The position numbers and the translations under genes are program-made. Of a DNA stretch of 64,000 nt, positions 1 through 64,000 are shown piece by piece. Source of the stretch: an uncultured Cohaesibacter sp. (lineage in GTDB: Bacteria > Pseudomonadota > Alphaproteobacteria > Rhizobiales > Cohaesibacteraceae); contig NZ_OY761553.1 of the NCBI RefSeq assembly GCF_963664735.1, positions 1,131,303 to 1,195,302 on the forward strand, read 5' to 3'. How positions within the stretch are numbered: the first letter of the stretch is position 1; the number at the start of each line of letters is the position of its first letter. The notes beneath the pieces were generated by a model. It was not told where the DNA came from, did not search any database, and saw only the letters and a program-made list of their open reading frames with translations.

Positions 1-120
1 GGCTGTATGGCCAGCAATGACCGGTATATTTCGACTGTTTGGCTCGAATTTACTCATCCCGTTCACCTTGCTATATGTTCGCCAGCCCCAATAACTAATC
101 TGGCAGGAAGCAGGCCACAA

Positions 121-158
121 AAGATAAAAGCGGATGCTCACATTTCGTCAGCATCCGC
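121..158 (-). terminator. Intrinsic terminator after the carbon-nitrogen hydrolase
   Basis: A perfect 9-bp inverted repeat (GCGGATGCT at 130-138 and AGCATCCGC at 150-158) lies 12 bases past the hydrolase stop codon. On the minus strand it is followed by a T-rich run (TTTTATCTT). This is the usual form of a rho-independent terminator. Confidence 0.85.
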
Positions 159-170
159 CCAAAACTTTAT

Positions 171-995
171 CTATTTAACTGCGGCCAATGAATAGATATC
201 GGTACGCCGGTTGTTAATGGACGGCATGATTTGTCTGTTTGAATCAAACTGTGCAATGTCGATTTCAGCGGTGGTTACGCCAACTTCTTCGCCAGCACGA
301 GCCAGAATCTTGCCCCAAGGGTCGATAATCATGCTGTTGCCATAGTTGCCATGACCCGGCAGATATTCACCGCATTGGCCACAAGCGACAACAAAGCATC
401 CATTCTCAATTGCACGCGCACGAAGCAGCAATTCCCAGTGAGCATTACCGGTGAATGCAGTAAAGGCAGCAGGCAAGAACAGGATTTTAGCACCAGCGAG
501 TGCCTGAAGACGGAACAATTCAGGGAAGCGCAAATCGTAACAAATGCTCAGGCCAGATTTCACGCCTGCGATTTCTGTCGTCACGATTTCCTCACCGGGC
601 TTCACAGTCCTGGATTCTACAAAGTCGACTTCTCCAGGGATCTGGATATCGAACATATGCAGTTTTCTATAGGTAGCGGTTACATCACCTTCCGGATTGA
701 AAACAACCAGAGTGTTTCCCACGCGCTTTTCGTCATTTGAACGAACACGGAATGTGCCCCCTAGAACCCAGATACCCAATTCCTTGGCCTTGGCAGAAAG
801 AGCAGACCAGAGAGGTCCTCCCTCTTCTTCGGAATTCTCATAGACGCCTTCGTCAACACCCATGTAATCGAGGCATTCGGGCAGAACCGCGACTTCGGCC
901 CCATCTTTTGCAGCTTCATCCAGAAGACGAAGGGCGGTTTTGGTATTTTCAGCTTTATCAGCTTTTGAGTTCACCTGGCAGACTGCGATTTTCAT
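171..995 (-). CDS. Carbon-nitrogen hydrolase (nitrilase superfamily, Nit1/Nit2-like amidase)
   Basis: A 274-residue cytoplasmic hydrolase of the nitrilase superfamily, which cleaves C-N bonds of amides. The full Glu-Lys-Cys triad is visible: E40 in LPECLDYM, K111 in YRKLHMF and C152 in SICYDLRFPE. The sequence most resembles the Nit subgroup that hydrolyses deaminated glutathione or omega-amides. I start at the ATG at 995 (MKIAVCQ), where homology begins; an upstream in-frame ATG at 1052 would add an unlikely tail. It faces the transport cluster at 1341 across a shared intergenic region, so the pair may share a regulator and substrate. The exact amide is not readable from sequence. Confidence 0.9.
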   Translation of the reverse strand: MKIAVCQVNSKADKAENTKTALRLLDEAAKDGAEVAVLPECLDYMGVDEGVYENSEEEGGPLWSALSAKAKELGIWVLGGTFRVRSNDEKRVGNTLVVFNPEGDVTATYRKLHMFDIQIPGEVDFVESRTVKPGEEIVTTEIAGVKSGLSICYDLRFPELFRLQALAGAKILFLPAAFTAFTGNAHWELLLRARAIENGCFVVACGQCGEYLPGHGNYGNSMIIDPWGKILARAGEEVGVTTAEIDIAQFDSNRQIMPSINNRRTDIYSLAAVK

Positions 996-1340
996 TTTAT
1001 ATTCCTGCAAGTTGTATAGCGTTTTGTAAAAATGATACGTAGCAATATACATACATTAAATGCACCTCATGTATACGCTAAATTGGAATTTCCACAATCA
1101 TAGCCATTTCTCAGATGATGAAAAAGAAGTATATTGCCCATTAATTAGTCTTTTTGTGGAAATTTCATGATTCCTCCCTTTTCAATGCATTTTGTTTGAC
1201 AAAAAATAGGCACGCATATAGGCTTCATGTATACAAGAAAAATGCGATTAAGCAATTATTATCCATGAACATCGCGCATCTTCCGTTCCGTTTTCATGGA
1301 CAAATTCCAGAGCTAAACGACCTTTCGTAAAGGGAACACT
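996..1340. promoter_or_regulatory. Divergent promoter region with ATGTATAC motifs and a spaced inverted repeat
   Basis: Intergenic region between the hydrolase and the ABC cluster. Rightward, TTGACA (1196-1201) is followed 17 bases later by a weak -10, TAGGCT (1219-1224). The octamer ATGTATAC occurs at 1069-1076 and 1227-1234, the second just after the -10. ATGTATAC with flanking CA/AA resembles operators of GntR-family (FadR/FCD type) repressors. A 12-base inverted pair (GGAATTTCCACA at 1085-1096, TGTGGAAATTTC at 1155-1166; 11 of 12 match) spans 58 bases. No GntR gene is in the window. Confidence 0.5.
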
Positions 1341-2894
1341 ATGTCCAATAATGATCACAAACCTGCAGCCTTTCAGCCAACGCGTCGCGGCGTACTGGCG
1401 ATGATGGGCGGATCAGTTGTCGCGCTATCCTTGAGCAAAATGGCCTTGGCAGCACCCGCATCTGGTGTTTTGCGCTATGCACTATCCACCTTCCCTCCAA
1501 GCATTAGCCCATGGTCAAATACCGGCGCTGCAGCAGGCACTGTAAAGCAGATGCTCATGCGCGGCCTGACCGGATATGACGAGAATGGCAAACTGGTTGG
1601 TGAGCTGGCAGAAAGCTGGACCATGGTCGACAGCACCACCTGGAGCTTCAAGCTCAGAGACAATGCCTTCTTCAGCAACGGCAAACCGGTAACTTCTGCT
1701 GACATATCCTACTCTATCGGCAAAATTCTGGCAGATGAATCAACTGCTTATGTGAAAGGTGACCTTTCCATTATCAAGGAAGTCAAGGTCGTAGACGACA
1801 AGAATTTCCAGCTCATTCTGACACGCCCTTCATCAACCTTGCTCAATGTATTCGGCATTGCTGACTGCCCGATGCTCTCAGCTGAAAGCACTGATGAAAA
1901 CCCGATCAGCTGTGGGCCTTTCATTAAGAAAAGCGAAGAGCGCGGTTCCTATATCGAGCTGTCTCGCTTTGACAAATTCTACAAGGAAGAAGAGCCATAT
2001 CTGGAAGGTGTTCGCTTCATCACCTATTCCGATCAGGACTTGAGATACGCCGCTCTCGAAGCCGGCGATGTTGACGTTATCGAGTATGTACCATGGCCAA
2101 AATTCGATGCCGCCGAAGCATCTCCAGATATCAATTTGAAAAGCGCCCTTGGTCCATTCATGTTCCTTCTGTTCAACTGTGTTGAAGGACCGTTCAAGGA
2201 TCCTAAAGTCCGTCAGGCTGTAGGCTATGCCATTGAGCGTCAGGACGTGGTTGACGGCGCTTTTGCCGGTCGCGGCAAAAATCTTTATGGCTTCCCGAAC
2301 CCGGAAGGCTCACCGTTTGATCTTTCTGATCCTGCTGTTGAATGGACCTTTGATCCGGAGAAGGCCAAAGCCATGTTGGCAGAAGCCGGATACCCGAATG
2401 GATTTGACTGTCGCCTGCTTGCAACCTCAACCTATGCCATGCATCAGGACACTGCCTCTATCGTTCAAGCCTATTTGCAGGCGATCGGCATCAATGCCCA
2501 GCTTGTTCTGCCTGACTGGAGCTCTCGTATCACCGCTGGTAAAAATGGTGATTATGACATCGCGGTTCATGGCACATCCGGGCTCTTCAATGACCCTGAT
2601 GCAGTTGCAGCATTGGTGCGCACCTCTACTGGCACGTTCCTGCAATCGCATGGTTTCAAAAGCGATCATATAGATGATTTGCTTGCCAAGGGCCGGGAAG
2701 AATCTGACTTTGCGAAACGCGAAGCCATCTACAAGGAACTGGCTAAAGCCTATTTCGAAGAAGTTCCTCAGGTTCCTCTGAACTGGCGCCAGCAAGGTTT
2801 TGCAACGCGTGCGAATATCGAAGGATTTGAGATTCTTCCAGGCTTCCTGAACGTTCTGTCTGGTTTCACCCTAGACCAAACCAAAAAGAGCTGA
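1341..2894 (+). CDS. ABC transporter substrate-binding protein, family 5 (peptide/opine/nickel type)
   Basis: A 517-residue periplasmic binding protein of the SBP_bac_5 family, which captures oligopeptides, opines or related solutes. The N-terminus has a twin-arginine-like export signal (TRRGVLAMMGG followed by a hydrophobic stretch ending ALAAPAS). The family core follows: LAESWTMVDSTTWSFKLRDNA, then the KP-V-SADISYSI segment, and the YPNGFDC-like motif late in the protein. The gene opens a transport operon; its stop lies 9 bases before the first permease gene. Substrate is unknown; the neighbouring creatininase-like and amidase genes hint at an amide-containing solute. Confidence 0.92.
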   Translation: MSNNDHKPAAFQPTRRGVLAMMGGSVVALSLSKMALAAPASGVLRYALSTFPPSISPWSNTGAAAGTVKQMLMRGLTGYDENGKLVGELAESWTMVDSTTWSFKLRDNAFFSNGKPVTSADISYSIGKILADESTAYVKGDLSIIKEVKVVDDKNFQLILTRPSSTLLNVFGIADCPMLSAESTDENPISCGPFIKKSEERGSYIELSRFDKFYKEEEPYLEGVRFITYSDQDLRYAALEAGDVDVIEYVPWPKFDAAEASPDINLKSALGPFMFLLFNCVEGPFKDPKVRQAVGYAIERQDVVDGAFAGRGKNLYGFPNPEGSPFDLSDPAVEWTFDPEKAKAMLAEAGYPNGFDCRLLATSTYAMHQDTASIVQAYLQAIGINAQLVLPDWSSRITAGKNGDYDIAVHGTSGLFNDPDAVAALVRTSTGTFLQSHGFKSDHIDDLLAKGREESDFAKREAIYKELAKAYFEEVPQVPLNWRQQGFATRANIEGFEILPGFLNVLSGFTLDQTKKS

Positions 2895-2903
2895 GGCGGC
2901 TAG

Positions 2904-3857
2904 ATGGCCGGATTTTTTGTCCAAAGAACAATACGGGCTGCGGTGATGCTTTGCGTCATCGCCACCCTGATTTTTTCAGTCCTTCAGGTCGTTCCCGGTG
3001 ACCCGGCGGAGCTTCTGCTCTCTTCGGGCGGCCGGACGGCAACGCCAGAAGCGGTTGAAAATTTGCGTAAAAAGATGGGACTGGACTTGCCCGTAACGGT
3101 GCAGTTCAAAAACTATGTTTCTAACATTTTGCATCTGCAGTTCGGAGAATCCATCATTGACGGGTCTTCCATCACCAGCAACATCGCAAAACGGCTTCCT
3201 CGCACGCTCGAATTGATTTTAGCTGCTGCGGTTCTCGCTCTTTTGATCGCACTGCCATCGGGCACCTATGCTGCGCTCAATGCGAATGGACTGTTTGACC
3301 GCTTCTCTTCCTGGGTAAGCGCTCTCTTGCTATCAGTGCCAGTATTCGTTGTCGGCACCATTCTGATCTACATTTTTGCCCAAACACTGAAGGTCTTGCC
3401 CGCAGGTGGATATGTCGCTTTGGAAAAATCGCCCCTGCAACATTTGTCCATGCTGTTGCTGCCTGCTGTTTCCGTTTCCTTCAACTTGATGGCGATCATT
3501 TTCCGCATGGTTCGTGGGTCCGTTATGGAAGCGCAATCTGCTGATTGGGTTCGCACTGCCAAAGCCAAGGGGCTCAGCTGGCGTAAAGTTGTCAGCCGTC
3601 ATATTGTACGCAACTCTCTTGGTCCTGTTATTACCGTTGTCGGCATCCAGCTGGGCGTGCTGTTGGGCTCTACCGTGCTCATTGAATATGTCTACAACTG
3701 GCCCGGCCTATCCGGCATGCTGGTAACGGCAGTGGAGCAACGCGACTATCCGACGGTTCAGGCTCTGGTCCTGACCATTTCCGCTCTGTTTATCCTAATC
3801 AATCTTCTCGTCGAAATTCTCTACTTTCTTCTTGATCCGAGGATACAGGCCAAATGA
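2904..3857 (+). CDS. ABC transporter permease, DppB/OppB type
   Basis: A 317-residue inner-membrane permease of the dipeptide/oligopeptide ABC family. It opens with a membrane segment (IRAAVMLCVIATLIFSVLQ) followed by VVPGDPAELLL, the signature start of DppB-type proteins. Further membrane segments follow, as does the EAA-loop region (ADWVRTAKAKGLSWRKVVSRH) that docks the ATPase. It ends with the usual LDPRI motif. The stop codon overlaps the start of the next gene by 4 bases, so the two are translationally coupled. It pairs with the permease half of the following fusion protein. Confidence 0.93.
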   Translation: MAGFFVQRTIRAAVMLCVIATLIFSVLQVVPGDPAELLLSSGGRTATPEAVENLRKKMGLDLPVTVQFKNYVSNILHLQFGESIIDGSSITSNIAKRLPRTLELILAAAVLALLIALPSGTYAALNANGLFDRFSSWVSALLLSVPVFVVGTILIYIFAQTLKVLPAGGYVALEKSPLQHLSMLLLPAVSVSFNLMAIIFRMVRGSVMEAQSADWVRTAKAKGLSWRKVVSRHIVRNSLGPVITVVGIQLGVLLGSTVLIEYVYNWPGLSGMLVTAVEQRDYPTVQALVLTISALFILINLLVEILYFLLDPRIQAK

Positions 3858-5758
3858 CTTATCTGACCACATTAGCCAAAAAGTTTCCTCGGCGCATGAT
3901 CCTGCCTACGATCTTTTTGCTCATCATTATCCTGACGCCTTTCTTCGTATCGTTCATTACCTCAGCTGATCCGACCCACATTTCCATCAAGGGACGTATG
4001 GCGCTACCATCCTTTGATCATCCTCTTGGTCAGGACGAATTTGGCCGGGACCGTCTTGCTCGGGTGCTGTATGGCGGGCAGGTTTCTCTTACGACGGCTT
4101 TTTCAGCCTCCGCAATTGCATGCATTGTTGGCGTGCTCTTTGGTTTGATCGGCGCTTTCTTCAGAGGACCGTTTGACTTCATCACAGGACGTATCGCGGA
4201 CATCGTTCTCTGCTTTCCACCAATTTTGTTGGCGCTCCTGTCTGTGACCTTATTTGGTCCGGGCGTTGCTACTCTGATTGCGGTTTTGTCGGTTCTCTAC
4301 TTCCCCATTTTCGCACGTATTGCCTTTGCTGAAACCCAGCGAGTATCTGCACTGGAGTTCGTTGAAGCCTCCCGCGCGCTAGGAACCCCATCGTCCCGAA
4401 TTCTATTCAAAACGATTTTGCCAAACATCGCAGGTCCGATTTCGATCCAGTTTTCGCTCACGGTTGCTGCGGCAATTACCATCGAAAGTGGCCTTTCCTT
4501 CCTCGGACTGGGTGTTGTACCCCCTGCACCATCGTGGGGCCAGATGATCCGTGGGGCTCGCAGCTTCATGACGCAGGACCCGCTTGGCATTTTCATTCCG
4601 TGCGCGGCACTGGCTCTTACCATCTTTGCCATAAACCTCTTCTGTGACCGACTGCGCGATGCTCTTGATCCCAAGGGAAACATGTTGCCCAAGCGTAGAA
4701 GTGCCCTCTCGTTCAGCGGACAGAAGATGGCCAAGGGCTTCCTGTCAGATGGCATGGTAGCAAGTGCTCAAGGGCTTGAGCTGGGCGCCAAAAGCGCCAA
4801 GGGCGACTATATTCCGCTCATTGAAGATACCTCCATTGACCTTCAAGAAGGTTCCTGTACAGCACTTGTCGGAGAAAGCGGATCAGGGAAGTCTCTTACC
4901 TCCCTTGCCTTTCTGAAGCTTCTTCCCGATGCAATCAGTCTGGAAGGCGGAGATCTGTCGCTCAGGACCAAGGGTGGAAACGTCATTTCACTTACCAACA
5001 CAAGTGAAAAGTCGATGGAGAAGGTTCGGGGCAACGAGATCGCCATGATCTTTCAGGACCCGATGACCGCTCTTAACCCAGTGCACAAGGTCGGCAAACA
5101 GATGGTTGAAGCCATTCTTGCGCATAAGGACATGAGCAAGGCCGAAGCTCGCGAACGCGCCATCAAGCTGCTCGAAGTTGTCGGCATCAATGAGCCTGAA
5201 CGGCGTTTCAACAGCTATCCGCACCAGATGTCAGGAGGCATGCGCCAGCGTGTGGTCATTGCCATGGCTCTGACTTGCGAACCCAAACTGCTCATTCTCG
5301 ACGAACCGACAACAGCTCTGGACGTAACCATTCAGGCAGAGATCATCGAACTTTTGAAAGAGCTGCGCCGAGAATATGACAACGGTTTGAGCATGCTCTT
5401 CATCAGCCATAATCTGGCAGTTGTTTCACAGATCGCAGACCGCGTCATGGTCATGTATTCGGGACGTATCGTTGAAGATGGTCCGACCGAAAAAGTCATG
5501 AAATGCCCACGCCATCCTTACACGAAGGGCCTCATCTCCTCGATGCCATCTTCTCACGAGACGCTTCATTGTTCTCGTGGAGATCGGCTTGAAATGATTG
5601 GCGGCACACCTCCACTACCCAGTGACCGTCCATCAGGCTGCGCATTCAGAGACCGCTGTCCAATGGCTATTGATGCCTGCGCCAAGAAAATTCCGACGTT
5701 CGAAATCTTTGACGAAGAAGACCGTACCGTTCGTTGTCTCAGAGCAAGGGAGATATAA
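3854..5758 (+). CDS. Fused ABC permease (DppC type) and ATPase (DppD type)
   Basis: A 634-residue fusion of two proteins that are usually separate. Residues 1 to about 275 form a DppC-like permease ([16 protein letters not shown], then an EAA loop around [23 protein letters not shown] and ending [11 protein letters not shown]). After a linker of about 35 residues comes a complete ATPase: Walker [10 protein letters not shown]-loop MIFQDP, signature MSGGMRQR, Walker [13 protein letters not shown] and H-loop ISHN. The C-terminus has the oligopeptide-ATPase extension with clustered Cys ([10 protein letters not shown]...VRC) seen in Dpp/Opp ATPases. It works with the DppB-type permease and the second ATPase downstream. 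No stop or frameshift separates the halves. Confidence 0.92.
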
Positions 5759-5760
5759 GT

Positions 5761-6759
5761 ATGGCTTCTCCTTCAGATACAATTATCAAGCCGCTTGTCG
5801 AAGTCAGTCATCTTAACAAGAGTTATCCGGTTGCCAAACCGGGTCTGTGGGGCAAGCAGAATATGCAAGTCCTGCGCGATGTCAGTCTGACCGTAATGCC
5901 CGGAGAGATTGTTGGGCTCGTTGGCGAAAGTGGCTCTGGCAAAAGCACGGTTGGCCGCTTGATCCTCAATCTGACAGATGCGGATTCGGGCTCCATCAAA
6001 TTTGATGGTGAAGAGCTGACAACCGCATCACCGAAACGTATTCGCGCTCTGCGCAAGGACATTCAGGTCATTTTTCAGGACCCTTATGCCAGCCTAGATC
6101 CTCGCAAGACAATCAGGGCGATCCTGAGCGAAGCGCTTGATGCGCATAAGCTGCACACGGGTTCGGCACGTCAATCAAGGCTCGAAGAGTTGCTAGAACT
6201 TGTTGGCCTTAACAAGAATTTTCTTGATCGCTTGCCGCACCAGTTTTCCGGCGGTCAACGCCAGAGGATCGGCATTGCGCGCGCACTGGCCGTAGAGCCA
6301 CGCTTTATCGTTGCTGACGAAGCGGTCTCCGCTCTTGACGTTTCCATTCAGGCTCAGGTCTTGAATCTGCTTGCAGACCTGAGAGAAAAGATCGGCATTT
6401 CCCTTCTGTTCATCAGCCACGATCTATCGGTCGTGCGTTTTCTGTCTGACCGGGTACTTGTAATGTATCTGGGCAAGATCATGGAAAGCGGTCCGGCTGA
6501 TGACGTGCATTTCTCCCCATACCACCCCTACACCGAAGCACTCGTTTCGTCAGAGCCAAGCCTGTTGCACGAAAAGCAACGTCTAACCCTTACCGGCGAA
6601 ATCCCTTCCCCGTTGTCCCCTCCATCAGGATGCGTATTCCGGACCCGTTGCCCTTATGCCATCGAAGCATGTTCGCAAACGGTTCCTGAACTCAGAGAAA
6701 TCTCGAAAGACCATTCTTCGGCCTGCATCAGAGATGACATAATGAAAGAAAAAGCATGA
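5761..6759 (+). CDS. ABC transporter ATP-binding protein, DppF/OppF type
   Basis: A 332-residue ATPase, the partner of the DppD half of the fusion protein. Visible motifs are Walker [11 protein letters not shown]-loop VIFQDPYASLDPR, signature FSGGQRQRIGIARAL, Walker B FIVADEAVSALD and H-loop ISHDL. It ends with the oligopeptide/dipeptide C-terminal extension (GCVFRTRCPYAIEAC). The start is the ATG at 5761, preceded by AAGGGAG and only 2 bases after the previous stop. An ATG further upstream in frame lies within the preceding gene and is less likely. Its stop overlaps the next start by 4 bases. Confidence 0.93.
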   Translation: MASPSDTIIKPLVEVSHLNKSYPVAKPGLWGKQNMQVLRDVSLTVMPGEIVGLVGESGSGKSTVGRLILNLTDADSGSIKFDGEELTTASPKRIRALRKDIQVIFQDPYASLDPRKTIRAILSEALDAHKLHTGSARQSRLEELLELVGLNKNFLDRLPHQFSGGQRQRIGIARALAVEPRFIVADEAVSALDVSIQAQVLNLLADLREKIGISLLFISHDLSVVRFLSDRVLVMYLGKIMESGPADDVHFSPYHPYTEALVSSEPSLLHEKQRLTLTGEIPSPLSPPSGCVFRTRCPYAIEACSQTVPELREISKDHSSACIRDDIMKEKA

Positions 6760-7565
6760 AGAACACAGTAAAAATTGCAGAGCTAACAAGCGCCGAAGCA
6801 AAAGAAAGCCTTACTGACAAAGCGGTATTGCTCATTCCCATGGGATCTCTTGAAGATCAGGGCACGCACGCACCGATGGGAGATTATTTAACGGCTGAAG
6901 CCGTAGCGATCGACATTGCAAAAGAAGCCACAAAGCAGGGCGTTCCGACCTTTGTTTCTCCGGTCATTCCGTTCGGCGGCAAAGACTGGTTTGAAAGCAG
7001 CCTGGGCGGTGTTTCTCTTAGCCATGCCACCATTGCAGCTATCCTTGACGAAATGCTCGCCTGCTTCACCAGACATGGCCTGAAACGCATTCTGATCGTC
7101 AACGGCCATGGCGGCAACGTGCCACCAATCACCGAAGTTGCCCAGAACTGGCGCACCAAACACGGTGTCTATGTGACTTCCATGTATTTGTGGCAAATCG
7201 GCTATGGCCTTCTCAAAGAGATCCTCGGAGAAGAAGGTGCGGCCAAAAGCTCAGGTCATGGCGCTGATCCCCTCACCTCGGTTGCCATGCACTACTTCCC
7301 GGACCTTCTACGCACAGACCTGATCAAGACACCATTAACGGGCCTCAAATTGCGTGGCGCAGAAATTGGCGGCTTCGGCTTCGTCAATTATGGTGGCGTC
7401 CCATTCCTTGCCCCACTGGAAGCCGCAGAAACCGCTCCAAACGGCGTTTGGGGTGGCGATCCGAACCTGTGCTCAGCTGAAACTGGCCAGAAACTCGCCG
7501 ACAAGCTGATTGCACTTGGCGCAGGCTTCATCAAGGACCACGTTTCAAAAGAATTTACCGACTAA
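6756..7565 (+). CDS. Creatininase family amidohydrolase
   Basis: A 269-residue protein of the creatininase superfamily, metal-dependent enzymes that open cyclic amides or cleave formamide-type bonds. Metal-binding positions are visible: E33 in GSLEDQGTHAP, H38, D43 and NGHGGN at 116-121. The later family motif, usually HAGE-ETS, is GHGADPLTS here, so the last acidic ligand is altered and the activity may not be creatininase. It overlaps the preceding ATPase gene by 4 bases, which ties it to the peptide-type ABC transporter. Likely cytoplasmic, acting on the imported solute. Confidence 0.85.
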   Translation: MKNTVKIAELTSAEAKESLTDKAVLLIPMGSLEDQGTHAPMGDYLTAEAVAIDIAKEATKQGVPTFVSPVIPFGGKDWFESSLGGVSLSHATIAAILDEMLACFTRHGLKRILIVNGHGGNVPPITEVAQNWRTKHGVYVTSMYLWQIGYGLLKEILGEEGAAKSSGHGADPLTSVAMHYFPDLLRTDLIKTPLTGLKLRGAEIGGFGFVNYGGVPFLAPLEAAETAPNGVWGGDPNLCSAETGQKLADKLIALGAGFIKDHVSKEFTD

Positions 7566-7602
7566 TCAAAATACTAAAATCAAAAAAATCACCAAAAACA
7601 AA

Positions 7603-7625
7603 GCAAGGCCCAAGGGCCTTTCTTT
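7603..7625 (+). terminator. Probable intrinsic terminator or attenuator between creatininase-like and TRAP genes
   Basis: A short GC-rich hairpin (AAGGCCC at 7605-7611, GGGCCTT at 7614-7620) is followed by TCTTT. It lies in the 93-base gap before the TRAP genes and could end or reduce read-through from the ABC operon. Confidence 0.6.
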
Positions 7626-7658
7626 CCAGCAAATCACCTTAAAAATTCAGAGGACAAT

Positions 7659-8663
7659 ATGAAGTTCAAGAAAACATTTGCAGCTGCAATGGCTGCTGTC
7701 TCCGCACTTCTCGTCGTTTCCAGCGTCAACACCGCTTCCGCCGAGACATGGAGAATGGCAACAAAAATGCCGACCGACAGTCCGGAAGGCAAGGTATTTT
7801 CCTATTTCGCCGATCAGGTCAAAAAAGAGACTGACGGCAAGCTGACAATCACCGTATTCCCGAATGAGCAGTTGGGTAAAGAAGACGCGGTTCTCGAGCA
7901 GCTCCAGTCTGGCATTATCAATATCTATGCTGAAGGTTTCCCCTTTATGAGGAAATGGGTGCCAGAACTTCAGTGGATTGAACCACCATTCATTTTTGAC
8001 GGCTTCGATCACTGGGCTCGCTTCATGCATTCCGATCTGGTTACCGGCTGGTTCAAGGAAGCCGCCGAGAAATCCGGCATTATTCCACTTGGCAGCCCGA
8101 CCGAAATCCTTCGTGGACCATACCGCGTAATGGTCTCCAACAAGCCGGTCAACAGCATCGAAGACCTGAAGGGTCTCAAGTTGCGCATGCACAATGCCAA
8201 ACTGAATGCCGAGGTATGGTCCACACTTGGTGCAGAAGTTATCACCCTGCCTTGGAGCGATGTCTATTCCGCTATCTCCAAGGGTATCGTAAATGCTGTG
8301 AACAGCCCAATGGCGCTGGTAGAATCCATGCGGTTTAACGAGGTTGCCCCTTACATCATTCGTAACGATGAATACTGGCAGTCTGTCGGCTTTATGATGA
8401 ACCAGAAATCATACGAAGCTCTTGACGAGACCACCAAAGAACAGGTGCTCAAAGCTTACAAAGCTACGGGTGAATATTCCAAAAAGCTTATGAATGACGC
8501 AGCGGACGCAAGCCTTGAACGCATGAAGGCAAAGGGCGCAAGTTTCTCCGTTATCGACACCGCCAAGCTTGTTCAGATGGCAGCCCCTTACTATCAGGGT
8601 CTGGCTGATGCCGGCAAATTGCCTGAAGGTTTGCTAGAAACTGTCAACGCAACGCGCAAATAA
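7659..8663 (+). CDS. TRAP transporter substrate-binding protein (DctP family)
   Basis: A 334-residue periplasmic receptor of a TRAP (tripartite ATP-independent) transporter, which takes up mostly organic acids. A Sec signal peptide (MKFKKTFAAAMAAVSALLVVS) ends near TASA-ET. The DctP core is clear: GKLTITVFPNEQLGKEDAVLEQLQSG, then SIEDLKGLKLRM with the Arg that normally binds a substrate carboxylate, and LPWSDVYSAISKGIVNAVNSP. It is the first of three consecutive genes for a complete TRAP system. The substrate is unknown, but a carboxylate is expected from the family. Confidence 0.93.
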   Translation: MKFKKTFAAAMAAVSALLVVSSVNTASAETWRMATKMPTDSPEGKVFSYFADQVKKETDGKLTITVFPNEQLGKEDAVLEQLQSGIINIYAEGFPFMRKWVPELQWIEPPFIFDGFDHWARFMHSDLVTGWFKEAAEKSGIIPLGSPTEILRGPYRVMVSNKPVNSIEDLKGLKLRMHNAKLNAEVWSTLGAEVITLPWSDVYSAISKGIVNAVNSPMALVESMRFNEVAPYIIRNDEYWQSVGFMMNQKSYEALDETTKEQVLKAYKATGEYSKKLMNDAADASLERMKAKGASFSVIDTAKLVQMAAPYYQGLADAGKLPEGLLETVNATRK

Positions 8664-8676
8664 GCAGCACCATCTA

Positions 8677-9243
8677 ATGAAAGAAATCCTGAACTATAAA
8701 GTGGAGAGCCCGTATCAACGGGTTCTTCGCCAAGTGGATCATGCATTATGGTCAATTGCGAGCATTTTTCAGCATTTGGCCAACATGTGTCTGCTTCTCA
8801 TGCTCGTACTGACCTCAGCAACCATCATCCTGCGCCCCTTTGGCCTGTCGGCATATTGGATCTGGCCTTGGACAATGGTTCTGTTCATTTGGCTATGTTT
8901 CCTTGGCTTTTGCGCGTTCTTTGTTCAGCTCAAGGACGTTCGCGTCGACTTTATTGCTCAAAGACTTGGGAAAACGGCCATTGCAGCGACGAGACTTCTT
9001 TCTGACTTTTGCACGCTAGCTGTTTCAGGAACCCTACTTTGGCAGATGCCGACTTTTCTTGAAAAATCGCAAGGCATTGTTGACGGAGCGTTGCTTCCCG
9101 GAGGGGAAGAGCTTTTCCGCCAGGCGCTGTCGATCCCTCTTTTGCTTTCATTGATCATTATCGCCCCTTCGGCTCTGCTCGATTTGCTCAAGATGATCGT
9201 TGGTCTTCCGGAAAACCTGCCAGATAGCGTCGTGGAGGACTAA
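8677..9243 (+). CDS. TRAP transporter small permease (DctQ family)
   Basis: A 188-residue membrane protein with four hydrophobic segments, the usual DctQ topology. It lies 13 bases after the receptor gene and 1 base before the large permease gene. The segment ending FCAFFVQLKDVRVDFIAQRLG matches the conserved DctQ loop that usually reads as a charged helix after the second membrane segment. It forms the membrane complex with the large subunit; no catalytic motif is expected. Confidence 0.88.
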   Translation: MKEILNYKVESPYQRVLRQVDHALWSIASIFQHLANMCLLLMLVLTSATIILRPFGLSAYWIWPWTMVLFIWLCFLGFCAFFVQLKDVRVDFIAQRLGKTAIAATRLLSDFCTLAVSGTLLWQMPTFLEKSQGIVDGALLPGGEELFRQALSIPLLLSLIIIAPSALLDLLKMIVGLPENLPDSVVED

Positions 9244-9244
9244 T

Positions 9245-10528
9245 ATGGTTTACATTTTGATTGGCGGCTTTCTGGTCCTTATTCTTCTTCGTGTACCAAT
9301 CTCCATAGCTATTGGTGCTGCGACCCTCGTCGGCTTCCTGTTTTCCGACTTCCGCTCCATGCTGCATGTTATCCCGCAGCAAATGCTTGAGGGCGCAGAC
9401 AATACTTCGCTCACCGCAGTTCCATTTTTCATCATGGCAGGCAACCTGATGAACGCGACAGGTGTCACGGAACGCATCTTTGCCTTTGCCAACGCCCTTG
9501 TCGGGCACTTCAAGGCAGGGCTTGCGCAGGTCAACATTCTCTCTTCAATGATTTTTGCCGGCATTTCGGGTGCCGCGGTCGCCGATTGCGCCGGGCTTGG
9601 CGCCATCGAAGTCAAAGCCATGCGCAATGCCGGTTACAAGGGTGATTTCGCAGCTGCTGTTACGGTTGCATCTTCCGTCGTCGGGCCGCTGATCCCGCCA
9701 TCAGTCAGCATGGTTCTTTATGCCTTTCTTGCTCAGCAATCTATCGAACGAATGTTTCTTGCCAGTCTTGTTCCGGGGATCATGGTCGGTATTAGTTTGA
9801 TGATCTACGTCAGGATACGGGCACGGCATGAAGACTTTCCCGTGCAGGAAAGAGCTACATTCCGCGAGATTACGGCTTCAGCAAAGGAAGGCATTCTGGC
9901 CCTCATCGCGCCAGCCATCATCCTGTTTTCGATCATGTTCGGGATTGTAACACCAACAGAAGCCGGTGTTCTGGCCTGCATCTATTGCTGCTTCGTCGGG
10001 GTTATCAGCAGAGATCTGACATTGAAAGGGTTCTACCACGCGCTCACGGATAGTGCGGTCATGACCTCGGTCATCATGATCATTATTGCCTTTTCGATTG
10101 CGATGGGTTGGATCCTGACGATCGAACAAATTCCCCAGAATTTGACAATCCAGATTCTGGCACTCACAGAGAACAAATATATATTCCTCGCTCTGCTGCT
10201 CGTTGTGGTTCTTATTATCGGATGCGTCGTTGAAGGCGTGCCTGCTACCTTGATCCTCGTACCAACTCTGCTGCCTCTTATCGATGCCTACAATATCGAC
10301 CGCGTGCATTTCGGCGTGATCATTACGCTTGGTCTTCTGTGTGGCATCGCGACGCCTCCGATGGGCATCGGTCTCTATATCGTGTCGGAAGTGGGCAAGG
10401 TGAAATTCGAGAAGATTGCGATCGCTGTGCTGCCATTTCTGGTGCCCCTGATCGCAACGCTCGTTCTGATTACATATGTCCCCGAATTCGTAACGTTTCT
10501 TCCAAATCTCGTCCTTGGCGTTGAATGA
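9245..10528 (+). CDS. TRAP transporter large permease (DctM family)
   Basis: A 427-residue inner-membrane protein, the ion-coupled permease of the TRAP system. It has about twelve hydrophobic segments and DctM landmarks: an N-terminal LRVPISIAIG, the loop AVPFFIMAGNLMN, GISGAAVADCAGLGAIEVKAM and GPLIPPSVSMVLYA. I choose the ATG at 9245, directly after the DctQ stop and with GGAGG upstream in the dctQ end. An earlier in-frame ATG at 9200 lies inside dctQ and lacks homology. Confidence 0.93.
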   Translation: MVYILIGGFLVLILLRVPISIAIGAATLVGFLFSDFRSMLHVIPQQMLEGADNTSLTAVPFFIMAGNLMNATGVTERIFAFANALVGHFKAGLAQVNILSSMIFAGISGAAVADCAGLGAIEVKAMRNAGYKGDFAAAVTVASSVVGPLIPPSVSMVLYAFLAQQSIERMFLASLVPGIMVGISLMIYVRIRARHEDFPVQERATFREITASAKEGILALIAPAIILFSIMFGIVTPTEAGVLACIYCCFVGVISRDLTLKGFYHALTDSAVMTSVIMIIIAFSIAMGWILTIEQIPQNLTIQILALTENKYIFLALLLVVVLIIGCVVEGVPATLILVPTLLPLIDAYNIDRVHFGVIITLGLLCGIATPPMGIGLYIVSEVGKVKFEKIAIAVLPFLVPLIATLVLITYVPEFVTFLPNLVLGVE

Positions 10529-10556
10529 CACCAGGCCAATATAAAGAGTTAAAACA

Positions 10557-11234
10557 ATGACGCTCCCAAAATACAAACTGAACCCGCTTCCGCCAAAGAT
10601 TGATCAGGCAAAGCTCGATCGTCTCGCCAAACTGGAAACAGCAACCCTTGGCCACTTCTATCAGTATGGCTTCATTTCCAATGATATTCTTCCTGTCGGC
10701 TCATTGCCAGCTGTGACAATTGCTTCAACGGCCGCAACGGTTGCTCTGCCGGGTATGGATTCCACTCTTCTGCACCATGTGATGTCAGAACTGGAAAGCG
10801 GATATTTCCTTGCTGTTGATCGCCTTGGCGACAAGAAGCACGCTTGCTGGGGTGGTGGCGTTTCCAAAATGGCCCATTCCGTTGGTCTGGACGGTGCTTG
10901 CATTGATGGTTCACATACTGACACTGCCGAGATTGAGGAACTGAGCTTCCATCTTTGGTCAACCGGTGTATCGGCAATTACGACCCGCCTTTACAATGTT
11001 GGTGGTGCATTCAACACACCAGTTTGCGTCGGCGGTGTTGCCGTCATTCCTGGTTCGGCTGTTTTGGCAGACGCCAGTGGCATCGTGTTCATTCCAGTTG
11101 AAGATCTGGACGAAGTCATCGAGATGGGTGAAGCAATGACCCGCAACGTAAATGCCAACGAAGCCAAGATTCTTGAGGGAATTCAGCTTCGAGATCTTTC
11201 CGGCGCCAAGAAACTAGTCGAGGAAGCTTGCTAA
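10557..11234 (+). CDS. RraA-like protein with an altered active site
   Basis: A 225-residue protein with the RraA / 4-hydroxy-4-methyl-2-oxoglutarate aldolase fold. Family landmarks are the glycine-rich loop ACWGGGVSKMA, DGSHTD at 117-122 and VLADASGIVFIP. Aldolase members keep an Arg-Asp pair in this loop (usually DGxxRD). Here T121 takes the Arg place and only D122 remains. The protein may therefore catalyse another reaction or bind a ligand only. It follows the TRAP genes after a 28-base gap and probably belongs to the same transcript. Confidence 0.75.
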   Translation: MTLPKYKLNPLPPKIDQAKLDRLAKLETATLGHFYQYGFISNDILPVGSLPAVTIASTAATVALPGMDSTLLHHVMSELESGYFLAVDRLGDKKHACWGGGVSKMAHSVGLDGACIDGSHTDTAEIEELSFHLWSTGVSAITTRLYNVGGAFNTPVCVGGVAVIPGSAVLADASGIVFIPVEDLDEVIEMGEAMTRNVNANEAKILEGIQLRDLSGAKKLVEEAC

Positions 11235-11264
11235 GATTGCTCGCAAAAGCATTACGAAATTTGA

Positions 11265-11297
11265 GGGAGAGGATCGTTTATCGTTCCTCTCCCTTCT
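11265..11297 (+). terminator. Intrinsic terminator after the RraA-like gene
   Basis: A perfect 9-bp stem (GGGAGAGGA at 11265-11273, TCCTCTCCC at 11285-11293) with an 11-base loop is followed by TTCTT. It lies 31 bases past the stop and closes the rightward cluster. Confidence 0.75.
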
Positions 11298-11387
11298 TAC
11301 TTGCATTTCATGATAGACCCTATACCGGGCTGTTTTCAAAGCCCATTACTGCGCAGATATTTAAACACTGGCAGAGTATCGGCTTGA

Positions 11388-13148
11388 TCAATAGACATCC
11401 CGTTGATAGCGATGGGCTTGGGTAAGTGCGGTCATGTAGGCATCGACGGCTGCGTCGTCATATTCACCGTGAAGCTTGATCACCTTGCGAATGGCTGAGT
11501 CAACGTCTGAGGCCATGCGGCTTGCATCACCGCAAATATAGATTGCCGCACCATTTTCCAGCCACTCAAAGAAGGTTGCACCCTCTTTCTCGATGAGGTG
11601 TTGCACATAGACTTTTTCGCTTCCATCCCGAGACCAGGCAAGGCTCAGGTTGTTCAGCAACCCGCTCTCTTGCCAAGCGTGCAGTTCATCCTTGTAAAGA
11701 TAATCTGTCTTTTCATGCTGATCACCAAAGAACAGCCAGTTCTTGCCCTTGGCACCACGCATTTCCCTTTCTTCCAGAAATGCATGGAATGGAGCAATGC
11801 CCGTACCCGGTCCGATCATGATTACAGGCGTCTCATCGTCTTCGGGAAGGTGGAAATGGCCAGAGCGTTGAACATACACCCCTAAACTACCACCAGTAGG
11901 AAGTCTCTTGCCCAAGAACAGGGATGCAACGCCCTCTCGGTCACGATCATTCATTGCGTAGTGCACTTCGCCCACGGTCAGATGAACTTCGCCGGGATGT
12001 TTCTTTGGGCTAGAGGCGATGGAATAGAGACGCGGCTGCAAAGGACGCATGCCATCGACCAGCTTTTGTGGTGAAAGATTGTCGATGCCGGACACTATCA
12101 AGTCATAGATATGAGCGTCCGGGAATGGCAAAGCAACATCCCATTTTTCAAGCGTAGACGGTATCGCCGTGACGATATCAAGTTTGGTCAAAAGGGCGCT
12201 GCGCAATTTGCAGGCTCCATCCTTGAGCTTTACGGTCTCCTTGCCGGTCAAGTGCGCGGCCTTCAGGATATCATTGACAAGAATGGCATCGTTTACCGGC
12301 CAAACCCCCAGAGAATCTCCCACAGAATAGTCCAGATCCTCGCCACCACCGGCAAGCGAAATCTCGATGTGATTGACCGTCTTGGCAGACCCTTCTGCAT
12401 TGAGACACTCTGCCTCTAACAGAGTGGCAAGAAATGGATGTTTCTTGTCAAACTTGGGACCGGCTTCTTCCGGCTCCGGCGCCTGAGCGCTTCCAGCAGC
12501 AGAGGCAAACGGGTCGGAGAGGAAAACAGCCCCTTTCCAGCTGGCGTAGTCATCATCATAGGCTACATCACATTTTACCAAATCGAAGGCGCGCGTGGCT
12601 CCGAGTTCCGCAAGACGGCGATCCAGATCAGTCGCCACATTGTTGAAATTGGGGTAGCTGCTGTCACCAAGGCCACAAACACTGAAATTGAGCGTGGCCG
12701 GAAGGAGGGCAGCATCGTCCGCCATCAGTTTCGCATAGAAATTTCGAGCATTGTCGGTCGGCTCGCCCTCCCCGAAGGTCGCCGCGATGATCAGCAAATG
12801 ATTGATTTTGCTAAGATCCGCCGGATCAATGCTGTCCAGTTCGGCAACATCCGCCTCGAACCCTTGCGACTTGGCGTATTTTCTGAGGTCCTTGGACAGG
12901 GATTCTGCAGTACCGGATTGGGATCCGAACAGAATCGTCAATGCTGTGCCTGCCTCAGGTTCTGAGCTTTTGCCGCTGGCAGCGCGGGTGAAGGCGTAAA
13001 GGCCCGTAAAGAGACCGTTGAGCCACTGGCGTTGTTCTTCATCAAAAGGGGCATCCATGGGGATGAAGGACTGCACGGCGTTGTTAGTCTGTGTTTCGCC
13101 AATCGCCGTGGCGAGATTTTTCAGAATTTGGGTGTCTTGCGAAGTCAT
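11388..13148 (-). CDS. CysJ-like diflavin reductase, probable electron donor for nitrite reductase
   Basis: A 586-residue NADPH-dependent diflavin reductase similar to sulfite reductase alpha subunits. An N-terminal flavodoxin domain starts near LTILFGSQSGTAESL (FMN loop). A ferredoxin-reductase module follows with the FAD motif PRLYSIASSP and the NADPH site MIGPGTGIAPFHAFL. It ends with the CysJ-type tail RYQRDVY. The gene is the last of the leftward nitrogen operon, 35 bases after nirA. A nitrite reductase neighbour and no ferredoxin gene suggest it passes electrons from NADPH to NirA. A role with sulfite reductase cannot be excluded. Confidence 0.85.
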   Translation of the reverse strand: MTSQDTQILKNLATAIGETQTNNAVQSFIPMDAPFDEEQRQWLNGLFTGLYAFTRAASGKSSEPEAGTALTILFGSQSGTAESLSKDLRKYAKSQGFEADVAELDSIDPADLSKINHLLIIAATFGEGEPTDNARNFYAKLMADDAALLPATLNFSVCGLGDSSYPNFNNVATDLDRRLAELGATRAFDLVKCDVAYDDDYASWKGAVFLSDPFASAAGSAQAPEPEEAGPKFDKKHPFLATLLEAECLNAEGSAKTVNHIEISLAGGGEDLDYSVGDSLGVWPVNDAILVNDILKAAHLTGKETVKLKDGACKLRSALLTKLDIVTAIPSTLEKWDVALPFPDAHIYDLIVSGIDNLSPQKLVDGMRPLQPRLYSIASSPKKHPGEVHLTVGEVHYAMNDRDREGVASLFLGKRLPTGGSLGVYVQRSGHFHLPEDDETPVIMIGPGTGIAPFHAFLEEREMRGAKGKNWLFFGDQHEKTDYLYKDELHAWQESGLLNNLSLAWSRDGSEKVYVQHLIEKEGATFFEWLENGAAIYICGDASRMASDVDSAIRKVIKLHGEYDDAAVDAYMTALTQAHRYQRDVY

Positions 13149-13183
13149 TGTGTTACGAGCTCGTGTAAGGTTCGTGCAAAATG

Positions 13184-14923
13184 TTAGTGAGACGTCTCAA
13201 GAAGAGCTGGCAATTGCTCATCTGAGAGTTTGCGCACAAAGGAAAGGAAGCTCTCTCCCGGGCTGCGCTGCTCCAGATAGTTGCCGATCAAGACCTCAAT
13301 GGTTTCATCAACATCTGCCGTTGAGACCGGACCGCATAAAGGCCGCCCAATGCCGCGATCGCCGTCGCTCCCACCGCCAAGAACGACATAGTAACCCTCT
13401 CCGCCATCCGGCATGGTCGCGCCCACAAGCCCAATGTCCCCGATATAGTGCTGAGCGCAACTGTTGGGGCATCCAGTAAGGTGTATGTTGATGGGCTGAT
13501 CAAGCGTGAACCGGCTCTCCAGATGGCGCACAAGCCGTGTTCCATCCTGTTTGGTCGATGCAAGGCCAAATTTGCAGCCCCATTTGCCGGTACAGGCAAC
13601 TGCTCCGGCTGCAAATGCAGTAGCTCGGGTTGCTATACCGGCGTCTTCCAATAGTGATGCTGCAACTGGGACGTCATCAGCAGCAATATGCGGAATGATA
13701 AGGTTTTGCCAAACAGTCAAACGCAGATCATTTTTCCCCTTTTCCATTGCCAGCTGACCTATGATGCGCATCTGTTGTGGCGAAAGGCGCCCCATCTCAA
13801 GAGCAACCCCAACATAGTTGAGAGCGGGATCATTCTGCGGATGAATACCGATATGCCCCTGACGCTGAATGGGGGAACGCGGCGCATCATGGCTGGCATC
13901 CAGACGAATGAAACTGAAGCCAGCCTCGAATTCCGTCAGTTTGGCCTCGGTCATTTCCATGAACCAATCCAGCCCCTTGGCATCGAGCAGATATTTGAGG
14001 CGGGCTTTCTTGCGGTTGGTCCTGTCGGCATGTTCAACAAAAACATGCAACATGGCAGCTCCCGCCATGACAGTTTGCTCCGGAGTGCAGAGCAGACCGG
14101 TATCACGGGCCAGATCCTTATGGCCGGATATGCCACCAAGCAGGATCCGGCAATAGATACCCGGCTCGACACCCGCATCATTCTCGCCAATCCTGACCGC
14201 CTGAAATGAAATGTCATTGCTGTCGCTGACACAGGAAATCTGACCACCACCATCAAAGGATACATTGAATTTGCGCGGCAGGCCTTGCAGTTTACGGGTG
14301 TTGAGCACCAGATTGGAGAGGCGGATTGTGTAAGGTGCCATGTCGATCAGTTCGACAGGGTCAAAACCGGCCGTGGGCGCTGCTGTCATGTTTCGTGCAG
14401 AGTCTGCACCTGTGCCATGGCAGGAAAGCCCGACCGAGTGCAGTTTGTCCATGATCACCAGAACGTCTTTGGGCTGAATTTCCCGCATCTGCAAATTGCC
14501 ACGCGTGGTAATGTGTGCATAGCCGCCGGCATTCTGTTCAGCGATTTCAGCAAGCATCAACATTTGATCTCCGCGCAATTTGCAAGCGGGCAAACGCAAC
14601 CGGAGCATATAGGCGGGGCTGTTAGGCTCAACGTTAAAGAAGCCCCAATGGCGCAGCAAGAATTGATCCAGTCCGGTTGCCAATTCATTGCGGTCGGTCC
14701 AACATTCCAGCTTCATGCGCAAATCATTGGGATGAAGTTGATATTTGGCCAATTCCTCTTTGCACAGATCGTCAACAGGCGTGCCATAGACCATCTCCGG
14801 CTTGGCCTCTTGGCCAGACCCTCCGGAAAAAGCCTCATGCAGATTGAGCTGGGCCATGGCGTCGACAAGATAGGACAATTGCTCGGGGCTGAAGCCTTTT
14901 TTCTTTTCTACCGGGGCATGCAT
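13184..14923 (-). CDS. nirA: NirA-type siroheme [4Fe-4S] nitrite reductase
   Basis: A 579-residue enzyme of the nitrite/sulfite reductase family, expected to reduce nitrite to ammonium with six electrons. Two half-domains are visible, the first with ITTRGNLQMREI. Four cluster-and-siroheme cysteines lie in CTGKWGC and in TGCPNSC near the C-terminus. The TGCPNSC form and the setting (nitrite channel, nitrate reductase, cyanase) favour nitrite over sulfite. It lacks a ferredoxin gene beside it; the adjacent diflavin reductase is the likely donor. It needs siroheme, for which a partial synthase is encoded at 29156. Confidence 0.88.
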   Translation of the reverse strand: MHAPVEKKKGFSPEQLSYLVDAMAQLNLHEAFSGGSGQEAKPEMVYGTPVDDLCKEELAKYQLHPNDLRMKLECWTDRNELATGLDQFLLRHWGFFNVEPNSPAYMLRLRLPACKLRGDQMLMLAEIAEQNAGGYAHITTRGNLQMREIQPKDVLVIMDKLHSVGLSCHGTGADSARNMTAAPTAGFDPVELIDMAPYTIRLSNLVLNTRKLQGLPRKFNVSFDGGGQISCVSDSNDISFQAVRIGENDAGVEPGIYCRILLGGISGHKDLARDTGLLCTPEQTVMAGAAMLHVFVEHADRTNRKKARLKYLLDAKGLDWFMEMTEAKLTEFEAGFSFIRLDASHDAPRSPIQRQGHIGIHPQNDPALNYVGVALEMGRLSPQQMRIIGQLAMEKGKNDLRLTVWQNLIIPHIAADDVPVAASLLEDAGIATRATAFAAGAVACTGKWGCKFGLASTKQDGTRLVRHLESRFTLDQPINIHLTGCPNSCAQHYIGDIGLVGATMPDGGEGYYVVLGGGSDGDRGIGRPLCGPVSTADVDETIEVLIGNYLEQRSPGESFLSFVRKLSDEQLPALLETSH

Positions 14924-14967
14924 GGACGGTCACTCCTATAGATATGCAGCTTGTTGTTATGCGGAGA

Positions 14968-15411
14968 TTACCAGGCGTTATACTGGAGATACTTGCCGCT
15001 CATTTCGACCTTGACCCTGTCACCCTTGGGATTGGGCACACGGGTCACGCTCATGTCGAAATCGATCGCCGACATGATGCCGTCACCGAATTCTTCATGA
15101 ATCAGGGCCTTCAGCGTCGAACCATAGACACCGACAATTTCATAGAAACGATAGATGCATGGATCGGTTGGAACCGTCTGTTCCCAACTCTTGGTCGGGC
15201 TCTCGGCCAGAATGTCGGCACTTTCAGCCGGCAAGCCCAGCAAAGCCACCAGTTCATTGGCCTTTGCCAGCGGAAAGGCATTCATGCCCACACATGCCGA
15301 ATGGGTGAATACCGGTGACATGCCTATTTTCCCGGCGATATCGGCCCAACTATATCCTTGCTTCTTTTTCGCCTCCAGAATGAGGATGGTCACATCGTCT
15401 TTCGTCATCAT
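14968..15411 (-). CDS. cynS: Cyanase (cyanate hydratase)
   Basis: A 147-residue protein matching CynS over its whole length. Cyanase converts cyanate and bicarbonate into ammonium and CO2 (via carbamate). The catalytic triad is present: R88, E91 (YRFYEIVGVYGS) and S114 (MSAIDF). The N-terminal helical domain (YSWADIAGKIGMS) and the C-terminal decamer-forming domain ending GKYLQYNAW are complete. I choose the ATG at 15411, with AAGGAG 7 bases upstream, over a TTG six bases earlier. It lies between nirA and the kinase-phosphatase gene, so it is co-expressed with nitrite assimilation. Confidence 0.96.
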   Translation of the reverse strand: MMTKDDVTILILEAKKKQGYSWADIAGKIGMSPVFTHSACVGMNAFPLAKANELVALLGLPAESADILAESPTKSWEQTVPTDPCIYRFYEIVGVYGSTLKALIHEEFGDGIMSAIDFDMSVTRVPNPKGDRVKVEMSGKYLQYNAW

Positions 15412-15454
15412 GGTCAAACTCCTTTAGAGCAGTAAGGTTCGGTCATTGGATCGG

Positions 15455-17221
15455 TTACAAGAGATCGGCCAGAGCCAACCCCTGCACCAGACAAAGGAAG
15501 GCCAGAAATCCCGCAACGATGCGCCAGACTTCAATCGGAGCACGATCAAACAGCGGCTTTTTGCGGGCTGGCCTGAAATGAATATTCGGCTTGCGAAGCG
15601 CGCTGGTGAATTCGGAAAGCGCGTCAAATCTGCGGGCAGAAGACGGATGAACCGCCCGCATCAGGGCGTCATCAATCCAGTCGGGAATGATCCGCCTGCT
15701 GCTCACGGCTCTCAGATAACGCAGCTTTTTGCGATCGGATGACTTGCGCATCCGGGAGACTTGTACGCCATAGGGCAGCGCATCGGTGAAAAGCTCATAG
15801 GCGATAACCCCGAGGGAGAAGAGATCAGAGCGCCAGTTGATGGCTTCCCCAGTGTAATATTCGGGGGCCGTATATTGGGCAGTGCCGAGAATTTCGGCAT
15901 CAGCCCCCAGAGGGCCAGCCTCTTGGACACCGGACACATAGGCTGAGCCGAAATCGATGATGGTGACATGCAGATCTGGGCTGACGATGATATTCTCGGG
16001 CCGCAAATCCTGATGCAACATTTCCCGCCGGTGAAAGGCTCTTACACCAGCGATGATCTGCTCGAGAATCGTCCTGATTTGTTCAAAACTTCGCTCTGGA
16101 TTGTCGTGCATCCATTGGCGCAGGGTTTGCCCTTCCACATAATCGGTAATCAAGTATAGGCCGGACCGTTTGGCTTCGGCCTTTGGGGCAGACAGAAGGT
16201 TGGGGCTCGACAATCGCCGAGCAATCCATTCCTCGATCATGAAACGCTGCAGGGCCGCGTCGTCATGCAGCAGTTCGCTTGCAGGAATCTTGATGCAAAC
16301 CTTGCGGCCATCGGACAGTCGCCCGACAAATATTTCAGACCGGTGATTGGCATGAATCTGTCGCAAGATGGATATACCATCCAGCGTATCGCCGACCTTG
16401 AGATCATTGGCGAGCGGGGTGAGCGTCTCGTCCGGAGAGAAGTCAAAGCTTTCCTCATCGATTGCCGCGTCGATCCGAACGATTTGTAGCGTCAAATTAT
16501 CATCGCTGCCATTATTGAGCGCTGTTTGAATAATTCTCTCTGCAATGGCGTCAAAGTCCGGTTCCTCGCCGGCATCCTTGAGCAGAGAGACAAGCAGGTG
16601 CTCATCCCAGAATTCATGCAGTCCATCCGTGGCAAGAAGGAAGATATCACCCTTGGTAAGCCTCTCCTGTCGGTAGTCGATCTCGACCGCAGCTTCAACT
16701 CCTAGTGCGCGGGACAACAGGGTTTGCCCATCACTCATGGTCATACGGTGCTGACGGGTCAAAGGCTCAAGGCAGCCATTTGAAAGGCGCCAAATTCCGC
16801 TATCACCAATATTGAAAATATGCGCGGCTTGCCCCTTGAAAAGCAAAGCCGCAAGCGTTGAGACATAACCCTTGTCTGGATCATAAATGCCCTTGAAACT
16901 GGACTGAGCATAGAGCCAGCTGTTGGTAGCGTTCAGAACGCGGGATATGGCCGTTTTCGCGGTCCATGCATCCGGCGTTGCGTAATAGTCGGATAAAAGA
17001 GAGCGAATTGCTGTCTGAGCTGCTTTGCCGCCATAAGCCGAGCTAGAAATCCCATCTGCCACAGCAAATAGCAGCCCCTTTGTTCTGCGCGTCTTGCCTT
17101 CTGGTATCAGAGCACCATGAAAGTCGTCATTCCGTTCCTTGCGGCCGCACAGCGTCGCCTGACCAAGAGAGATCAGCTCATCACATCTGTTTGGCATATG
17201 ATCCGGATTCACAGACAGCAT
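15455..17221 (-). CDS. Fused PP2C phosphatase and Ser/Thr protein kinase with a C-terminal membrane anchor
   Basis: A 588-residue protein with opposing activities. The N-terminal half is a PP2C-type phosphatase: LFAVADGISSSAYGGKAA, FNIGDSG, FLLATDGLHEFW and NGSDDNLTLQIV carry the metal-binding Asp residues. The C-terminal half is a Hanks-type kinase: KVCIKIPA (Lys), LHQDLRPENIIV (catalytic loop), IIDFGSAY (DFG) and TAPEYYTG (APE). It ends in one hydrophobic segment (IVAGFLAFLCLVQGLAL), so both domains should face the cytoplasm. I start at the ATG at 17221 with AAGG upstream. It sits between the FNT channel and cyanase genes, which makes a nitrogen transporter or enzyme a possible target. Confidence 0.9.
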   Translation of the reverse strand: MLSVNPDHMPNRCDELISLGQATLCGRKERNDDFHGALIPEGKTRRTKGLLFAVADGISSSAYGGKAAQTAIRSLLSDYYATPDAWTAKTAISRVLNATNSWLYAQSSFKGIYDPDKGYVSTLAALLFKGQAAHIFNIGDSGIWRLSNGCLEPLTRQHRMTMSDGQTLLSRALGVEAAVEIDYRQERLTKGDIFLLATDGLHEFWDEHLLVSLLKDAGEEPDFDAIAERIIQTALNNGSDDNLTLQIVRIDAAIDEESFDFSPDETLTPLANDLKVGDTLDGISILRQIHANHRSEIFVGRLSDGRKVCIKIPASELLHDDAALQRFMIEEWIARRLSSPNLLSAPKAEAKRSGLYLITDYVEGQTLRQWMHDNPERSFEQIRTILEQIIAGVRAFHRREMLHQDLRPENIIVSPDLHVTIIDFGSAYVSGVQEAGPLGADAEILGTAQYTAPEYYTGEAINWRSDLFSLGVIAYELFTDALPYGVQVSRMRKSSDRKKLRYLRAVSSRRIIPDWIDDALMRAVHPSSARRFDALSEFTSALRKPNIHFRPARKKPLFDRAPIEVWRIVAGFLAFLCLVQGLALADLL

Positions 17222-17303
17222 TGGCAAAAACCTTGCTTGGTTCCTCTGCAAGGGATCAGGGCATCCAGCGACACCCTGATCCCGCACCTTGAGAGCACCC
17301 TGC

Positions 17304-18140
17304 TTATTCGGCAGGCTCGGCGATTGTGGTCACAGGACGACGGGACGGAGAGGTTTTGAAATGCGTCGCATAGATCATGCCGCCAACGAAGGTGAGACCG
17401 CCCACCAGGTTACCAAGGATCACCGGCAATTCGTTGTAGGCCAGATAGTCAAACCAGGTGAATTGGCCACCCAGCATGATGCCTGACGGGAACAGGAACA
17501 TATTGACGATGGAATGCTCGAAACCGAGATAGAAGAAGACCAGAATGGGCATCCACATGGCCATGATCTTGCCGGACACGGAGCTGGACATCATCGCGGC
17601 AACAACACCGGTGGACACCATCCAGTTGCACATGACGGCGCGAATGAACACGGTCAACATGCCCGCACCACCGGCGGCCGCATATCCCAGCGTGCGTGCC
17701 TCACCGATCTTGCCGATCCTCTGGCCAACATCGTTCGGCTCCTGCGAAAAGCCCATGGTGAAGATGATTGCCATAAAGACGGCCGTTGTCATGGCTCCGG
17801 CAAAATTGCCAATGAAGACCAGCCCCCAGTTCCGAAGCACCCCGCCCCAGGTGACGCCGGAGCGCTTGGCAAGCAGGGCAAGGGGAGCAAGCGTGAATAC
17901 ACCGGTCAGAAGATCAAATCCGAGCAGATAGAGCATGCAGAAGCCGACCGGGAACAAAAGGGAAGCGACGAGGAAATTGCCGGTATTGACGGCAATCGTG
18001 ACAGCAAAAGCCGCCGCAAGCGCCAGAATGGCCCCCGCCATATAGGCACGGATCAGGGTGTCCTTGGTGGACATGAAGACTTTGGCCTCACCAGCCTCGA
18101 TCATCTGGGCGGCAAACTCTGATGGTTTCACATAAGCCAT
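17304..18140 (-). CDS. Formate/nitrite transporter family channel (NirC/FocA type)
   Basis: A 278-residue membrane protein with six hydrophobic segments, typical of FNT pentameric channels for formate, nitrite or related anions. Family landmarks are KDTLIRAYMAGAILALAAAFAV, LFPVGFCMLYLLGFDLLTG with the selectivity-loop glycine region, GNFAGA, and NWMVSTGVVAAMM. Being first in an operon with nirA, it most likely moves nitrite. The start at 18140 has AGGAG 8 bases upstream. Transcription begins about 217 bases upstream and passes through a regulated leader. Confidence 0.92.
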   Translation of the reverse strand: MAYVKPSEFAAQMIEAGEAKVFMSTKDTLIRAYMAGAILALAAAFAVTIAVNTGNFLVASLLFPVGFCMLYLLGFDLLTGVFTLAPLALLAKRSGVTWGGVLRNWGLVFIGNFAGAMTTAVFMAIIFTMGFSQEPNDVGQRIGKIGEARTLGYAAAGGAGMLTVFIRAVMCNWMVSTGVVAAMMSSSVSGKIMAMWMPILVFFYLGFEHSIVNMFLFPSGIMLGGQFTWFDYLAYNELPVILGNLVGGLTFVGGMIYATHFKTSPSRRPVTTIAEPAE

Positions 18141-18226
18141 TGAAAACTCCTGTCAAATTCAAGTCACACATGATGCGCGACTGGGTTTGGCATAAAATTT
18201 TCCGGGTATGACCACTGTCAGGCTTG

Positions 18227-18276
18227 AAAAGGGCGCAAGGTGACAAGACAGCTACCACACAAGGCATGTCTTGCCC
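18227..18276 (-). terminator. Leader terminator of the FNT-nirA operon
   Basis: On the minus strand GGGCAAG (18276-18270) can pair with CTTGCGCCC (18239-18231), with a small bulge. An inner stem, CAAGACA/TGTCTTG, extends it, and TTTTC follows. It lies between the ANTAR target hairpins and the FNT gene, where an attenuator is expected. Confidence 0.6.
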
Positions 18277-18316
18277 TGAAGAGGAAACACCTGGATAGCT
18301 TCATTGCCATATATAC

Positions 18317-18353
18317 CGTCCGCCGTTGGACGCAGTTTGCAGTCAATCTGCAA
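18317..18353 (-). promoter_or_regulatory. ANTAR-target two-hairpin RNA element in the FNT operon leader
   Basis: The transcript should start near 18357. First comes a hairpin with stem TTGCAG/CTGCAA (18353-18337) and a five-base loop ATTGA. After a 4-base linker comes a hairpin with stem CGTCC/GGACG (18332-18317) and hexaloop AACGGC. ANTAR proteins such as NasR and NasT recognise paired hairpins whose loops have A at position 1 and G at position 4; both loops fit, though the first is one base short. Confidence 0.7.
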
Positions 18354-18368
18354 CTTGAATTTACCAAA

Positions 18369-18383
18369 GCAAATGCCGTGCCA
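18369..18383 (-). promoter_or_regulatory. Sigma-54 promoter of the FNT-kinase-cynS-nirA operon
   Basis: Minus-strand TGGCACGGCATTTGC fits the -24/-12 consensus TGGCAC-N5-TTGC exactly. Transcription would start about 12 bases beyond the GC, near 18357, giving a leader of about 217 bases before the FNT gene. RpoN promoters need an enhancer-binding activator; NtrC is the usual one for nitrogen genes. Confidence 0.85.
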
Positions 18384-18599
18384 GATTGAAGCCGGAACAG
18401 CTGCCCTACATGAAATCAATCACTTAAGTTTATCTACGTATCAGCCCAACCTCGAAACCTGATGAGAGGACGTCATTATTTGTTTGAACAAATAGGCAGC
18501 AGGTCGATTTTCTTGCCTGTTAATTAAGCATTAACAGCCAGAATATGGCCCGATATTTATACGGGATGGACCGCCGAACGCTGTTTCTTTCAGCTTTTT
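18384..18599. promoter_or_regulatory. Upstream region with two near-contiguous palindromes
   Basis: Region between the sigma-54 promoter and nasT. It holds TATTTGTT-TG-AACAAATA (18477-18494), a perfect 8+8 palindrome, and CTGTTAAT-TAAGC-ATTAACAG (18517-18537), a perfect 8+8 repeat with a 5-base spacer. Both are AT-rich and sit where activator sites for the leftward operon or the nasT promoter would lie. I found no clear NtrC consensus here. Confidence 0.4.
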
Positions 18600-18629
18600 A
18601 TGATTTGCTCCATGTGCCACATTAAAGGC

Positions 18630-19220
18630 ATGCAGCAATCGGACTTGAAAATTCTCGTCGCAGATGAAAACCGCTCTCGTGCTTCCATTATCAAATTGGG
18701 GCTCATTGAGAACGGCTATTCCAATGTCGAGATCATAACCAGTTTTTCAGGCTTCGCCGCGCTCGTCGAGGCGGTTCAGCCAGATGTCATCGTCGTCGAT
18801 CTGGAGAATCCGCAACGCGATACTCTGGAAGCCTTCTTTGCGCTGTCGCGATCGATCAAGCGCCCCATTGCCATGTTTGTTGACCAGTCCGATCTGACAT
18901 CCATGCAGGAAGCCATAGATGCGGGCGTGTCCGCCTATGTGGTGGATGGCCTGAAAAAGGACCGTGTGCGCCCCATCATGGAAATGGCGATTGCCCGTTT
19001 TCGTGCCTATTCGAAGATGGAAGATGAACTCAAGGAAGCCAGATCCCAACTGAAGGATCGCGACATTCTGGGAAAAGCCAAGCAGATCCTCATCAATCAT
19101 AAGGGCTTGACGGAAGACGAGGCCTACAGGCAAATTCGCACGACTGCCATGAACAAGCAAAAGAAAATGTCCGACGTTGCGCATAGCATTGTACTCGCCG
19201 CAGAAGCGATGGACTTGTAG
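18630..19220 (+). CDS. nasT: NasT, ANTAR-domain antiterminator for nitrate/nitrite genes
   Basis: A 196-residue response-regulator-like protein. A receiver-like domain (LKILVADENRSRA ... DVIVVDLENPQRD) is followed by a C-terminal three-helix ANTAR domain (LGKAKQILINHKGLTEDEAYRQIRTTAMNKQKKMSDVAHSIV). NasT binds hairpin pairs in leader RNA and prevents termination; NasS holds it inactive when nitrate or nitrite is absent. Start codons at 18600, 18612 and 18630 are in frame and none has a strong ribosome site; I choose 18630 because homology starts there. Targets are present in both flanking operon leaders. Confidence 0.9.
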   Translation: MQQSDLKILVADENRSRASIIKLGLIENGYSNVEIITSFSGFAALVEAVQPDVIVVDLENPQRDTLEAFFALSRSIKRPIAMFVDQSDLTSMQEAIDAGVSAYVVDGLKKDRVRPIMEMAIARFRAYSKMEDELKEARSQLKDRDILGKAKQILINHKGLTEDEAYRQIRTTAMNKQKKMSDVAHSIVLAAEAMDL

Positions 19221-19233
19221 GAGCCGGAACGCC

Positions 19234-20463
19234 ATGACCAACTCTCTTTTCCCCATACAGGCTGGCTTCATTCCTCTTAATGATGCTGCAATTCTGATCA
19301 TTGCCAGAGAATGCGGCTTTGCCCAGGAGGAAGGCATCGATCTGCGACTGCAAAAGGAAACAAGCTGGGCCACCCTGCGCGACAAGCTTGCCATCGGGCT
19401 ATTCGACGTTGCCCATATTCTTGCGTCCATTCCTGTCGCTGCCAGTTGCAATCTCTTTCCCTTGCCGCTTGATGTCGTGGTTCCCATGTCGCTCGGGTTG
19501 GGGGGCAATATGATTACCCTGTCACGCGCCATCTGGGAGCGCCATCTGGGCCCTGCGGAAACTGGCGATTTCAGCGCCGGTCAGGCGGGCAAAAATGTCT
19601 CAAGCATCATCAGGATCAGACAGCAGCTCGGGCTGGCCAAACTGAAATTCGGCGCGGTCCATCCCTTCTCCTCCCATAATTATGAATTGCGCTACTGGCT
19701 CGCCGGATGTGGCATCGACCCCGAAGCGGATGTCGATATCGTGTTTCTGCCACCGTCCACCATGCCCGATGCGCTCAGATCCGGCGCAATTGACGGCTAC
19801 TGCGTCGGCGAACCATGGAACAGCAGCGCCATTCTCGATGGAGAAGGATTGCTGCTGACCACCAAATCCCATATCTGGCAATCAAGCCCGGAAAAAGTGC
19901 TGGCCGTTCGCACAAATTTCGCCAAAGAGCAGCAGCAGGCCCATTTCGCTTTGCTAAGAGCGCTCTATAAAGCAGCCCTCTGGATAGAGGATGCCGCCAA
20001 TTTGACTGCGCTTTGCGACATCCTGTCTGCAAATGACTATCTTGGAAAGCCCAGAGACTATCTGGCTGCCGGGTTCAGTGGGGAAATTCGAACCGGCTAC
20101 AGCAAGACACCGACCATCCATATTCCTGACTTCTATCTCTCGGTCTCACGCGCAGCGCTTTATCCATGGAACAGCCACGCCCTTTGGTTCTACAGCCAGA
20201 TGGTTCGCTGGGGTCATGCCCCTTTCAGCGACACGCTGATCGCCAAGGTACGCAAGACCTTCAGCCCTGCCCTTCTCAAGCAGGCACTGACGCCTCTGGG
20301 CATCTCTCTGCCTGTCGCCGAAGAAAAACCTGAAGGTTCTTTCAGCCATGCAAGCGCATTGCCGAGCACGGCAGGAGAGATCAAATTCGGACCAGACCAG
20401 TTTTTCGATGGCCGGATTTTCGATCCAGACGACCTGACCGGCTATCTGGCGAAGCAAAAATGA
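19234..20463 (+). CDS. nasS: NasS, nitrate/nitrite sensor protein
   Basis: A 409-residue protein of the NrtA/CmpA binding-protein family that lacks a signal peptide (it begins MTNSLFPIQAGFIPL), so it is cytoplasmic. Family motifs shared with the NrtA at 20768 include [42 protein letters not shown] and SPEKVLAV. NasS binds nitrate or nitrite and releases NasT. The ATG at 19234 has GGAG at 19220-19223 and lies 13 bases after the nasT stop, so the two are co-transcribed. Confidence 0.92.
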   Translation: MTNSLFPIQAGFIPLNDAAILIIARECGFAQEEGIDLRLQKETSWATLRDKLAIGLFDVAHILASIPVAASCNLFPLPLDVVVPMSLGLGGNMITLSRAIWERHLGPAETGDFSAGQAGKNVSSIIRIRQQLGLAKLKFGAVHPFSSHNYELRYWLAGCGIDPEADVDIVFLPPSTMPDALRSGAIDGYCVGEPWNSSAILDGEGLLLTTKSHIWQSSPEKVLAVRTNFAKEQQQAHFALLRALYKAALWIEDAANLTALCDILSANDYLGKPRDYLAAGFSGEIRTGYSKTPTIHIPDFYLSVSRAALYPWNSHALWFYSQMVRWGHAPFSDTLIAKVRKTFSPALLKQALTPLGISLPVAEEKPEGSFSHASALPSTAGEIKFGPDQFFDGRIFDPDDLTGYLAKQK

Positions 20464-20476
20464 TCTTTATTTGAGC

Positions 20477-20533
20477 AGGTATTTATACCTACGCCCATTC
20501 TTTAGTCACTATTAACTTTTACTCCGGCCGGAG
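20477..20533. repeat. Two palindromes upstream of the nrt promoter
   Basis: AGGTAT-TT-ATACCT (20477-20490) starts 14 bases past the nasS stop. A 12-base perfect palindrome CTCCGGCCGGAG (20522-20533) is flanked by TTTA/TAAA arms. Neither is followed by a T-run, so they are possible protein sites rather than clear terminators. Confidence 0.35.
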
Positions 20534-20596
20534 CGTAAAGTCGAAAAGTAAAAAATTCGGAATATATTTCAGCAGCTTGATTTCAGAACTCGCAAT

Positions 20597-20611
20597 TGGC
20601 ACACCGCTTGC
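20597..20611 (+). promoter_or_regulatory. Sigma-54 promoter of the nrt-nas operon
   Basis: TGGCACACCGCTTGC matches the -24/-12 consensus TGGCAC-N5-TTGC exactly, with the standard spacing between GG and GC. Transcription would start near 20623, only a few bases before the ANTAR hairpins. Confidence 0.9.
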
Positions 20612-20626
20612 AATGCAATAGGCGAG

Positions 20627-20659
20627 TGCTGCAGTGGAGCAGCAGGCCCAACGAAGGGC
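20627..20659 (+). promoter_or_regulatory. ANTAR-target two-hairpin RNA element in the nrt leader
   Basis: Hairpin 1 has stem TGCTGC/GCAGCA and hexaloop AGTGGA (20633-20638). Hairpin 2 has stem GCCC/GGGC and hexaloop AACGAA (20650-20655). Both loops carry A1 and G4, the known recognition bases for ANTAR proteins. The element begins about 4 bases into the transcript and precedes a strong terminator. Confidence 0.88.
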
Positions 20660-20677
20660 AGATATAAAAGGCAACGA

Positions 20678-20737
20678 AGCCATATCGGATTGAATGATAT
20701 CCCCCTCGGATGCATTCACGACGATATGGCTTTTTTT
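20678..20737 (+). terminator. Leader terminator controlling the nrt-nas operon
   Basis: A perfect 10-bp stem (AGCCATATCG at 20678-20687, CGATATGGCT at 20722-20731) is followed by seven T. It lies 30 bases before nrtA, inside the leader. NasT bound to the upstream hairpins would allow read-through. Confidence 0.9.
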
Positions 20738-20767
20738 ATGGATTTTTGACCCTAACAGGAGGCATTT

Positions 20768-22162
20768 ATGCCATTTGCTAGAACGACAAGAAACGCTTTC
20801 CTGCTCTCCCTGGCGATCGCTTCGACCAGCCTGACCAGCCTTGCCCGGGCTGAGATGCTGGACGTGGAAAAAGACGAGTTGAAATTCGGCTTCATCAAGC
20901 TGACGGATATGGCCCCTCTGGCAGTCGCCTACGAGAAGGGCTATTTCGAGGATGAAGGCCTGTTTGTCACGCTGGAAGCTCAGGCCAACTGGAAGGTGCT
21001 GCTCGACCGCACCATCACCGGCGAGCTTGACGGCGCCCATATGCTGGCAGGCCAACCGCTGGCAGCAACCATCGGCTTTGGCACCAAGGCGCATATTGTA
21101 ACGCCATTCTCTATGGACCTGAACGGCAACGGCATAACGGTCTCCAATGAAATCTGGGAGATGACGAAAGCCAATATCCCGACCGGTGCCGACGGCAAAC
21201 CGGAACATCCGATCAAGGCCGACGCCCTCAAGCCAGTTGTCGACAAGTTCAAGACTGAAGGCAAGCCGTTCAACATGGGCATGGTCTTCCCTGTTTCCAC
21301 CCACAATTATGAACTGCGCTACTGGCTTGCTTCCGGCGGCATCAATCCGGGCTACTATTCGCCCACCGACGTGTCCGGCCAGATCAAGGCCGATGCGCTT
21401 CTCTCGGTCACCCCGCCGCCACAGATGCCCGCCACCCTTGAGGCCGGAACCATCTATGGCTATTGCGTCGGCGAGCCATGGAACCAGCAGGCCGTGTTCA
21501 AGGGCATCGGAGTACCGGTCATTACCGACTATGAAATCTGGAAGAACAATCCCGAAAAGGTGTTTGGTCTGACCGCAGAATTCACTGAGGAATATCCGAA
21601 CACCACGCTGGCCATTACCAAGGCCCTCATTCGTGCGGCCAAATGGCTGGATGAGAATGACAATGCCAACCGCATGGAAGCGGTCGAGATTCTCTCCCGT
21701 TCCGAATATGTCGGCGCGGACAAGGAAGTCATCGCCAACTCCATGACCGGCACCTTCGAATATGAAAAGGGCGACAAACGCCCGGTACCTGATTTCAACG
21801 TGTTCTATCGCTATTATGCGACTTACCCCTACTACTCCGACGCAGTCTGGTATCTCTCACAGATGCGTCGTTGGGGCCAGATCCCTGAAGCCAAGCCAGA
21901 TAGCTGGTATGACGAAGTTGCCAAATCGGTTTATCGCCCTGACATCTATCTGAAAGCGGCAAAGATGCTGGTCGATGAAGGCTATGCCGATGAGGCAGAC
22001 TTCCCATGGGATAGTGATGGCTACCGCGAGCCGACCCCTGCAGGCGATATCATCGACGGTGTCCCCTATGACGGCAAGCAACCCAATGCCTATATCGATT
22101 CTCTCACGATCGGCCTTAAGTCCGGAGAGATCGTAGAAGGCAGCAACATCATCACGAAATAG
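20768..22162 (+). CDS. nrtA: Nitrate ABC transporter substrate-binding protein
   Basis: A 464-residue NrtA/CmpA-family receptor. It begins with a signal peptide ([21 protein letters not shown]). Conserved segments are [48 protein letters not shown] and [18 protein letters not shown], the same motifs seen in NasS. It delivers nitrate (possibly nitrite) to the NrtB channel. Ribosome site AGGAGG lies 8 bases before the ATG. It is the first gene of the operon behind the sigma-54/ANTAR leader. Confidence 0.95.
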
Positions 22163-22253
22163 GCCCCAAGATGGCGGTTATCCGGCCCCCCCGGCCGGAT
22201 AACCGCTTCCAAACCATATCCCAAACAGCCCGCTATTCGAAGAGACCAGACCC

Positions 22254-23336
22254 ATGACCGATACGACCAGTAACTCTGTGAGTAATTCCGGACCAAGTAT
22301 GCGACAACAACGCATCCTTGCTTTCGTCAACAAGGCAAGCGGGTGGCTGGATGCGCTCGGTCTTTCCTGGTTGACACCCCTCATCAAGATTGCTGCAGGG
22401 GACAATCTCAAAGAACAGCTGTCAGAACTCAAGCGCGTGCTGCTTATTCCCCTGATGGGTATTCTGGTTTTCTTGTTCCTGTGGGCAGGCCTCGCGCCGC
22501 AGGTCAAAACGTCCCTCGGCGCCATCCCCGGCCCGGTTCAGGTGTGGCATCAGGCAGGCAACCTTTGGCAAGACCATCTGCGCGAACGTCAGAAAGCGGC
22601 TGACTTCTACGAGCGTCAGGATGATCGCAACGCCAAGCTGGAAGCCGCAGGCAAGACCGACAAGATCAAATGGCGCGGCTATACCGGCAAACCGACTTAT
22701 ATCGATCAGATTTTTACTTCGCTCATCACTGTCGGCGTCGGCTTTTTGATTGGTAGCCTGATTGCCATCCCGCTGGGCATTGCGTCCGGCCTTTCCAAAA
22801 CAGTCAATGGCGCCATCAATCCGCTGATCCAGATCTTCAAGCCAGTTTCTCCCCTAGCATGGTTGCCGCTCGTCACCATGATTGTCTCGGCCCTTTATGT
22901 GGACGTGGTGGATTGGCTGCCCAAATCCCTGCTGATTTCTGCGGTCACAGTGACCCTCTGTTCGCTTTGGCCAACGCTCATCAACACCGCGCTGGGAGTT
23001 GCATCTGTCGACAAGGATCTGATGAATGTCGGCCGCGTGTTGCAGCTCTCCACTTCGAAGACCGTGACCAAGCTGGTTTTGCCGTCCGCGCTGCCGCTGA
23101 TCTTCACCGGTCTGCGCCTGTCCCTCGGTGTGGGCTGGATGGTTCTGATTGCCGCAGAAATGCTGGCACAGAATCCCGGTCTGGGCAAATTCGTCTGGGA
23201 CGAATTCCAGAATGGCTCCTCCCAGTCCCTCGCCAAGATCATGGTCGCGGTACTGACGATCGGTCTGGTCGGCTTCATTCTTGATCGTGTGATGTATGCC
23301 CTGCAGCGCGCATTCACTTTCAGCTCCAACCGATAA
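22254..23336 (+). CDS. nrtB: Nitrate ABC transporter permease
   Basis: A 360-residue inner-membrane permease of the NrtB/SsuC family. An N-terminal extension of about 85 residues precedes the first membrane segment (LLIPLMGILVFLFLWAGLAP). The binding-protein-dependent domain has the EAA-loop region ASVDKDLMNVGRVLQLSTSKTVTKLVLPSALP. The end carries the conserved GVGWMVLIAAEMLAQNPGLGKFVWDEFQNG. It forms the nitrate channel with the fused ATPase encoded next, whose start is 10 bases downstream. Confidence 0.94.
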   Translation: MTDTTSNSVSNSGPSMRQQRILAFVNKASGWLDALGLSWLTPLIKIAAGDNLKEQLSELKRVLLIPLMGILVFLFLWAGLAPQVKTSLGAIPGPVQVWHQAGNLWQDHLRERQKAADFYERQDDRNAKLEAAGKTDKIKWRGYTGKPTYIDQIFTSLITVGVGFLIGSLIAIPLGIASGLSKTVNGAINPLIQIFKPVSPLAWLPLVTMIVSALYVDVVDWLPKSLLISAVTVTLCSLWPTLINTALGVASVDKDLMNVGRVLQLSTSKTVTKLVLPSALPLIFTGLRLSLGVGWMVLIAAEMLAQNPGLGKFVWDEFQNGSSQSLAKIMVAVLTIGLVGFILDRVMYALQRAFTFSSNR

Positions 23337-23346
23337 AGGCAACGCC

Positions 23347-25119
23347 ATGACTATTCTGGAAATTTCCAATCTATCGAAGCATTATGGCGAAGGCTCCCAT
23401 CGCAATGATGTCCTGACCGATGTCAACCTGAAGGTCGAAGAAGGCGAGTTCATCGCCATTGTCGGCTTCTCCGGCTCTGGCAAGACCACTCTCATTTCAT
23501 TGCTTGCCGGCCTTATCGAGCCTGACGTTGGCGGCGTCATTTTCAGGGGCAAGGAGATTGACGGCCCAAGCCCGGAGCGCGGGTTGGTGTTCCAGTCCTA
23601 CTCTCTGATGCCCTGGCTTTCGGTTCATGGCAACATCGCCCTTGCCGTCGACAGCGTTCACAAGGGCAAGTCCAAACAAGAGCGTGCTGAACTGGTGGCG
23701 CACTATATCGAGATGGTCGGCCTCAGTCACGCCAAGGACCGTAATCCGTCCGAGCTTTCGGGCGGTATGCGCCAGCGCGTTGCCGTCGCACGCGCTCTGG
23801 CAATGCAGCCAGAAGTGCTTCTGATGGACGAGCCTCTTTCGGCGCTTGATGCCCTGACCCGCGCCAAGTTGCAGGACGAATTTGCAGCCATTTCACAAGA
23901 AGAGAAGAAAACCATCATCCTCATTACCAACGATGTTGACGAAGCTATTTTGCTTGCCGACCGGATCATTCCTTTAACTCCGGGCCCGAATGCAACGCTT
24001 GGCAAGGAATTCAAGGTAAACCTCCCCCACCCGCGAGATCGTGGCGCCATGAATCATGACGATGATTTCATCGCCTTGCGTGCCGCTGTGACTGAATATC
24101 TGATGTCGATCAGCGCCCAGAAAGCAGCTGAACAGCAGGAAGCAGACATTACCCTGCCCAATCTTATACCGATTGAAAAAGCCAGACGCGGCAAGAACAG
24201 ACCGCTGCCAACGGCCTATAGCGACACGGCCCGGTCGGATCGGGAGCAAGGCTATCTCGACTTCAGCCAGCTGACCAAGATCTACCCCACACCCAAAGGC
24301 CCTCTGACGGTCGTCGACGGCTTTGACCTGAAGGTCAACAAGGGCGAATTCATCACCCTAATCGGTCATTCCGGCTGTGGCAAATCGACTGTGCTCTCCA
24401 TGGCCGCCGGTCTCAACCCGATATCGGCTGGCGGCATCATTCTTGATGGCAAGCATATCCAGAGCGCAGGCCCGGACAAGGCCGTGGTCTTTCAGGCACC
24501 GTCCCTGATGCCTTGGATGACGGCGCGGGACAATGTCATGCTCGGTGTCGATGAAGTCTATCCCAAGGCCAGCAAGGCCGAACGGGCGGATATTGTCGAT
24601 TACTATCTTTCCAGAGTAGGCCTTGGCGATAGCCTCGACAGGCTCGCATCGGACCTCTCCAATGGCATGAAGCAGCGCGTGGGCATCGCCCGTGCCTTTG
24701 CTCTCTCGCCAAAATTGCTTCTTCTTGATGAGCCGTTCGGCATGCTTGACAGCCTGACGCGCTGGGAGTTGCAGGATGTGCTCATGGAAGTTTGGGACCG
24801 AACCAACGTTACCACCATCTGCGTTACCCATGATGTTGACGAGGCCATTCTGCTTGCTGACCGCGTTGTGATGATGTCCAACGGCCCACGGGCGCGCATC
24901 GGCAACATCATGGAAGTGGATCTGCCGCGCCCGCGCTCGCGCAAAGAGCTACTCGCCCATCCCGACTATTATGCCTATCGCGAGGAATTGCTTGACTTCC
25001 TCGAAGCCTATGAAGGAGGAGCAGACCCGAGTGAAGATCAGCTCAAATCCATTCAGGAAAAACGTGCCTCTCGTCTTGCGCGCCAACGCGGCGGCCAATC
25101 CAATTGTGCGGCTGAGTGA
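23347..25119 (+). CDS. Fused double ATPase of the nitrate ABC transporter (NrtC/NrtD in one chain)
   Basis: A 590-residue protein with two complete ATPase domains. The first has Walker A GFSGSGKTT, LSGGMRQR and LLMDEPLSALD. The second, after a linker of about 45 residues, has GHSGCGKST, LSNGMKQR, LLLDEPFGMLD and VTHDVDEA. In the first domain the H-loop reads ITNDVDEA: the switch His is replaced by Asn, so the two ATP sites should be unequal. The classical C-terminal NrtA-like domain of NrtC is absent. The start at 23347 follows nrtB closely; a longer in-frame start lies inside nrtB. Confidence 0.92.
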   Translation: MTILEISNLSKHYGEGSHRNDVLTDVNLKVEEGEFIAIVGFSGSGKTTLISLLAGLIEPDVGGVIFRGKEIDGPSPERGLVFQSYSLMPWLSVHGNIALAVDSVHKGKSKQERAELVAHYIEMVGLSHAKDRNPSELSGGMRQRVAVARALAMQPEVLLMDEPLSALDALTRAKLQDEFAAISQEEKKTIILITNDVDEAILLADRIIPLTPGPNATLGKEFKVNLPHPRDRGAMNHDDDFIALRAAVTEYLMSISAQKAAEQQEADITLPNLIPIEKARRGKNRPLPTAYSDTARSDREQGYLDFSQLTKIYPTPKGPLTVVDGFDLKVNKGEFITLIGHSGCGKSTVLSMAAGLNPISAGGIILDGKHIQSAGPDKAVVFQAPSLMPWMTARDNVMLGVDEVYPKASKAERADIVDYYLSRVGLGDSLDRLASDLSNGMKQRVGIARAFALSPKLLLLDEPFGMLDSLTRWELQDVLMEVWDRTNVTTICVTHDVDEAILLADRVVMMSNGPRARIGNIMEVDLPRPRSRKELLAHPDYYAYREELLDFLEAYEGGADPSEDQLKSIQEKRASRLARQRGGQSNCAAE

Positions 25120-25124
25120 ACGCT

Positions 25125-26378
25125 ATGAAAAAGAAGCTCGTCATCATTGGCAATGGCATGGCTCCGGGGCGGATGCTTGAACATTTGTTCGAGATGGACC
25201 CGAATGCTTTCGACGTCACAATTTTCAACGCGGAGCCTCGCGTCAATTACAATCGTCTGATGCTGTCGCCGGTACTATCCGGAGAAAAGACCTATCAGGA
25301 TATCATCACCCATGGCGATGATTGGTACGCCGAGCGCGGCATCACTCTGCACAAGAATGCCAAGGTGACAGAGATTGACCGGATAACCAAGATCGTCCAC
25401 TCGGCCAATGGTATTGAAGCTTCTTATGACAAACTGGTCATCGCTACCGGTTCCAGCCCCTTCATCATTCCCGTGCCGGGACATGAACTTGACGGCGTTC
25501 TTACCTATCGAGACCTTGACGATGTTGAACGTATGCTCAAGGTATCCAAGGATGGTGGTCGAGCCGTGGTAATCGGCGGCGGCTTGCTCGGTTTGGAAGC
25601 GGCTGCCGGGCTGCGCGCCCAAGGCATGGATGTCACGGTTCTCCACCTCATGCCGACACTCATGGAACGCCAGCTTGATCCGACGGCGGGGCTTTTGCTG
25701 GAGCAGGCCTTTCAGGCTCGCGGCATAGATGTCTTAACGCAGGCAAACACCAAAGAAATCCTTGGCGAAGAAGGCAAGGTAGTCGGCATCAGGCTTCAGG
25801 ATGGCACCGAAATCGATGCCCGCATCGTAGTCATGGCGGTCGGTATACGCCCATCCATTACCCTTGCCCAGCATGTCGGTCTGGAGTTCAATCGCGGCAT
25901 TTTGGTCGACGATTACATGCGAACCTCCGATCCCGATATCTTCGCGCTTGGAGAATGCGTAGAACATCGCGGGCAATGCTACGGCCTTGTCGCCCCCCTT
26001 TATGAAATGGGGGCGGTTTTGGCTGAAACCCTGCTAGGCGGGAAATCCCTCTACCATGGTTCAGTAACGGCAACCAAGCTAAAGGTAACCGGCATTGATC
26101 TTTATTCCGCAGGCGATTTTGCAGAAACGGAAGACCGCGAGGAGATCCTTCTGCGAGATGAACATAGCGGCATCTATAAACGCCTCGTCTTGGAAAATAA
26201 CAGGATCGTTGGTGCCGTACTCTACGGAGAAACAGCTGATGGTCCATGGTTCTTCGACCTCCTGAAAAATGAGACTGAAATTTCTGCAATTCGCGAAACG
26301 CTCATTTTCGGTCAGGCCTATCAAAGCGAAACCACTTTGGCTGCGCTCGCCCCGACAGGAGCTTCATCGGCTGGCTGA
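25125..26378 (+). CDS. nasB: FAD-dependent NAD(P)H oxidoreductase, nitrate reductase electron-transfer subunit (NasB-like)
   Basis: A 417-residue flavoprotein resembling the N-terminal part of NirB and NasB-type subunits. It has two Rossmann motifs: LVIIGNGMAPGRMLEHL for FAD and VVIGGGLLGLEAAAGL for NAD(P)H. The FAD-contact motif RTSDPDIFALGEC is present. It probably passes electrons from NAD(P)H to NasA. It lacks the siroheme module, so it is not a nitrite reductase. I use the ATG at 25125; a GTG at 25116 would overlap the previous gene by 4 bases and is a possible start. Confidence 0.85.
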   Translation: MKKKLVIIGNGMAPGRMLEHLFEMDPNAFDVTIFNAEPRVNYNRLMLSPVLSGEKTYQDIITHGDDWYAERGITLHKNAKVTEIDRITKIVHSANGIEASYDKLVIATGSSPFIIPVPGHELDGVLTYRDLDDVERMLKVSKDGGRAVVIGGGLLGLEAAAGLRAQGMDVTVLHLMPTLMERQLDPTAGLLLEQAFQARGIDVLTQANTKEILGEEGKVVGIRLQDGTEIDARIVVMAVGIRPSITLAQHVGLEFNRGILVDDYMRTSDPDIFALGECVEHRGQCYGLVAPLYEMGAVLAETLLGGKSLYHGSVTATKLKVTGIDLYSAGDFAETEDREEILLRDEHSGIYKRLVLENNRIVGAVLYGETADGPWFFDLLKNETEISAIRETLIFGQAYQSETTLAALAPTGASSAG

Positions 26379-26502
26379 AGGAGAAATCGAAGAGAACCCG
26401 GCCGTTTCAGAAGCCAATGAAGGCACCACCCAACGAGTTATGAGATTGGCCGCTTCGGGCTGAATTTTTGAAGTGTCTTCGGCAACACCAATGAGGGACA
26501 GG

Positions 26503-29175
26503 ATGACTGATATGGAAAATGTGACCCGTACCACATGCCCCTATTGCGGGGTCGGGTGCGGCGTCCTGATAGAGAAGCACCCGGATGGATCCGTAAGGGT
26601 CAAGGGCGATCCCGATCATCCGGCGAACTTTGGCCGCTTGTGCTCTAAGGGAACAGCCCTTGGTGATACTGTCGGGCTGGAAGAACGCCTTCTCTATCCG
26701 GAGATCAACGGCGAGCGCGCCAGTTGGGACAACGCACTCGATACGATTGCCGACCGCTTCAAGCAGATCATCGCCGAGGATGGCCCTGACGCCATTGCCT
26801 TCTATGTATCCGGCCAGATTCTCACAGAAGACTATTATGCAGCCAACAAGCTGATGAAGGGCGTAATCGGTTCTGCCAATATCGACACCAATTCGCGCCT
26901 TTGTATGGCCTCTTCAGTTGCCGGACACAAACGCGCATTCGGAGCAGATACGGTTCCGGGCTGTTATGAAGATCTCGAACTTGCGGATCTGATCGTGCTC
27001 ACAGGAACCAACCTCGCATGGTGTCATCCTGTGCTTTATCAACGTATTGTGCAGGCCAAGAAGGGCAACCCAAAGCTCAAGGTCGTTTTGATAGATCCAC
27101 GCCGCACGATGACCGCCGATATTGCGGACCTCCATTTACCCATCAGCCCAGATGGTGACATCGCATTATTTTTGGGGCTCTTGGCCGAGATCAGTCGATC
27201 CGATCAGTTTGATGCAAACTATGTGGGCGCCTACACCAACGGCATGGAAGATGCTGTGGCTTCTGCATGTTCTCTGTCACAAAAAGAGATCATGTCACAA
27301 ACTGGACTGACAGAAGCTGAATTGAAGACCTTTTACGAGCTTTTCGTTAGTAACGAAAAAGTCGTAACCATATATAGTCAAGGCGTAAATCAGTCTCGCG
27401 TAGGATCGAATAAGGTCAATGCCATCATCAATTGCCATTTGGCAACCGGTCGCATTGGACGCCCCGGCATGGGCCCCTTTTCAGTTACAGGACAGCCCAA
27501 CGCAATGGGAGGTCGTGAGGTTGGCGGACTCGCCAACATGCTGGCCTGCCACATGGACATCGAAAATCCGAGCCACCGCCGCATCGTTGGTGAGTTTTGG
27601 AAAAGCGGCACCTTGCCAACCGAACCTGGCCTTAAAGCAATAGAGCTGTTTCAGGCTGTGGCTGATGGCAAGATCAGGGCGCTCTGGATCATGTCAACCA
27701 ACCCGGTGGTCTCGATGCCTGACGCGAATGCGGTGCGTGCAGCCATCCAGTCCTGCCCTCTCGTCATTGTTTCTGACGTGCAAGCCCACACGGACACGCT
27801 AGATCTAGCGCACATCAAGCTTCCTGCAATCGCTTGGGGCGAAAAGGACGGGACCGTGACCAACTCCGAGCGATGCATTTCACGCCAGCGTTCGTTTCTG
27901 CCCGCTCCGGGTGAAGCCAAGGCGGATTGGTGGCATATGGCCGAAGTTGGTCGACGCATGGGGTATGGTTCGCTATTCGATTGGCAAGGCCCTGCCGACA
28001 TATTTCGTGAATATGCGGCTCTCAGCGCGGAACAGAATGAAGGTACAAGGGATTTTGACATCGGTGCTTGGCGGGACAAGGATGAAGAGGCCTATGGGAC
28101 AATGGCCCCATTCCAGTGGCCGGCCATCAAAGGAACCACAAGCACGTCCAATCATCGTTTCTTCGCCGATGGTGGTTTCTTTACGCCGGACCGCAAGGCT
28201 CGAGCAGTCAAGGTTACAACAGATTGCGCCCTTGAAGCTCAGGCCACCCTGCCCGACCATTCCTTTATTCTCAATACAGGCCGCGTGCGCGATCATTGGC
28301 ACACCATGACACGCACGGCACGAAGCGCCCGCTTGTCGGCGCATCTGTCCGAACCATATTGCGAGATTCATCCTGAAGACGCTCAAGAGCTGGAAATCAA
28401 GAATGGTGATCTTGTCCTCGTTGAAAATGCGCTAGGAAGCGTCATTGTTCGAGCCGCAATTTCAGACAAGATCAAGCAGGGCCAGCTGTTTGTTCCCATG
28501 CACTGGACCGACCAATATAGTGCCAACGCCCGTATTGATCAGCTTGTGCCATCCATCAAAGACCCTGTTTCCGGCCAACCCGCATCCAAATCGGCGCACG
28601 TCCGGATCTCACACGCCTCAATCGGCAGCTTCGGTTTTGCGGTTCTTCGCGATAAACCGGAAAACCTCACCCTTCCCTATTGGACACTTGCTCGCAGCAA
28701 AGATGGCTGGCGCCTCGAATTTGGCCTTGAGGAAAACGCGGGAGCTACATCTTCAAAATTCATCATGACGGCTCTGGGAATTGCCAGTTCAACGGAACCG
28801 CTCGTCTTTCTGGATCGGGCAAAGCAAAGATCCCGCTATGCGTGGTTCGACGGCGAGCATCTTGTCGCTTCGGTGTTTCTTGCCAAAGAACCGGTTACCA
28901 TATCCCGGGATTTTGTTTCCAGTCTGCTGGCGGGTAATTGGTCAAGCTTCGCGCAAAGGGCTCAGGTGATTGCAGGTGTACCCGGCAAAGAAACGCCGGA
29001 TAAGGGAAAGATCATCTGCGCCTGCATGAATGTAGGTCTTAATGAAATAACTGCGGCCAAAGCCAAGGGCTGTTGTTCGGTAGACGCCATAGGCAAGGCA
29101 ACTGGCGCCGGGACTAACTGTGGTTCCTGCAAACCCGAAATAGCGGAGATGCTTCATGACGTTGCAGCAGAATAA
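26503..29175 (+). CDS. nasA: Assimilatory nitrate reductase catalytic subunit
   Basis: An 890-residue molybdopterin enzyme that reduces nitrate to nitrite in the cytoplasm. The N-terminus holds a [4Fe-4S] site (TTCPYCGVGCGV ... RLCSKG). The bis-MGD domains follow, including NSRLCMASSVAGHKRAFGAD and TGQPNAMGGREVGGLANML. Near the C-terminus a BFD-like [2Fe-2S] module (ICACMNVGLNEI ... TNCGSCKPEI) likely receives electrons from the NasB flavoprotein. In-frame ATGs at 26491, 26503 and 26512 are possible; I choose 26503. It overlaps the following gene by 20 bases. Confidence 0.94.
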   Translation: MTDMENVTRTTCPYCGVGCGVLIEKHPDGSVRVKGDPDHPANFGRLCSKGTALGDTVGLEERLLYPEINGERASWDNALDTIADRFKQIIAEDGPDAIAFYVSGQILTEDYYAANKLMKGVIGSANIDTNSRLCMASSVAGHKRAFGADTVPGCYEDLELADLIVLTGTNLAWCHPVLYQRIVQAKKGNPKLKVVLIDPRRTMTADIADLHLPISPDGDIALFLGLLAEISRSDQFDANYVGAYTNGMEDAVASACSLSQKEIMSQTGLTEAELKTFYELFVSNEKVVTIYSQGVNQSRVGSNKVNAIINCHLATGRIGRPGMGPFSVTGQPNAMGGREVGGLANMLACHMDIENPSHRRIVGEFWKSGTLPTEPGLKAIELFQAVADGKIRALWIMSTNPVVSMPDANAVRAAIQSCPLVIVSDVQAHTDTLDLAHIKLPAIAWGEKDGTVTNSERCISRQRSFLPAPGEAKADWWHMAEVGRRMGYGSLFDWQGPADIFREYAALSAEQNEGTRDFDIGAWRDKDEEAYGTMAPFQWPAIKGTTSTSNHRFFADGGFFTPDRKARAVKVTTDCALEAQATLPDHSFILNTGRVRDHWHTMTRTARSARLSAHLSEPYCEIHPEDAQELEIKNGDLVLVENALGSVIVRAAISDKIKQGQLFVPMHWTDQYSANARIDQLVPSIKDPVSGQPASKSAHVRISHASIGSFGFAVLRDKPENLTLPYWTLARSKDGWRLEFGLEENAGATSSKFIMTALGIASSTEPLVFLDRAKQRSRYAWFDGEHLVASVFLAKEPVTISRDFVSSLLAGNWSSFAQRAQVIAGVPGKETPDKGKIICACMNVGLNEITAAKAKGCCSVDAIGKATGAGTNCGSCKPEIAEMLHDVAAE

Positions 29176-30295
29176 AACCCCGAATCCGAAACGGGCCCGG
29201 CGCAAAGATCACATCGCAGACCTTGCAACATTGCCGGTCTTTTTCAACCTGAAAGGTCAGAAGGTCGTACTCGCGGGCTCAAGCGATGGCGCGGCATGGA
29301 AAGCCGAACTGCTCGCCGCAGCCGGAGCTATTGTCCATATTTACGCGCCTGATCCCGGTGAAGAGATGCGCCTTTTGCTCGAGGCAGAACATACTGTCAG
29401 CCGTCACTATGTCTGGCATCAGGAAATCTGGACACATGATTGTTTTAGCGGTGCAACGCTGGCAATCGGCGATATTGAAGAAAGAGATGAGGCTGAGCGC
29501 TTTGTCGCTGCGGCAAATATTGCGGGCGCCGTGGTCAACATCATTGATAACCCCGACTATTGCCAATTCCAGTTTGGTTCCATCGTCAATCGGTCTCCCG
29601 TGGTCATCAGCATTTCAACCGATGGAGCAGCCCCCATATTGGGACAAGCCATCCGGCGCCGAATTGAAAGTCTTATCCCCCCCATGATCGCAAACTGGGC
29701 TCAATTGGCACAACAGCTGCGCCCGGTAGTGATGAAGCGCTTCAAACCCGGATCAGGTCGCCGTCGTTTCTGGGAAGCCTTCGTCGATCGCGCCTTTTCT
29801 GGCAACACTGCAACCACTGCCACCACCATTGAAGAGATCCTCACTGACGCAAACCTCGCGTCAGCAGGAAAATGCGGCAAGGTGACTTTTATCGATACAT
29901 GGCATGGGCAAGGCGATCTGTTGCCCATGCGTGCGATTCGCGCTTTGCATTCTGCCGATATCATCGTGTATGGAGATGAGACGAGCAGTGAAATTCTCGA
30001 ATTGGCCCGGCGTGAGGCACGTCGCCTTTCCATCAATGATGCAGTCAGCAGTCTTGGTGAAACTTGCGAGGATACGACAGCCCTCTTAGGAAAACTTGCC
30101 CGCTCGGGCAAGCACGTTGTGCGCCTGACTTCGTCTACAGAGCATCCCGGCATGTCTCTTCAAGACGAAGAACTGGCCCTTGCCAAGCAGAATATTCAGA
30201 CCAGCTTCATTCCAACCATTGGAAAATCGATGGAAGCCATGGAAGCGAGCAAAGCTGGAAGCCCCGCTATGAAAAAGGCTGGATCCATGATGTGA
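29156..30295 (+). CDS. Siroheme synthase-like protein: precorrin-2 dehydrogenase domain plus degenerate methyltransferase-like domain
   Basis: A 379-residue protein. Residues 25-205 match the CysG N-terminal NAD-binding and dimerisation region (LPVFFNLKGQKVVLAGSSDGAAWKAEL, IDNPDYCQFQFGSIVNRSPVVISISTDG). Residues 241-356 keep the outline of the first lobe of a uroporphyrinogen methyltransferase, but its motifs are lost: WHGQGD replaces GxGPGD and VVRLTSSTEHPG replaces the RLKGGDPF loop. The second lobe is missing (CysG is usually above 450 residues). It probably makes sirohydrochlorin or siroheme from precorrin-2 for NirA but cannot methylate. Last gene of the nrt-nas operon. Confidence 0.82.
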   Translation: MTLQQNKTPNPKRARRKDHIADLATLPVFFNLKGQKVVLAGSSDGAAWKAELLAAAGAIVHIYAPDPGEEMRLLLEAEHTVSRHYVWHQEIWTHDCFSGATLAIGDIEERDEAERFVAAANIAGAVVNIIDNPDYCQFQFGSIVNRSPVVISISTDGAAPILGQAIRRRIESLIPPMIANWAQLAQQLRPVVMKRFKPGSGRRRFWEAFVDRAFSGNTATTATTIEEILTDANLASAGKCGKVTFIDTWHGQGDLLPMRAIRALHSADIIVYGDETSSEILELARREARRLSINDAVSSLGETCEDTTALLGKLARSGKHVVRLTSSTEHPGMSLQDEELALAKQNIQTSFIPTIGKSMEAMEASKAGSPAMKKAGSMM

Positions 30296-30305
30296 TCCAG
30301 CCCCT
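30277..30305 (+). terminator. Terminator at the end of the nrt-nas operon
   Basis: A perfect 9-bp stem (GGCTGGATC at 30277-30285, GATCCAGCC at 30294-30302) starts within the last codons of the previous gene and is followed by CCTTT. The T-run is short, so strength is uncertain. Confidence 0.6.
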
Positions 30306-30417
30306 TTCATCTTAGCGGCAAAGCGCTCCACTGTCGCCGCTCCTTTAGCGCATTACGCGTTTCTCATTTTGATCATGAACGCTTTGCAGAAAAGCCTTAT
30401 AGCTAGTCGCCAAACAT

Positions 30418-30834
30418 TCAGGCCAATATGTTGTAATCATTGTCTGAAACTGGTTCCAACCATTCGTTAGATGTGTTTTCTCCGGGCACTTCCACGGCGA
30501 GATGGGCAAACCAGCTATCCTTGGCGGCGCCGTGCCAATGCTTAACACCGGCCGGAATAATGACCACGTCGCCGGGCCTGAGAGACTGGGCCGGTTTACC
30601 AAATTCCTGATACCAGCCCTTGCCAGACGTGCAAAGCAGGATCTGCCCACCGCCGGTTTCCGCTTTGTGTATGTGCCAGTTGTTTCTGCATCCGGGTTCG
30701 AAGGTAACATTGCCGATGAACACACCTTCGCTCGACAGGATATTCAGATAGCTTTGACCTACGAAATACTGAGCATAGGCGGTATTTTCGGCTCCACGTT
30801 CAAAGATAGCATCAGGGTTCTGTTCTTTGGACAT
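30418..30834 (-). CDS. Cupin-domain protein
   Basis: A 138-residue single-domain cupin. Motif 1 is present as GCRNNWHIHKAETGGGQILLCTSGKG, with His and Glu metal ligands, and motif 2 as PGDVVIIPAGVKHWHGAA. It resembles small cupins often annotated beside carboxymuconolactone-decarboxylase-like proteins, but no such partner is here. I start at the ATG at 30834 (MSKEQNPDAIF), with GGAG 8 bases upstream. It is convergent with the nrt-nas operon and appears to be a single gene. Substrate unknown. Confidence 0.85.
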   Translation of the reverse strand: MSKEQNPDAIFERGAENTAYAQYFVGQSYLNILSSEGVFIGNVTFEPGCRNNWHIHKAETGGGQILLCTSGKGWYQEFGKPAQSLRPGDVVIIPAGVKHWHGAAKDSWFAHLAVEVPGENTSNEWLEPVSDNDYNILA

Positions 30835-31176
30835 TCTTAGTTGCTCCACTAGATTTTGCCCGAATTGGCACATTGGCTCCATGTTCACTCTTCAAGAAAG
30901 AATGAAATGCAAGCTCTTGCGCCACCCACCTCTTCATCCATGGTCATGATTGGATGGGGGAAGGTCAACGAAGTTGAAATTCGAGAATTATTGCAAGGTT
31001 TATCGCTGCGTCTAGCTGCAATTTAAGCCACCGAATAGAAATGATAAGGCCAGAAAACACGCATTCATTTATGCAGGTCATTCATATATTAAAACGGCCT
31101 AGCGCCATGATCGCAGCAATAGGCAGAGCGCCTTAGGGAAGCGCAAAGATGGTCAATGCGCTATTCCTGTCAAGGT
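30835..31176. other. Gap of about 340 bases without a recognisable gene
   Basis: Lies between the cupin start and the end of the large exoprotein gene, both leftward. It must hold the cupin promoter, but I see no convincing -35/-10 pair, operator or terminator in it. Confidence 0.4.
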
Positions 31177-34100
31177 TCATAGACCTCTGGCACAGCCATT
31201 GCTGATCAGGCACAGGAATGCACCAGCGTCTTCTATTTCAATATCACCTTGCTCTTGTTGTATTGGAGAAGCCTCTTTTGGACCCTGTCTTTGTCTCTCG
31301 GCAGAGCCCAGAGGTGGAACAATGAGTTCAACCAGCGACGCCGCGCTATTTGCCGGTACGATGCGATTAACAGTCAGAGTACCTGCCTCATAGGTGACAG
31401 TGTAATTGCTCGAGGCAGCGAGAGTTCCTTGTGTGATGGCATAGGTCCCGACTTCAGACATGGCGTGAGCTTCGGTTGCGAGAACTCCCTTCAGGACATC
31501 ACCATTAACGAGGCCAAAGCCACCGACACGATAAGTCAGCGTGCCATTATTGTTGCCATAGCTGCGCCTGAGATCATTCGCCGTGATGGTAATCGCCCTT
31601 TGGGTAATAGTCAGGGTGCCTGCATTATAGCTTACGGCGTAGTTGTTCGACGCTGAAAGCGTGCCTTGGGTAATAGCATAGGTCCCGACATCAGCCTCCC
31701 CCCCTGCCGATGTGAGCGCTCCGGTCAGGCGGTCCCCATTGGCGAGCCCTGATCCGCCGACGCTGTAAGTCAGCAAGCCATTGTCGTCACCGTAGATGCG
31801 GCTGAGATCATCGGCGGTGATGGTGATGGCGCGGGCCGTAATGGTCAAAGTGCCCGCATTATAGCTGATGGCGTAGTTGCTCGATGCTGTTAGCGTGCCT
31901 TGGGTAATGGCATAGGTGCCGACATCAGCCGTAACCCCTACCGATGTCAAAGCGCCGGTCAGGCCGTCACCATTGACGAAGCCAGAACCACCCACTTTGT
32001 AGGTAAATGTTCCGTTGCTGTCGCCATACGTGCGACTGTCGTCATCGGCAGTAATGGTGATTGCGCGCGCAGTTACGGTCAAGGTGCCTGACTTATAGCT
32101 GATGGCATAATTGCTCGATGCTGAAAGCGTGCCTTGGGTGATGGCATAGGTGCCGACATTAGAGGTGGTGTCGGCTGTTGTTGTCAGTGCCCCTGTCAGG
32201 CTGTCACCATTAACAAGGCCCGAACCACCCACGTTGTAGGTAAACGTGCCGTTGCTGTCGCCATAAGTGCGGCTGTCGTCATCGGCAGTAATGGTGATAG
32301 CGCGGGCAGTCACAGTAAGCGTGCCAGCAGTAAAGGCTGTGATATTATAATTGCTCGATGCGGCAAGCGTGCCCTGGGTGATGGCAAAGGTGCCAACGTC
32401 AGTGGTGGTGTCGGCTGTTGTTGCTAGTGCTCCGGTCAGGCTGTCACCATTAACAAGGCCCGAACCACCCACGTTGTAGGTAAACGTGCCGTTGCTGTCG
32501 CCATAAGTGCGGCTGTCGTCATCGGCAGTAATGGTAATAGCGCGAGCTGTCACCGTAAGCGTGCCAGCTGTGAAGGCCGTAATGCTATAATTGCTCGATG
32601 CAGCAAGCGTGCCCTGGGTAATGGCATAGGTGCCAACGTCAGAGGTGGTGTCGGCTGTTGTTGTCAGTGCTCCGGTCAGTGTATCACTATTGGCAAGGCC
32701 TGATCCGCCCACCGTATAGGTAAGTGTGCCGTTGCTGTCGCCATACGTGCGGCTGAGATCATCTGCCGTAATGGTGATAGCGCGAGCTGTGACGCTCAAG
32801 GTGCCAGCAGTATAGGTTACGGCATAATTGCTTGATGCTGCGAGGGTTCCTTGCGTTATTGAATAGGTGCCGACATCAGACGTGCTGTCTGCCGTAGTGG
32901 CCAGACTGCCGGTCAAACTGTCATCGTTGACCAAGCCATCTCCGCCCAATTTGTATGACAGCGAGCCATTGGTATCGCCATAGGTGCGGCTGAGATCATC
33001 TGCCGTAATGGTGATGGCGCGGGCTGTGACGCTCAAGGTGCCGGCCGTATAGGTCACATCATAATTGCTTGAGGCAGAGAGTGTGCCTTGAGAGATGGCA
33101 TAATCTCCAACGCTTGAGGAAGAAACCGCCGTTGTTGTTAGTGTTCCAGTCAAGCTGTCACCATTGACCAAGCCAGATCCGCCCACAGTATAAGTAAGCG
33201 TACCGTTGGTGTTGCCATAGGTGCGGCTGAAGTCATCGGCAGTAATCGTGATGGCGCGGGCCGTAACGGTTCTGTTTATCGCGCCATAGGTAAAGACACG
33301 ATAAGCAACCCCGTTTGAACTTTGAACAGTGCTGTTGCTGGTCGTCATGTCTGACGTTGTCGTTCCGACTGACGTGGTGGGGTCAACAGAAAACGTATCG
33401 CTGTTCAAGGTCAGACTGTCGTCGCTATCTCCAAAGACATAGGTATCTGTACCCCCTGCCGATACAATAGATGACACGGTAGCCGAGCTTTCGCCATAAG
33501 CAGATTTGATATTGAGGCCCTCAAACCAGACTACGGGCGTGACCGCATAAAGCTCAGGATAGTATCCATCGCTGGGCGGGGCCCAGACATTGTCGAAATC
33601 CCAATCCGTAGCCAACGCCATGAAAGTGGCGGTATTCTGAAACTGCGTAGTCGTCAACCCGGTAGCATCAATCGTTGAAGCGGTTGAAATTTTTCCCGCC
33701 GCCGTGGATTGCTCTGTAGTTGTTTTATTCCAGAATGAATTCCGTATCGTAACACCGGCTGCCAAACCAACAAGACCACCGAGTCCACCCATAAGCTGTG
33801 TACTTTCAACTTGGCCAGTGGCATAGCTGTACTCAATGGTACTAGAATTGGCCTTACCGACGAGGCCTCCAGCATAATTGGTAGCGCTCACATCCCCGCT
33901 GGCATAACTATTTGAAATAACGCTATTGGTGTCAGCCAGACCGACCAAGCCTCCGACATACATGTAATAGGTCGCAGAGACATCACCAGAGGCGTAGCTT
34001 GATGTAATTGTTCCCTTTAGCTTACCAACAAGCCCCCCGATATAATCATCGCCGTAAACAGAAGCCATAGCATAGCTGTTTGAGACGTCCCCAACGCTGA

Positions 34101-37100
34101 CCCCAACAAGTCCGCCAACATAGTCGCTGCCCTCGACCCGTCCGGAGGCATGGCTGTTCGAGACCAAACCTGAAGAATAGCCAACCAGAGCGCCTACGCC
34201 GTTGCCGGTTCCTCCCACATACGCATCTATCAGGCCAATATTGGTTATCGTCCCAGAAGAATAACCAAACAGGCCGATATAATCGCTGGAACCAGCATGG
34301 ATGGTCAGGTCGGAAATGGTATGGCCATCGCCATCAATGGTTCCTGAGAAACTTGAACTGCTCGATCCGAGCGGGATAAATCCTTCTGAGCCCCAGATAC
34401 CGGCGTCACTATCCTCTGCATCAGTTTCGCTGGCGTCAATATCATCTATCAGCACATAGCTGGCTGTCAGGTCTGCGCCGACAAGAGCCAGTTGGTGCAG
34501 ATTAGAGACGGTTATGACACCCGCAGAGGCTTCGCTCGCCTCGGATCGCAGGATCGGGCGCATGTCTCCGGTCTGATACCAGACGGTGTCAAAATCCCAA
34601 TTATAGCTTGAGTAACCAGCACTTGTGCGTGCCTTGGCCGTGGTTAGTGCGGTTGCACCAACGGACGAAGAGGTGTTATCTCCTACAGCACTTGATTGTC
34701 CTGTTGTCTCTTCATCCCAGTATGAGGTGGTGATTGTGCTAGTATACGCCATCCCGGAAATACCACCAACATAGTTTGTTCCCGAAACCGCCCCGGATGC
34801 ATAGCTATTGCTCAGAGTTGAAGAAACCATCCAACCGATCAATCCACCGACATAGCTTGTTCCCTCAACATTACCCGTAGCGTAAGTGTAACTAATGGAG
34901 CCATCATAAACATACCCGACTAATCCTCCAGCCCAGTATTTCGCATTTACGTTTCCAGTGGCATAGCTGTTGGAAATGCTTGCTTGCTCTAGGTCCCCGA
35001 CCAATCCGGCAACAGCGGTATTTCCCGTTACCTCACCTGTGGCATAACTTGATGTTATTGTCGCAAACGATAATCCAACCAATCCGCCTACGTTCATTCC
35101 ACCATATATTGAAGAACCAACAGTCACATCAGCATGGCTGTTACTGACGCTTCCCTCTGCATAGCCGATTAGCCCACCACTATTATCATCTCCTAAAGCA
35201 GTCCCGGTGGCATAGCTGTAGCTCACGGCGCCGGTCGAGTAACCGACGAGTGTACCAAGATAGTCATCTCCGCTCACATAAGCATCGAGAAGGCCGATAT
35301 TTGAAATGGTTCCCGTTGAATAACCAAACAAGCCGATATAGTCGCTGGATCCCGCTTTGATAGTTAGATTGGAGATGGTATGCCCAAGCCCGGTAAAGGT
35401 GCCTGAAAATGCACTCGAACTGGAAGTCCCAACAACAGCTTTGTTATATGTTGTGCCAGAAGCATCAAGATCTTCCGCCAAGGCGTAATAACCAGAAAGT
35501 CCGGTCGTATCGATATCGTCCAGCTCTTCCATGGAATGGATAAGAGTGTAGTTTGCTCCATTAATCGTCAGTGATGCGTTGGCACCTGACAGCGTGATCG
35601 ATGAACCGGACTGGATGGAATAGTCGCCTGCGGTGGTCGTCAGCACGAGACCAGCTGCGTCGCCGCTCGCGGTAATATCAGCATTGATATAAATATCGTT
35701 GGCGGCGGAGAGCGTCAAAGTCGTATCGGCAGACCAGCTTATATCACTTGCAACGGTTATGTTGCCTTCGGATGAAGAAATGCTAGATCCCTCGATAAGC
35801 AAATTTGAACTACCGAGCAAGGTTTCTACCGATGATACTGAAATATAAGTTGTATCAGAGAAGGCCGTTATGACAACAGGATCGGAATTCGATGAGACCG
35901 AGCGGCTTCCAGACGAGGTATCCCCGATAATTACGTTCGCAGGATCAAGCAGCAGGGTGCCATAGGTCCCGCTCTCGGAGCTGAGATCGACGTTGCCACT
36001 AAACTCAAGTAGAGCCTTGCCGGAAACTTCCGCATCACCGCCTGCGCCGATGCCAGCGCCAATCGCGGTGATCGTTCCAGCATAGCTCGTCAGATCGTTC
36101 GACCAGACCACAACGTCGCCGCCGTTACCATCTTCTGTTGCATTGGCGTTGATGGTGGTGGTTTCATCAATCGTCATGGTCGATGCTGTTTGCAGACCGT
36201 CTGCCCCATGCTTCAGGCCACCAATATTGATTGTGCCTCCGCCTGCGGCGCCGGAAGCATCAATGCTGGCTCCTTCAAGATCAATTGCGTCACCGGTAAT
36301 GGTAACCGAGCCGCCTTTGCCCTTTTGAGCCGAAGCAACCACCTTGCCCGTAACCTTGACCTTGCCACCAGCACCGCCACCAAAGGTGATGGCGCCATTG
36401 TGGCCACTAATGGTTTTGGCCTCCACCAGTCCGGACATATTGATCGCCTGCCGTGCCGCATTGCGTGCCGTGGCAGCCTTCATGACGACGGTGCCACCAT
36501 TGGCTGAGAGGGTGCCGCCACTCTCCACCAGAGCCCCATCATCTTCGGCTCCGTCTGCCGTTGGAACTGCCACTTGCAGGAAGCCGTCACCAGAAAGATC
36601 AAGCGTGGCTTGTTCGCCTGAGCCTAGCCCGATCTTACCCATAGGGACTGCGATCAGGCCATCATTCTTGACCGTTCCGCCCATTAGCGCTGCGTACCCT
36701 CCGCGGCCAATGGTAATAACACCATCATTGGAAACACCTGCAGAGGAGCCGGAGCCGCTAAAGGTCAGATTATCGGACAGGAAGTCTTCATCCACTATGT
36801 CCAGCGTCGAGGCAACAAAACCGCCTCCAACATTGACCGTGCCGGTGGATGTAATAGCGATACCATTGGGATTGATGAGATAGACCTGACCATTGGCGGT
36901 AAGAGACCCGGCAATGCTGGAACCGGTCGCACCCGTTACCCTGTTAAGAATGGCAGACGTCTTACTGGGCTGGACGAATTGAACACTACTATTCTGGCCG
37001 ATCGAGAAACTGTTCCAATTAACGATCGCCTTGTCTGAACCTTGGGTGACCGTCATGGACGCGCCCGATTGACCGATACTAACCGAACCGGATGAAACGC

Positions 37101-37248
37101 TGGCACCGCTCGGCAAAATATCGGCTGCATAGGCAGCTGGTGCCATGAGCGCGGTGGAGGCCATAAAGACTGCTAAAAGAGGCTTGGAAGCCCCTCTGTT
37201 CCGGCGGGCATCTCGTCTTTTGCAAGCTATTTCGATCGGCATATGCAT
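31177..37248 (-). CDS. Large secreted filamentous-haemagglutinin-type protein with GLUG and MBG repeats
   Basis: A 2023-residue predicted surface or secreted protein. It starts with a long signal peptide (ACKRRDARRNRG then a hydrophobic run ending APAAYA). A TPS secretion domain follows (VSIGQSGASMTVTQGSDKAI, NRVTGATGSSIAG, LINPNGIAI), recognised by TpsB outer-membrane pores. The middle has two blocks of GLUG-type repeats (GGLVGYxxG, SNSYATG), each closed by a SYWDEETTGQSS or SFWNKTTTEQST segment. Residues 1330-1960 are eight tandem MBG-type units. Functions of such proteins include adhesion and biofilm; none is provable here. No TpsB gene is adjacent. Confidence 0.85.
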   Translation of the reverse strand: MHMPIEIACKRRDARRNRGASKPLLAVFMASTALMAPAAYAADILPSGASVSSGSVSIGQSGASMTVTQGSDKAIVNWNSFSIGQNSSVQFVQPSKTSAILNRVTGATGSSIAGSLTANGQVYLINPNGIAITSTGTVNVGGGFVASTLDIVDEDFLSDNLTFSGSGSSAGVSNDGVITIGRGGYAALMGGTVKNDGLIAVPMGKIGLGSGEQATLDLSGDGFLQVAVPTADGAEDDGALVESGGTLSANGGTVVMKAATARNAARQAINMSGLVEAKTISGHNGAITFGGGAGGKVKVTGKVVASAQKGKGGSVTITGDAIDLEGASIDASGAAGGGTINIGGLKHGADGLQTASTMTIDETTTINANATEDGNGGDVVVWSNDLTSYAGTITAIGAGIGAGGDAEVSGKALLEFSGNVDLSSESGTYGTLLLDPANVIIGDTSSGSRSVSSNSDPVVITAFSDTTYISVSSVETLLGSSNLLIEGSSISSSEGNITVASDISWSADTTLTLSAANDIYINADITASGDAAGLVLTTTAGDYSIQSGSSITLSGANASLTINGANYTLIHSMEELDDIDTTGLSGYYALAEDLDASGTTYNKAVVGTSSSSAFSGTFTGLGHTISNLTIKAGSSDYIGLFGYSTGTISNIGLLDAYVSGDDYLGTLVGYSTGAVSYSYATGTALGDDNSGGLIGYAEGSVSNSHADVTVGSSIYGGMNVGGLVGLSFATITSSYATGEVTGNTAVAGLVGDLEQASISNSYATGNVNAKYWAGGLVGYVYDGSISYTYATGNVEGTSYVGGLIGWMVSSTLSNSYASGAVSGTNYVGGISGMAYTSTITTSYWDEETTGQSSAVGDNTSSSVGATALTTAKARTSAGYSSYNWDFDTVWYQTGDMRPILRSEASEASAGVITVSNLHQLALVGADLTASYVLIDDIDASETDAEDSDAGIWGSEGFIPLGSSSSSFSGTIDGDGHTISDLTIHAGSSDYIGLFGYSSGTITNIGLIDAYVGGTGNGVGALVGYSSGLVSNSHASGRVEGSDYVGGLVGVSVGDVSNSYAMASVYGDDYIGGLVGKLKGTITSSYASGDVSATYYMYVGGLVGLADTNSVISNSYASGDVSATNYAGGLVGKANSSTIEYSYATGQVESTQLMGGLGGLVGLAAGVTIRNSFWNKTTTEQSTAAGKISTASTIDATGLTTTQFQNTATFMALATDWDFDNVWAPPSDGYYPELYAVTPVVWFEGLNIKSAYGESSATVSSIVSAGGTDTYVFGDSDDSLTLNSDTFSVDPTTSVGTTTSDMTTSNSTVQSSNGVAYRVFTYGAINRTVTARAITITADDFSRTYGNTNGTLTYTVGGSGLVNGDSLTGTLTTTAVSSSSVGDYAISQGTLSASSNYDVTYTAGTLSVTARAITITADDLSRTYGDTNGSLSYKLGGDGLVNDDSLTGSLATTADSTSDVGTYSITQGTLAASSNYAVTYTAGTLSVTARAITITADDLSRTYGDSNGTLTYTVGGSGLANSDTLTGALTTTADTTSDVGTYAITQGTLAASSNYSITAFTAGTLTVTARAITITADDDSRTYGDSNGTFTYNVGGSGLVNGDSLTGALATTADTTTDVGTFAITQGTLAASSNYNITAFTAGTLTVTARAITITADDDSRTYGDSNGTFTYNVGGSGLVNGDSLTGALTTTADTTSNVGTYAITQGTLSASSNYAISYKSGTLTVTARAITITADDDSRTYGDSNGTFTYKVGGSGFVNGDGLTGALTSVGVTADVGTYAITQGTLTASSNYAISYNAGTLTITARAITITADDLSRIYGDDNGLLTYSVGGSGLANGDRLTGALTSAGGEADVGTYAITQGTLSASNNYAVSYNAGTLTITQRAITITANDLRRSYGNNNGTLTYRVGGFGLVNGDVLKGVLATEAHAMSEVGTYAITQGTLAASSNYTVTYEAGTLTVNRIVPANSAASLVELIVPPLGSAERQRQGPKEASPIQQEQGDIEIEDAGAFLCLISNGCARGL
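31366..33261 (-). repeat. Eight tandem MBG-type repeats inside the exoprotein gene
   Basis: Eight head-to-tail units of 78-80 codons (about 237 bases each), typical core ARAITITADD-SRTYGD-NG ... GGSGLVNGD-LTG ... VGTYAITQGTL-ASSNY ... AGTLTVT. Central units 3 to 6 are the most alike at DNA level, and the outer units diverge. This pattern fits unequal crossing-over in the centre. Repeat number could differ among strains. Confidence 0.9.
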
Positions 37249-37373
37249 AGCGCCCAGTAACGCTGGCTAACTCTTCCATTTCCTTGACTGCATTGACAGC
37301 GAAGCTTGCAAGGAAGGGAACATTCAAACAGTCTGATGTCAGGTGTGGTGCTGAGCTCTTCAAAAGAAGCTTA

Positions 37374-37532
37374 ATGGATACCAGTATTCAAAAGCAAGGG
37401 AAACTGGCGCTTTTAATCATTTCTACCAATGTCATTGTTGGGGATTGGCTTTCAAAAAACGTCAACATCCCTCAGGCCTTCAACCCGGCAGTTTTGCGCG
37501 ATCTGGAGAGAATGGCGAAAATGGATCTATGA
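37374..37532 (+). CDS. Doubtful small open frame
   Basis: A 52-residue frame (MDTSIQKQGKLALLIISTN ... LERMAKMDL) in the gap between the exoprotein and alkaline phosphatase genes. It has a weak upstream AGAAG. I recognise no family. It may be chance or a gene remnant. Confidence 0.2.
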   Translation: MDTSIQKQGKLALLIISTNVIVGDWLSKNVNIPQAFNPAVLRDLERMAKMDL

Positions 37533-37676
37533 GAAAATCGGTAATTTCAACACCGCAACAACTCGTCATTAGCAGTCCCGAAGAAATGATATGATATAAC
37601 CCAATCACTAAACATCATCTCTATGATTATATTAATGTAAATCCAGATTTTACACCGAAACTACAAGTGAAATGTT

Positions 37677-37693
37677 ATGTTATACTATAACAT
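37677..37693. promoter_or_regulatory. Perfect palindrome in the alkaline phosphatase upstream region
   Basis: ATGTTATA-C-TATAACAT is a perfect 8+8 inverted repeat with a 1-base centre. It lies 157 bases before the phosphatase start in AT-rich DNA, and could be a repressor or activator site. A weak CTGTAAC-like Pho-box half occurs near 37770, but a full box is not convincing. Nothing else stands out in 37533-37849. Confidence 0.35.
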
Positions 37694-37849
37694 TAACCCC
37701 AATATACAAATTCAACCCATCTCATAATTTTTCCTATTCTTCACAAGAACTGGCTCAACTTACAAATAACTGTAACAAAGCCACCATACAACCGTTGCCG
37801 TACAATTGGCTCTGTCGCCGATACTGGGATGATACCTAAGGAATTTTTC

Positions 37850-39349
37850 ATGAGATCGACCTATATTTTTGCTTTGGCCCTTATGGCAACAACAGCAGCT
37901 TCTGCACAAGGGCTGCCAGAAGTTCAGACAACAAGCGACTGGTTTACCGCTGGTCAAACCACCATCAAGGAACTTATCGCACGCGAACAGAATACTGGTC
38001 GCGCTAAAAACGTGATCTTGATGATTGCGGATGGAAACGGTATTGGCACCAACTATGCGACCCGCCTCTATGTTGGCCAGCAGCTTGGCAAATTGGGGGA
38101 AGAACATGTTCTCCCATATGAAACCAACGGTTTCTACAACGGCATCGTGAAAACCTACAACATCAATGCCCAAACACCTGATTCTGCTCCGACCGCAGGG
38201 GCTATGAACACTGGTGTGAAACAACGTTTCAACATGATCAACATCGGCGGCACCGGTATCCATGACGACTGCTCTAGCGTTGCTGGCAATGAACTGACCA
38301 CATTTGCTGAAATCGTTGCTGCAGAAGGAAAGTCAGTTGGTGTTGTCACCACCGCTCGCCTGACCCATGCAACCCCAGCAGCAGTATATTCCAAAACCGC
38401 TAACCGTAACTGGGAAGACTCTCTGCCTGAAGGCTGCACGGCACAGAAAGACATTGCCGCACAGTTGGTCGATGGCCTCAAATCTGGCTTTATCGACATT
38501 GCTCTTGGCGGCGGCGCTCGTTACTTTGTTCCCAAAGGCACTGCTACTCCAAACGGCGGCAAAGGCCACCGAAAAGATGGCGTGGATCTTCTGGCAGATA
38601 TCAAAGAAGCCGGTATCCAGTATGCATCCAACAAAACCGAGTTTGATGCACTCGATATGTCCAAGCCAATTTTCGGCATGTGGACTGACAGCCACACATC
38701 TTATGAAGCAGACCGTCCAGACACCGAGCCTTCTTTGGTTGACATGACGAAAAAGGCTATCGAGTTCCTTAGCCAGAACGAAGATGGCTACTATCTGGAA
38801 GTCGAAGCTGGTCGCGTTGACCATGCCAACCATGCGGGCAACTTTGCCCGTACGGCCAAAGATGGCATGATCTGGACCGAAGCTGTTGCTCTGGCTGACG
38901 AAATGACTGATGACAAAGACACGCTGATCATCGTCACGGCAGACCACGAGCACGCGATTGCTTTCAACGGCTATTGCGGTCGCGGCACCCCGATTCAGGG
39001 CCTTTGCTACGAAATTGCCAAGACTGGCGAGAAGCATTCCGACAAGCTGGCTCTTGCTGCTGACGGCAAACCATATTCCGTCATCACCTACACCAATGGG
39101 TCTGGTTCCATCCTGAAAAAAGGTGAAGGTGAAAACGACTATTCAGGTTCCCGTCCGGAAGTTACCCAGGAAGAAGCCATGGATCTGGATTACCTTCAGC
39201 AGGCTCTGATCCCGATGTCATCTGAAACCCACTCCGGTGAAGATGTTGCGATCTATGCAAAAGGCCCTTGGGCTCATCTTGTAGATGGCACCATCGAACA
39301 GAATGTCATCTTCCACGTGATGAACTATGCAGCGCACGCTGACAAATAA
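37850..39349 (+). CDS. Alkaline phosphatase (PhoA family), periplasmic
   Basis: A 499-residue phosphomonoesterase with a signal peptide ending near ATTAASA-QG. The catalytic core is complete: D61 in IADGNGIG, nucleophile Ser112 in TPDSAPTAGAMNTG, and metal ligands in VDHANHAGN and TADHEHAIAF. The enzyme needs two zinc ions and one magnesium. I choose the ATG at 37850, with AAGGAA 6 bases upstream, over an in-frame ATG at 37829. A terminator follows, and the next operon encodes probable metal-handling proteins. Confidence 0.92.
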   Translation: MRSTYIFALALMATTAASAQGLPEVQTTSDWFTAGQTTIKELIAREQNTGRAKNVILMIADGNGIGTNYATRLYVGQQLGKLGEEHVLPYETNGFYNGIVKTYNINAQTPDSAPTAGAMNTGVKQRFNMINIGGTGIHDDCSSVAGNELTTFAEIVAAEGKSVGVVTTARLTHATPAAVYSKTANRNWEDSLPEGCTAQKDIAAQLVDGLKSGFIDIALGGGARYFVPKGTATPNGGKGHRKDGVDLLADIKEAGIQYASNKTEFDALDMSKPIFGMWTDSHTSYEADRPDTEPSLVDMTKKAIEFLSQNEDGYYLEVEAGRVDHANHAGNFARTAKDGMIWTEAVALADEMTDDKDTLIIVTADHEHAIAFNGYCGRGTPIQGLCYEIAKTGEKHSDKLALAADGKPYSVITYTNGSGSILKKGEGENDYSGSRPEVTQEEAMDLDYLQQALIPMSSETHSGEDVAIYAKGPWAHLVDGTIEQNVIFHVMNYAAHADK

Positions 39350-39372
39350 GTTTTCAAATTTTCGAAAAGACG

Positions 39373-39403
39373 CAAGGGGCCGGGCTTTATCTGCCCCTTG
39401 TTT
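39373..39403 (+). terminator. Intrinsic terminator after alkaline phosphatase
   Basis: A perfect 8-bp stem (CAAGGGGC at 39373-39380, GCCCCTTG at 39393-39400) with a 12-base loop and TTT after it lies 23 bases past the stop. It separates the phosphatase from the next operon. Confidence 0.75.
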
Positions 39404-39455
39404 CGCCTGGTCGGGATCGAGAGATCTCCATAGGCATCATTAATGGAGAAGCCCC

Positions 39456-39875
39456 TTGTTGACGCGCCGCACATTCTTAACCGCATCTCTCGCAAGTCCG
39501 ATGATCATTCGCTCAGCTTATGCTGCTGAAGGTCCGCTCAAGCTACGCTATCTTTATGATCGCAAGGCAATTTCCGATCTTGCCAAAGCCAATGAAGGGA
39601 AGCGAATTTCGGTTGACGGCTACATGGCGCCGCCGCTTAAGGCAGAAAGCAAGTTCTTCGTACTGACCCGCAGGCCGATGTCCGTCTGCCCTTTCTGTGA
39701 ATCCGAAGCCGAATGGCCAAACGATATATTGGCTGTCTACACCAAGCGGATCGTCGATGTGGTGCCTTATAACGTTAAAGTCGTCACATCTGGAATATTG
39801 GAACTTGGCAGCTATCGTGATCCAGAAACCGGATTTGTCAGCATGGTCAGACTTATGAACGCCAGTTACGAGTAA
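39456..39875 (+). CDS. Small Tat-exported protein with a CPFC motif, possible metal-binding OB-fold protein
   Basis: A 139-residue exported protein I do not place in a named family. The N-terminus has a twin-arginine signal (TRRTFLTASLASPMII ... AYA). The mature part has a glycine/valine beta pattern (GKRISVDGYMAP ... VVTSGILELGSYRDPETG) suggestive of an OB fold, plus CPFC within RRPMSVCPFCESEAEW. It somewhat resembles DUF3299 proteins found with ABC metal importers. The start is a TTG at 39456 (or 39459) behind GGAGAAG; no in-frame ATG precedes the signal. It is 3 bases before the ATPase gene. Confidence 0.7.
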   Translation: MLTRRTFLTASLASPMIIRSAYAAEGPLKLRYLYDRKAISDLAKANEGKRISVDGYMAPPLKAESKFFVLTRRPMSVCPFCESEAEWPNDILAVYTKRIVDVVPYNVKVVTSGILELGSYRDPETGFVSMVRLMNASYE

Positions 39876-39878
39876 ACC

Positions 39879-40568
39879 ATGGGATTACCTCTTTCGATAT
39901 CAGACCTCTCGGTTTTAAGTAACCGAGGTCGCGTTTTACTCACGGTTTCCAAGTTGGATCTGCCTGAAGGATCGCTTGTAGGGATTGAAGGTGCATCTGG
40001 GGCGGGGAAATCGACCCTGCTTTATTCTCTCGCCGGACTGCTGCAAGCAACAGGATCCATTCGGTGGGGAGATGAAGAGCTTCTCAGTCTCAATGCTGAA
40101 AAACGCGCAGCCTTTCGCGCTGACCACATAGGCATGATTTTTCAAGATTTCTTGCTATTCGAAGAACTCGACGCCGGAGAAAATGCCTCTCTTACTGCGC
40201 TTTTCAGACCTCGCCGAGAGCGCGCCGCGCTTAGGAAAAGGGCGGCTGAAAGGCTTGAAATTCTAGGACTGGGTCAACGACATACCAAAGACCGCAATGT
40301 GGTCAGTCTATCCGGAGGAGAACGCCAGCGCGTTGCGATTGCTCGCGCAATGGCGGCCGAAGCGCCGGTTCTTTTGGCGGATGAGCCGACAGCGAGTCTC
40401 GACCGAGCTGCCGCAGACAAGCTGATTGACGATCTCGTAGATCTCGCGCGCACAAATGGTACGACCCTTATTGCTGTCAGCCATGATAGTAGGCTGATTT
40501 CCAGAATGGATAGAATTTTGACAATTGCAGACGGTGCCATCACCGCCGATAGAAAGGGTGTCCAATGA
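39879..40568 (+). CDS. ABC transporter ATP-binding protein, LolD/MacB type
   Basis: A 229-residue ATPase of the FtsE/LolD/MacB class, which pairs with FtsX-like permeases. Motifs are Walker A GASGAGKST, Q-loop MIFQDFLLFEEL, signature LSGGERQRVAIARAM, Walker B VLLADEPTASLD and H-loop VSHD. It overlaps the next permease gene by 4 bases. In this class the ATPase drives mechanical movement of periplasmic domains and need not move solute across the membrane. Confidence 0.9.
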   Translation: MGLPLSISDLSVLSNRGRVLLTVSKLDLPEGSLVGIEGASGAGKSTLLYSLAGLLQATGSIRWGDEELLSLNAEKRAAFRADHIGMIFQDFLLFEELDAGENASLTALFRPRRERAALRKRAAERLEILGLGQRHTKDRNVVSLSGGERQRVAIARAMAAEAPVLLADEPTASLDRAAADKLIDDLVDLARTNGTTLIAVSHDSRLISRMDRILTIADGAITADRKGVQ

Positions 40569-41878
40569 CCGCGTTCTGGGATAGCCTTCCTGCTCTGACC
40601 CAAGATATTTTATTCACACTCTTGTTGCTTTCACCGTCCATCATCCTGGGCGTTATTACCTTGCATGGATATGCCCCTTGGCAACTTGTCCGCGCCATCC
40701 TCTGGCGTTTCCGAGGGTCTTCGGCTCTGTTCGTCCTGTTGATTGCAATATCTGTCGGTATGGGGATCGGTCTTCTTGCACAAGAACGGGGATTGAGGAG
40801 AGGAACAGCCCATGCAGCCGACAAGTTTGACCTTATCGTTTCTGCACCGGGCAGTGAAATTTCAGTCATGATGGCCGCAGTCTTTCTGCAGCCTACAGAC
40901 ATGCCTCTACTGGATGGTGAGACCTATAATCAGATTTCAGAGCATGAGAATGTCTCGGTTGCGGCACCTTTAGCTTTCGGGGATAGCTTCGGGGCCGCTT
41001 CGGTTATCGGAACGACGGCGGAATTCGCAAGCTATCTTGCAAACAATCAGATTGAAGGCCGCATGTGGGAGGCTCCCACAGAAGCTCTGGCAGGAGCTCT
41101 GGTCCCGCTCGAAATAGGCTCTAGCTTTACGCCCGCCCATGGCCATGGCGATTCAGCGGAGGCTGAAGCGCATGAAGGGTTTGACCTACGGGTCGTCGGT
41201 CGTTTGGCTCCAACAGGAACCCCATGGGATCGAGCAATTCTGGTTCCGGTGGAACTTGTGTGGGAAGTCCACGGGCTAGGAAATGGTCATTCTGCTGAAC
41301 ATACGACCCAGCTTGGGCCACCTTTTGATCCGCACTATTTCCCCGGAACACCTGCGATCGTTGTAAGATCAGAGGCGCTTTGGGCAAACTATGCATTAAA
41401 GTCCGAATTTACGCGCGATCGGGAAACCATGGCCTTTTTCCCGGGAGCTGTTCTTGCGCAGCTCTATCATGTGCTTGGTGATGTGCGTCAAATCATGTCC
41501 CTTATGGCACTTGTTACCCAGATTCTTGTCGCCGCGGCCGTTTTGCTCGGCCTGTTTATTATTTCACGATTGTTCAATCGCCAGATTGCCTTGTTGCGTG
41601 CTCTTGGTGCGCCAGCTCGCTTTGTCTTTTCGGTTGTATGGTCTTTCGGTGCCTCACTGCTCATAGCAGGATCTACTCTCGGGCTTGGCGTGGGCATTGG
41701 CGCTGCGTCGGTCCTTTCCAAAATTGTTACCGCCCGCACCGATATTCTGGTTACTGCCCCGCTTGGGATGAGTGAGATACATCTGCTTGCGGGCTTTGTT
41801 TCTGTCACCTTGCTCCTCTCGCTAATTCCCGCAGCCGTAGTCCTGCGGCAACCCGTTGTACCCGGGCTGCGCGCCTGA
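40565..41878 (+). CDS. FtsX-like ABC permease with His-rich extracytoplasmic loops
   Basis: A 437-residue membrane protein of the MacB/FtsX class: one membrane segment near residues 54-72, a large periplasmic domain, and three further segments at the C-terminus. The periplasmic domain has two His-rich stretches: HGHGDSAEAEAHE at 192-204 and HGLGNGHSAEH at 236-246, likely to bind Zn or Cu. An N-terminal hydrophobic stretch is also present. Together with the neighbours this suggests metal transfer or uptake rather than lipoprotein release or drug export. Confidence 0.85.
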   Translation: MTAFWDSLPALTQDILFTLLLLSPSIILGVITLHGYAPWQLVRAILWRFRGSSALFVLLIAISVGMGIGLLAQERGLRRGTAHAADKFDLIVSAPGSEISVMMAAVFLQPTDMPLLDGETYNQISEHENVSVAAPLAFGDSFGAASVIGTTAEFASYLANNQIEGRMWEAPTEALAGALVPLEIGSSFTPAHGHGDSAEAEAHEGFDLRVVGRLAPTGTPWDRAILVPVELVWEVHGLGNGHSAEHTTQLGPPFDPHYFPGTPAIVVRSEALWANYALKSEFTRDRETMAFFPGAVLAQLYHVLGDVRQIMSLMALVTQILVAAAVLLGLFIISRLFNRQIALLRALGAPARFVFSVVWSFGASLLIAGSTLGLGVGIGAASVLSKIVTARTDILVTAPLGMSEIHLLAGFVSVTLLLSLIPAAVVLRQPVVPGLRA

Positions 41879-41895
41879 TTTGAAAGGATGAGAAT

Positions 41896-42381
41896 ATGCG
41901 TTATATCCTGGTAATTCTGATGATTTTGACGATGCCGTTTGGCGTTTGGGCCCAAGAGCACGACGCTCATTCTGATCACGTTTCAGAGCTCAAAGGATTT
42001 CGTGTTGTTCATGCATGGACCAGAGCAACCTCGGAAAAAACCGCGCTGATCTTTATGGAGCTTGAAAATGAAAGCTCTGAAACCATCGTCATTTCTGGCG
42101 GAGATAGTGAGATTGCCTCTTCTGGAAAGCTGGTCGGTTTCACATTGAAAAACGGTATGGATAGCTGGCAAGATATTTCAACCCTGCCCATACAAGCGCA
42201 TAAAGAGCTTCATTTCGAACCGCATGGTGCCGCGCTTATGCTTGCCGGTCTGACAAAGCCGCTAAAAGAGGGCGAAATGTTCGAAATTCATCTCGATACG
42301 AGCCTTGGGGAACTGGAGGTTCATGTCGAAATTGAAAATGCGCAGGCGACCCACCATAGCCATGCCGGACACAACCATTGA
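41896..42381 (+). CDS. PCuAC-like periplasmic metal chaperone
   Basis: A 161-residue exported protein with a signal peptide (LVILMILTMPFGVWAQ). The mature start (EHDAHSDH) and C-terminus (HHSHAGHNH) are His-rich. The core resembles PCuAC/DUF461 copper chaperones: RVVHAWTRATSEKTALIFMELEN, then KELHFEPHGAALMLAGLTKPLKEGE, close to the family H-(M)-x10-MxxM region. Here some of the Met ligands are missing (FEPHGAALMLAGL), so the metal may not be Cu(I). It is the last gene of the ABC operon. Confidence 0.85.
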   Translation: MRYILVILMILTMPFGVWAQEHDAHSDHVSELKGFRVVHAWTRATSEKTALIFMELENESSETIVISGGDSEIASSGKLVGFTLKNGMDSWQDISTLPIQAHKELHFEPHGAALMLAGLTKPLKEGEMFEIHLDTSLGELEVHVEIENAQATHHSHAGHNH

Positions 42382-42411
42382 TGATGCCGCAATCAAAAAT
42401 GTCCTCCCAAC

Positions 42412-42433
42412 AGCAAGGGGTACTCCCCTTGCT
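42412..42433. terminator. Hairpin between convergent genes
   Basis: AGCAAGGGG-TACT-CCCCTTGCT is a perfect 9-bp stem with a 4-base loop, placed between the chaperone gene (+) and the MalK-type gene (-). No strong T-run is present on either side, so it is a probable bidirectional stop of moderate strength. Confidence 0.55.
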
Positions 42434-42507
42434 CAACTTGGCATATTGCGCAACAAGACATTCCGCCAAGGATGAATCCATCCAATATTGGCCAAAAGCT
42501 CAATCCA

Positions 42508-43575
42508 TTATTCAGGAAGGAATAAATGGGCCTGAGATGGGTCGAATGTGAGATTTATCATCTCACTTGGTGGCAGAACAATGTCCTCATCAAAGGAAGC
42601 GATCATCTTGCCCCCATCGCCTAACGCAAGTTCAACGACAGTCTCTGTTCCCAAGCGTTCTGATAATGTGACACTTCCATGCAGTTGCCCCAACGCATTG
42701 TTTGCACGCTTGAGGTATTGAGGCCGAATTCCTAATATCGCTTTGCCTCCTTTGGCAAAAGAACGACCTCTAGTCTTTACCCGAATTGGTTCTATGGAAG
42801 TATTCCCGACTGTCGCTGCTTCCGCGTCCAGTTCATGAATGTCAACGTCTATAAAATTCATTGATGGAGCACCAAGGAAGCCAGCAACAAACTTGTTGGC
42901 CGGCTCGTGGTAGAGCTCCATCGGAGCGCCGACCTGCATCACCTTGCCATCTTTCAACACAACGATTTTATCCGCCAATGTCATGGCTTCTACCTGATCG
43001 TGGGTCACATAGATCATTGTTGCATCAAGTTGATTATGAAGCTGGCCGATCTCCATGCGCATATCCATGCGCAAGGCGGCATCCAGATTGGATAGAGGTT
43101 CATCAAACAGGAAAACAGATGGTTTACGGGTGATGGCTCGTCCGATTGCTACGCGCTGACGTTGCCCGCCAGAAAGCTGACTCGGCCTGCGATCCAGAAG
43201 GTTTTCCATCTGTAAGATTCGCGCTGCCTCGGCCACCTTGCGCTCTTTTTCCTCTTTGGAGGCACCCGCGATGGTCAGCCCGAAAGCCATATTCTCTCTT
43301 ACAGACATGTGCGGGAAAATGGCGTAACTCTGAAACACCATCGCAATCCCTCGCTCTTTGGGCTGCTCATCATTAACCACTTTACCGCCGATTTCGAGCG
43401 TGCCTGACGTGATGTCTTCAAGCCCGGCAATCATGCGTAGCAAGGTTGATTTGCCACATCCGGACGGACCGACAAAAACGACGAATTCACCATCTTCAAT
43501 AGTGATGTCCACGCCCTTGATAACCTCGACATGCCCGAAGGATTTGTGAATGTCTTTAAGTACCACCTTTGCCAT
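42508..43575 (-). CDS. Sugar ABC transporter ATPase (MalK/UgpC type)
   Basis: A 355-residue ATPase for carbohydrate uptake. Motifs are Walker A GPSGCGKST, Q-loop MVFQSYAIFPHM, signature LSGGQRQRVAIGRAI, Walker B VFLFDEPLSNLD and H-loop VTHDQVEA. The C-terminal 110 residues form the MalK-type regulatory (OB/TOBE) domain with ILGIRPQYL. Last gene of the leftward sugar operon; its start codon touches the stop of the glycosidase gene. It energises the two permeases encoded at 44567 and 45448. Confidence 0.93.
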   Translation of the reverse strand: MAKVVLKDIHKSFGHVEVIKGVDITIEDGEFVVFVGPSGCGKSTLLRMIAGLEDITSGTLEIGGKVVNDEQPKERGIAMVFQSYAIFPHMSVRENMAFGLTIAGASKEEKERKVAEAARILQMENLLDRRPSQLSGGQRQRVAIGRAITRKPSVFLFDEPLSNLDAALRMDMRMEIGQLHNQLDATMIYVTHDQVEAMTLADKIVVLKDGKVMQVGAPMELYHEPANKFVAGFLGAPSMNFIDVDIHELDAEAATVGNTSIEPIRVKTRGRSFAKGGKAILGIRPQYLKRANNALGQLHGSVTLSERLGTETVVELALGDGGKMIASFDEDIVLPPSEMINLTFDPSQAHLFLPE

Positions 43576-44561
43576 TACACACCCCCACCATTTTCTGCCA
43601 ATTGCAAATAGCCCGCTTCATCGATTAACACCGGCTGCGGATCCCTGATTTCACCCACAAAATTTTCACGCCCATTGTCATCAAATCCCATGATGACAAG
43701 GCCCTTGTCTGTTTTCAAAATGCGAGCGGCATAGCGCCGACAAGGCATTCCCCCGTCAAAAAAGCCCGGAGCCAGTTCCCACGGCCCTCTCGGATCATCA
43801 GCAACAAGATAGTGATTGCCTGTAACCGGCTTCATTGCAGTTTCCTCGAGCCGCTGTTTTGACCAATGGATAGCGGAAGTGCAGAACAGACAGTACCAGC
43901 GTCCGTTCACCTCGAAGACCTCGGGAACCTCCAACTGGCCAAAACCTCCCACAAAGACCGGCGGCTGCAATGTCCAGTTATAGAGATCTGTGGACGTTGC
44001 AAAGCCGATTGCACCTGCGGCATTGGCTTCTTCGATGCCTGACCCTCGCGCAGTAAAGAACATCATCCAGCCATTGCCTTCAGGATCTGGCATGACCCAC
44101 GGGTCACGCATCGCCCGATCATGCCAATGACCGATCATATGTTCGGTTTCATAATGCGCAGCCGCCTCGCCAACCAGATCAAGGCAAGGCGCGGAACTCA
44201 CGCGTTGCCAGTTATGCATATCCGTAGAAGTGGCATGTCCGATCCGCTGATATAGCGCGTTTTCTGCTTTGCAGGCCCCCGTGTAGAAGAGATGCCAAAG
44301 CCCGTCCGGGCCCTGCAAAACTGATCCGGTCCAAGTGGTTTTATCATCAAAGGCAGGACCTTCCGAGGGCGCAAAGCAAGTGCCCAGATGGGTCCAGTTT
44401 ACTAGGTCATCGCTGGTAGCGTGGCCTTGGGACACATTCATATGCCGCAAATCAGGATTCTTCAGGGACTTGTCTGCCTTGAGGAAATAGCCGTGCCAAC
44501 AAGATCCATCATGAGCGTACCAGCTGTCCCAAATCCATTGCTCTTTGAGTGCGATTGCCAT
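43575..44561 (-). CDS. GH32-like five-bladed glycosidase
   Basis: A 328-residue cytoplasmic protein of the beta-fructosidase superfamily (GH32/GH68/GH43-like). It begins with an aromatic-rich strand holding D12 and D18 (WIWDSWYAHDG), the place of the catalytic nucleophile. Further motifs are TWTGSV at 76-81, MRDPWVM at 151-157 (the RDP site) and EVPEVFEV at 211-218 (candidate acid/base Glu). No signal peptide is present, so it acts on imported sugar. It probably hydrolyses a fructoside or related oligosaccharide; the exact family needs a profile search. Confidence 0.8.
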   Translation of the reverse strand: MAIALKEQWIWDSWYAHDGSCWHGYFLKADKSLKNPDLRHMNVSQGHATSDDLVNWTHLGTCFAPSEGPAFDDKTTWTGSVLQGPDGLWHLFYTGACKAENALYQRIGHATSTDMHNWQRVSSAPCLDLVGEAAAHYETEHMIGHWHDRAMRDPWVMPDPEGNGWMMFFTARGSGIEEANAAGAIGFATSTDLYNWTLQPPVFVGGFGQLEVPEVFEVNGRWYCLFCTSAIHWSKQRLEETAMKPVTGNHYLVADDPRGPWELAPGFFDGGMPCRRYAARILKTDKGLVIMGFDDNGRENFVGEIRDPQPVLIDEAGYLQLAENGGGV

Positions 44562-44566
44562 TTTGA

Positions 44567-45448
44567 TTATCCTTTAACGCCGGTTGAAGCTATTGAGGCA
44601 ATAAACGCCCTTTGCATGAGAAGATAGAAGACGAGCACCGGAACGGAAATCAGCGTCAGATAGGCCATGAGTTCACCCCATGCCACGTCAAGCTGGAAGA
44701 AATAGCCCAGCCCCACCATGATCGGCCTATGCGCTTCATCCTGCACCACAATCAGAGGCCAGAGATATTGCTCGTTATACATCTTGAGAGACTTCAGAAT
44801 GGCTGCGGTTGCCAAAACGGGTCCGGACAGCGGCATGACAACCCGGCGGTAGATCGACATCCAGCTGGCCCCTTCAACACGAGCGGCTTCAATCAGCTCC
44901 CTTGGCAAATCCTTGAAATACTGTACAAACAGGAAAACCGTCAGCGCATCAACGATCCACGGAATGATCTGAACTCGGTAGGTATTGAGCCACCCCCATT
45001 CCATCCCTTCAAATCCAACCCATGGCAACCGAGAAACAATGAGTAGCAGAGGAACAGCAATGGTCTCGAAGGGGATGATCAGGGTGGCCAGAATAATTGA
45101 GAGCAAGATGTTGCGACCAGTCCAGTTCAGGAAGACGAATGAAAAGGCTGCGACTGAGCAAATTGCAATCGATACAATGACCGTAACGAACGTTACAAAC
45201 ATCGAATTCAGCATGAACTGACCAATAGGCGCCCTTCTGAAAGCAGCAAAATAGTTATCGAGACTAATATTACCAACTGGCAGGAACGCCTTGAAGGAAC
45301 TGGTATCTGCCAGCAGCTGACTGTCAGGCTTCAAGGAAGAGACAACCATGAAGACCAGTGGAAACATAAATACCAATGCAACCACGGCCAAAACGAGATA
45401 GCGCGACAACAAACGCAAACCGCGATTTTGTTCAGAGACCAAAGCCAT
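44567..45448 (-). CDS. Sugar ABC transporter permease, MalG type
   Basis: A 293-residue inner-membrane protein with six hydrophobic segments. The EAA loop is visible as ELIEAARVEGASWMSIYRRVVMPLSGP. It starts one base into the stop region of the preceding permease gene (overlap at 45448), so the two are translationally coupled. It forms a heterodimer with the MalF-type permease. Confidence 0.93.
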   Translation of the reverse strand: MALVSEQNRGLRLLSRYLVLAVVALVFMFPLVFMVVSSLKPDSQLLADTSSFKAFLPVGNISLDNYFAAFRRAPIGQFMLNSMFVTFVTVIVSIAICSVAAFSFVFLNWTGRNILLSIILATLIIPFETIAVPLLLIVSRLPWVGFEGMEWGWLNTYRVQIIPWIVDALTVFLFVQYFKDLPRELIEAARVEGASWMSIYRRVVMPLSGPVLATAAILKSLKMYNEQYLWPLIVVQDEAHRPIMVGLGYFFQLDVAWGELMAYLTLISVPVLVFYLLMQRAFIASIASTGVKG

Positions 45449-46518
45449 TATCGTCTCTCCCTCGTCAGATAGCGCTGCACCAGCGAGATAGACAGCACGA
45501 TGAAGAACAGGATCACGGAGATAACCGACCCGCCAGAAATATCCTGCTTGCCATAGCCGCGTTGGACAGCTTGGAAAACAAGGGTTTGGGTAGAATCAAG
45601 CGGCCCGCCCTTTGTCATCACATCAATCTGTGAGAATAGGGCAAATGCCTGCATTGTAATAACAATCAAAACCAGAACGGCTGTGTTTCTGAGCCCCGGC
45701 CACGTAACATAACGGAAGGTCTGCCAGCGAGAGGAGCCCTCGATTGCGGCCACTTCATAAAGGGTAGCAGGAATGGTTTGCAGTCCCGAAAGCCAGATAA
45801 CCATGTGAAACCCCATGGCTTGCCACGCGGACATCACGATGATCGACCCTAGCGCGGTGTCCTTGTTACCCAACCAGTCCACCGGAGCGAAAGCACCAAA
45901 TGTGAGAGCTGAGAAAATATTGTTGAGCAATCCATCGTCTCCGTCATAGATAAATCGCCACAACAAGGATATCACCACAATCGATATGACCACCGGCATG
46001 AAATATATCGTCCGGAAGGCATTTATTCCGCGTAGCTTCTGGTTGATCAAAAGTGCCAATCCCAACGCCCCTCCCCCTTGCAGGGGAACGATGATCAGAA
46101 CAAAAAGCATGGTATTGGCCAGAGCCTTCATGAAGACCACATCTCTGGCAACAACGACTTTTGCATTGTCTCCCGACTGCCAACGAAACCATTCGCGCAT
46201 GCCTTTATACTGAGGAAAATCCGCGCTGCGGGTAATGGTACGGACCCTTGGATAAGAAACCTCGCCGTCACGATCATAAACAATCTGGTTGTTCGCATCG
46301 CGTTTGGGCTCAAGAGTAACAAGAGCCACTCCCAGCAGGTTCTTGTAATTCTGCAAGCCGACAAATTCCGTCGGATTGGGAGAGATCAACCGTTGATTGG
46401 TCAAGGAAAACCAAAAGGCGAAGAAAAACGGCAAGATAATAAAAATGACGAGAAGGAAAAAAGCGGGAAATGCAAACGCCCATCCTGCGCCATTTGATCG
46501 TGTCAGTTTCGAAGCCAA
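45448..46518 (-). CDS. Sugar ABC transporter permease, MalF type
   Basis: A 356-residue inner-membrane protein. It has an early membrane segment (FAFPAFFLLVIFIILPFFFAF) followed by a periplasmic loop of about 90 residues, larger than in many homologues. The EAA loop reads LYEVAAIEGSSRWQTFRYVTWPGLR. It lies downstream of the binding-protein gene after a hairpin that probably reduces read-through, giving less permease than binding protein. Confidence 0.93.
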   Translation of the reverse strand: MASKLTRSNGAGWAFAFPAFFLLVIFIILPFFFAFWFSLTNQRLISPNPTEFVGLQNYKNLLGVALVTLEPKRDANNQIVYDRDGEVSYPRVRTITRSADFPQYKGMREWFRWQSGDNAKVVVARDVVFMKALANTMLFVLIIVPLQGGGALGLALLINQKLRGINAFRTIYFMPVVISIVVISLLWRFIYDGDDGLLNNIFSALTFGAFAPVDWLGNKDTALGSIIVMSAWQAMGFHMVIWLSGLQTIPATLYEVAAIEGSSRWQTFRYVTWPGLRNTAVLVLIVITMQAFALFSQIDVMTKGGPLDSTQTLVFQAVQRGYGKQDISGGSVISVILFFIVLSISLVQRYLTRERR

Positions 46519-46539
46519 TTAACCCTCCCGTTGGCTTTG

Positions 46540-46564
46540 AAAAAGCCCGCGCAAATGCGCGGGC
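46540..46564 (-). terminator. Intercistronic terminator/attenuator after the sugar-binding protein gene
   Basis: GCCCGCGC (46545-46552) and GCGCGGGC (46557-46564) form a perfect 8-bp GC stem. On the minus strand TTTTT follows (46544-46540). It lies 13 bases after the binding-protein stop and 22 before the permease start. Confidence 0.8.
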
Positions 46565-46576
46565 CATCATCACAAA

Positions 46577-47836
46577 TCAATGTCCATAGCCATTGTTTTT
46601 CTCAATGTCGGCGTTGATCTCATCAACGGCGGCATCAAGCGTGTCAGCAACATCGGCCCCATTGGCAAGGTCGGCCATAGCCTTTGTGAAAACCTTGGAC
46701 TGGACGACATAGCCAGGAGTGACGGGACGAACGAGCGCTTGCGCATTGGACAATCCGTAGAATACGGCCAGCGGCCCGCCATCCTTGTAGTTTTTGGTCA
46801 TCTGGGCTGCAGTCGCCGTTGAGGGAATAAGCCCGATACCATCTGAGAAGGCGGCCAGATATTTATCTTGCAGCGCGAATTCAATGAAGGCAGATGCGCC
46901 GTCAGGATGCTTGGACGAGGCAGCAACACCGAATTGCCAGGAACCGGCCCCGATCTTTGGTCCATTCCCGAAATCAGGTGCTGGCAGAAAGACCACATCG
47001 TCAACTTCTGCCATAGTGGCCACAGCACGCCAGTTGCCATTCCACTGGAAGGCGAAACTGCCATCAATGAAACCATTTTGCTGATCTGCCGGGCTCTCGC
47101 TGGTTCCTGCTGCATAACCTTGGGTAAACAGGCTCTGCCACCATTCACCAAAAGCAAGACCAGCCTCTCCGTTGAGAGCCCCTTCAGCGGTTTTGTAAGC
47201 TGAACGATCAACGATATCGCCGCCAAAACTCTGAAGGAATGGAGAATAGGCATATGGATACCATTCACCCTGATCATTCATGCCAAGATCCAAGGCATAT
47301 TTATACTTGCCAGACTCCTTGGCCTTTTTCATGGCATCCATGAACTCGTCTTTTGTCCATGGCTTATCAAGTGTCGGAGTTCTCAAACCAAGCGCGTCAA
47401 GCGTGGATTTGCGTGCATATAGAGCAATCGCAGCATCCCACAAACCGATGGAATAGAGTTTTCCATCCCAGATCCCTTTGGTGCCCGGCAGGAATTTCTC
47501 GATTTTCGCTTCATCTATCTGCAGCGGTTGCATGTAACCTGACCATGCCCAGTTGGGCATCACAGGGCCATCAACATCAATAATGTCCGGCAGGTTTTTG
47601 GCAAGGGCTGCGGCGACGACGGAATCGTTGTAACTCGTTTGCGGGAAGCTCTCCAGAACCACGTTCCAGTCGCTCTGGCTGGCGTTAAAGTCTTTTACAA
47701 TCTGATTGATGATCTTGCTTTCGACGTCATTGCCAGCACCGTGATACCACAAAGAAAGATCGGTCTGAGCATAAGCTGCCCCGGACAGCAGCGTCGAGGC
47801 ACATAGAAATGCAAGTGTTGCTTTCGTCAGTTTCAT
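46577..47836 (-). CDS. Sugar ABC transporter substrate-binding protein, family 1
   Basis: A 419-residue periplasmic receptor with a signal peptide (TKATLAFLCASTLLSGAAYA). The family-1 core is visible: LSLWYHGAGNDVESKIINQIVKDFNASQ and LPDIIDVDGPVMPNWAWSGYMQPL, then FQWNGNWRA. A ribosome site GGGAGGA precedes the ATG. It captures the sugar that is later cut by the GH32-like enzyme. It sits 21 bases after the LacI gene. Confidence 0.93.
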   Translation of the reverse strand: MKLTKATLAFLCASTLLSGAAYAQTDLSLWYHGAGNDVESKIINQIVKDFNASQSDWNVVLESFPQTSYNDSVVAAALAKNLPDIIDVDGPVMPNWAWSGYMQPLQIDEAKIEKFLPGTKGIWDGKLYSIGLWDAAIALYARKSTLDALGLRTPTLDKPWTKDEFMDAMKKAKESGKYKYALDLGMNDQGEWYPYAYSPFLQSFGGDIVDRSAYKTAEGALNGEAGLAFGEWWQSLFTQGYAAGTSESPADQQNGFIDGSFAFQWNGNWRAVATMAEVDDVVFLPAPDFGNGPKIGAGSWQFGVAASSKHPDGASAFIEFALQDKYLAAFSDGIGLIPSTATAAQMTKNYKDGGPLAVFYGLSNAQALVRPVTPGYVVQSKVFTKAMADLANGADVADTLDAAVDEINADIEKNNGYGH

Positions 47837-47857
47837 TTGATATTCCTCCCAATGATT

Positions 47858-48910
47858 TTAGTTACTTGCGAGCTTCGGAGCGACCACCGAATCCCGCCAA
47901 CAAACGGGCCCTTGCAAGAGCCCGGGACTTTCAGGAACTTCCTCTTGACCTGAAATCAATTTGAACAAATGCTCCGCAGCCACCTGCCCGAGCTTGAAAT
48001 ACGGCAGCTCAACGGTGGTCAGCGGTGGAAAAAGTGTTTCGGCAATCACGCGGTAATTGTCATATCCGGCAACGGAAATATCGTCAGGAATCTGAACCCC
48101 ACGCGAACGCAGAATGCCATAGAGGCGCAGAGCCATTTCATCATTACCGCAGCAAATGACAGTGGGGGGCTGATCAAGAGATAGCAGGTGTTCAACAGTT
48201 TGCACGAGCAACTGGCTATCCTTTTGCCCTTCCCTATAGCCCATCATGACAAGATTTTCATCGTAATGGATGTTCGCCTCAGCGAGAGCGTCCAGATAAC
48301 CCTTTGTGCGCAGCCCCGTTGCGACCAATGCATTATCCAACGTCAGGTATCCGATCCTGCGATGTCCGTTTTCAATTAGCTTTGCAACCAACTCTTTTTG
48401 CCCAGTGCGGTCGTCTGGTAGAACTGAGGGATGGCCAATCTCATCAAAACAGTTGGCTAAAACGATGGGGCATTCTTGGGGAATTGGCGGCAACTCGACC
48501 TTCTTGTGGTGATCGGCTACATAAATGAGTCCCTCTACGCGATGCTGCAAAAACGTTCTAATGAGCTGTGGCACTCGTCCAACAACGCTGTTGGTGTCGG
48601 CAATCATTAGCGTTTTGCCGCTTTCAACCATCATCTGCTGGATGCCCTGTACGATGAATAAGTCCGGCAGCCCTTCTGGCTCGGTTGGCTCCAAACCATG
48701 AGAAATTGCACCTGTGATCAATCCGATCAAACCGGATTTATTGGACCGCATCATCCTCGCTGCGTTGGATGGAACATATCCCAACGCATTAATAGCAGCC
48801 TCTATAGCATCTCGTGTTTGTTGCCTTACTGGCGCATCACCATTCAGCACTCGCGATACTGTCTTGGGCGATACGCCCGCTTCTTTGGCTACATCGTAAA
48901 TCGTCGCCAT
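47858..48910 (-). CDS. LacI-family transcriptional repressor of the sugar operon
   Basis: A 350-residue regulator. The N-terminal helix-turn-helix and hinge (TIYDVAKEAGVSPKTVSRVLNGDAPV) are followed by a periplasmic-binding-like sensor domain. It is the first gene of the operon it presumably controls, so it should be autoregulated. Three operator-like palindromes lie 15 to 57 bases before its start codon. Confidence 0.93.
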   Translation of the reverse strand: MATIYDVAKEAGVSPKTVSRVLNGDAPVRQQTRDAIEAAINALGYVPSNAARMMRSNKSGLIGLITGAISHGLEPTEPEGLPDLFIVQGIQQMMVESGKTLMIADTNSVVGRVPQLIRTFLQHRVEGLIYVADHHKKVELPPIPQECPIVLANCFDEIGHPSVLPDDRTGQKELVAKLIENGHRRIGYLTLDNALVATGLRTKGYLDALAEANIHYDENLVMMGYREGQKDSQLLVQTVEHLLSLDQPPTVICCGNDEMALRLYGILRSRGVQIPDDISVAGYDNYRVIAETLFPPLTTVELPYFKLGQVAAEHLFKLISGQEEVPESPGLLQGPVCWRDSVVAPKLASN

Positions 48911-48924
48911 GCTTCCTCCGAAAT

Positions 48925-48967
48925 AGGCACCGATGTAAATGACACCGATGTCATGTCATCGATGTCA
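48925..48967 (-). promoter_or_regulatory. Triple LacI-type operator upstream of the sugar operon
   Basis: Three CG-centred near-palindromes lie head to tail: AGGCACCGATGTAA (48925-48938), TGACACCGATGTCA (48940-48953) and TGTCATCGATGTCA (48954-48967). The middle one is the most symmetric (6 of 7 base pairs). LacI-family operators are palindromes with a central CG. Their position just upstream of the repressor gene fits promoter blocking. Confidence 0.65.
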
Positions 48968-49150
48968 TACCATTTCAGATCTGGCACTGTCAATCTGAGG
49001 AAATCTAGTCAAAAGTCTAATAGAGGTTGCAGGACGAGCGCCTTTGAATGCAATGAAGCAATTTGAAGACCGGATGGAAGCCCCTTTTCAACTGCTCAAA
49101 GACGAGGTTTATAGCGGTGGATTGTGGAGCGGACGGGTGTCTTCAGACCA

Positions 49151-49531
49151 TCACGGAAACAGGTTGTAGCTGTCCCATTCATCCCGTGGCACGATTTCGC
49201 CTTTGGTGAAACGGAAGGCTTCGACGGTAAGATGATCTGGGCTGGTTGTGCATTCGAATTGCAAACGATACCACTTGCCTCCCCGCCGATAAGCCGCACC
49301 CTTGGCGATGATTTTGTGATCTCCATATTTCAACGGCTCGAAAGCATAGGGAAGCACGCGCTCGGCATCCAGCTTTTCAAGGGTTTCCATATCGCAACGC
49401 TGAACGAGCTGTTCATCCGGCATCATTTCTTCGATTGTTGCCACCGCTTTGCCACTCAAAGAGGCCGCATTTGCGCTTGTGGCTGCCAGAGACAGGAGCA
49501 GACCGATAGGAAGGAGAAGTTTTTTTGCCAT
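49151..49531 (-). CDS. DUF930 domain exported protein
   Basis: A 126-residue protein with a signal peptide (LLLPIGLLLSLAATSANA). The rest matches DUF930, a domain seen mostly in Rhizobiales: MMPDEQLVQRCDMETLEKLD, VLPYAFEPLKYGDHKIIAKGAAYRRGGKWYRL, and ending IVPRDEWDSYNLFP. The two Cys residues (RCDMET and FECTTS) may form a disulfide. Function unknown. It is divergent from the LysR gene. Confidence 0.85.
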   Translation of the reverse strand: MAKKLLLPIGLLLSLAATSANAASLSGKAVATIEEMMPDEQLVQRCDMETLEKLDAERVLPYAFEPLKYGDHKIIAKGAAYRRGGKWYRLQFECTTSPDHLTVEAFRFTKGEIVPRDEWDSYNLFP

Positions 49532-49555
49532 GGTCGGGCTATAACAGCCCTAGCT

Positions 49556-49574
49556 ATTTCTAAAAATTAGAAAT
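49556..49574. promoter_or_regulatory. Palindrome between the DUF930 and lysR genes
   Basis: ATTTCTAA-AAA-TTAGAAAT is a perfect 8+8 inverted repeat in the 78-base divergent gap, 35 bases before the LysR start. LysR proteins commonly bind such AT-rich dyads to repress their own gene and control the divergent one. Confidence 0.6.
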
Positions 49575-49609
49575 AAAATAAGCCTTCCTTCTCAAATTCA
49601 GAAATCTCT

Positions 49610-50542
49610 ATGGATATCCATCAACTCCGCCTCTTTCTTGCCATTTACGAAAAGGGCAGCCTGTCGGCCGCAGCTGACAGTTGTCGCATTGCCGTGTCTG
49701 CGGTCAGTCAGCATATGGCCAATCTGGAAACAGAAATGGGCACGCCCCTGTTTGCGCGCATGCCCAGAGGCATGAAACCAACGGCGGCGGGACATCGTCT
49801 GGCTACGCATGCCCGCACCGTGCTTGAGGCGGTTGCTGCGGCCAAGCAAGACATTCGCAGCCTGTCCGGAGAGGTCGAGGGTAAGGTATCCGTTGGCATG
49901 GCGAACAGCGTTATCAGCGTCATCGGCGGCGCATTCCTCAAAGAGATGCGAGATGACTATCCCCTCGTGCAAATCTCTCTGGAGGCTGGGGTTTTGAGCG
50001 ATCATGTAGCCCAACAGTTGAAGCGGAAGATGGACATTGCTCTGGTTTTCAATCCTGCGCCTGACGCAGAGATGGCGTGCACCCCCATTTTGCAGGAGCA
50101 GCTATTCTGCATCGGAGATTCCCGATTTCTGGGGACTGAAGATAAACCGATCGCACTGGAAGAGATATTGGCCCTTCCCCTCATCTTGCCGCATCAGGGC
50201 GAAACCATGCGCGCCCTCGTCGGACAATCCAAACTGCTTCGCCGGCTCGAGCGGGACGCTCCCTATCAGCTCAATTCGGTGCAAGGCATCAGGGAAGCGC
50301 TCTTCGCTGGCTTGGGTGTAACCATCGCATCACCGCAGCTCATCGCACATGACCGCCGTGCAGAAGGAACCCGGATGCGGCGGATCACCTCTCCTGCGCT
50401 GTCCCGAACGCTCTGTATCTGTGAAGACAAAACCCGCCCTTCAACGGCGGCGAGAGAGGCTTGTCGAGCCATGTTGCACACTCTGTTAGACAGATATCGG
50501 GGAAGCGAAAGCTGGCCCAACAGTGGAAAAATCGACCATTGA
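49610..50542 (+). CDS. LysR-family transcriptional regulator
   Basis: A 310-residue regulator. The N-terminal winged helix (MDIHQLRLFLAIYEKGSLSAAADSCRIAVSAVSQHMANLE) is followed by a co-inducer domain (GKVSVGMANSVISVIGGAFLKEMRDDYPLVQISLEAG). The likely target is itself and perhaps the divergent DUF930 gene. The effector cannot be inferred. It is the last host-type gene before the phage-derived element. Confidence 0.92.
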   Translation: MDIHQLRLFLAIYEKGSLSAAADSCRIAVSAVSQHMANLETEMGTPLFARMPRGMKPTAAGHRLATHARTVLEAVAAAKQDIRSLSGEVEGKVSVGMANSVISVIGGAFLKEMRDDYPLVQISLEAGVLSDHVAQQLKRKMDIALVFNPAPDAEMACTPILQEQLFCIGDSRFLGTEDKPIALEEILALPLILPHQGETMRALVGQSKLLRRLERDAPYQLNSVQGIREALFAGLGVTIASPQLIAHDRRAEGTRMRRITSPALSRTLCICEDKTRPSTAAREACRAMLHTLLDRYRGSESWPNSGKIDH

Positions 50543-51111
50543 CCGATCAAGCTCTGCGCCACTTTTCTGAAAGACAAATATCCTTCGAAGCGTATCACTA
50601 CCCATTCTTCATATTTGTTACAGCTTGCCGGTATTGTGATGCTCTCAGCTTAAAACCCCGCGCAAGTCACATACAAGATGGAACTCATTGAGTTGATGAA
50701 TGATTTCCCGCTCGTGATAGCTAAACGCCTCGTATTTCACTCACAGCTCATTGCGTATGGAGTGGAATTGTTTCCAACGCTGCCTTATGACGCGAAAACC
50801 GAGTGCTAAACGGGGCAAAGCTGCTTTTGCTTTTGGAAACAGAAGTTCCTCACAACAGCTCAGAAAGCCAGCAATTTTGCAGGGGAAACAAAGGGAAAAT
50901 GGCGGAGAGGAAGGGAAACGATAAAGTCAAATTATTATTCAATATTTTCAAATAGTTAGATATAATTTATCAAATCAATTTGGGGCGCTTTTGGGGTCAT
51001 AATTTGGGGTGAATAAATTCCATTCCCTTCATCAGCATCGATAGGACGAAAAAAAAATGCCCGAAGCAAATGCACCGGGCATGTTTTTAATGTTTTTAGG
51101 ATTCCGAACAA
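50543..51111. other. Gene-free stretch covering the element border
   Basis: No convincing gene is seen on either strand. It holds the tRNA-Ser-like fragment at 50900-50919. It also holds three TTTGGGG repeats starting at 50979, 50990 and 51003, spaced 11 and 13 bases, inside AT-rich DNA. The repeats could be recombinase arm sites, but that is a guess. Confidence 0.4.
50900..50919 (-). other. Fragment matching the 3' end of a tRNA-Ser gene (candidate attachment site)
   Basis: Read on the minus strand, this segment ends TCCCTTCCTCTCCGCCA, which has the form of the T-stem, acceptor stem (CCTCTCC), discriminator G and CCA of tRNA-Ser. The rest of a tRNA is absent. Integrating elements that use tRNA genes leave such a duplicated 3' end at the far border, so this is a candidate att site at the left edge of the phage-derived region. 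Confidence 0.5.
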
Positions 51112-51342
51112 TTAGGCAAAATATGACGGAGGCTCATCTCCTGCATATACATCTATCGTATCTCCAACAACAAAGGCCCCTCCCTTGCCATCATCGAACG
51201 CAACAACAACGCCTGGATAGTCACCTTTCATATGAAGGACTTCAACGCCAGACGGTGCAAAACTGGCTTCTTTCACTTCAACCCCTTTTCTTTCAGCTTT
51301 GAAGTCTCCGTATTGTTTTGAGTTCATGTGATGAATTGTCAT
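51112..51342 (-). CDS. Small hypothetical protein of the element
   Basis: A 76-residue protein (begins MTIHHMNSKQYGDFKAERKGVEV). The ATG at 51342 has AAAGGAAC upstream. It has a beta-rich look (EVLHMKGDYPGVVVAFDDGKGGAFVVGDTIDVYAG) with several Gly-Val strands. I recognise no family. It follows the gene at 51360 by 17 bases and is probably co-transcribed with it. Confidence 0.6.
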   Translation of the reverse strand: MTIHHMNSKQYGDFKAERKGVEVKEASFAPSGVEVLHMKGDYPGVVVAFDDGKGGAFVVGDTIDVYAGDEPPSYFA

Positions 51343-51359
51343 TTTAGTTCCTTTATGTT

Positions 51360-51539
51360 TTACCGCTCGCAACAGTCCGGCCAAATACCGAGATTATCGC
51401 CAAGCGCTTCAATGATCCGGGTGCGGAACATGCCTGTTTCGATAGGGTCGGCGTCTGGGCCTTCCCCTGCGAGCATGAGACTTTCAATCTCGGAAACAAT
51501 TGCCTCATGCTTCGCTGTCTCTATGTAAATTTCATTCAT
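51360..51539 (-). CDS. Small hypothetical protein (59 residues)
   Basis: A frame of 59 codons beginning MNEIYIETAKHEAIVSEI and ending GIWPDCCER. The ATG at 51539 is preceded by GAGGAAA at a suitable distance. A second ATG lies two codons later. The protein is acidic at the start and holds CC near the end. No family recognised. Gene spacing and the ribosome site support it being real. Confidence 0.55.
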   Translation of the reverse strand: MNEIYIETAKHEAIVSEIESLMLAGEGPDADPIETGMFRTRIIEALGDNLGIWPDCCER

Positions 51540-51667
51540 TGTATCGAATTTCCTCAGTAAATATTTTGTATTTGTTTCCTAAACATGAGTCACAAAGACA
51601 AACAAAACAACTACTTTTAGACACAAATCACAGAAATTACACCCTTAGATAAGTAATCATTTACTTA

Positions 51668-51976
51668 TTATGCAGCTTCTTCTTCCGATGACTTCAGCGT
51701 TTCTTCATATTCTGCATTAATATCGTCAATCTGTTCGTCTGAAGATTCGATCTCGTAAGCACATTGACAAATGGTTTCTAGGTGCCGAACAGTTTTTTCC
51801 ATTTTTTTGATCATTGCGATATCTTCGAGCGTTTCGTCTCGACCGCTTGATTTTAGTTCTTCCTTATATTCCTTTAGGTTGTCACTTGCACAACCTGCCA
51901 AATACCCTAATCCATCATATAGACCATCTGCCTGTGCAATTAATGCCTGTAGTTCCATTTTCATTTCTTCGTTCAT
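51668..51976 (-). CDS. Hypothetical coiled-coil protein of the element
   Basis: A 102-residue, strongly acidic and mostly helical protein. A coiled-coil-like pattern runs through ALIAQADGLYDGLGYLAGCASDNLKEYKEELKS and DIAMIKKMEKTVRHLETICQCAYEIE, ending in Glu-rich sequence. AGAAGGAAAAG precedes the ATG. No family recognised. It lies upstream of the two small genes at 51539 and 51342, in the same direction. Confidence 0.6.
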   Translation of the reverse strand: MNEEMKMELQALIAQADGLYDGLGYLAGCASDNLKEYKEELKSSGRDETLEDIAMIKKMEKTVRHLETICQCAYEIESSDEQIDDINAEYEETLKSSEEEAA

Positions 51977-52583
51977 TTGTCTTTTCCTTCTGTTTTACTT
52001 GTTTGCTATCGCTTTGTTGAACTGGCTATGCGTGCGTTGGGTTTCAAGAGGCAATCGACAAATTATTTTTAAAATCAATTACTTAGTGAATTTTGAACGC
52101 ACTTATCCCGTGCCAGTCGCTTGAATTGACGGATTCATAGCGGCTTGCCACAGGGCACATATTCAGATGTAGTCCGGGCACTTTAGAACATGTCCGAACA
52201 TTTCAGGATATCTCATACTTCAGATAGGATTTCAGTAGGCGATTTTAGGCGATTTCAACCGACGGTGGATAAGCACTAAATGACGCAGATAAAATACGTA
52301 AAACTTAGCCAGGCGCGCAACACACTCCACGCCTGGCTACTACATATGAGTTAACACCTGTTGTCTGGGTTAAGTTACCGGAAATGAACAGCGACCTAAC
52401 CACACCTCTATTATAGCAATCGATTTATTGGATGCGTATGCACGAGGTGCATAACTATGTTGCATTTGCGACACACGGCAAAAAAACCGCCCTCGACAAG
52501 AACATATCATGAACAAAAATTTGCATATTACACATAGGATTCTTTATGGTTCTGATTAGTTAAACAAAATAGGACTAACTACC
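51977..52583. other. Gene-free region with direct repeats and a hairpin; origin-like
   Basis: About 600 bases without a supported gene. It holds a perfect tandem repeat TAGGCGATTT x2 (52236-52255). It also holds a perfect 10-bp hairpin stem TAGCCAGGCG/CGCCTGGCTA (52306-52315 and 52330-52339, 14-base loop). On the minus strand the hairpin is followed by a T-rich stretch, so it could instead be a terminator. A candidate HUH replication gene begins about 1.6 kb to the right and ends 350 bases away. Confidence 0.4.
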
Positions 52584-52943
52584 ATGCAAAGAAATTTTGA
52601 AATTATCAGAGAAATTCTTGAAGACCTAGACGCGCGCCCTGCCAATAGTAAGTCGCCGATCAAGCTCGATTCATACAAACCTGAAGACGTAGAGTATAAT
52701 GTAAAATTGCTTTACGAAGAGGGCTTCGTAAAAGGAAGCGTTTATTCTGTATTCTCTAGTCCGTTTGAGGTAAGCAATCCCGAGCTGAGCTGGAATGGAC
52801 ACGACTTACTTAATCTTCTTCGCAATGAAACCCTATGGAACCGACTAAAGAAATTGTTCTCCAGCAATGAAATGGCGACATTACCACTCGCTGCATTACT
52901 GAATGCCGGGTCTGAACAAGTTTTTAATATGCTATTAGAATAA
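52584..52943 (+). CDS. DUF2513 family protein
   Basis: A 119-residue protein matching DUF2513, common in prophages and mobile islands. Landmarks are the N-terminal MQRNFEIIREILEDLDA, then YNVKLLYEEGFVKG, and the C-terminal LSWNGHDLLNLLRNETLWNRLKKLF. It resembles a winged helix, so DNA binding is possible. It is transcribed rightward, against its neighbours. Its last 9 bases overlap the end of the convergent gene. Confidence 0.8.
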   Translation: MQRNFEIIREILEDLDARPANSKSPIKLDSYKPEDVEYNVKLLYEEGFVKGSVYSVFSSPFEVSNPELSWNGHDLLNLLRNETLWNRLKKLFSSNEMATLPLAALLNAGSEQVFNMLLE

Positions 52944-54152
52944 CAAAGCTAGGCTTAATTTCATATTGTTCGGACGAAGACCACCTATGCGCCTATAGAG
53001 TCCAGAGAGAACAATTCTGCGCCGGGATGGTGAGCGATACCCTAGCGGCCAGGACTGGACTCTACGGGCTCTCCTGGGGCGTCTGAGACGTAGCACATTT
53101 AGACGCTTAAGCGCCCGTCCTGCCCGTGCCTTGTAGCTTTCAAAATCTTCCTGGTTCATCTGTTGGCCGGGAAGCTCTTCGGCCTCTTTCGGGTTACAAC
53201 GGTTTACCATTGCATTCGAAATGAAGGTGAACTGCTTGTCATCCATTGCGGGAAAGATCTCTTGAAGCCCCCTTGAAGCCTTCGAGACATATTCAAACCA
53301 CCCATGCCCCTCATAAAGCCAACTGCAAATGCACTGTTCGCCACCAGCAAGCATTCGTTCTTTCTTGGTAAGCTTCCCACCCGCCTCGGTCAGCGCTTCG
53401 TCTATCAGATAAAAATACGCTTCATCGGACCGGGAAGGCATATAAACTCCATGTGCATGAAGCTTTCCCTGATCGACTTCTAGAGCGAATGCATAGGCAA
53501 GAGCATCCAGGCCCCGCTTTTTCAGAGCAGCGCTAATATCCTTTGACAGTTGGTAAGCCGGATTAGACGATTTCTTGAGGGTCTTCTGTTTGGTGCCGGA
53601 GAGGTTTAAGGACCAGGCGACTGAAAATCCAGGGCGCGACACTTCGGCATGAACAAAAGCGCGATGTAGCTTTTGTCGCTTTGAGCAGTCACGCCAGCGC
53701 CCCGCATAATTTTTCGACGCCCTTCGCATCCCTCTTTTTGAATATGAATTGAGAGGCGGACACACCCACGGCTCCACGACGGTCTTACCCTTGAGGACAG
53801 GTGACTTGACAGGTGTAAGGGTCGAGGTGCGGGTGGTCGTGTGAGAGGTAGAAGAAGGGGTGCTATTGCACACTACCCTACCTCGTTTCAGATCATGTGC
53901 AACAATTGGGGTTTCTGCCGTTTCGTGGCTTTCTGCCGCGGTCCTATTTCGGATAATATTGCCGTAGCCTGCCGGTGCTTCTAGATAGCAATCGCCATAT
54001 TCGTAATAGTAGGTATCAGACCTAACTTTTCGCCCCGGCCCTGTTAAGCTGAGCCTTTCAAGTGGCCCTAGCGCCCCACCCTCAGACTTTACGTTTACCT
54101 TTACTTGCTTGTCCAAAGTTTGAACGTGTTTGCCAGTTACCGGAGCATTCAT
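52935..54152 (-). CDS. Candidate HUH-type replication/relaxase protein
   Basis: A 405-residue protein. Three motifs in the order and spacing of HUH endonucleases are visible: a strand VAWSLNLSG near 178-186 (motif 1 place), LHAHGVY with H232 and H234 (HUH), and WFEYVSKASRG with Y288 and K291 (tyrosine motif). Such enzymes nick one strand and attach to DNA through the Tyr, for rolling-circle replication or transfer. The 170-residue N-terminal part is basic and of no known family. The last 55 residues are Arg-rich and look unlike the rest, perhaps a frame remnant. Not a verified family match. Confidence 0.55.
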   Translation of the reverse strand: MNAPVTGKHVQTLDKQVKVNVKSEGGALGPLERLSLTGPGRKVRSDTYYYEYGDCYLEAPAGYGNIIRNRTAAESHETAETPIVAHDLKRGRVVCNSTPSSTSHTTTRTSTLTPVKSPVLKGKTVVEPWVCPPLNSYSKRGMRRASKNYAGRWRDCSKRQKLHRAFVHAEVSRPGFSVAWSLNLSGTKQKTLKKSSNPAYQLSKDISAALKKRGLDALAYAFALEVDQGKLHAHGVYMPSRSDEAYFYLIDEALTEAGGKLTKKERMLAGGEQCICSWLYEGHGWFEYVSKASRGLQEIFPAMDDKQFTFISNAMVNRCNPKEAEELPGQQMNQEDFESYKARAGRALKRLNVLRLRRPRRARRVQSWPLGYRSPSRRRIVLSGLYRRIGGLRPNNMKLSLALLF

Positions 54153-54214
54153 TCTTGCGGCCTTTAACCTACTGAATCGATGATTAGATTCAGTGTTTTA
54201 ACCGCTCTAAAAAT

Positions 54215-54243
54215 TTGACAAATTGGGCAATATCGACTATATT
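54215..54243 (+). promoter_or_regulatory. Strong sigma-70-type promoter
   Basis: TTGACA (54215-54220), 17-base spacer, TATATT (54238-54243). Matches the -35/-10 consensus at 11 of 12 positions. No coding gene follows rightward for at least 10 kb; a terminator lies about 70-100 bases on. Confidence 0.8.
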
Positions 54244-54249
54244 AATAAA

Positions 54250-54350
54250 AGAGCATTGCTTATTTGACAGTCATCAGAAGCGGTGTTCTATTCTTCAAAA
54301 GTAAGTATTTAGACCCTGGCATCTTCAGCACATGCCGGGGTTTATTTTTG
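54250..54350 (+). ncRNA. Candidate small RNA
   Basis: A strong promoter ends at 54243 and a terminator ends near 54350, giving a predicted transcript of about 100 bases on the plus strand with no open frame of useful size. It is divergent from the HUH-like gene and points against the tail genes. It could be a regulator of the element, such as an antisense or anti-repressor RNA. Expression has not been shown. Confidence 0.5.
54313..54350 (+). terminator. Intrinsic terminator of the candidate small RNA
   Basis: ACCCTGGCAT (54313-54322) pairs with ATGCCGGGGT (54332-54341), with one G-T pair and a 9-base loop, and is followed by TTATTTTT. Strong form for plus-strand transcription. Confidence 0.8.
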
Positions 54351-54436
54351 CTTACATGGGCATTGTATACCCAAATATCCAGAATGTTAAGTGACTATAA
54401 CTTACAAAATCGCCACAATCGCTCAAAATAGCCCAC

Positions 54437-54494
54437 ACAAGCAAAAATTGACCTTCCAGTGTGAATCTCTATTGACAGGTCAATTTTTGCTTGT
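54437..54494. repeat. Perfect 17-bp inverted repeat downstream of the tail genes
   Basis: acaagcaaaaattgacc (54437-54453) and its exact complement (54478-54494) are separated by 24 bases. The arms extend with one mismatch. It lies 51 bases past the stop of the minor tail gene, so it may act as a transcription terminator for the leftward virion operon, or as a protein-binding or recombination site. Confidence 0.75.
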
Positions 54495-54545
54495 ATGAGC
54501 CGTTCAAGTCTAATTTAAGCATACCCAATCAGTAAGGACGCCTCA

Positions 54546-54899
54546 TTATAGGTCATTAGTAAAAGACTGAACCAGTGTCGCTGAGACAGTCCAGACGCCG
54601 TCACTTGCTTGCTTGGTCCATTCCTTACAAGTCCATTTCAGCGTGAAGCGCTCCCCATAGGGTTTGAAATAAAATGGCTCATAGCCACCGCGTGCCTGAA
54701 GGAAGTCGTCTATTTGCAGCATCTGAGCATACGTAAGCGCATCCCACGACAGCTCGACATTACGCTTGATATGATTGATACCCTTCGGGCTCGTCTGCGT
54801 GTAGCCGTCACCAAATTCATTTTCGCGCAGATTGACCTGCGGCTTGTGATTGGTCCCTGGGGAGGGACCAACCGGTGGATCAAATGTTAGAAGTGCCAT
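54546..54899 (-). CDS. Phage minor tail protein (lambda gpM family)
   Basis: A 117-residue protein of the phage minor tail family. Landmarks are VNLRENEFGDGYTQTSPKGINHIKRNVELSW and GGYEPFYFKPYGERFTLKWTCKEW. It is the last gene of the leftward virion cluster, right after the tape measure. Homologues are followed by gpL, NlpC-like and tip proteins; none follows here. Confidence 0.85.
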   Translation of the reverse strand: MALLTFDPPVGPSPGTNHKPQVNLRENEFGDGYTQTSPKGINHIKRNVELSWDALTYAQMLQIDDFLQARGGYEPFYFKPYGERFTLKWTCKEWTKQASDGVWTVSATLVQSFTNDL

Positions 54900-54902
54900 C
54901 TC

Positions 54903-55394
54903 TTATCCTCTTCTGCCTACGCCGCCAAGGAAGTTGCCTGGCCGGGTCTGTTTGCGCATTTCATCAGCAACAAGCCCTTTGACGTTCCGCTCCATTTCCT
55001 TCGCCATTTTCTGAGCTAGGTCTGTATTCTGTTCCGGGGTGCCTGCTGAGCCATTGACTGTAATTGGAGCATTGATCTGGATTTCTTGGGTCGGCTTGCT
55101 GCTGGTCATCGACTGAATATTAGCCGAGCGGATCGCGGGGGCTTCAGTTACAAGGCCCCCATCGGCATAGCCCTTAAGCGCTCCTTGCTGTAAGGCGTCC
55201 AGGTTGCGCACACCGATACGGCGGGTTGCTTCTTTGGTCAGGACATATTCGCCGCGATGCACGACGCCCAGCGGGATCATACTTGCCGCCTGGGCCTGTA
55301 TATCCGCCTTCAGCAAATCCGAATAAGCCGCCAAGCAATGAACTAAGCAGACCACCCGCGCCGCCGCCGCCTTTTGACTTGCCGCCGCCTTCAC
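54903..55394 (-). pseudogene. C-terminal part of the tape measure protein in a shifted frame
   Basis: The segment from about 55273 leftward encodes the standard end of a tail tape measure protein (GVVHRGEYVLTKEATRRIGVRNLDALQQGALKGYADGG, ending GNFLGGVGRRG). It is in the +1 frame relative to the long upstream frame, which reads FAEGGYTGPGGKYDPAG and then loses homology. Removing one G from the GGG at 55267-55269 (minus strand) would join them. The open frame to 55394 is the overlap, not a separate gene. Confidence 0.75.
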
Positions 55395-57630
55395 TACCCT
55401 TACCGCTGAATAGATTTGCTAAAGGCCCCTCACCCATGAGCGCCGCTTGCATGGCCGCTTTAATCATGGTCTGCAATAGCTGTTGCATGGCCTGTTCTGC
55501 GGTCATGGTGCCGGATATGATACCGGTCAGGGCGTCAGTCATGGACTGGCCAAAGAAACGCGCGGTCTCGTTACTCTGTTCCTGTCGCTCGCGGAATGAC
55601 TCGGTGTTGGCTTCGGCCTGAGCCATGCCCTGGGCAAGCTTGGAAATTTCGCCCCGCTGTTGCGGTGTAAGCGTAATGCCCCGCTGTTGGGCCTCATTAA
55701 GCATCTGCTGTTCATAGCGCAACGCCTGGGCCTTCTGGGCCGTCATTGTTAGGGCCTGCTGTTCGGTGCCCTGGGCGCTGATATATTGCCGAGCCTGGCC
55801 GGTGATATTGGCGTAAGCGTCGGCCTGCTGGTTCGCGGCCTGGGTCAAACGCTCGATCTCATCGGCGGTCTGCTTTGAGCGTGCGTCTCCGTCTTCGATG
55901 TGCCAGCTTTCATTCGCCAGGGGGAAGGACAAGCCATAGTTACCGGCGTTCTGGTGCACCCATTGACGCGCCTCATCATTGGCAAAGCCAAGGTCTGCGG
56001 CGTAACCCATGTTGTGCTGAGACCGGCCCGGAGGTGCTACCCATTTACGCGCCTTTTCTGGCGAGCCGTATTTATTTAGGGCCTTCAGCCATAGCTCTTG
56101 TTGATGTGCAATTGAGCGGAAACCGCTATTGATCTTTACCGCGCCTTTGAGGTTTTCAGGCATGGAGGCAATCATCTTTGAAAGCTTCTGCTGAAACTCA
56201 CTTTGAAGGCCAGCGATATTGACCGTCTTGCTACCGAGCAATGTAGACAGGTAGCGGGTCGGGTCGTCGGTCGCGCTCTTGATATTGAGAGACGACAGGG
56301 CGCGGCCCCGCATTTCATTTGCCAGGGCAATTTCGCGTTGCCCCTGGGCCTTGCTGAGTGCCTTTTGATAGATCGCTTCAATCTTGGTTTTGGCGTCAAG
56401 CTGCTGAAGGCTTGCGGCCAGTTCCGGCACTTCATCCTTCAAGGCTCGAATGGCTTCGGTGTAGGAGTTGATACCGTTGACCGCATTCAGGGAAGCGTTG
56501 CCAGTGCCGGACAGCGCGTTATTGAGACTGTTGACCGGGGGTGTTGCCTCGGTCGCGTCTTCGCCCGCCTTGGTAATAGCGTTCTTGTCGTCGGCCCGCT
56601 TATTGAGAATGTCTTGTAGGCTTCGGATTTCCTCTTCAAAGTCGGCTACGTTCTGGGTTTGGCGCTCGATATTCAGATCAATTGACATGTCGCCAGGGAA
56701 GACTTTTTTATCCCTGCGCAATTGGACAATCTCTTGTTGGGCGTCTTCCCACTGCTTTACGACTTGAGCCAAACGATATTCGACATTGCGGGTGGTTTGC
56801 TCGTCGATTTCGTTGAAGCGGTCTAAGAAGTTATCGGCGGCGATTGCTAGTTCCAGGGCACCGGTTTTTACTTTGGTGCTAATGGTGTCACCAATTGCGC
56901 TCCATTTGCGATTGAGTTCATCAGCCCGCTTGATTAGTTCCTCATCCATCACGATGCCGAGTTCATTCGCTTTTTGGATGGTCTTGCCGATCCCTTCCGC
57001 GCCCTGGTCGATCAGTTCAACGAACCGTTCGCCCGCTGTGCCGCCGAAAATTTCTTCAGCGATGCGATGTTGAGCGGCTTCGTTCAATTTTCCTAGTTTG
57101 CCTATGATCTCGGTCAGCAAGGCCGAAGGGTCTTTTAGCTTCTGCTGAAGGTCTTCGACGCTGTAACCAAGGCGCTGAAATGCCTCCGCGCCCGTGCCCT
57201 TGCCGGTCGTAATGAATTCGTCGGCCTGAATTGACAGTTCCTTCATGCCATCGGTCAGGGCGTCAACTTCGATGCGGTTCTGTTCCGCAACAAATTTCAG
57301 TTCCTGGAATGCCCTGGTTGATAGACCGGCGCGCTTTGCCTCGTTGCCGATCATGGCGATATTTTCGGCAAGCTTGTTTGTGTTCGTCAAAAGCGATTTC
57401 ATGCCGCCAACGGTTAAGCCGGCGATCACACCACCCGCAAGCCCTTTACCGAAGCCCTTCAAGGCGCTCGAAAACACCTTGTTAATGCCCGTCGCAGACT
57501 GTTCTGCCTCTTTCTGAATGGATCGGAAATTCGTGCGGCTCTTGCGCTTCGCGCGTTCCAGGTCTTTTTCATATTTGTTTAAGCGGGCTTCGAAGGTAAC
57601 TAAAAGTCTCTGTTCGTCATTCATGGTCAA
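55174..57630 (-). CDS. Phage tail tape measure protein with an internal M15 peptidase domain (frameshifted near the end)
   Basis: An 818-residue frame. Residues 50-300 are helical, with an early hydrophobic patch (GKGLAGGVIAGLTVGG), as in lambda-type tape measures. Residues about 470-580 are a D-Ala-D-Ala carboxypeptidase-like domain (peptidase M15/VanY): SGFRSIAHQ, SQHNMGYAADL with H539 and D546, and ESWHIED with H577 form a zinc site. It may cut the cell wall when DNA enters. The C-terminal 55 residues after FAEGGYTGPGGKYDPAG lose homology because of a one-base frameshift; the proper end continues in another frame. Confidence 0.85.
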   Translation of the reverse strand: MTMNDEQRLLVTFEARLNKYEKDLERAKRKSRTNFRSIQKEAEQSATGINKVFSSALKGFGKGLAGGVIAGLTVGGMKSLLTNTNKLAENIAMIGNEAKRAGLSTRAFQELKFVAEQNRIEVDALTDGMKELSIQADEFITTGKGTGAEAFQRLGYSVEDLQQKLKDPSALLTEIIGKLGKLNEAAQHRIAEEIFGGTAGERFVELIDQGAEGIGKTIQKANELGIVMDEELIKRADELNRKWSAIGDTISTKVKTGALELAIAADNFLDRFNEIDEQTTRNVEYRLAQVVKQWEDAQQEIVQLRRDKKVFPGDMSIDLNIERQTQNVADFEEEIRSLQDILNKRADDKNAITKAGEDATEATPPVNSLNNALSGTGNASLNAVNGINSYTEAIRALKDEVPELAASLQQLDAKTKIEAIYQKALSKAQGQREIALANEMRGRALSSLNIKSATDDPTRYLSTLLGSKTVNIAGLQSEFQQKLSKMIASMPENLKGAVKINSGFRSIAHQQELWLKALNKYGSPEKARKWVAPPGRSQHNMGYAADLGFANDEARQWVHQNAGNYGLSFPLANESWHIEDGDARSKQTADEIERLTQAANQQADAYANITGQARQYISAQGTEQQALTMTAQKAQALRYEQQMLNEAQQRGITLTPQQRGEISKLAQGMAQAEANTESFRERQEQSNETARFFGQSMTDALTGIISGTMTAEQAMQQLLQTMIKAAMQAALMGEGPLANLFSGKGSEGGGKSKGGGGAGGLLSSLLGGLFGFAEGGYTGPGGKYDPAGRRASRRICPDQRSNPPYRCAQPGRLTARSA

Positions 57631-57635
57631 ATTCC

Positions 57636-59276
57636 TTATGCGGCGTCGGCGTCATCAAAGAGCCGTTCAAATTCTTCAGGTGGGAGGTCATACATTGAAC
57701 GTTGGTTGTCGTTTGCCACGGCACGGCCAACGGCCAGGGCCGACGCAATCGCGCCGTCTATGTGGTTTGTGTGTCTGCAGCCCTTGTGCATCGTGACCAA
57801 CTGGCCCGCATTGGTGGCGCGGTTCACTACAACGCCGTCAAAATGGTTCCGTAGGATCGGGTGCCCACTATGCCGGACGCGCCGCCCGTTCACTGTCCTT
57901 TCCAGGTCGCAAATCGGGCCATGCATGTTCTTAGGCGTCTGGGTATGTTGCAGGACATGAATCCCCCTATCCTGCAATTTGCGCATAATCGGCCCCGCCA
58001 ATGACGGGTCAAAGATCACTTCGCGCACGTCATAGGTCGCGCAAATCTCTATGATGTGGTCCGTTATCGCTTCCGGCTCGATCACCGGCCCGTCGATCAC
58101 ATTCAAAAGACCGTCATCGCGCCATTGCAGGTAAGGAAGCTTTTCAAGCTTGGCTTTGTCTTCGAGCCCTTCGCTTGGCAAGAAAAACCAGGGGTGCAAG
58201 GCAATCTGTCCGTCACGGTCGCGCCAGGCGGCAACAATCGCCGAGAGGTCGCCAGACCGGGACAGATCGACGCCGAGCCAGCAAGGGGCGCTTTCCAGGT
58301 CTGAGAGGTCAAAATTCGGATCACGGCCAGCGTCCCAAACCTTCATGTCAAAGAGTGGATCGCGGGATGCGGCTTGCCAAATATTGAGGCTGAATTGTTC
58401 AAACTGATATCGGGCGGGCGGGCTGTTCTCTGCTGTCTTTACCGCTCTGCGAATACCCTCAATATTGGGGAAGCCATACCGAAGGCCGGGGTTTGCCTTC
58501 TGCCATGTCTGTTCCTCGCGCCAATCGTCGCCAGGTTCCGCTTGAAACAGGATCGGAAGAAAAGACGGGTCGTCAATTTCGCCGGTCGCCACCTTATAGG
58601 CGTAGTCGTATTGCTCAAACCCGATGTTGTCTTGTCCGCGCCCTGCTGTCGTGCAAATGATCATCAGCGGGTCGTCGGCTTTGACCATGCCGGAATCTAT
58701 CGCTTCCCAAAGGGCGCGCCCCTTCCAGGCGTGAATTTCATCGACCAGAACGAATGTCGGCGTTGTGCCGTGCTGCGCCTTGCCATCGCTGGAAATCGCT
58801 TGCAGGGTCGATCCGTCAACCAGGCTTGTAATCTGCTTTGCCGCGTTGAAACCTTCGTTGATCTTGGTCGCGCCGATCAAGTGCCGGTCCATGCGCACAA
58901 GGCCAGCGGCTTCCTTGAAACCGATGCTTGCCTGTTTGCGATCACAAGCGGCAAAGATCACCTGCCCCGCTGGCACCCTTTCAGGTCCGAGTAAATGCAG
59001 AAGCGACCAGGCGGCGGCATGACTGGTTTTGCGATTGCCTCGCCCCAACATGAGAAAAACCCTTTTGACGATGCGCCGCCCGTTCTCATCTCGCGGGCCG
59101 TAAATTCTCTTCGTCATGCGCTCGAAAGGGTCGAAAAGCTGGAAGCGCTGCTTCGGTGCCGTGCTTGCCGGATGCTTGAGCGCTCGCAAAAAATCGACGG
59201 CCTCTTGCCCGTATCCAAATGGGTCAGGGATCGGACTTTCATCAAACACCCAATGCGGAAAAGCACTCTTAGCCAT
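57636..59276 (-). CDS. Phage terminase large subunit
   Basis: A 546-residue packaging motor. The ATPase domain has Walker A LGRGNRKTS at 78-85 (a variant; GxGNGKT is common) and Walker B FVLVDEIHAW at 175-184, then CTTAGRG. The nuclease domain has DLSRSGDLSA and later FDPSLA, with the final acidic HTNHIDGAIASALA motif. It overlaps the small-subunit gene by 8 bases. The position downstream of the head-tail connectors is unusual for HK97-like phages. Confidence 0.92.
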   Translation of the reverse strand: MAKSAFPHWVFDESPIPDPFGYGQEAVDFLRALKHPASTAPKQRFQLFDPFERMTKRIYGPRDENGRRIVKRVFLMLGRGNRKTSHAAAWSLLHLLGPERVPAGQVIFAACDRKQASIGFKEAAGLVRMDRHLIGATKINEGFNAAKQITSLVDGSTLQAISSDGKAQHGTTPTFVLVDEIHAWKGRALWEAIDSGMVKADDPLMIICTTAGRGQDNIGFEQYDYAYKVATGEIDDPSFLPILFQAEPGDDWREEQTWQKANPGLRYGFPNIEGIRRAVKTAENSPPARYQFEQFSLNIWQAASRDPLFDMKVWDAGRDPNFDLSDLESAPCWLGVDLSRSGDLSAIVAAWRDRDGQIALHPWFFLPSEGLEDKAKLEKLPYLQWRDDGLLNVIDGPVIEPEAITDHIIEICATYDVREVIFDPSLAGPIMRKLQDRGIHVLQHTQTPKNMHGPICDLERTVNGRRVRHSGHPILRNHFDGVVVNRATNAGQLVTMHKGCRHTNHIDGAIASALAVGRAVANDNQRSMYDLPPEEFERLFDDADAA

Positions 59277-59688
59277 TTGCGCGATGCCGCCCGATAGCTA
59301 AGGGGTTGTCGTCTTCGTCGTCGGTCGCGTCCATGATCGATACACGCGAACGGTCAGCGGGCGTTAGACCAAGCACTGCGGCGGCTTTCAGCATTTGCGA
59401 ATGAGCGTCTTTATAGATCGTGGTAAGCGGGTTGCGCTTGCCGTCGATAACGAGCGGTTGCCCCTTCATTTCACGTTCGCAACGCTGCATCATACCTGCG
59501 GGCACAACAAAGCTTTCAAGGGCCGGAATGTCTGCTTCTGTTAGCGTCTTGCGTTCCAGGATCAGAATGCGGGCAGTGTTTCGCCAGATCGCCTTTGCTT
59601 CATTGGACAGGTGCGGCGGGGTCTTTGGAACACCGGATAGGGTCGAGGTGCCCGAAACAATGTTCTTAGGTTTTACACCACGGGTCAT
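59269..59688 (-). CDS. Phage terminase small subunit (P27 family)
   Basis: A 139-residue protein. The segment PPHLSNEAKAIWRNTARILILERKTLTEADIPALESFVVP matches P27-type small terminases, and NPLTTIYKDAHSQMLKAAAVLGLTPADRSRV is the usual C-terminal part. The small subunit binds the packaging site and recruits the large subunit, whose gene overlaps by 8 bases. Start ATG overlaps the stop of the preceding gene by 4 bases. Confidence 0.88.
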   Translation of the reverse strand: MTRGVKPKNIVSGTSTLSGVPKTPPHLSNEAKAIWRNTARILILERKTLTEADIPALESFVVPAGMMQRCEREMKGQPLVIDGKRNPLTTIYKDAHSQMLKAAAVLGLTPADRSRVSIMDATDDEDDNPLAIGRHRANG

Positions 59689-60002
59689 TTGACGGCCTCC
59701 GCGATCAGTTCCAGGGCGTCACGTCTGCCAACTTCCTTAATCTGTTTGAGATTGTAACCCGTGCCCTCATAGGTCACGCGGTCGGCGGTCGTCAGGTCCG
59801 AGCGGTAGCGAATGCGGAACGTCAGCCGGTCGGTCTGTTCTTCGCCGAGGTCGGTTTCCTCTTCCTGGGCCGTCGCGTCGACTACTTCGCACCAAACAAC
59901 GTCCAGGATTTCCCATTCATCGATTGGGTAGCCAGACATTTCAATTGTCTGGGTGAAGCGTTCGAGCGACAAGCGCCGGTCCATCTTTCCAATATTCAAC
60001 AT
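59685..60002 (-). CDS. Phage head-tail adaptor
   Basis: A 105-residue protein of the SPP1 gp16/HK97 gp7-like adaptor family. Visible core: GKMDRRLSLERFTQTIE, WCEVVDATAQEE, LTFRIRYRSDLTTADRVTYEGTGYNLKQIKEVGRRDALEL. It joins the portal-side connector to the tail. It follows the DUF3168 gene by 1 base. Confidence 0.87.
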   Translation of the reverse strand: MLNIGKMDRRLSLERFTQTIEMSGYPIDEWEILDVVWCEVVDATAQEEETDLGEEQTDRLTFRIRYRSDLTTADRVTYEGTGYNLKQIKEVGRRDALELIAEAVK

Positions 60003-60003
60003 G

Positions 60004-60420
60004 TCAAATCATCCACCTGATAAACGCTTCAACTTTCAGGATCGCATGCCCATAGTCCGGGTCGGGGTCACGAATGAAGTGCGTTGTTACTGTTCTGAAG
60101 TGGTCGCAATAGCCGCCATCAACCTGTAAATCCTGATTGTCCAGGGCGTGCATAATTGCCCCTATGATGTCGTGCGCCATCGCCTGGCCCTTGCCGAAGG
60201 TCCAAACGTGCAAATCCATGTTCACCCAAGCGTTGCGTTGGGCGCGGTAGTCGTGACCGTTCAATTCGGTCGTGCCGCCGCTCATGATGATGCAAGGCGT
60301 CGTATCTGGCCGGGTGCTGCCCGCCCGGATGCTGTCGGCGTCAACCAGGAGAAGAACGTCAGGCGAGTTGACCAAGGCCGAACGCATTGCGGCTTGAAGA
60401 GCAATTACAGGTTCAAACAT
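60004..60420 (-). CDS. Phage tail completion protein (DUF3168)
   Basis: A 138-residue protein matching DUF3168: FEPVIALQAAMRSALVNSPDVLLLVDADSIR, YRAQRNAWVNMDLHVWTFGKGQAMAHDIIGAIMHAL, and ending GHAILKVEAFIRW. It is thought to cap the tail tube at the head end. Overlaps the upstream gene by 8 bases. Confidence 0.87.
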   Translation of the reverse strand: MFEPVIALQAAMRSALVNSPDVLLLVDADSIRAGSTRPDTTPCIIMSGGTTELNGHDYRAQRNAWVNMDLHVWTFGKGQAMAHDIIGAIMHALDNQDLQVDGGYCDHFRTVTTHFIRDPDPDYGHAILKVEAFIRWMI

Positions 60421-60841
60421 TCTTTTTGCTCCATGCTTCCTTGATTGCCTTTTTGCCTGCGCGGTCTATGCGGCGTTGCTGGCGTCTTCTGAGAAGCCGG
60501 AACGCGGGCCAGAAAAAGGGCTGCGCTTCTGTCTTCGAGGTTCCAAATTCGACCAGGTGCGCATAACGCACGTCGCTATTGCCAGCAGTGACAATGACTT
60601 CGTTTTCGCCTGCGATCCGTGCGCCGCCTGGTTGAGAGTATGGTGGGGTGCTTTCGCCTGGGAGAGTTACCGCGATGCTGTCTTTCAGATCGCCGGAATC
60701 TTCCGGGGCAAGTGCTCTTTGGGCGTCGGCCAGTTCGTCACCAGACTTCGCCAGGGCTTGCATGATGCTATTGCGGGGCGCGTCTTTCACGCGGTCCATT
60801 GCCTTCATTAGATTGGACAAGCCGCCGTCATTCTTCGTCAT
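60413..60841 (-). CDS. HK97-gp10-like phage protein
   Basis: A 142-residue head-tail protein. The core is GDELADAQRALAPEDSGDLKDSIAVTLPGE, then VRYAHLVEFGTSKTEAQPFFWPAFRLLRR. The ATG at 60841 has AAAGGTGG 7 bases upstream and overlaps the end of the preceding gene by 14 bases. An upstream in-frame ATG at 60940 lies in the preceding gene and gives a non-homologous tail. Confidence 0.9.
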   Translation of the reverse strand: MTKNDGGLSNLMKAMDRVKDAPRNSIMQALAKSGDELADAQRALAPEDSGDLKDSIAVTLPGESTPPYSQPGGARIAGENEVIVTAGNSDVRYAHLVEFGTSKTEAQPFFWPAFRLLRRRQQRRIDRAGKKAIKEAWSKKNV

Positions 60842-61133
60842 CGTGGAACCACCTTTCGCGGTAGGCGTCGAAGACAGTGGCGATATTGAGGGGCGCAATC
60901 TGCGAAGTGATGCCGAACACGGCAATGTTCCGGCACTCATAGAAGAACGCGACCAGGCGCAACAAAGCCAGCTTGAGGTCAGCCGGTAGCGGGTCGAATT
61001 CAGAAAGCTCTTTCCCGATGTAGTTCGCGGCCTGCTGTTCTGCCGCTTCGATGTAGAGCGTCAGCAATTCGTCTTCGGTCGTGCCGTCGATCTTTAGGTG
61101 CGCCTTCGCCAGGTCCAGGGTGATTGTCGTCAT
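60828..61133 (-). CDS. Phage head-tail connector (gp6-like)
   Basis: A 101-residue, mostly helical protein. MTTITLDLAKAHLKIDGTTEDELLTLYIEAAEQQAANYIGKEL is the typical gp6 start, with an alpha-helical continuation (LKLALLRLVAFFYECRN). AAGGAAAC lies upstream of the ATG. It forms the ring under the portal. A 102-base gap separates it from the gene upstream. Confidence 0.88.
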   Translation of the reverse strand: MTTITLDLAKAHLKIDGTTEDELLTLYIEAAEQQAANYIGKELSEFDPLPADLKLALLRLVAFFYECRNIAVFGITSQIAPLNIATVFDAYRERWFHDDEE

Positions 61134-61235
61134 GGTTGTTTCCTTAAAAAGTTATATTCGGTGTCTCTTGTGCAGTGCTCCCCGCGCCGGTCCCCGAAAA
61201 GGCACAAAGTCGGAAGGGTGCCCCCGCCTACCCGC

Positions 61236-61649
61236 CTATGATTGGTTCGCAGTCAGCCGGAGGTGGTCGAGGTGACAGAGGGTTCCGTCTTTCCGATCAA
61301 CCAAACCCTCGTAGATTTGCTTGGCCTTGCTGTCTCTTAGGACATGCGATAGCTCGCGAAGAATTACTCGCTTTTGTCCTTGGTCGCGTCTTGAAGGAAT
61401 GAGATGATTGGCCAGATTTTCCGCGTGCATTTCAAGCAAGCCTAGTCTTTTGATCAGAAGGAACTCCCAGCGATCCAGATCCCCGGTCTTCACTAGTTCT
61501 GCTTCAGACTCCTTGAGAGCCCACATCTGATTGAAGAATTCAGTATCTCTATTGCGCTCTTCGATCTTACGTTTGCGGCGAGCTTCAATTACTTGGCTCA
61601 CAAAAATCCCAAAGAGGATTACCGTCAAAATGCTTGTATTAATGTCCAT
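61236..61649 (-). CDS. Hypothetical membrane-anchored protein of the element
   Basis: A 137-residue protein with an N-terminal hydrophobic segment (SILTVILFGIFVSQVI) followed by basic RRKRKIEERNR. The rest is a soluble helical domain (FFNQMWALKESEAELVKTGDLDRWEFLLIKRLGLLEMHAENLA). No family recognised. It sits between the HNH nuclease and connector genes, where it may be an accessory (moron-like) gene. Confidence 0.6.
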   Translation of the reverse strand: MDINTSILTVILFGIFVSQVIEARRKRKIEERNRDTEFFNQMWALKESEAELVKTGDLDRWEFLLIKRLGLLEMHAENLANHLIPSRRDQGQKRVILRELSHVLRDSKAKQIYEGLVDRKDGTLCHLDHLRLTANQS

Positions 61650-61665
61650 ATCATTCCTGTCTGAT

Positions 61666-62037
61666 TTACTGAGTGAGGTTGGTTGAGCGCTCTAGGCGCT
61701 GCTTGATTGAGTTGTGGCAGTTTTCACAGAGGGGTTGCCAGTTCTCGCGGGTCCAGAACAAAACCGGGTCGCCCTTGTGAGCAATGATGTGATCCACCAC
61801 AGTTGCGGGCCGGTTGATCCCGTGCTTTGCGCATTCGGCGCAATACGGATTGTCTAAGAGAAATAGCTCACGGGCCTTGCGCCACTGATAGGAATAGCCA
61901 CGCTGCGAAGCTGTCGGCCTGATTAGGTCGTGCTTGGCACCTCTGCGCTTTTTGCCTTCGTGCTCGCATGGGCACAATTCACCTGGGCCGGTCTCGATAC
62001 CGCATGCGCATATCCGGGGAATCCTGTTTCTGATCAT
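61666..62037 (-). CDS. HNH endonuclease
   Basis: A 123-residue nuclease. The C-terminal HNH motif is complete: VVDHIIAHKGD, then WTRENWQPLCENCHN, with paired CxxC (YCAEC and CENC) for zinc. An N-terminal CACGIETGPGELCPC holds more Cys. Phage HNH proteins of this kind usually lie next to terminase genes and assist packaging. Here six genes separate it from the small terminase subunit. Its start overlaps the previous stop by 4 bases. Confidence 0.9.
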   Translation of the reverse strand: MIRNRIPRICACGIETGPGELCPCEHEGKKRRGAKHDLIRPTASQRGYSYQWRKARELFLLDNPYCAECAKHGINRPATVVDHIIAHKGDPVLFWTRENWQPLCENCHNSIKQRLERSTNLTQ

Positions 62038-62645
62038 CGTTGAATGTCCATCTTGAGGTTCCGGAGTCCGGCGCGATCAAATTCAGGATCAAGGCCAGCT
62101 TCTATGTTCCGCTGTGCCTGTTCCGGGTCTATGGCGTCTTGGGCCTGGTTCTCGTTGGTTCCGTGGATCGCCTGTAGCTTTCCTATGTGGGCGTTGTATG
62201 CGCGGGTGATTTCGTTTGGTGTCGCGTTCCATGCCTGGTCTGGGGTCCACCCTAACCAGCCGGTCGCGCAATCGAAGCGGTCGGCGTAGTAGTCTTTCCA
62301 TGCAATGCCCTTACCGGTGCCTTGCTTTGTGCCTTGGTCTGGTTCCGGTGCGAACATGGCGAGCAGTTCGGCGACTGGTCCGAGGACAGCGACAAAGAAA
62401 AGGGTCAGCGGCTTTCCCAAGTGAGCGAAAAGAAAAGCCGCTGCATCATCACGACCTGGAGTAATTGCCGTTTCGATGATGTCTGAGATAATTGTGAAAT
62501 TCTGTTCGGCCAGGGCCTGGTATAGCCGCTTGAAGCCGTAGCGCTGTTCGAGGATAGCAGCGGCCCGCAATGAGGGGCGCAAGGTCAGGACGTTTTCGCC
62601 CTGCCTGATCTTTACCTCTTCATATACGGGTCGCTGATAGGTCAT
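62034..62645 (-). CDS. Phage tail assembly chaperone-like protein (GTA-type)
   Basis: A 203-residue protein. The N-terminal half (GENVLTLRPSLRAAAILEQRYG) resembles GTA gp10-type tail chaperones. The C-terminal half (ATGWLGWTPDQAWNATPNEITRAYNAH) resembles the second tail-assembly chaperone family, so two chaperones look fused. It is one base after the capsid gene. Chaperones usually lie between the major tail and tape measure genes, so this position is odd. Confidence 0.75.
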   Translation of the reverse strand: MTYQRPVYEEVKIRQGENVLTLRPSLRAAAILEQRYGFKRLYQALAEQNFTIISDIIETAITPGRDDAAAFLFAHLGKPLTLFFVAVLGPVAELLAMFAPEPDQGTKQGTGKGIAWKDYYADRFDCATGWLGWTPDQAWNATPNEITRAYNAHIGKLQAIHGTNENQAQDAIDPEQAQRNIEAGLDPEFDRAGLRNLKMDIQR

Positions 62646-62646
62646 G

Positions 62647-64000
62647 TTACGCGGCCAATGTCAGTTTTTTGAGCGCTTCAGGCTGAATGACTTTGCCACC
62701 AACGCGGCGACGGCCAACAAACTGCACAATGTCATTTTCGGAGAATTTGGCGTAATCAACGGAAGGCTCAAAGGCCACGCGATCGGTGATCAGATAGCCT
62801 CGTTTGAAGTCGCCGAAGATAATCGGTGATTTACCAGCGTCAGGGTCCGGCATGTCGTCGGCCATGTAAACCGGACGGCCAAGCAGATTGCCAGGTTCGC
62901 CAGCCTGCAAGCTGCGTTCCCAGATCAGATTGCCGTCAACATCCTTCAGACCGCGAACCAAGCGGGCTGTCTTTCGGTTCATCAGCCATGCGCCCGAATT
63001 GGCATATGAAGTTTTGACGCCATAGAACAGGTCAAGCAGATCATCGACGGACAAAGCAGCGGCGGCGGTGTCGAGCGCTTCAATCTCGGTCGAAGTCATG
63101 ATGCCCTGGGCCTGGGTGGTGCCGTTACCATTGACGAACCATGCAGATTCAAGCTCTGCAAATTTGTTCGCGATGTGATTGGAAATCCAACCAAGCAGGT
63201 TAATGGCGCTGTCTTCGAGCTGTGAGCGGGAAACAAGCACCTGGGCACCCATCATGAACGGTTCAATACTGATCTGTTCAAAGGTCGGGGTGCTTTCTGG
63301 CTTAGCTTCAGTCTCGCCCACGCTACCAGGTGCAACGCCGTCGACCAGGCGCGGAATTTTCAACAAGCCGGTGTCCAACTGGATAGAGTCAGCAAGCAGG
63401 CGAACCGGGTTGCTCTTACCAAGCTGTTCGATGATCTTGTTCATCAGAGTATCAGTGACCAGATTGCCACCGGTGCCAGGCAGGGAAATGGTCAGGGTCT
63501 TTTTTTCAAGGAAGGCGCTTTTCAATTCGGCGTTTGCTTCATTGAGCAACTTGTTATCATTGGCCGGTGCCCGGAGGTTGTCGTTAGCAACATATGGGCG
63601 ATTGAGTTTTGCCTTGATGGTAGCAATCTCATCTTTGAGCGCCTTAACTTCGGCTTCAGAGGCGACAGGGGAAGCTGCCTTGGTTTCTTCAACTTTGATT
63701 TCTTCGTTTTCCATTTCGTTTCCAATGTTATGTTGTTTGTAAACTGCCGCGCCATCTGCGGCCTTGATTGAGGTAATTTGCGCGCCCGGATGGCACGGAA
63801 CGGCAACGACAGAAATTTCATGCAGATCGAGAGATTTGATCGTTCTTCCCTTCCTTCTGGGTCTTGTTTCATTTGCAATGAAACCTATGGAAAGACCGGT
63901 GACGGCCTTGCTTTGAATCATAGCCCTCACTTCACGAGCTCGTTCAACGTCTTCAATCAGCATGCGGCCTTTAACTGACAACCCTTCAGAAGTTTCCGCT
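62647..64000 (-). CDS. Fused HK97-type prohead protease and major capsid protein (5' end outside window)
   Basis: The frame is open to the window edge: codons before the first TTG read AETSEGLSVKGRMLIEDVERAREV, typical of a prohead protease. So the gene starts beyond 64000. The protease part ends TIKSLDLHEISVVAVPCHPGAQITSIKAA. A charged helical segment (delta domain) follows, then the HK97-fold capsid protein (PVRLLADSIQLDTGLLKIPRLV, then GAWLMNRKTARLVRGLKDVDGN, LLGRPVYMADDMPD, FGDFKRGYLITDR). The fusion would yield the capsid by self-cleavage. About 450 codons are in view. Confidence 0.9.
   Translation of the reverse strand, partial: AETSEGLSVKGRMLIEDVERAREVRAMIQSKAVTGLSIGFIANETRPRRKGRTIKSLDLHEISVVAVPCHPGAQITSIKAADGAAVYKQHNIGNEMENEEIKVEETKAASPVASEAEVKALKDEIATIKAKLNRPYVANDNLRAPANDNKLLNEANAELKSAFLEKKTLTISLPGTGGNLVTDTLMNKIIEQLGKSNPVRLLADSIQLDTGLLKIPRLVDGVAPGSVGETEAKPESTPTFEQISIEPFMMGAQVLVSRSQLEDSAINLLGWISNHIANKFAELESAWFVNGNGTTQAQGIMTSTEIEALDTAAAALSVDDLLDLFYGVKTSYANSGAWLMNRKTARLVRGLKDVDGNLIWERSLQAGEPGNLLGRPVYMADDMPDPDAGKSPIIFGDFKRGYLITDRVAFEPSVDYAKFSENDIVQFVGRRRVGGKVIQPEALKKLTLAA

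Follow-up and report, generated by a model that had tools for sequence, protein, structure and literature searches.

ANTAR proteins are known to serve multi-unit regulons, with matches to their target RNAs before nitrate and nitrite transporters and nitrite reductase (Ramesh 2012, PMC3369931). According to the accessible parts of the respective papers, (i) NasT serves several targets in Bradyrhizobium, among them nirA, which has a predicted hairpin in front of it (PMC6759348); (ii) nirBD of Pseudomonas is preceded by a leader controlled by sigma-54, NtrC and NasT (review PMC12830290); (iii) NasT of Paracoccus binds the nasA leader, for which an effect of the leader hairpin has been shown (PMC3795266, PMC5424462); and (iv) EutV contacts the G4 of its target, not the A1 (PMC8934654). 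Several targets per ANTAR protein, and leaders that combine sigma-54 with NasT, are already known. The same kind of partial source reports a cyanate–nitrate connection in Pseudomonas pseudoalcaligenes (PMC6627978) and, in Dechloromonas, a nasA/nirBDC cluster near a nasDEFT cluster, with cynS among nitrogenase- and urea-associated genes (PMC2907700).

We analysed a window of 64,000 nucleotides (i.e. the whole stretch of DNA) from an uncultured Cohaesibacter sp. Judged from sequence, its minus-strand operon (FNT, PP2C-kinase, cyanase, NirA and a CysJ-like flavoprotein) is quite probably a second target of NasT through a leader with two hairpins, H1 and H2. The genes concerned are:

17304–18140, minus strand: formate/nitrite transporter, FNT/NirC-like, first gene of the operon (PF01226; TIGR00790 below cut-off)
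15455–17287, minus strand: PP2C phosphatase–protein kinase fusion (PF13672 + PF00069)
14968–15417, minus strand: cyanase CynS (TIGR00673 above cut-off, PF02560)
13184–14923, minus strand: NirA-family nitrite/sulfite reductase (NF007126 above cut-off, 640 bits; the CobG model passes too, 318)
11388–13148, minus strand: CysJ-like flavoprotein (domain and family profile searches)
18600–19220, plus strand: NasT, receiver + ANTAR (PF00072+PF03861), the sole ANTAR protein detected in the genome
19177–20463, plus strand: NasS, NMT1-like nitrate-binding protein (PF13379); the start is that of the longest ORF and the true start is probably later

The order FNT–PP2C-kinase–cyanase–NirA–CysJ is kept in the genome of the window (G000, 4.9 Mb) and in the congeners G001 and G008, and G016 has the same order minus cyanase; a further congener with FNT, G014, is nearly identical to G000 and was read at the leader and FNT only. 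NirA is the sole gene with a siroheme reductase (NIR_SIR) domain detected in G000, and the CysJ-like flavoprotein is likely its electron donor. In the plus-strand operon, the NirB-like flavoprotein (25116–26378) is only 420 aa long and has no NIR_SIR domain. The plus-strand nitrate reductase therefore seems to rely on the minus-strand operon for the further reduction of its nitrite. The split of NirB in this genome may have gone along with a takeover by NirA–CysJ.

Reductase content differs among the relatives. G008 and G016 have, besides NirA, a NIR_SIR match in an 850- and an 834-aa frame of the nas cluster, respectively, and G014, very close to G000, carries a further NIR_SIR gene. In G000 itself we detected no separate sulfite reductase: NirA alone carries NIR_SIR, although a PAPS-reductase-family gene is present. 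The translated PP2C-kinase contains HQDLRPEN and DFG, which we take to be kinase motifs, and a hydrophobic C-terminal stretch that looks like a membrane anchor; its gene adjoins that of the FNT channel.

From the sigma-54 element to the base preceding the FNT start codon, the upstream region measures 243 nt (18141–18383, minus strand). Its main features, and the corresponding promoter on the other strand, are:

18369–18383, minus strand: sigma-54 −24/−12 element TGGCAC-N5-TTGC, exact match
18337–18353, minus strand: H0, 5'-terminal hairpin TTGCAG-AUUGA-CUGCAA with a pentaloop
18317–18332, minus strand: H1, ANTAR hexaloop hairpin CGUCC-AACGGC-GGACG, equivalent of the published P1
18296–18309, minus strand: H2, ANTAR hexaloop hairpin UGGC-AAUGAA-GCUA, equivalent of the published P2
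20597–20611, plus strand: sigma-54 element of the nrtA operon, exact match

The "perfect sigma-54 promoter" of the original prediction is indeed there. The element is of the −24/−12 type TGGCAC-N5-TTGC that defines such promoters, and its position puts the inferred start site at ~18357 (minus strand). Exact copies of this motif occur three times in the window versus 0.23 expected: two stand before the two leaders, and the third, at 31188 (plus strand), is antisense inside a 2023-aa ORF. The element is seen at all five FNT loci of the genus, G008 having the version TGGCAC-N5-ATGC. A sigma-70 plus terminator scan gave zero minus-strand sites.

The leader consists of three hairpins, not two. H1 and H2 both carry A1/G4 hexaloops (AACGGC and AAUGAA) on stems of at least 3 bp, and the stems are 7 nt apart (18316–18310) versus 5–12 nt in eut leaders; with an ANTAR protein, NasT, detected in the genome, these are the features of an ANTAR substrate RNA. 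H2 also matches the eut core GCAANGRRGCU, as given in the accessible part of PMC3369931. Rfam at the gathering threshold has no match anywhere in the window, and a permissive Rfam scan of 18100–20800 returned aceE-II alone, far under its cut-off. A block CCCGGAAAATTTTATGCCAAACCCAGTCGCG at 18176–18206 (minus strand), ahead of the FNT ribosome site, is kept in G014, G001 and G016 (one change) and could hold a putative short leader peptide (MPNPVA...).

FNT is present at 93–100% identity in five of the 18 genus genomes (G000, G014, G001, G016 and G008); the relative in a sixth genome, G006, at only 33%, was left uncounted. All five have the leader, i.e. promoter and H1/H2, before FNT. We counted identical alignment columns over four species (G000, G001, G016 and G008), excluding G014 as nearly identical, and found 14/16 for H1, 14/16 for H2, 5/17 for H0, 4/8 for the linker and 19/87 for the stretch after H2. 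The counted segments outside H1/H2 are thus 22–50% identical; the value of 4/15 for the −24/−12 element is an underestimate, as the G008 row is without the first six promoter bases. In G008, H1 is preserved through a C-G to U-A change at the base of the stem. H1 and H2 can also be aligned with nrtA leaders of the order. In an alignment of 11 leaders, which were picked for showing the hairpins, the pairing holds in 98.9% of cells, and none of 500 shuffles reaches the covariation score; results are weaker for both-side-changed pairs (23/500 shuffles) and further pair types (103/500).

This conservation bears on the possibility that the operon is under sigma-54/NtrC alone, i.e. responds to general nitrogen limitation, with the hairpins being incidental. 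The exact −24/−12 element would fit, as would a survey whose accessible part includes cyanate lyase among sigma-54-controlled genes of alpha- and gammaproteobacteria (PMC12316311). However, H1 and H2 are conserved amid diverged neighbouring sequence, a pair of the H1+H2 type appears in only 1/1000 dinucleotide shuffles of the 500-nt upstream region (with a detector written after H1 and H2 had been seen), and A1/G4 hexaloops are in excess in stand-alone FNT leaders (see below). We therefore consider control by sigma-54/NtrC alone improbable.

The same comparison decides which hairpins form the recognition pair. The original prediction had named two A1/G4 hairpins, one with a pentaloop, as the NasT site and held that the pentaloop would test the limits of the hexaloop rule. 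Both hairpins exist (H0 and H1), but they were wrongly paired: the conserved pair is H1+H2, and H2 was missed although it lies inside the stretch covered by that prediction. Recognition of H0+H1 could draw on the H0 loop AUUGA having A1 and G4, on another pentaloop (AUCGA) in G034, a genome of another family, and on A1/G4 ranking first among the hexaloop classes in the 60 nt 5' of H1 (13/68 leaders; next class 5). Yet the H0 loop reads AUUGA in G000 and G014, CGAGGU in G001 and UGUGU in G016, and differs in sequence in G008, so that A1 is lost in G001 and G016; 55/68 leaders have no A1/G4 hexaloop with a stem of at least 5 bp in those 60 nt; and H2 is both present and conserved. An H0+H1 recognition pair is hence very improbable, and H0 appears to be an accessory hairpin whose loop is not conserved. 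The hexaloop rule is unchallenged, because both members of the conserved pair are ordinary A1/G4 hexaloops. We also rejected a general triple-hexaloop rule, in which H0 would be a third NasT site, since it would fit only 13/68 leaders.

We searched for further leaders with covariance models. Model R1, built from all 11 leaders and trained on both leaders of the window, has only two strong matches across the 4.9-Mb genome (42.3 and 41.6 bits), each of them a training member. The next site (23.5 bits, L051) was rejected because it lies on the antisense strand of a transporter ORF, apparently a CydD-like one. A leave-out model, made from seven nrtA leaders of other genomes without nirC or own sequence, scores the nrtA leader of the window at 29.1 bits (E 3e-5), the minus-strand (nirC) leader at 20.7 (E 0.0033) and the next site in the window at 17.4 (E 0.021). 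Applied genome-wide at E 0.05, it recovers the nrtA leader of the window but misses all five nirC leaders of the genus.

The protein side points to a single partner. A receiver+ANTAR protein stands beside an NMT1/NrtA-like sensor, which identifies a NasS/NasT system, and since NasT is the lone ANTAR protein found, it would be the partner of the minus-strand leader if this leader is an ANTAR target. The FNT operon and nasT are on separate contigs in G008 and G016, where NasT would hence have to act in trans. Two strong model matches and the conservation of H1/H2 uphold the proposal of a second ANTAR-target leader before the minus-strand operon, and with a single ANTAR protein detected, the idea that one NasS/NasT pair serves two operons is plausible. 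NasT control of the minus-strand operon is thus likely.

We also inspected the wider distribution of such leaders. R1 matches at E ≤0.003 occur in 54 of 297 genomes of the order. On 85 loci, R1 gives 76 matches at E 1e-4, of which 70, training members included, were kept after dropping five duplicates and L186, the G014 nirC leader, whose sequence equals that of G000. The first recognised gene 3' of these 70 matches is NrtA (35), the NasB/NirB flavoprotein (17), FNT (5), NasA (1) or NasS-like (1), and the other 11 have no query gene within 2.6 kb downstream. In G034 the order is nasT–nasS–leader–FNT–NasB–(unlabelled stretch)–cyanase–CysG. Devosia ureilytica (L119) has three ANTAR leaders, at 1394, 6018 and 12224, before nrtA, nirB and nasA of one nas cluster.

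In none of the best 80 of 584 FNT loci does R1 match directly upstream of FNT (0/80). Five of these 80 (L098, L099, L103, L138 and L150; Stappia, Labrenzia and Roseibium) hold FNT–kinase–cyanase in a run that starts with nasT–nasS or nasS, followed by nrtABC, and R1 matches upstream of nrtA in each of them (E 0.00062 or better). Dropping L129 (too little upstream sequence) leaves 79 usable loci from the best 80, of which 54 stand behind a nas gene and 25 are stand-alone. Within 450 nt upstream of FNT, at least two A1/G4 hexaloop hairpins with a stem of at least 5 bp occur in 13/25 stand-alone versus 1/54 in-operon loci, and at least one in 20/25 versus 6/54; the two groups are not phylogenetically independent, because the stand-alone loci are mostly Rhodobacteraceae or kin, and the in-operon upstream sequence is coding. 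In the same loci, no comparable stand-alone excess is found for the other 15 loop classes (the nearest is G1/G4, at least one in 11/25 versus 16/54), and G1/C4 loops are in excess the other way (6/25 versus 34/54). One NasT relative each was found in 19 of 20 genomes with stand-alone FNT loci, in a search that took 21 of the 25 stand-alone loci (all but L121, L136, L154 and L156), minus L155.

How NasT would act on the minus-strand leader is a separate matter, for which the nrtA leader provides the reference. The relevant structures are:

20644–20686, plus strand: nrtA leader H1+H2 (H1 20646–20659, H2 20670–20681), from the leader model
20722–20737, plus strand: classical terminator in the nrtA leader, U-run and 3' arm, with the 5' arm overlapping H2, from the fold
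18227–18230, minus strand: UUUU run of the originally proposed terminator, weak, absent in G001 and G016
18250–18256, minus strand: GGTAGCT, which can pair with AGCTATC (18294–18300) in a stem that excludes H2, candidate attenuator, from the fold

Strong U-tract terminators (−28.9 to −44.3 kcal/mol) are present in all nine nrtA leaders examined, i.e. those of 16 NrtA loci where the hairpins were seen. The own nrtA leader has the P2 hairpin overlapping an intrinsic terminator with a U-tract that characterizes ANTAR transcription attenuators; the minus-strand leader does not, a moderate candidate being found in G000 and G014 only. The terminator of the original prediction is not supported: the GCCC arm of its GGGC...GCCC stem is unpaired in the fold, the tail is merely UUUU, and none is strong or conserved. 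The best U-rich-tailed candidates 3' of H2 reach −16.0 (G000), −17.4 (G014), −13.1 (G001), −9.1 (G016) and −10.0 (G008) kcal/mol, and no strong or conserved U-tract terminator was found in these five genus FNT leaders.

When the transcript is truncated at the U-run, five of the seven pairs of the competing stem (18294–18300/18250–18256) have probabilities of 0.83–0.85, excluding H2; in the full-length leader, the competing stem has a probability of 0 and H2 of only 0.03. The numbers of shuffles that score as low for the competing pairing are 12/500 (G000), 3/500 (G014), 415/500 (G001), 231/500 (G016) and 105/500 (G008), i.e. among the five genus FNT leaders it is above chance in G000 and G014 only. 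Two nrtA leaders are also not clearly above chance (L035, 53/500; L036, 71/500), and the other six give 31, 0, 0, 1, 36 and 2 of 500.

An alternative output is that NasT binds H1/H2 and acts via Rho-dependent termination, pausing or RNA stability, not via an intrinsic terminator. H1/H2 being conserved and the U-tract terminator not being so speaks for it, and the accessible part of PMC3369931 allows that matches lacking a terminator may act in another way, for instance on translation initiation. Moreover, among 14 stand-alone alphaproteobacterial FNT leaders checked out of the 25 loci (the H2 position of L174 being set by eye), 11 have no terminator candidate 3' of the hairpins, and C-over-G skew 3' of the hairpins is in the top 10% of same-locus regions in 10/13 stand-alone leaders. 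By contrast, the skew is unremarkable in three of four genus leaders (top 20%, 22% and 32%; G008 0.9%), and terminator candidates are found in L131 (−29.7 kcal/mol), L108 (−20.0) and L124 (−14.2), with strong ones in G034 (FNT leader, −44.2), L134 and L177. In addition, the hairpins of stand-alone Rhodobacteraceae are ~21–35 nt apart versus 5–12 nt for the eut linker, and because of this wider spacing they may not be NasT sites. We regard such an output as possible but doubtful, and classical antitermination as the leading candidate mode.

With antitermination as the preferred reading, the following sequence of events may be proposed: (i) transcription by sigma-54 RNA polymerase, with NtrC as the presumed activator under nitrogen limitation, would start at ~18357; (ii) the nascent leader would fold H0 and then the conserved ANTAR hexaloop pair H1+H2; (iii) nitrate or nitrite would free NasT from NasS; and (iv) free NasT would bind H1/H2 and favour H2 over the competing downstream structure, so that transcription reaches the genes. 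Nitrate would thus induce both arms, that of nitrate on the plus strand and that of nitrite on the minus strand. The output step is the weakest, because a strong conserved intrinsic terminator was not found in the minus-strand leader. A more speculative extension is that the FNT–kinase–cyanase module carries a portable NasT-responsive RNA. Its own A1/G4 leader would tend to be kept or gained outside the nas operon, and in this genus and the Rhodobacteraceae would act mostly without an intrinsic terminator (by Rho, pausing or stability), which would be a new output mode for NasT.

If NasT control holds, nitrite uptake, the lone detected siroheme reductase, cyanase and a kinase-phosphatase would share an RNA switch with nitrate uptake. 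It would then become testable why, in many Proteobacteria, cyanase and PP2C-kinase adjoin nitrite channels. One possible reason is that cyanate, too, may enter through nitrate/nitrite transporters (PMC6627978, accessible part), so that cyanase would be wanted whenever these transporters are induced. The locus also offers two naturally occurring leaders for comparison that probably respond to the same NasT, of which only one has a strong terminator.

The original prediction had presented cyanase and the kinase in the NasT regulon as something not seen described before. Our survey of titles and abstract starts in the open literature, where subscription papers are mostly absent, yielded no report of cyanase or PP2C-kinase as a NasT target; the accessible parts of PMC2907700, PMC12830290 and PMC12316311 contain no cyanase or kinase link to NasT, and cyanase has 0 occurrences in PMC6759348 and PMC5424462. 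That part of the claim stands within this scope, but one pair controlling two operons is not new in kind, judging from the accessible parts of PMC3369931 and PMC6759348.

Compared with known systems, as far as the available parts of the sources describe them, the minus-strand leader resembles the ANTAR dual-hexaloop leaders of eut in Enterococcus faecalis, nasF in Klebsiella oxytoca and amiE in Pseudomonas aeruginosa (PMC3369931) in its two small A1/G4 hexaloop hairpins, short linker and H2 core, but lacks their strong, conserved overlapping intrinsic terminator, has the extra H0 and precedes other genes. Like the Pseudomonas nirBD leader NalA (PMC12830290), it places a sigma-54 promoter and then a NasT-type leader before nitrite reductase genes; here, however, the operon is FNT–kinase–cyanase–NirA–CysJ, divergent from nasTS and beside a second leader. 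NasS/NasT nitrate sensing is shared with the NasT targets of Bradyrhizobium diazoefficiens (PMC6759348) and the nasA leader of Paracoccus denitrificans (PMC5424462, PMC3795266), and several targets for one NasT, with the predicted hairpin before nirA, are shared with B. diazoefficiens; the gene content of the target operon differs from both. The FNT–kinase–cyanase order is also that of the nasS- or nasTS-nrtABC-NirB-FNT-kinase-cyanase-nasA-cysG operons of Stappia, Labrenzia and Roseibium. There the module lies behind nasTS and an R1-matching leader in one gene run on one strand, whereas here it is divergent and set apart, with a promoter and a leader of its own.
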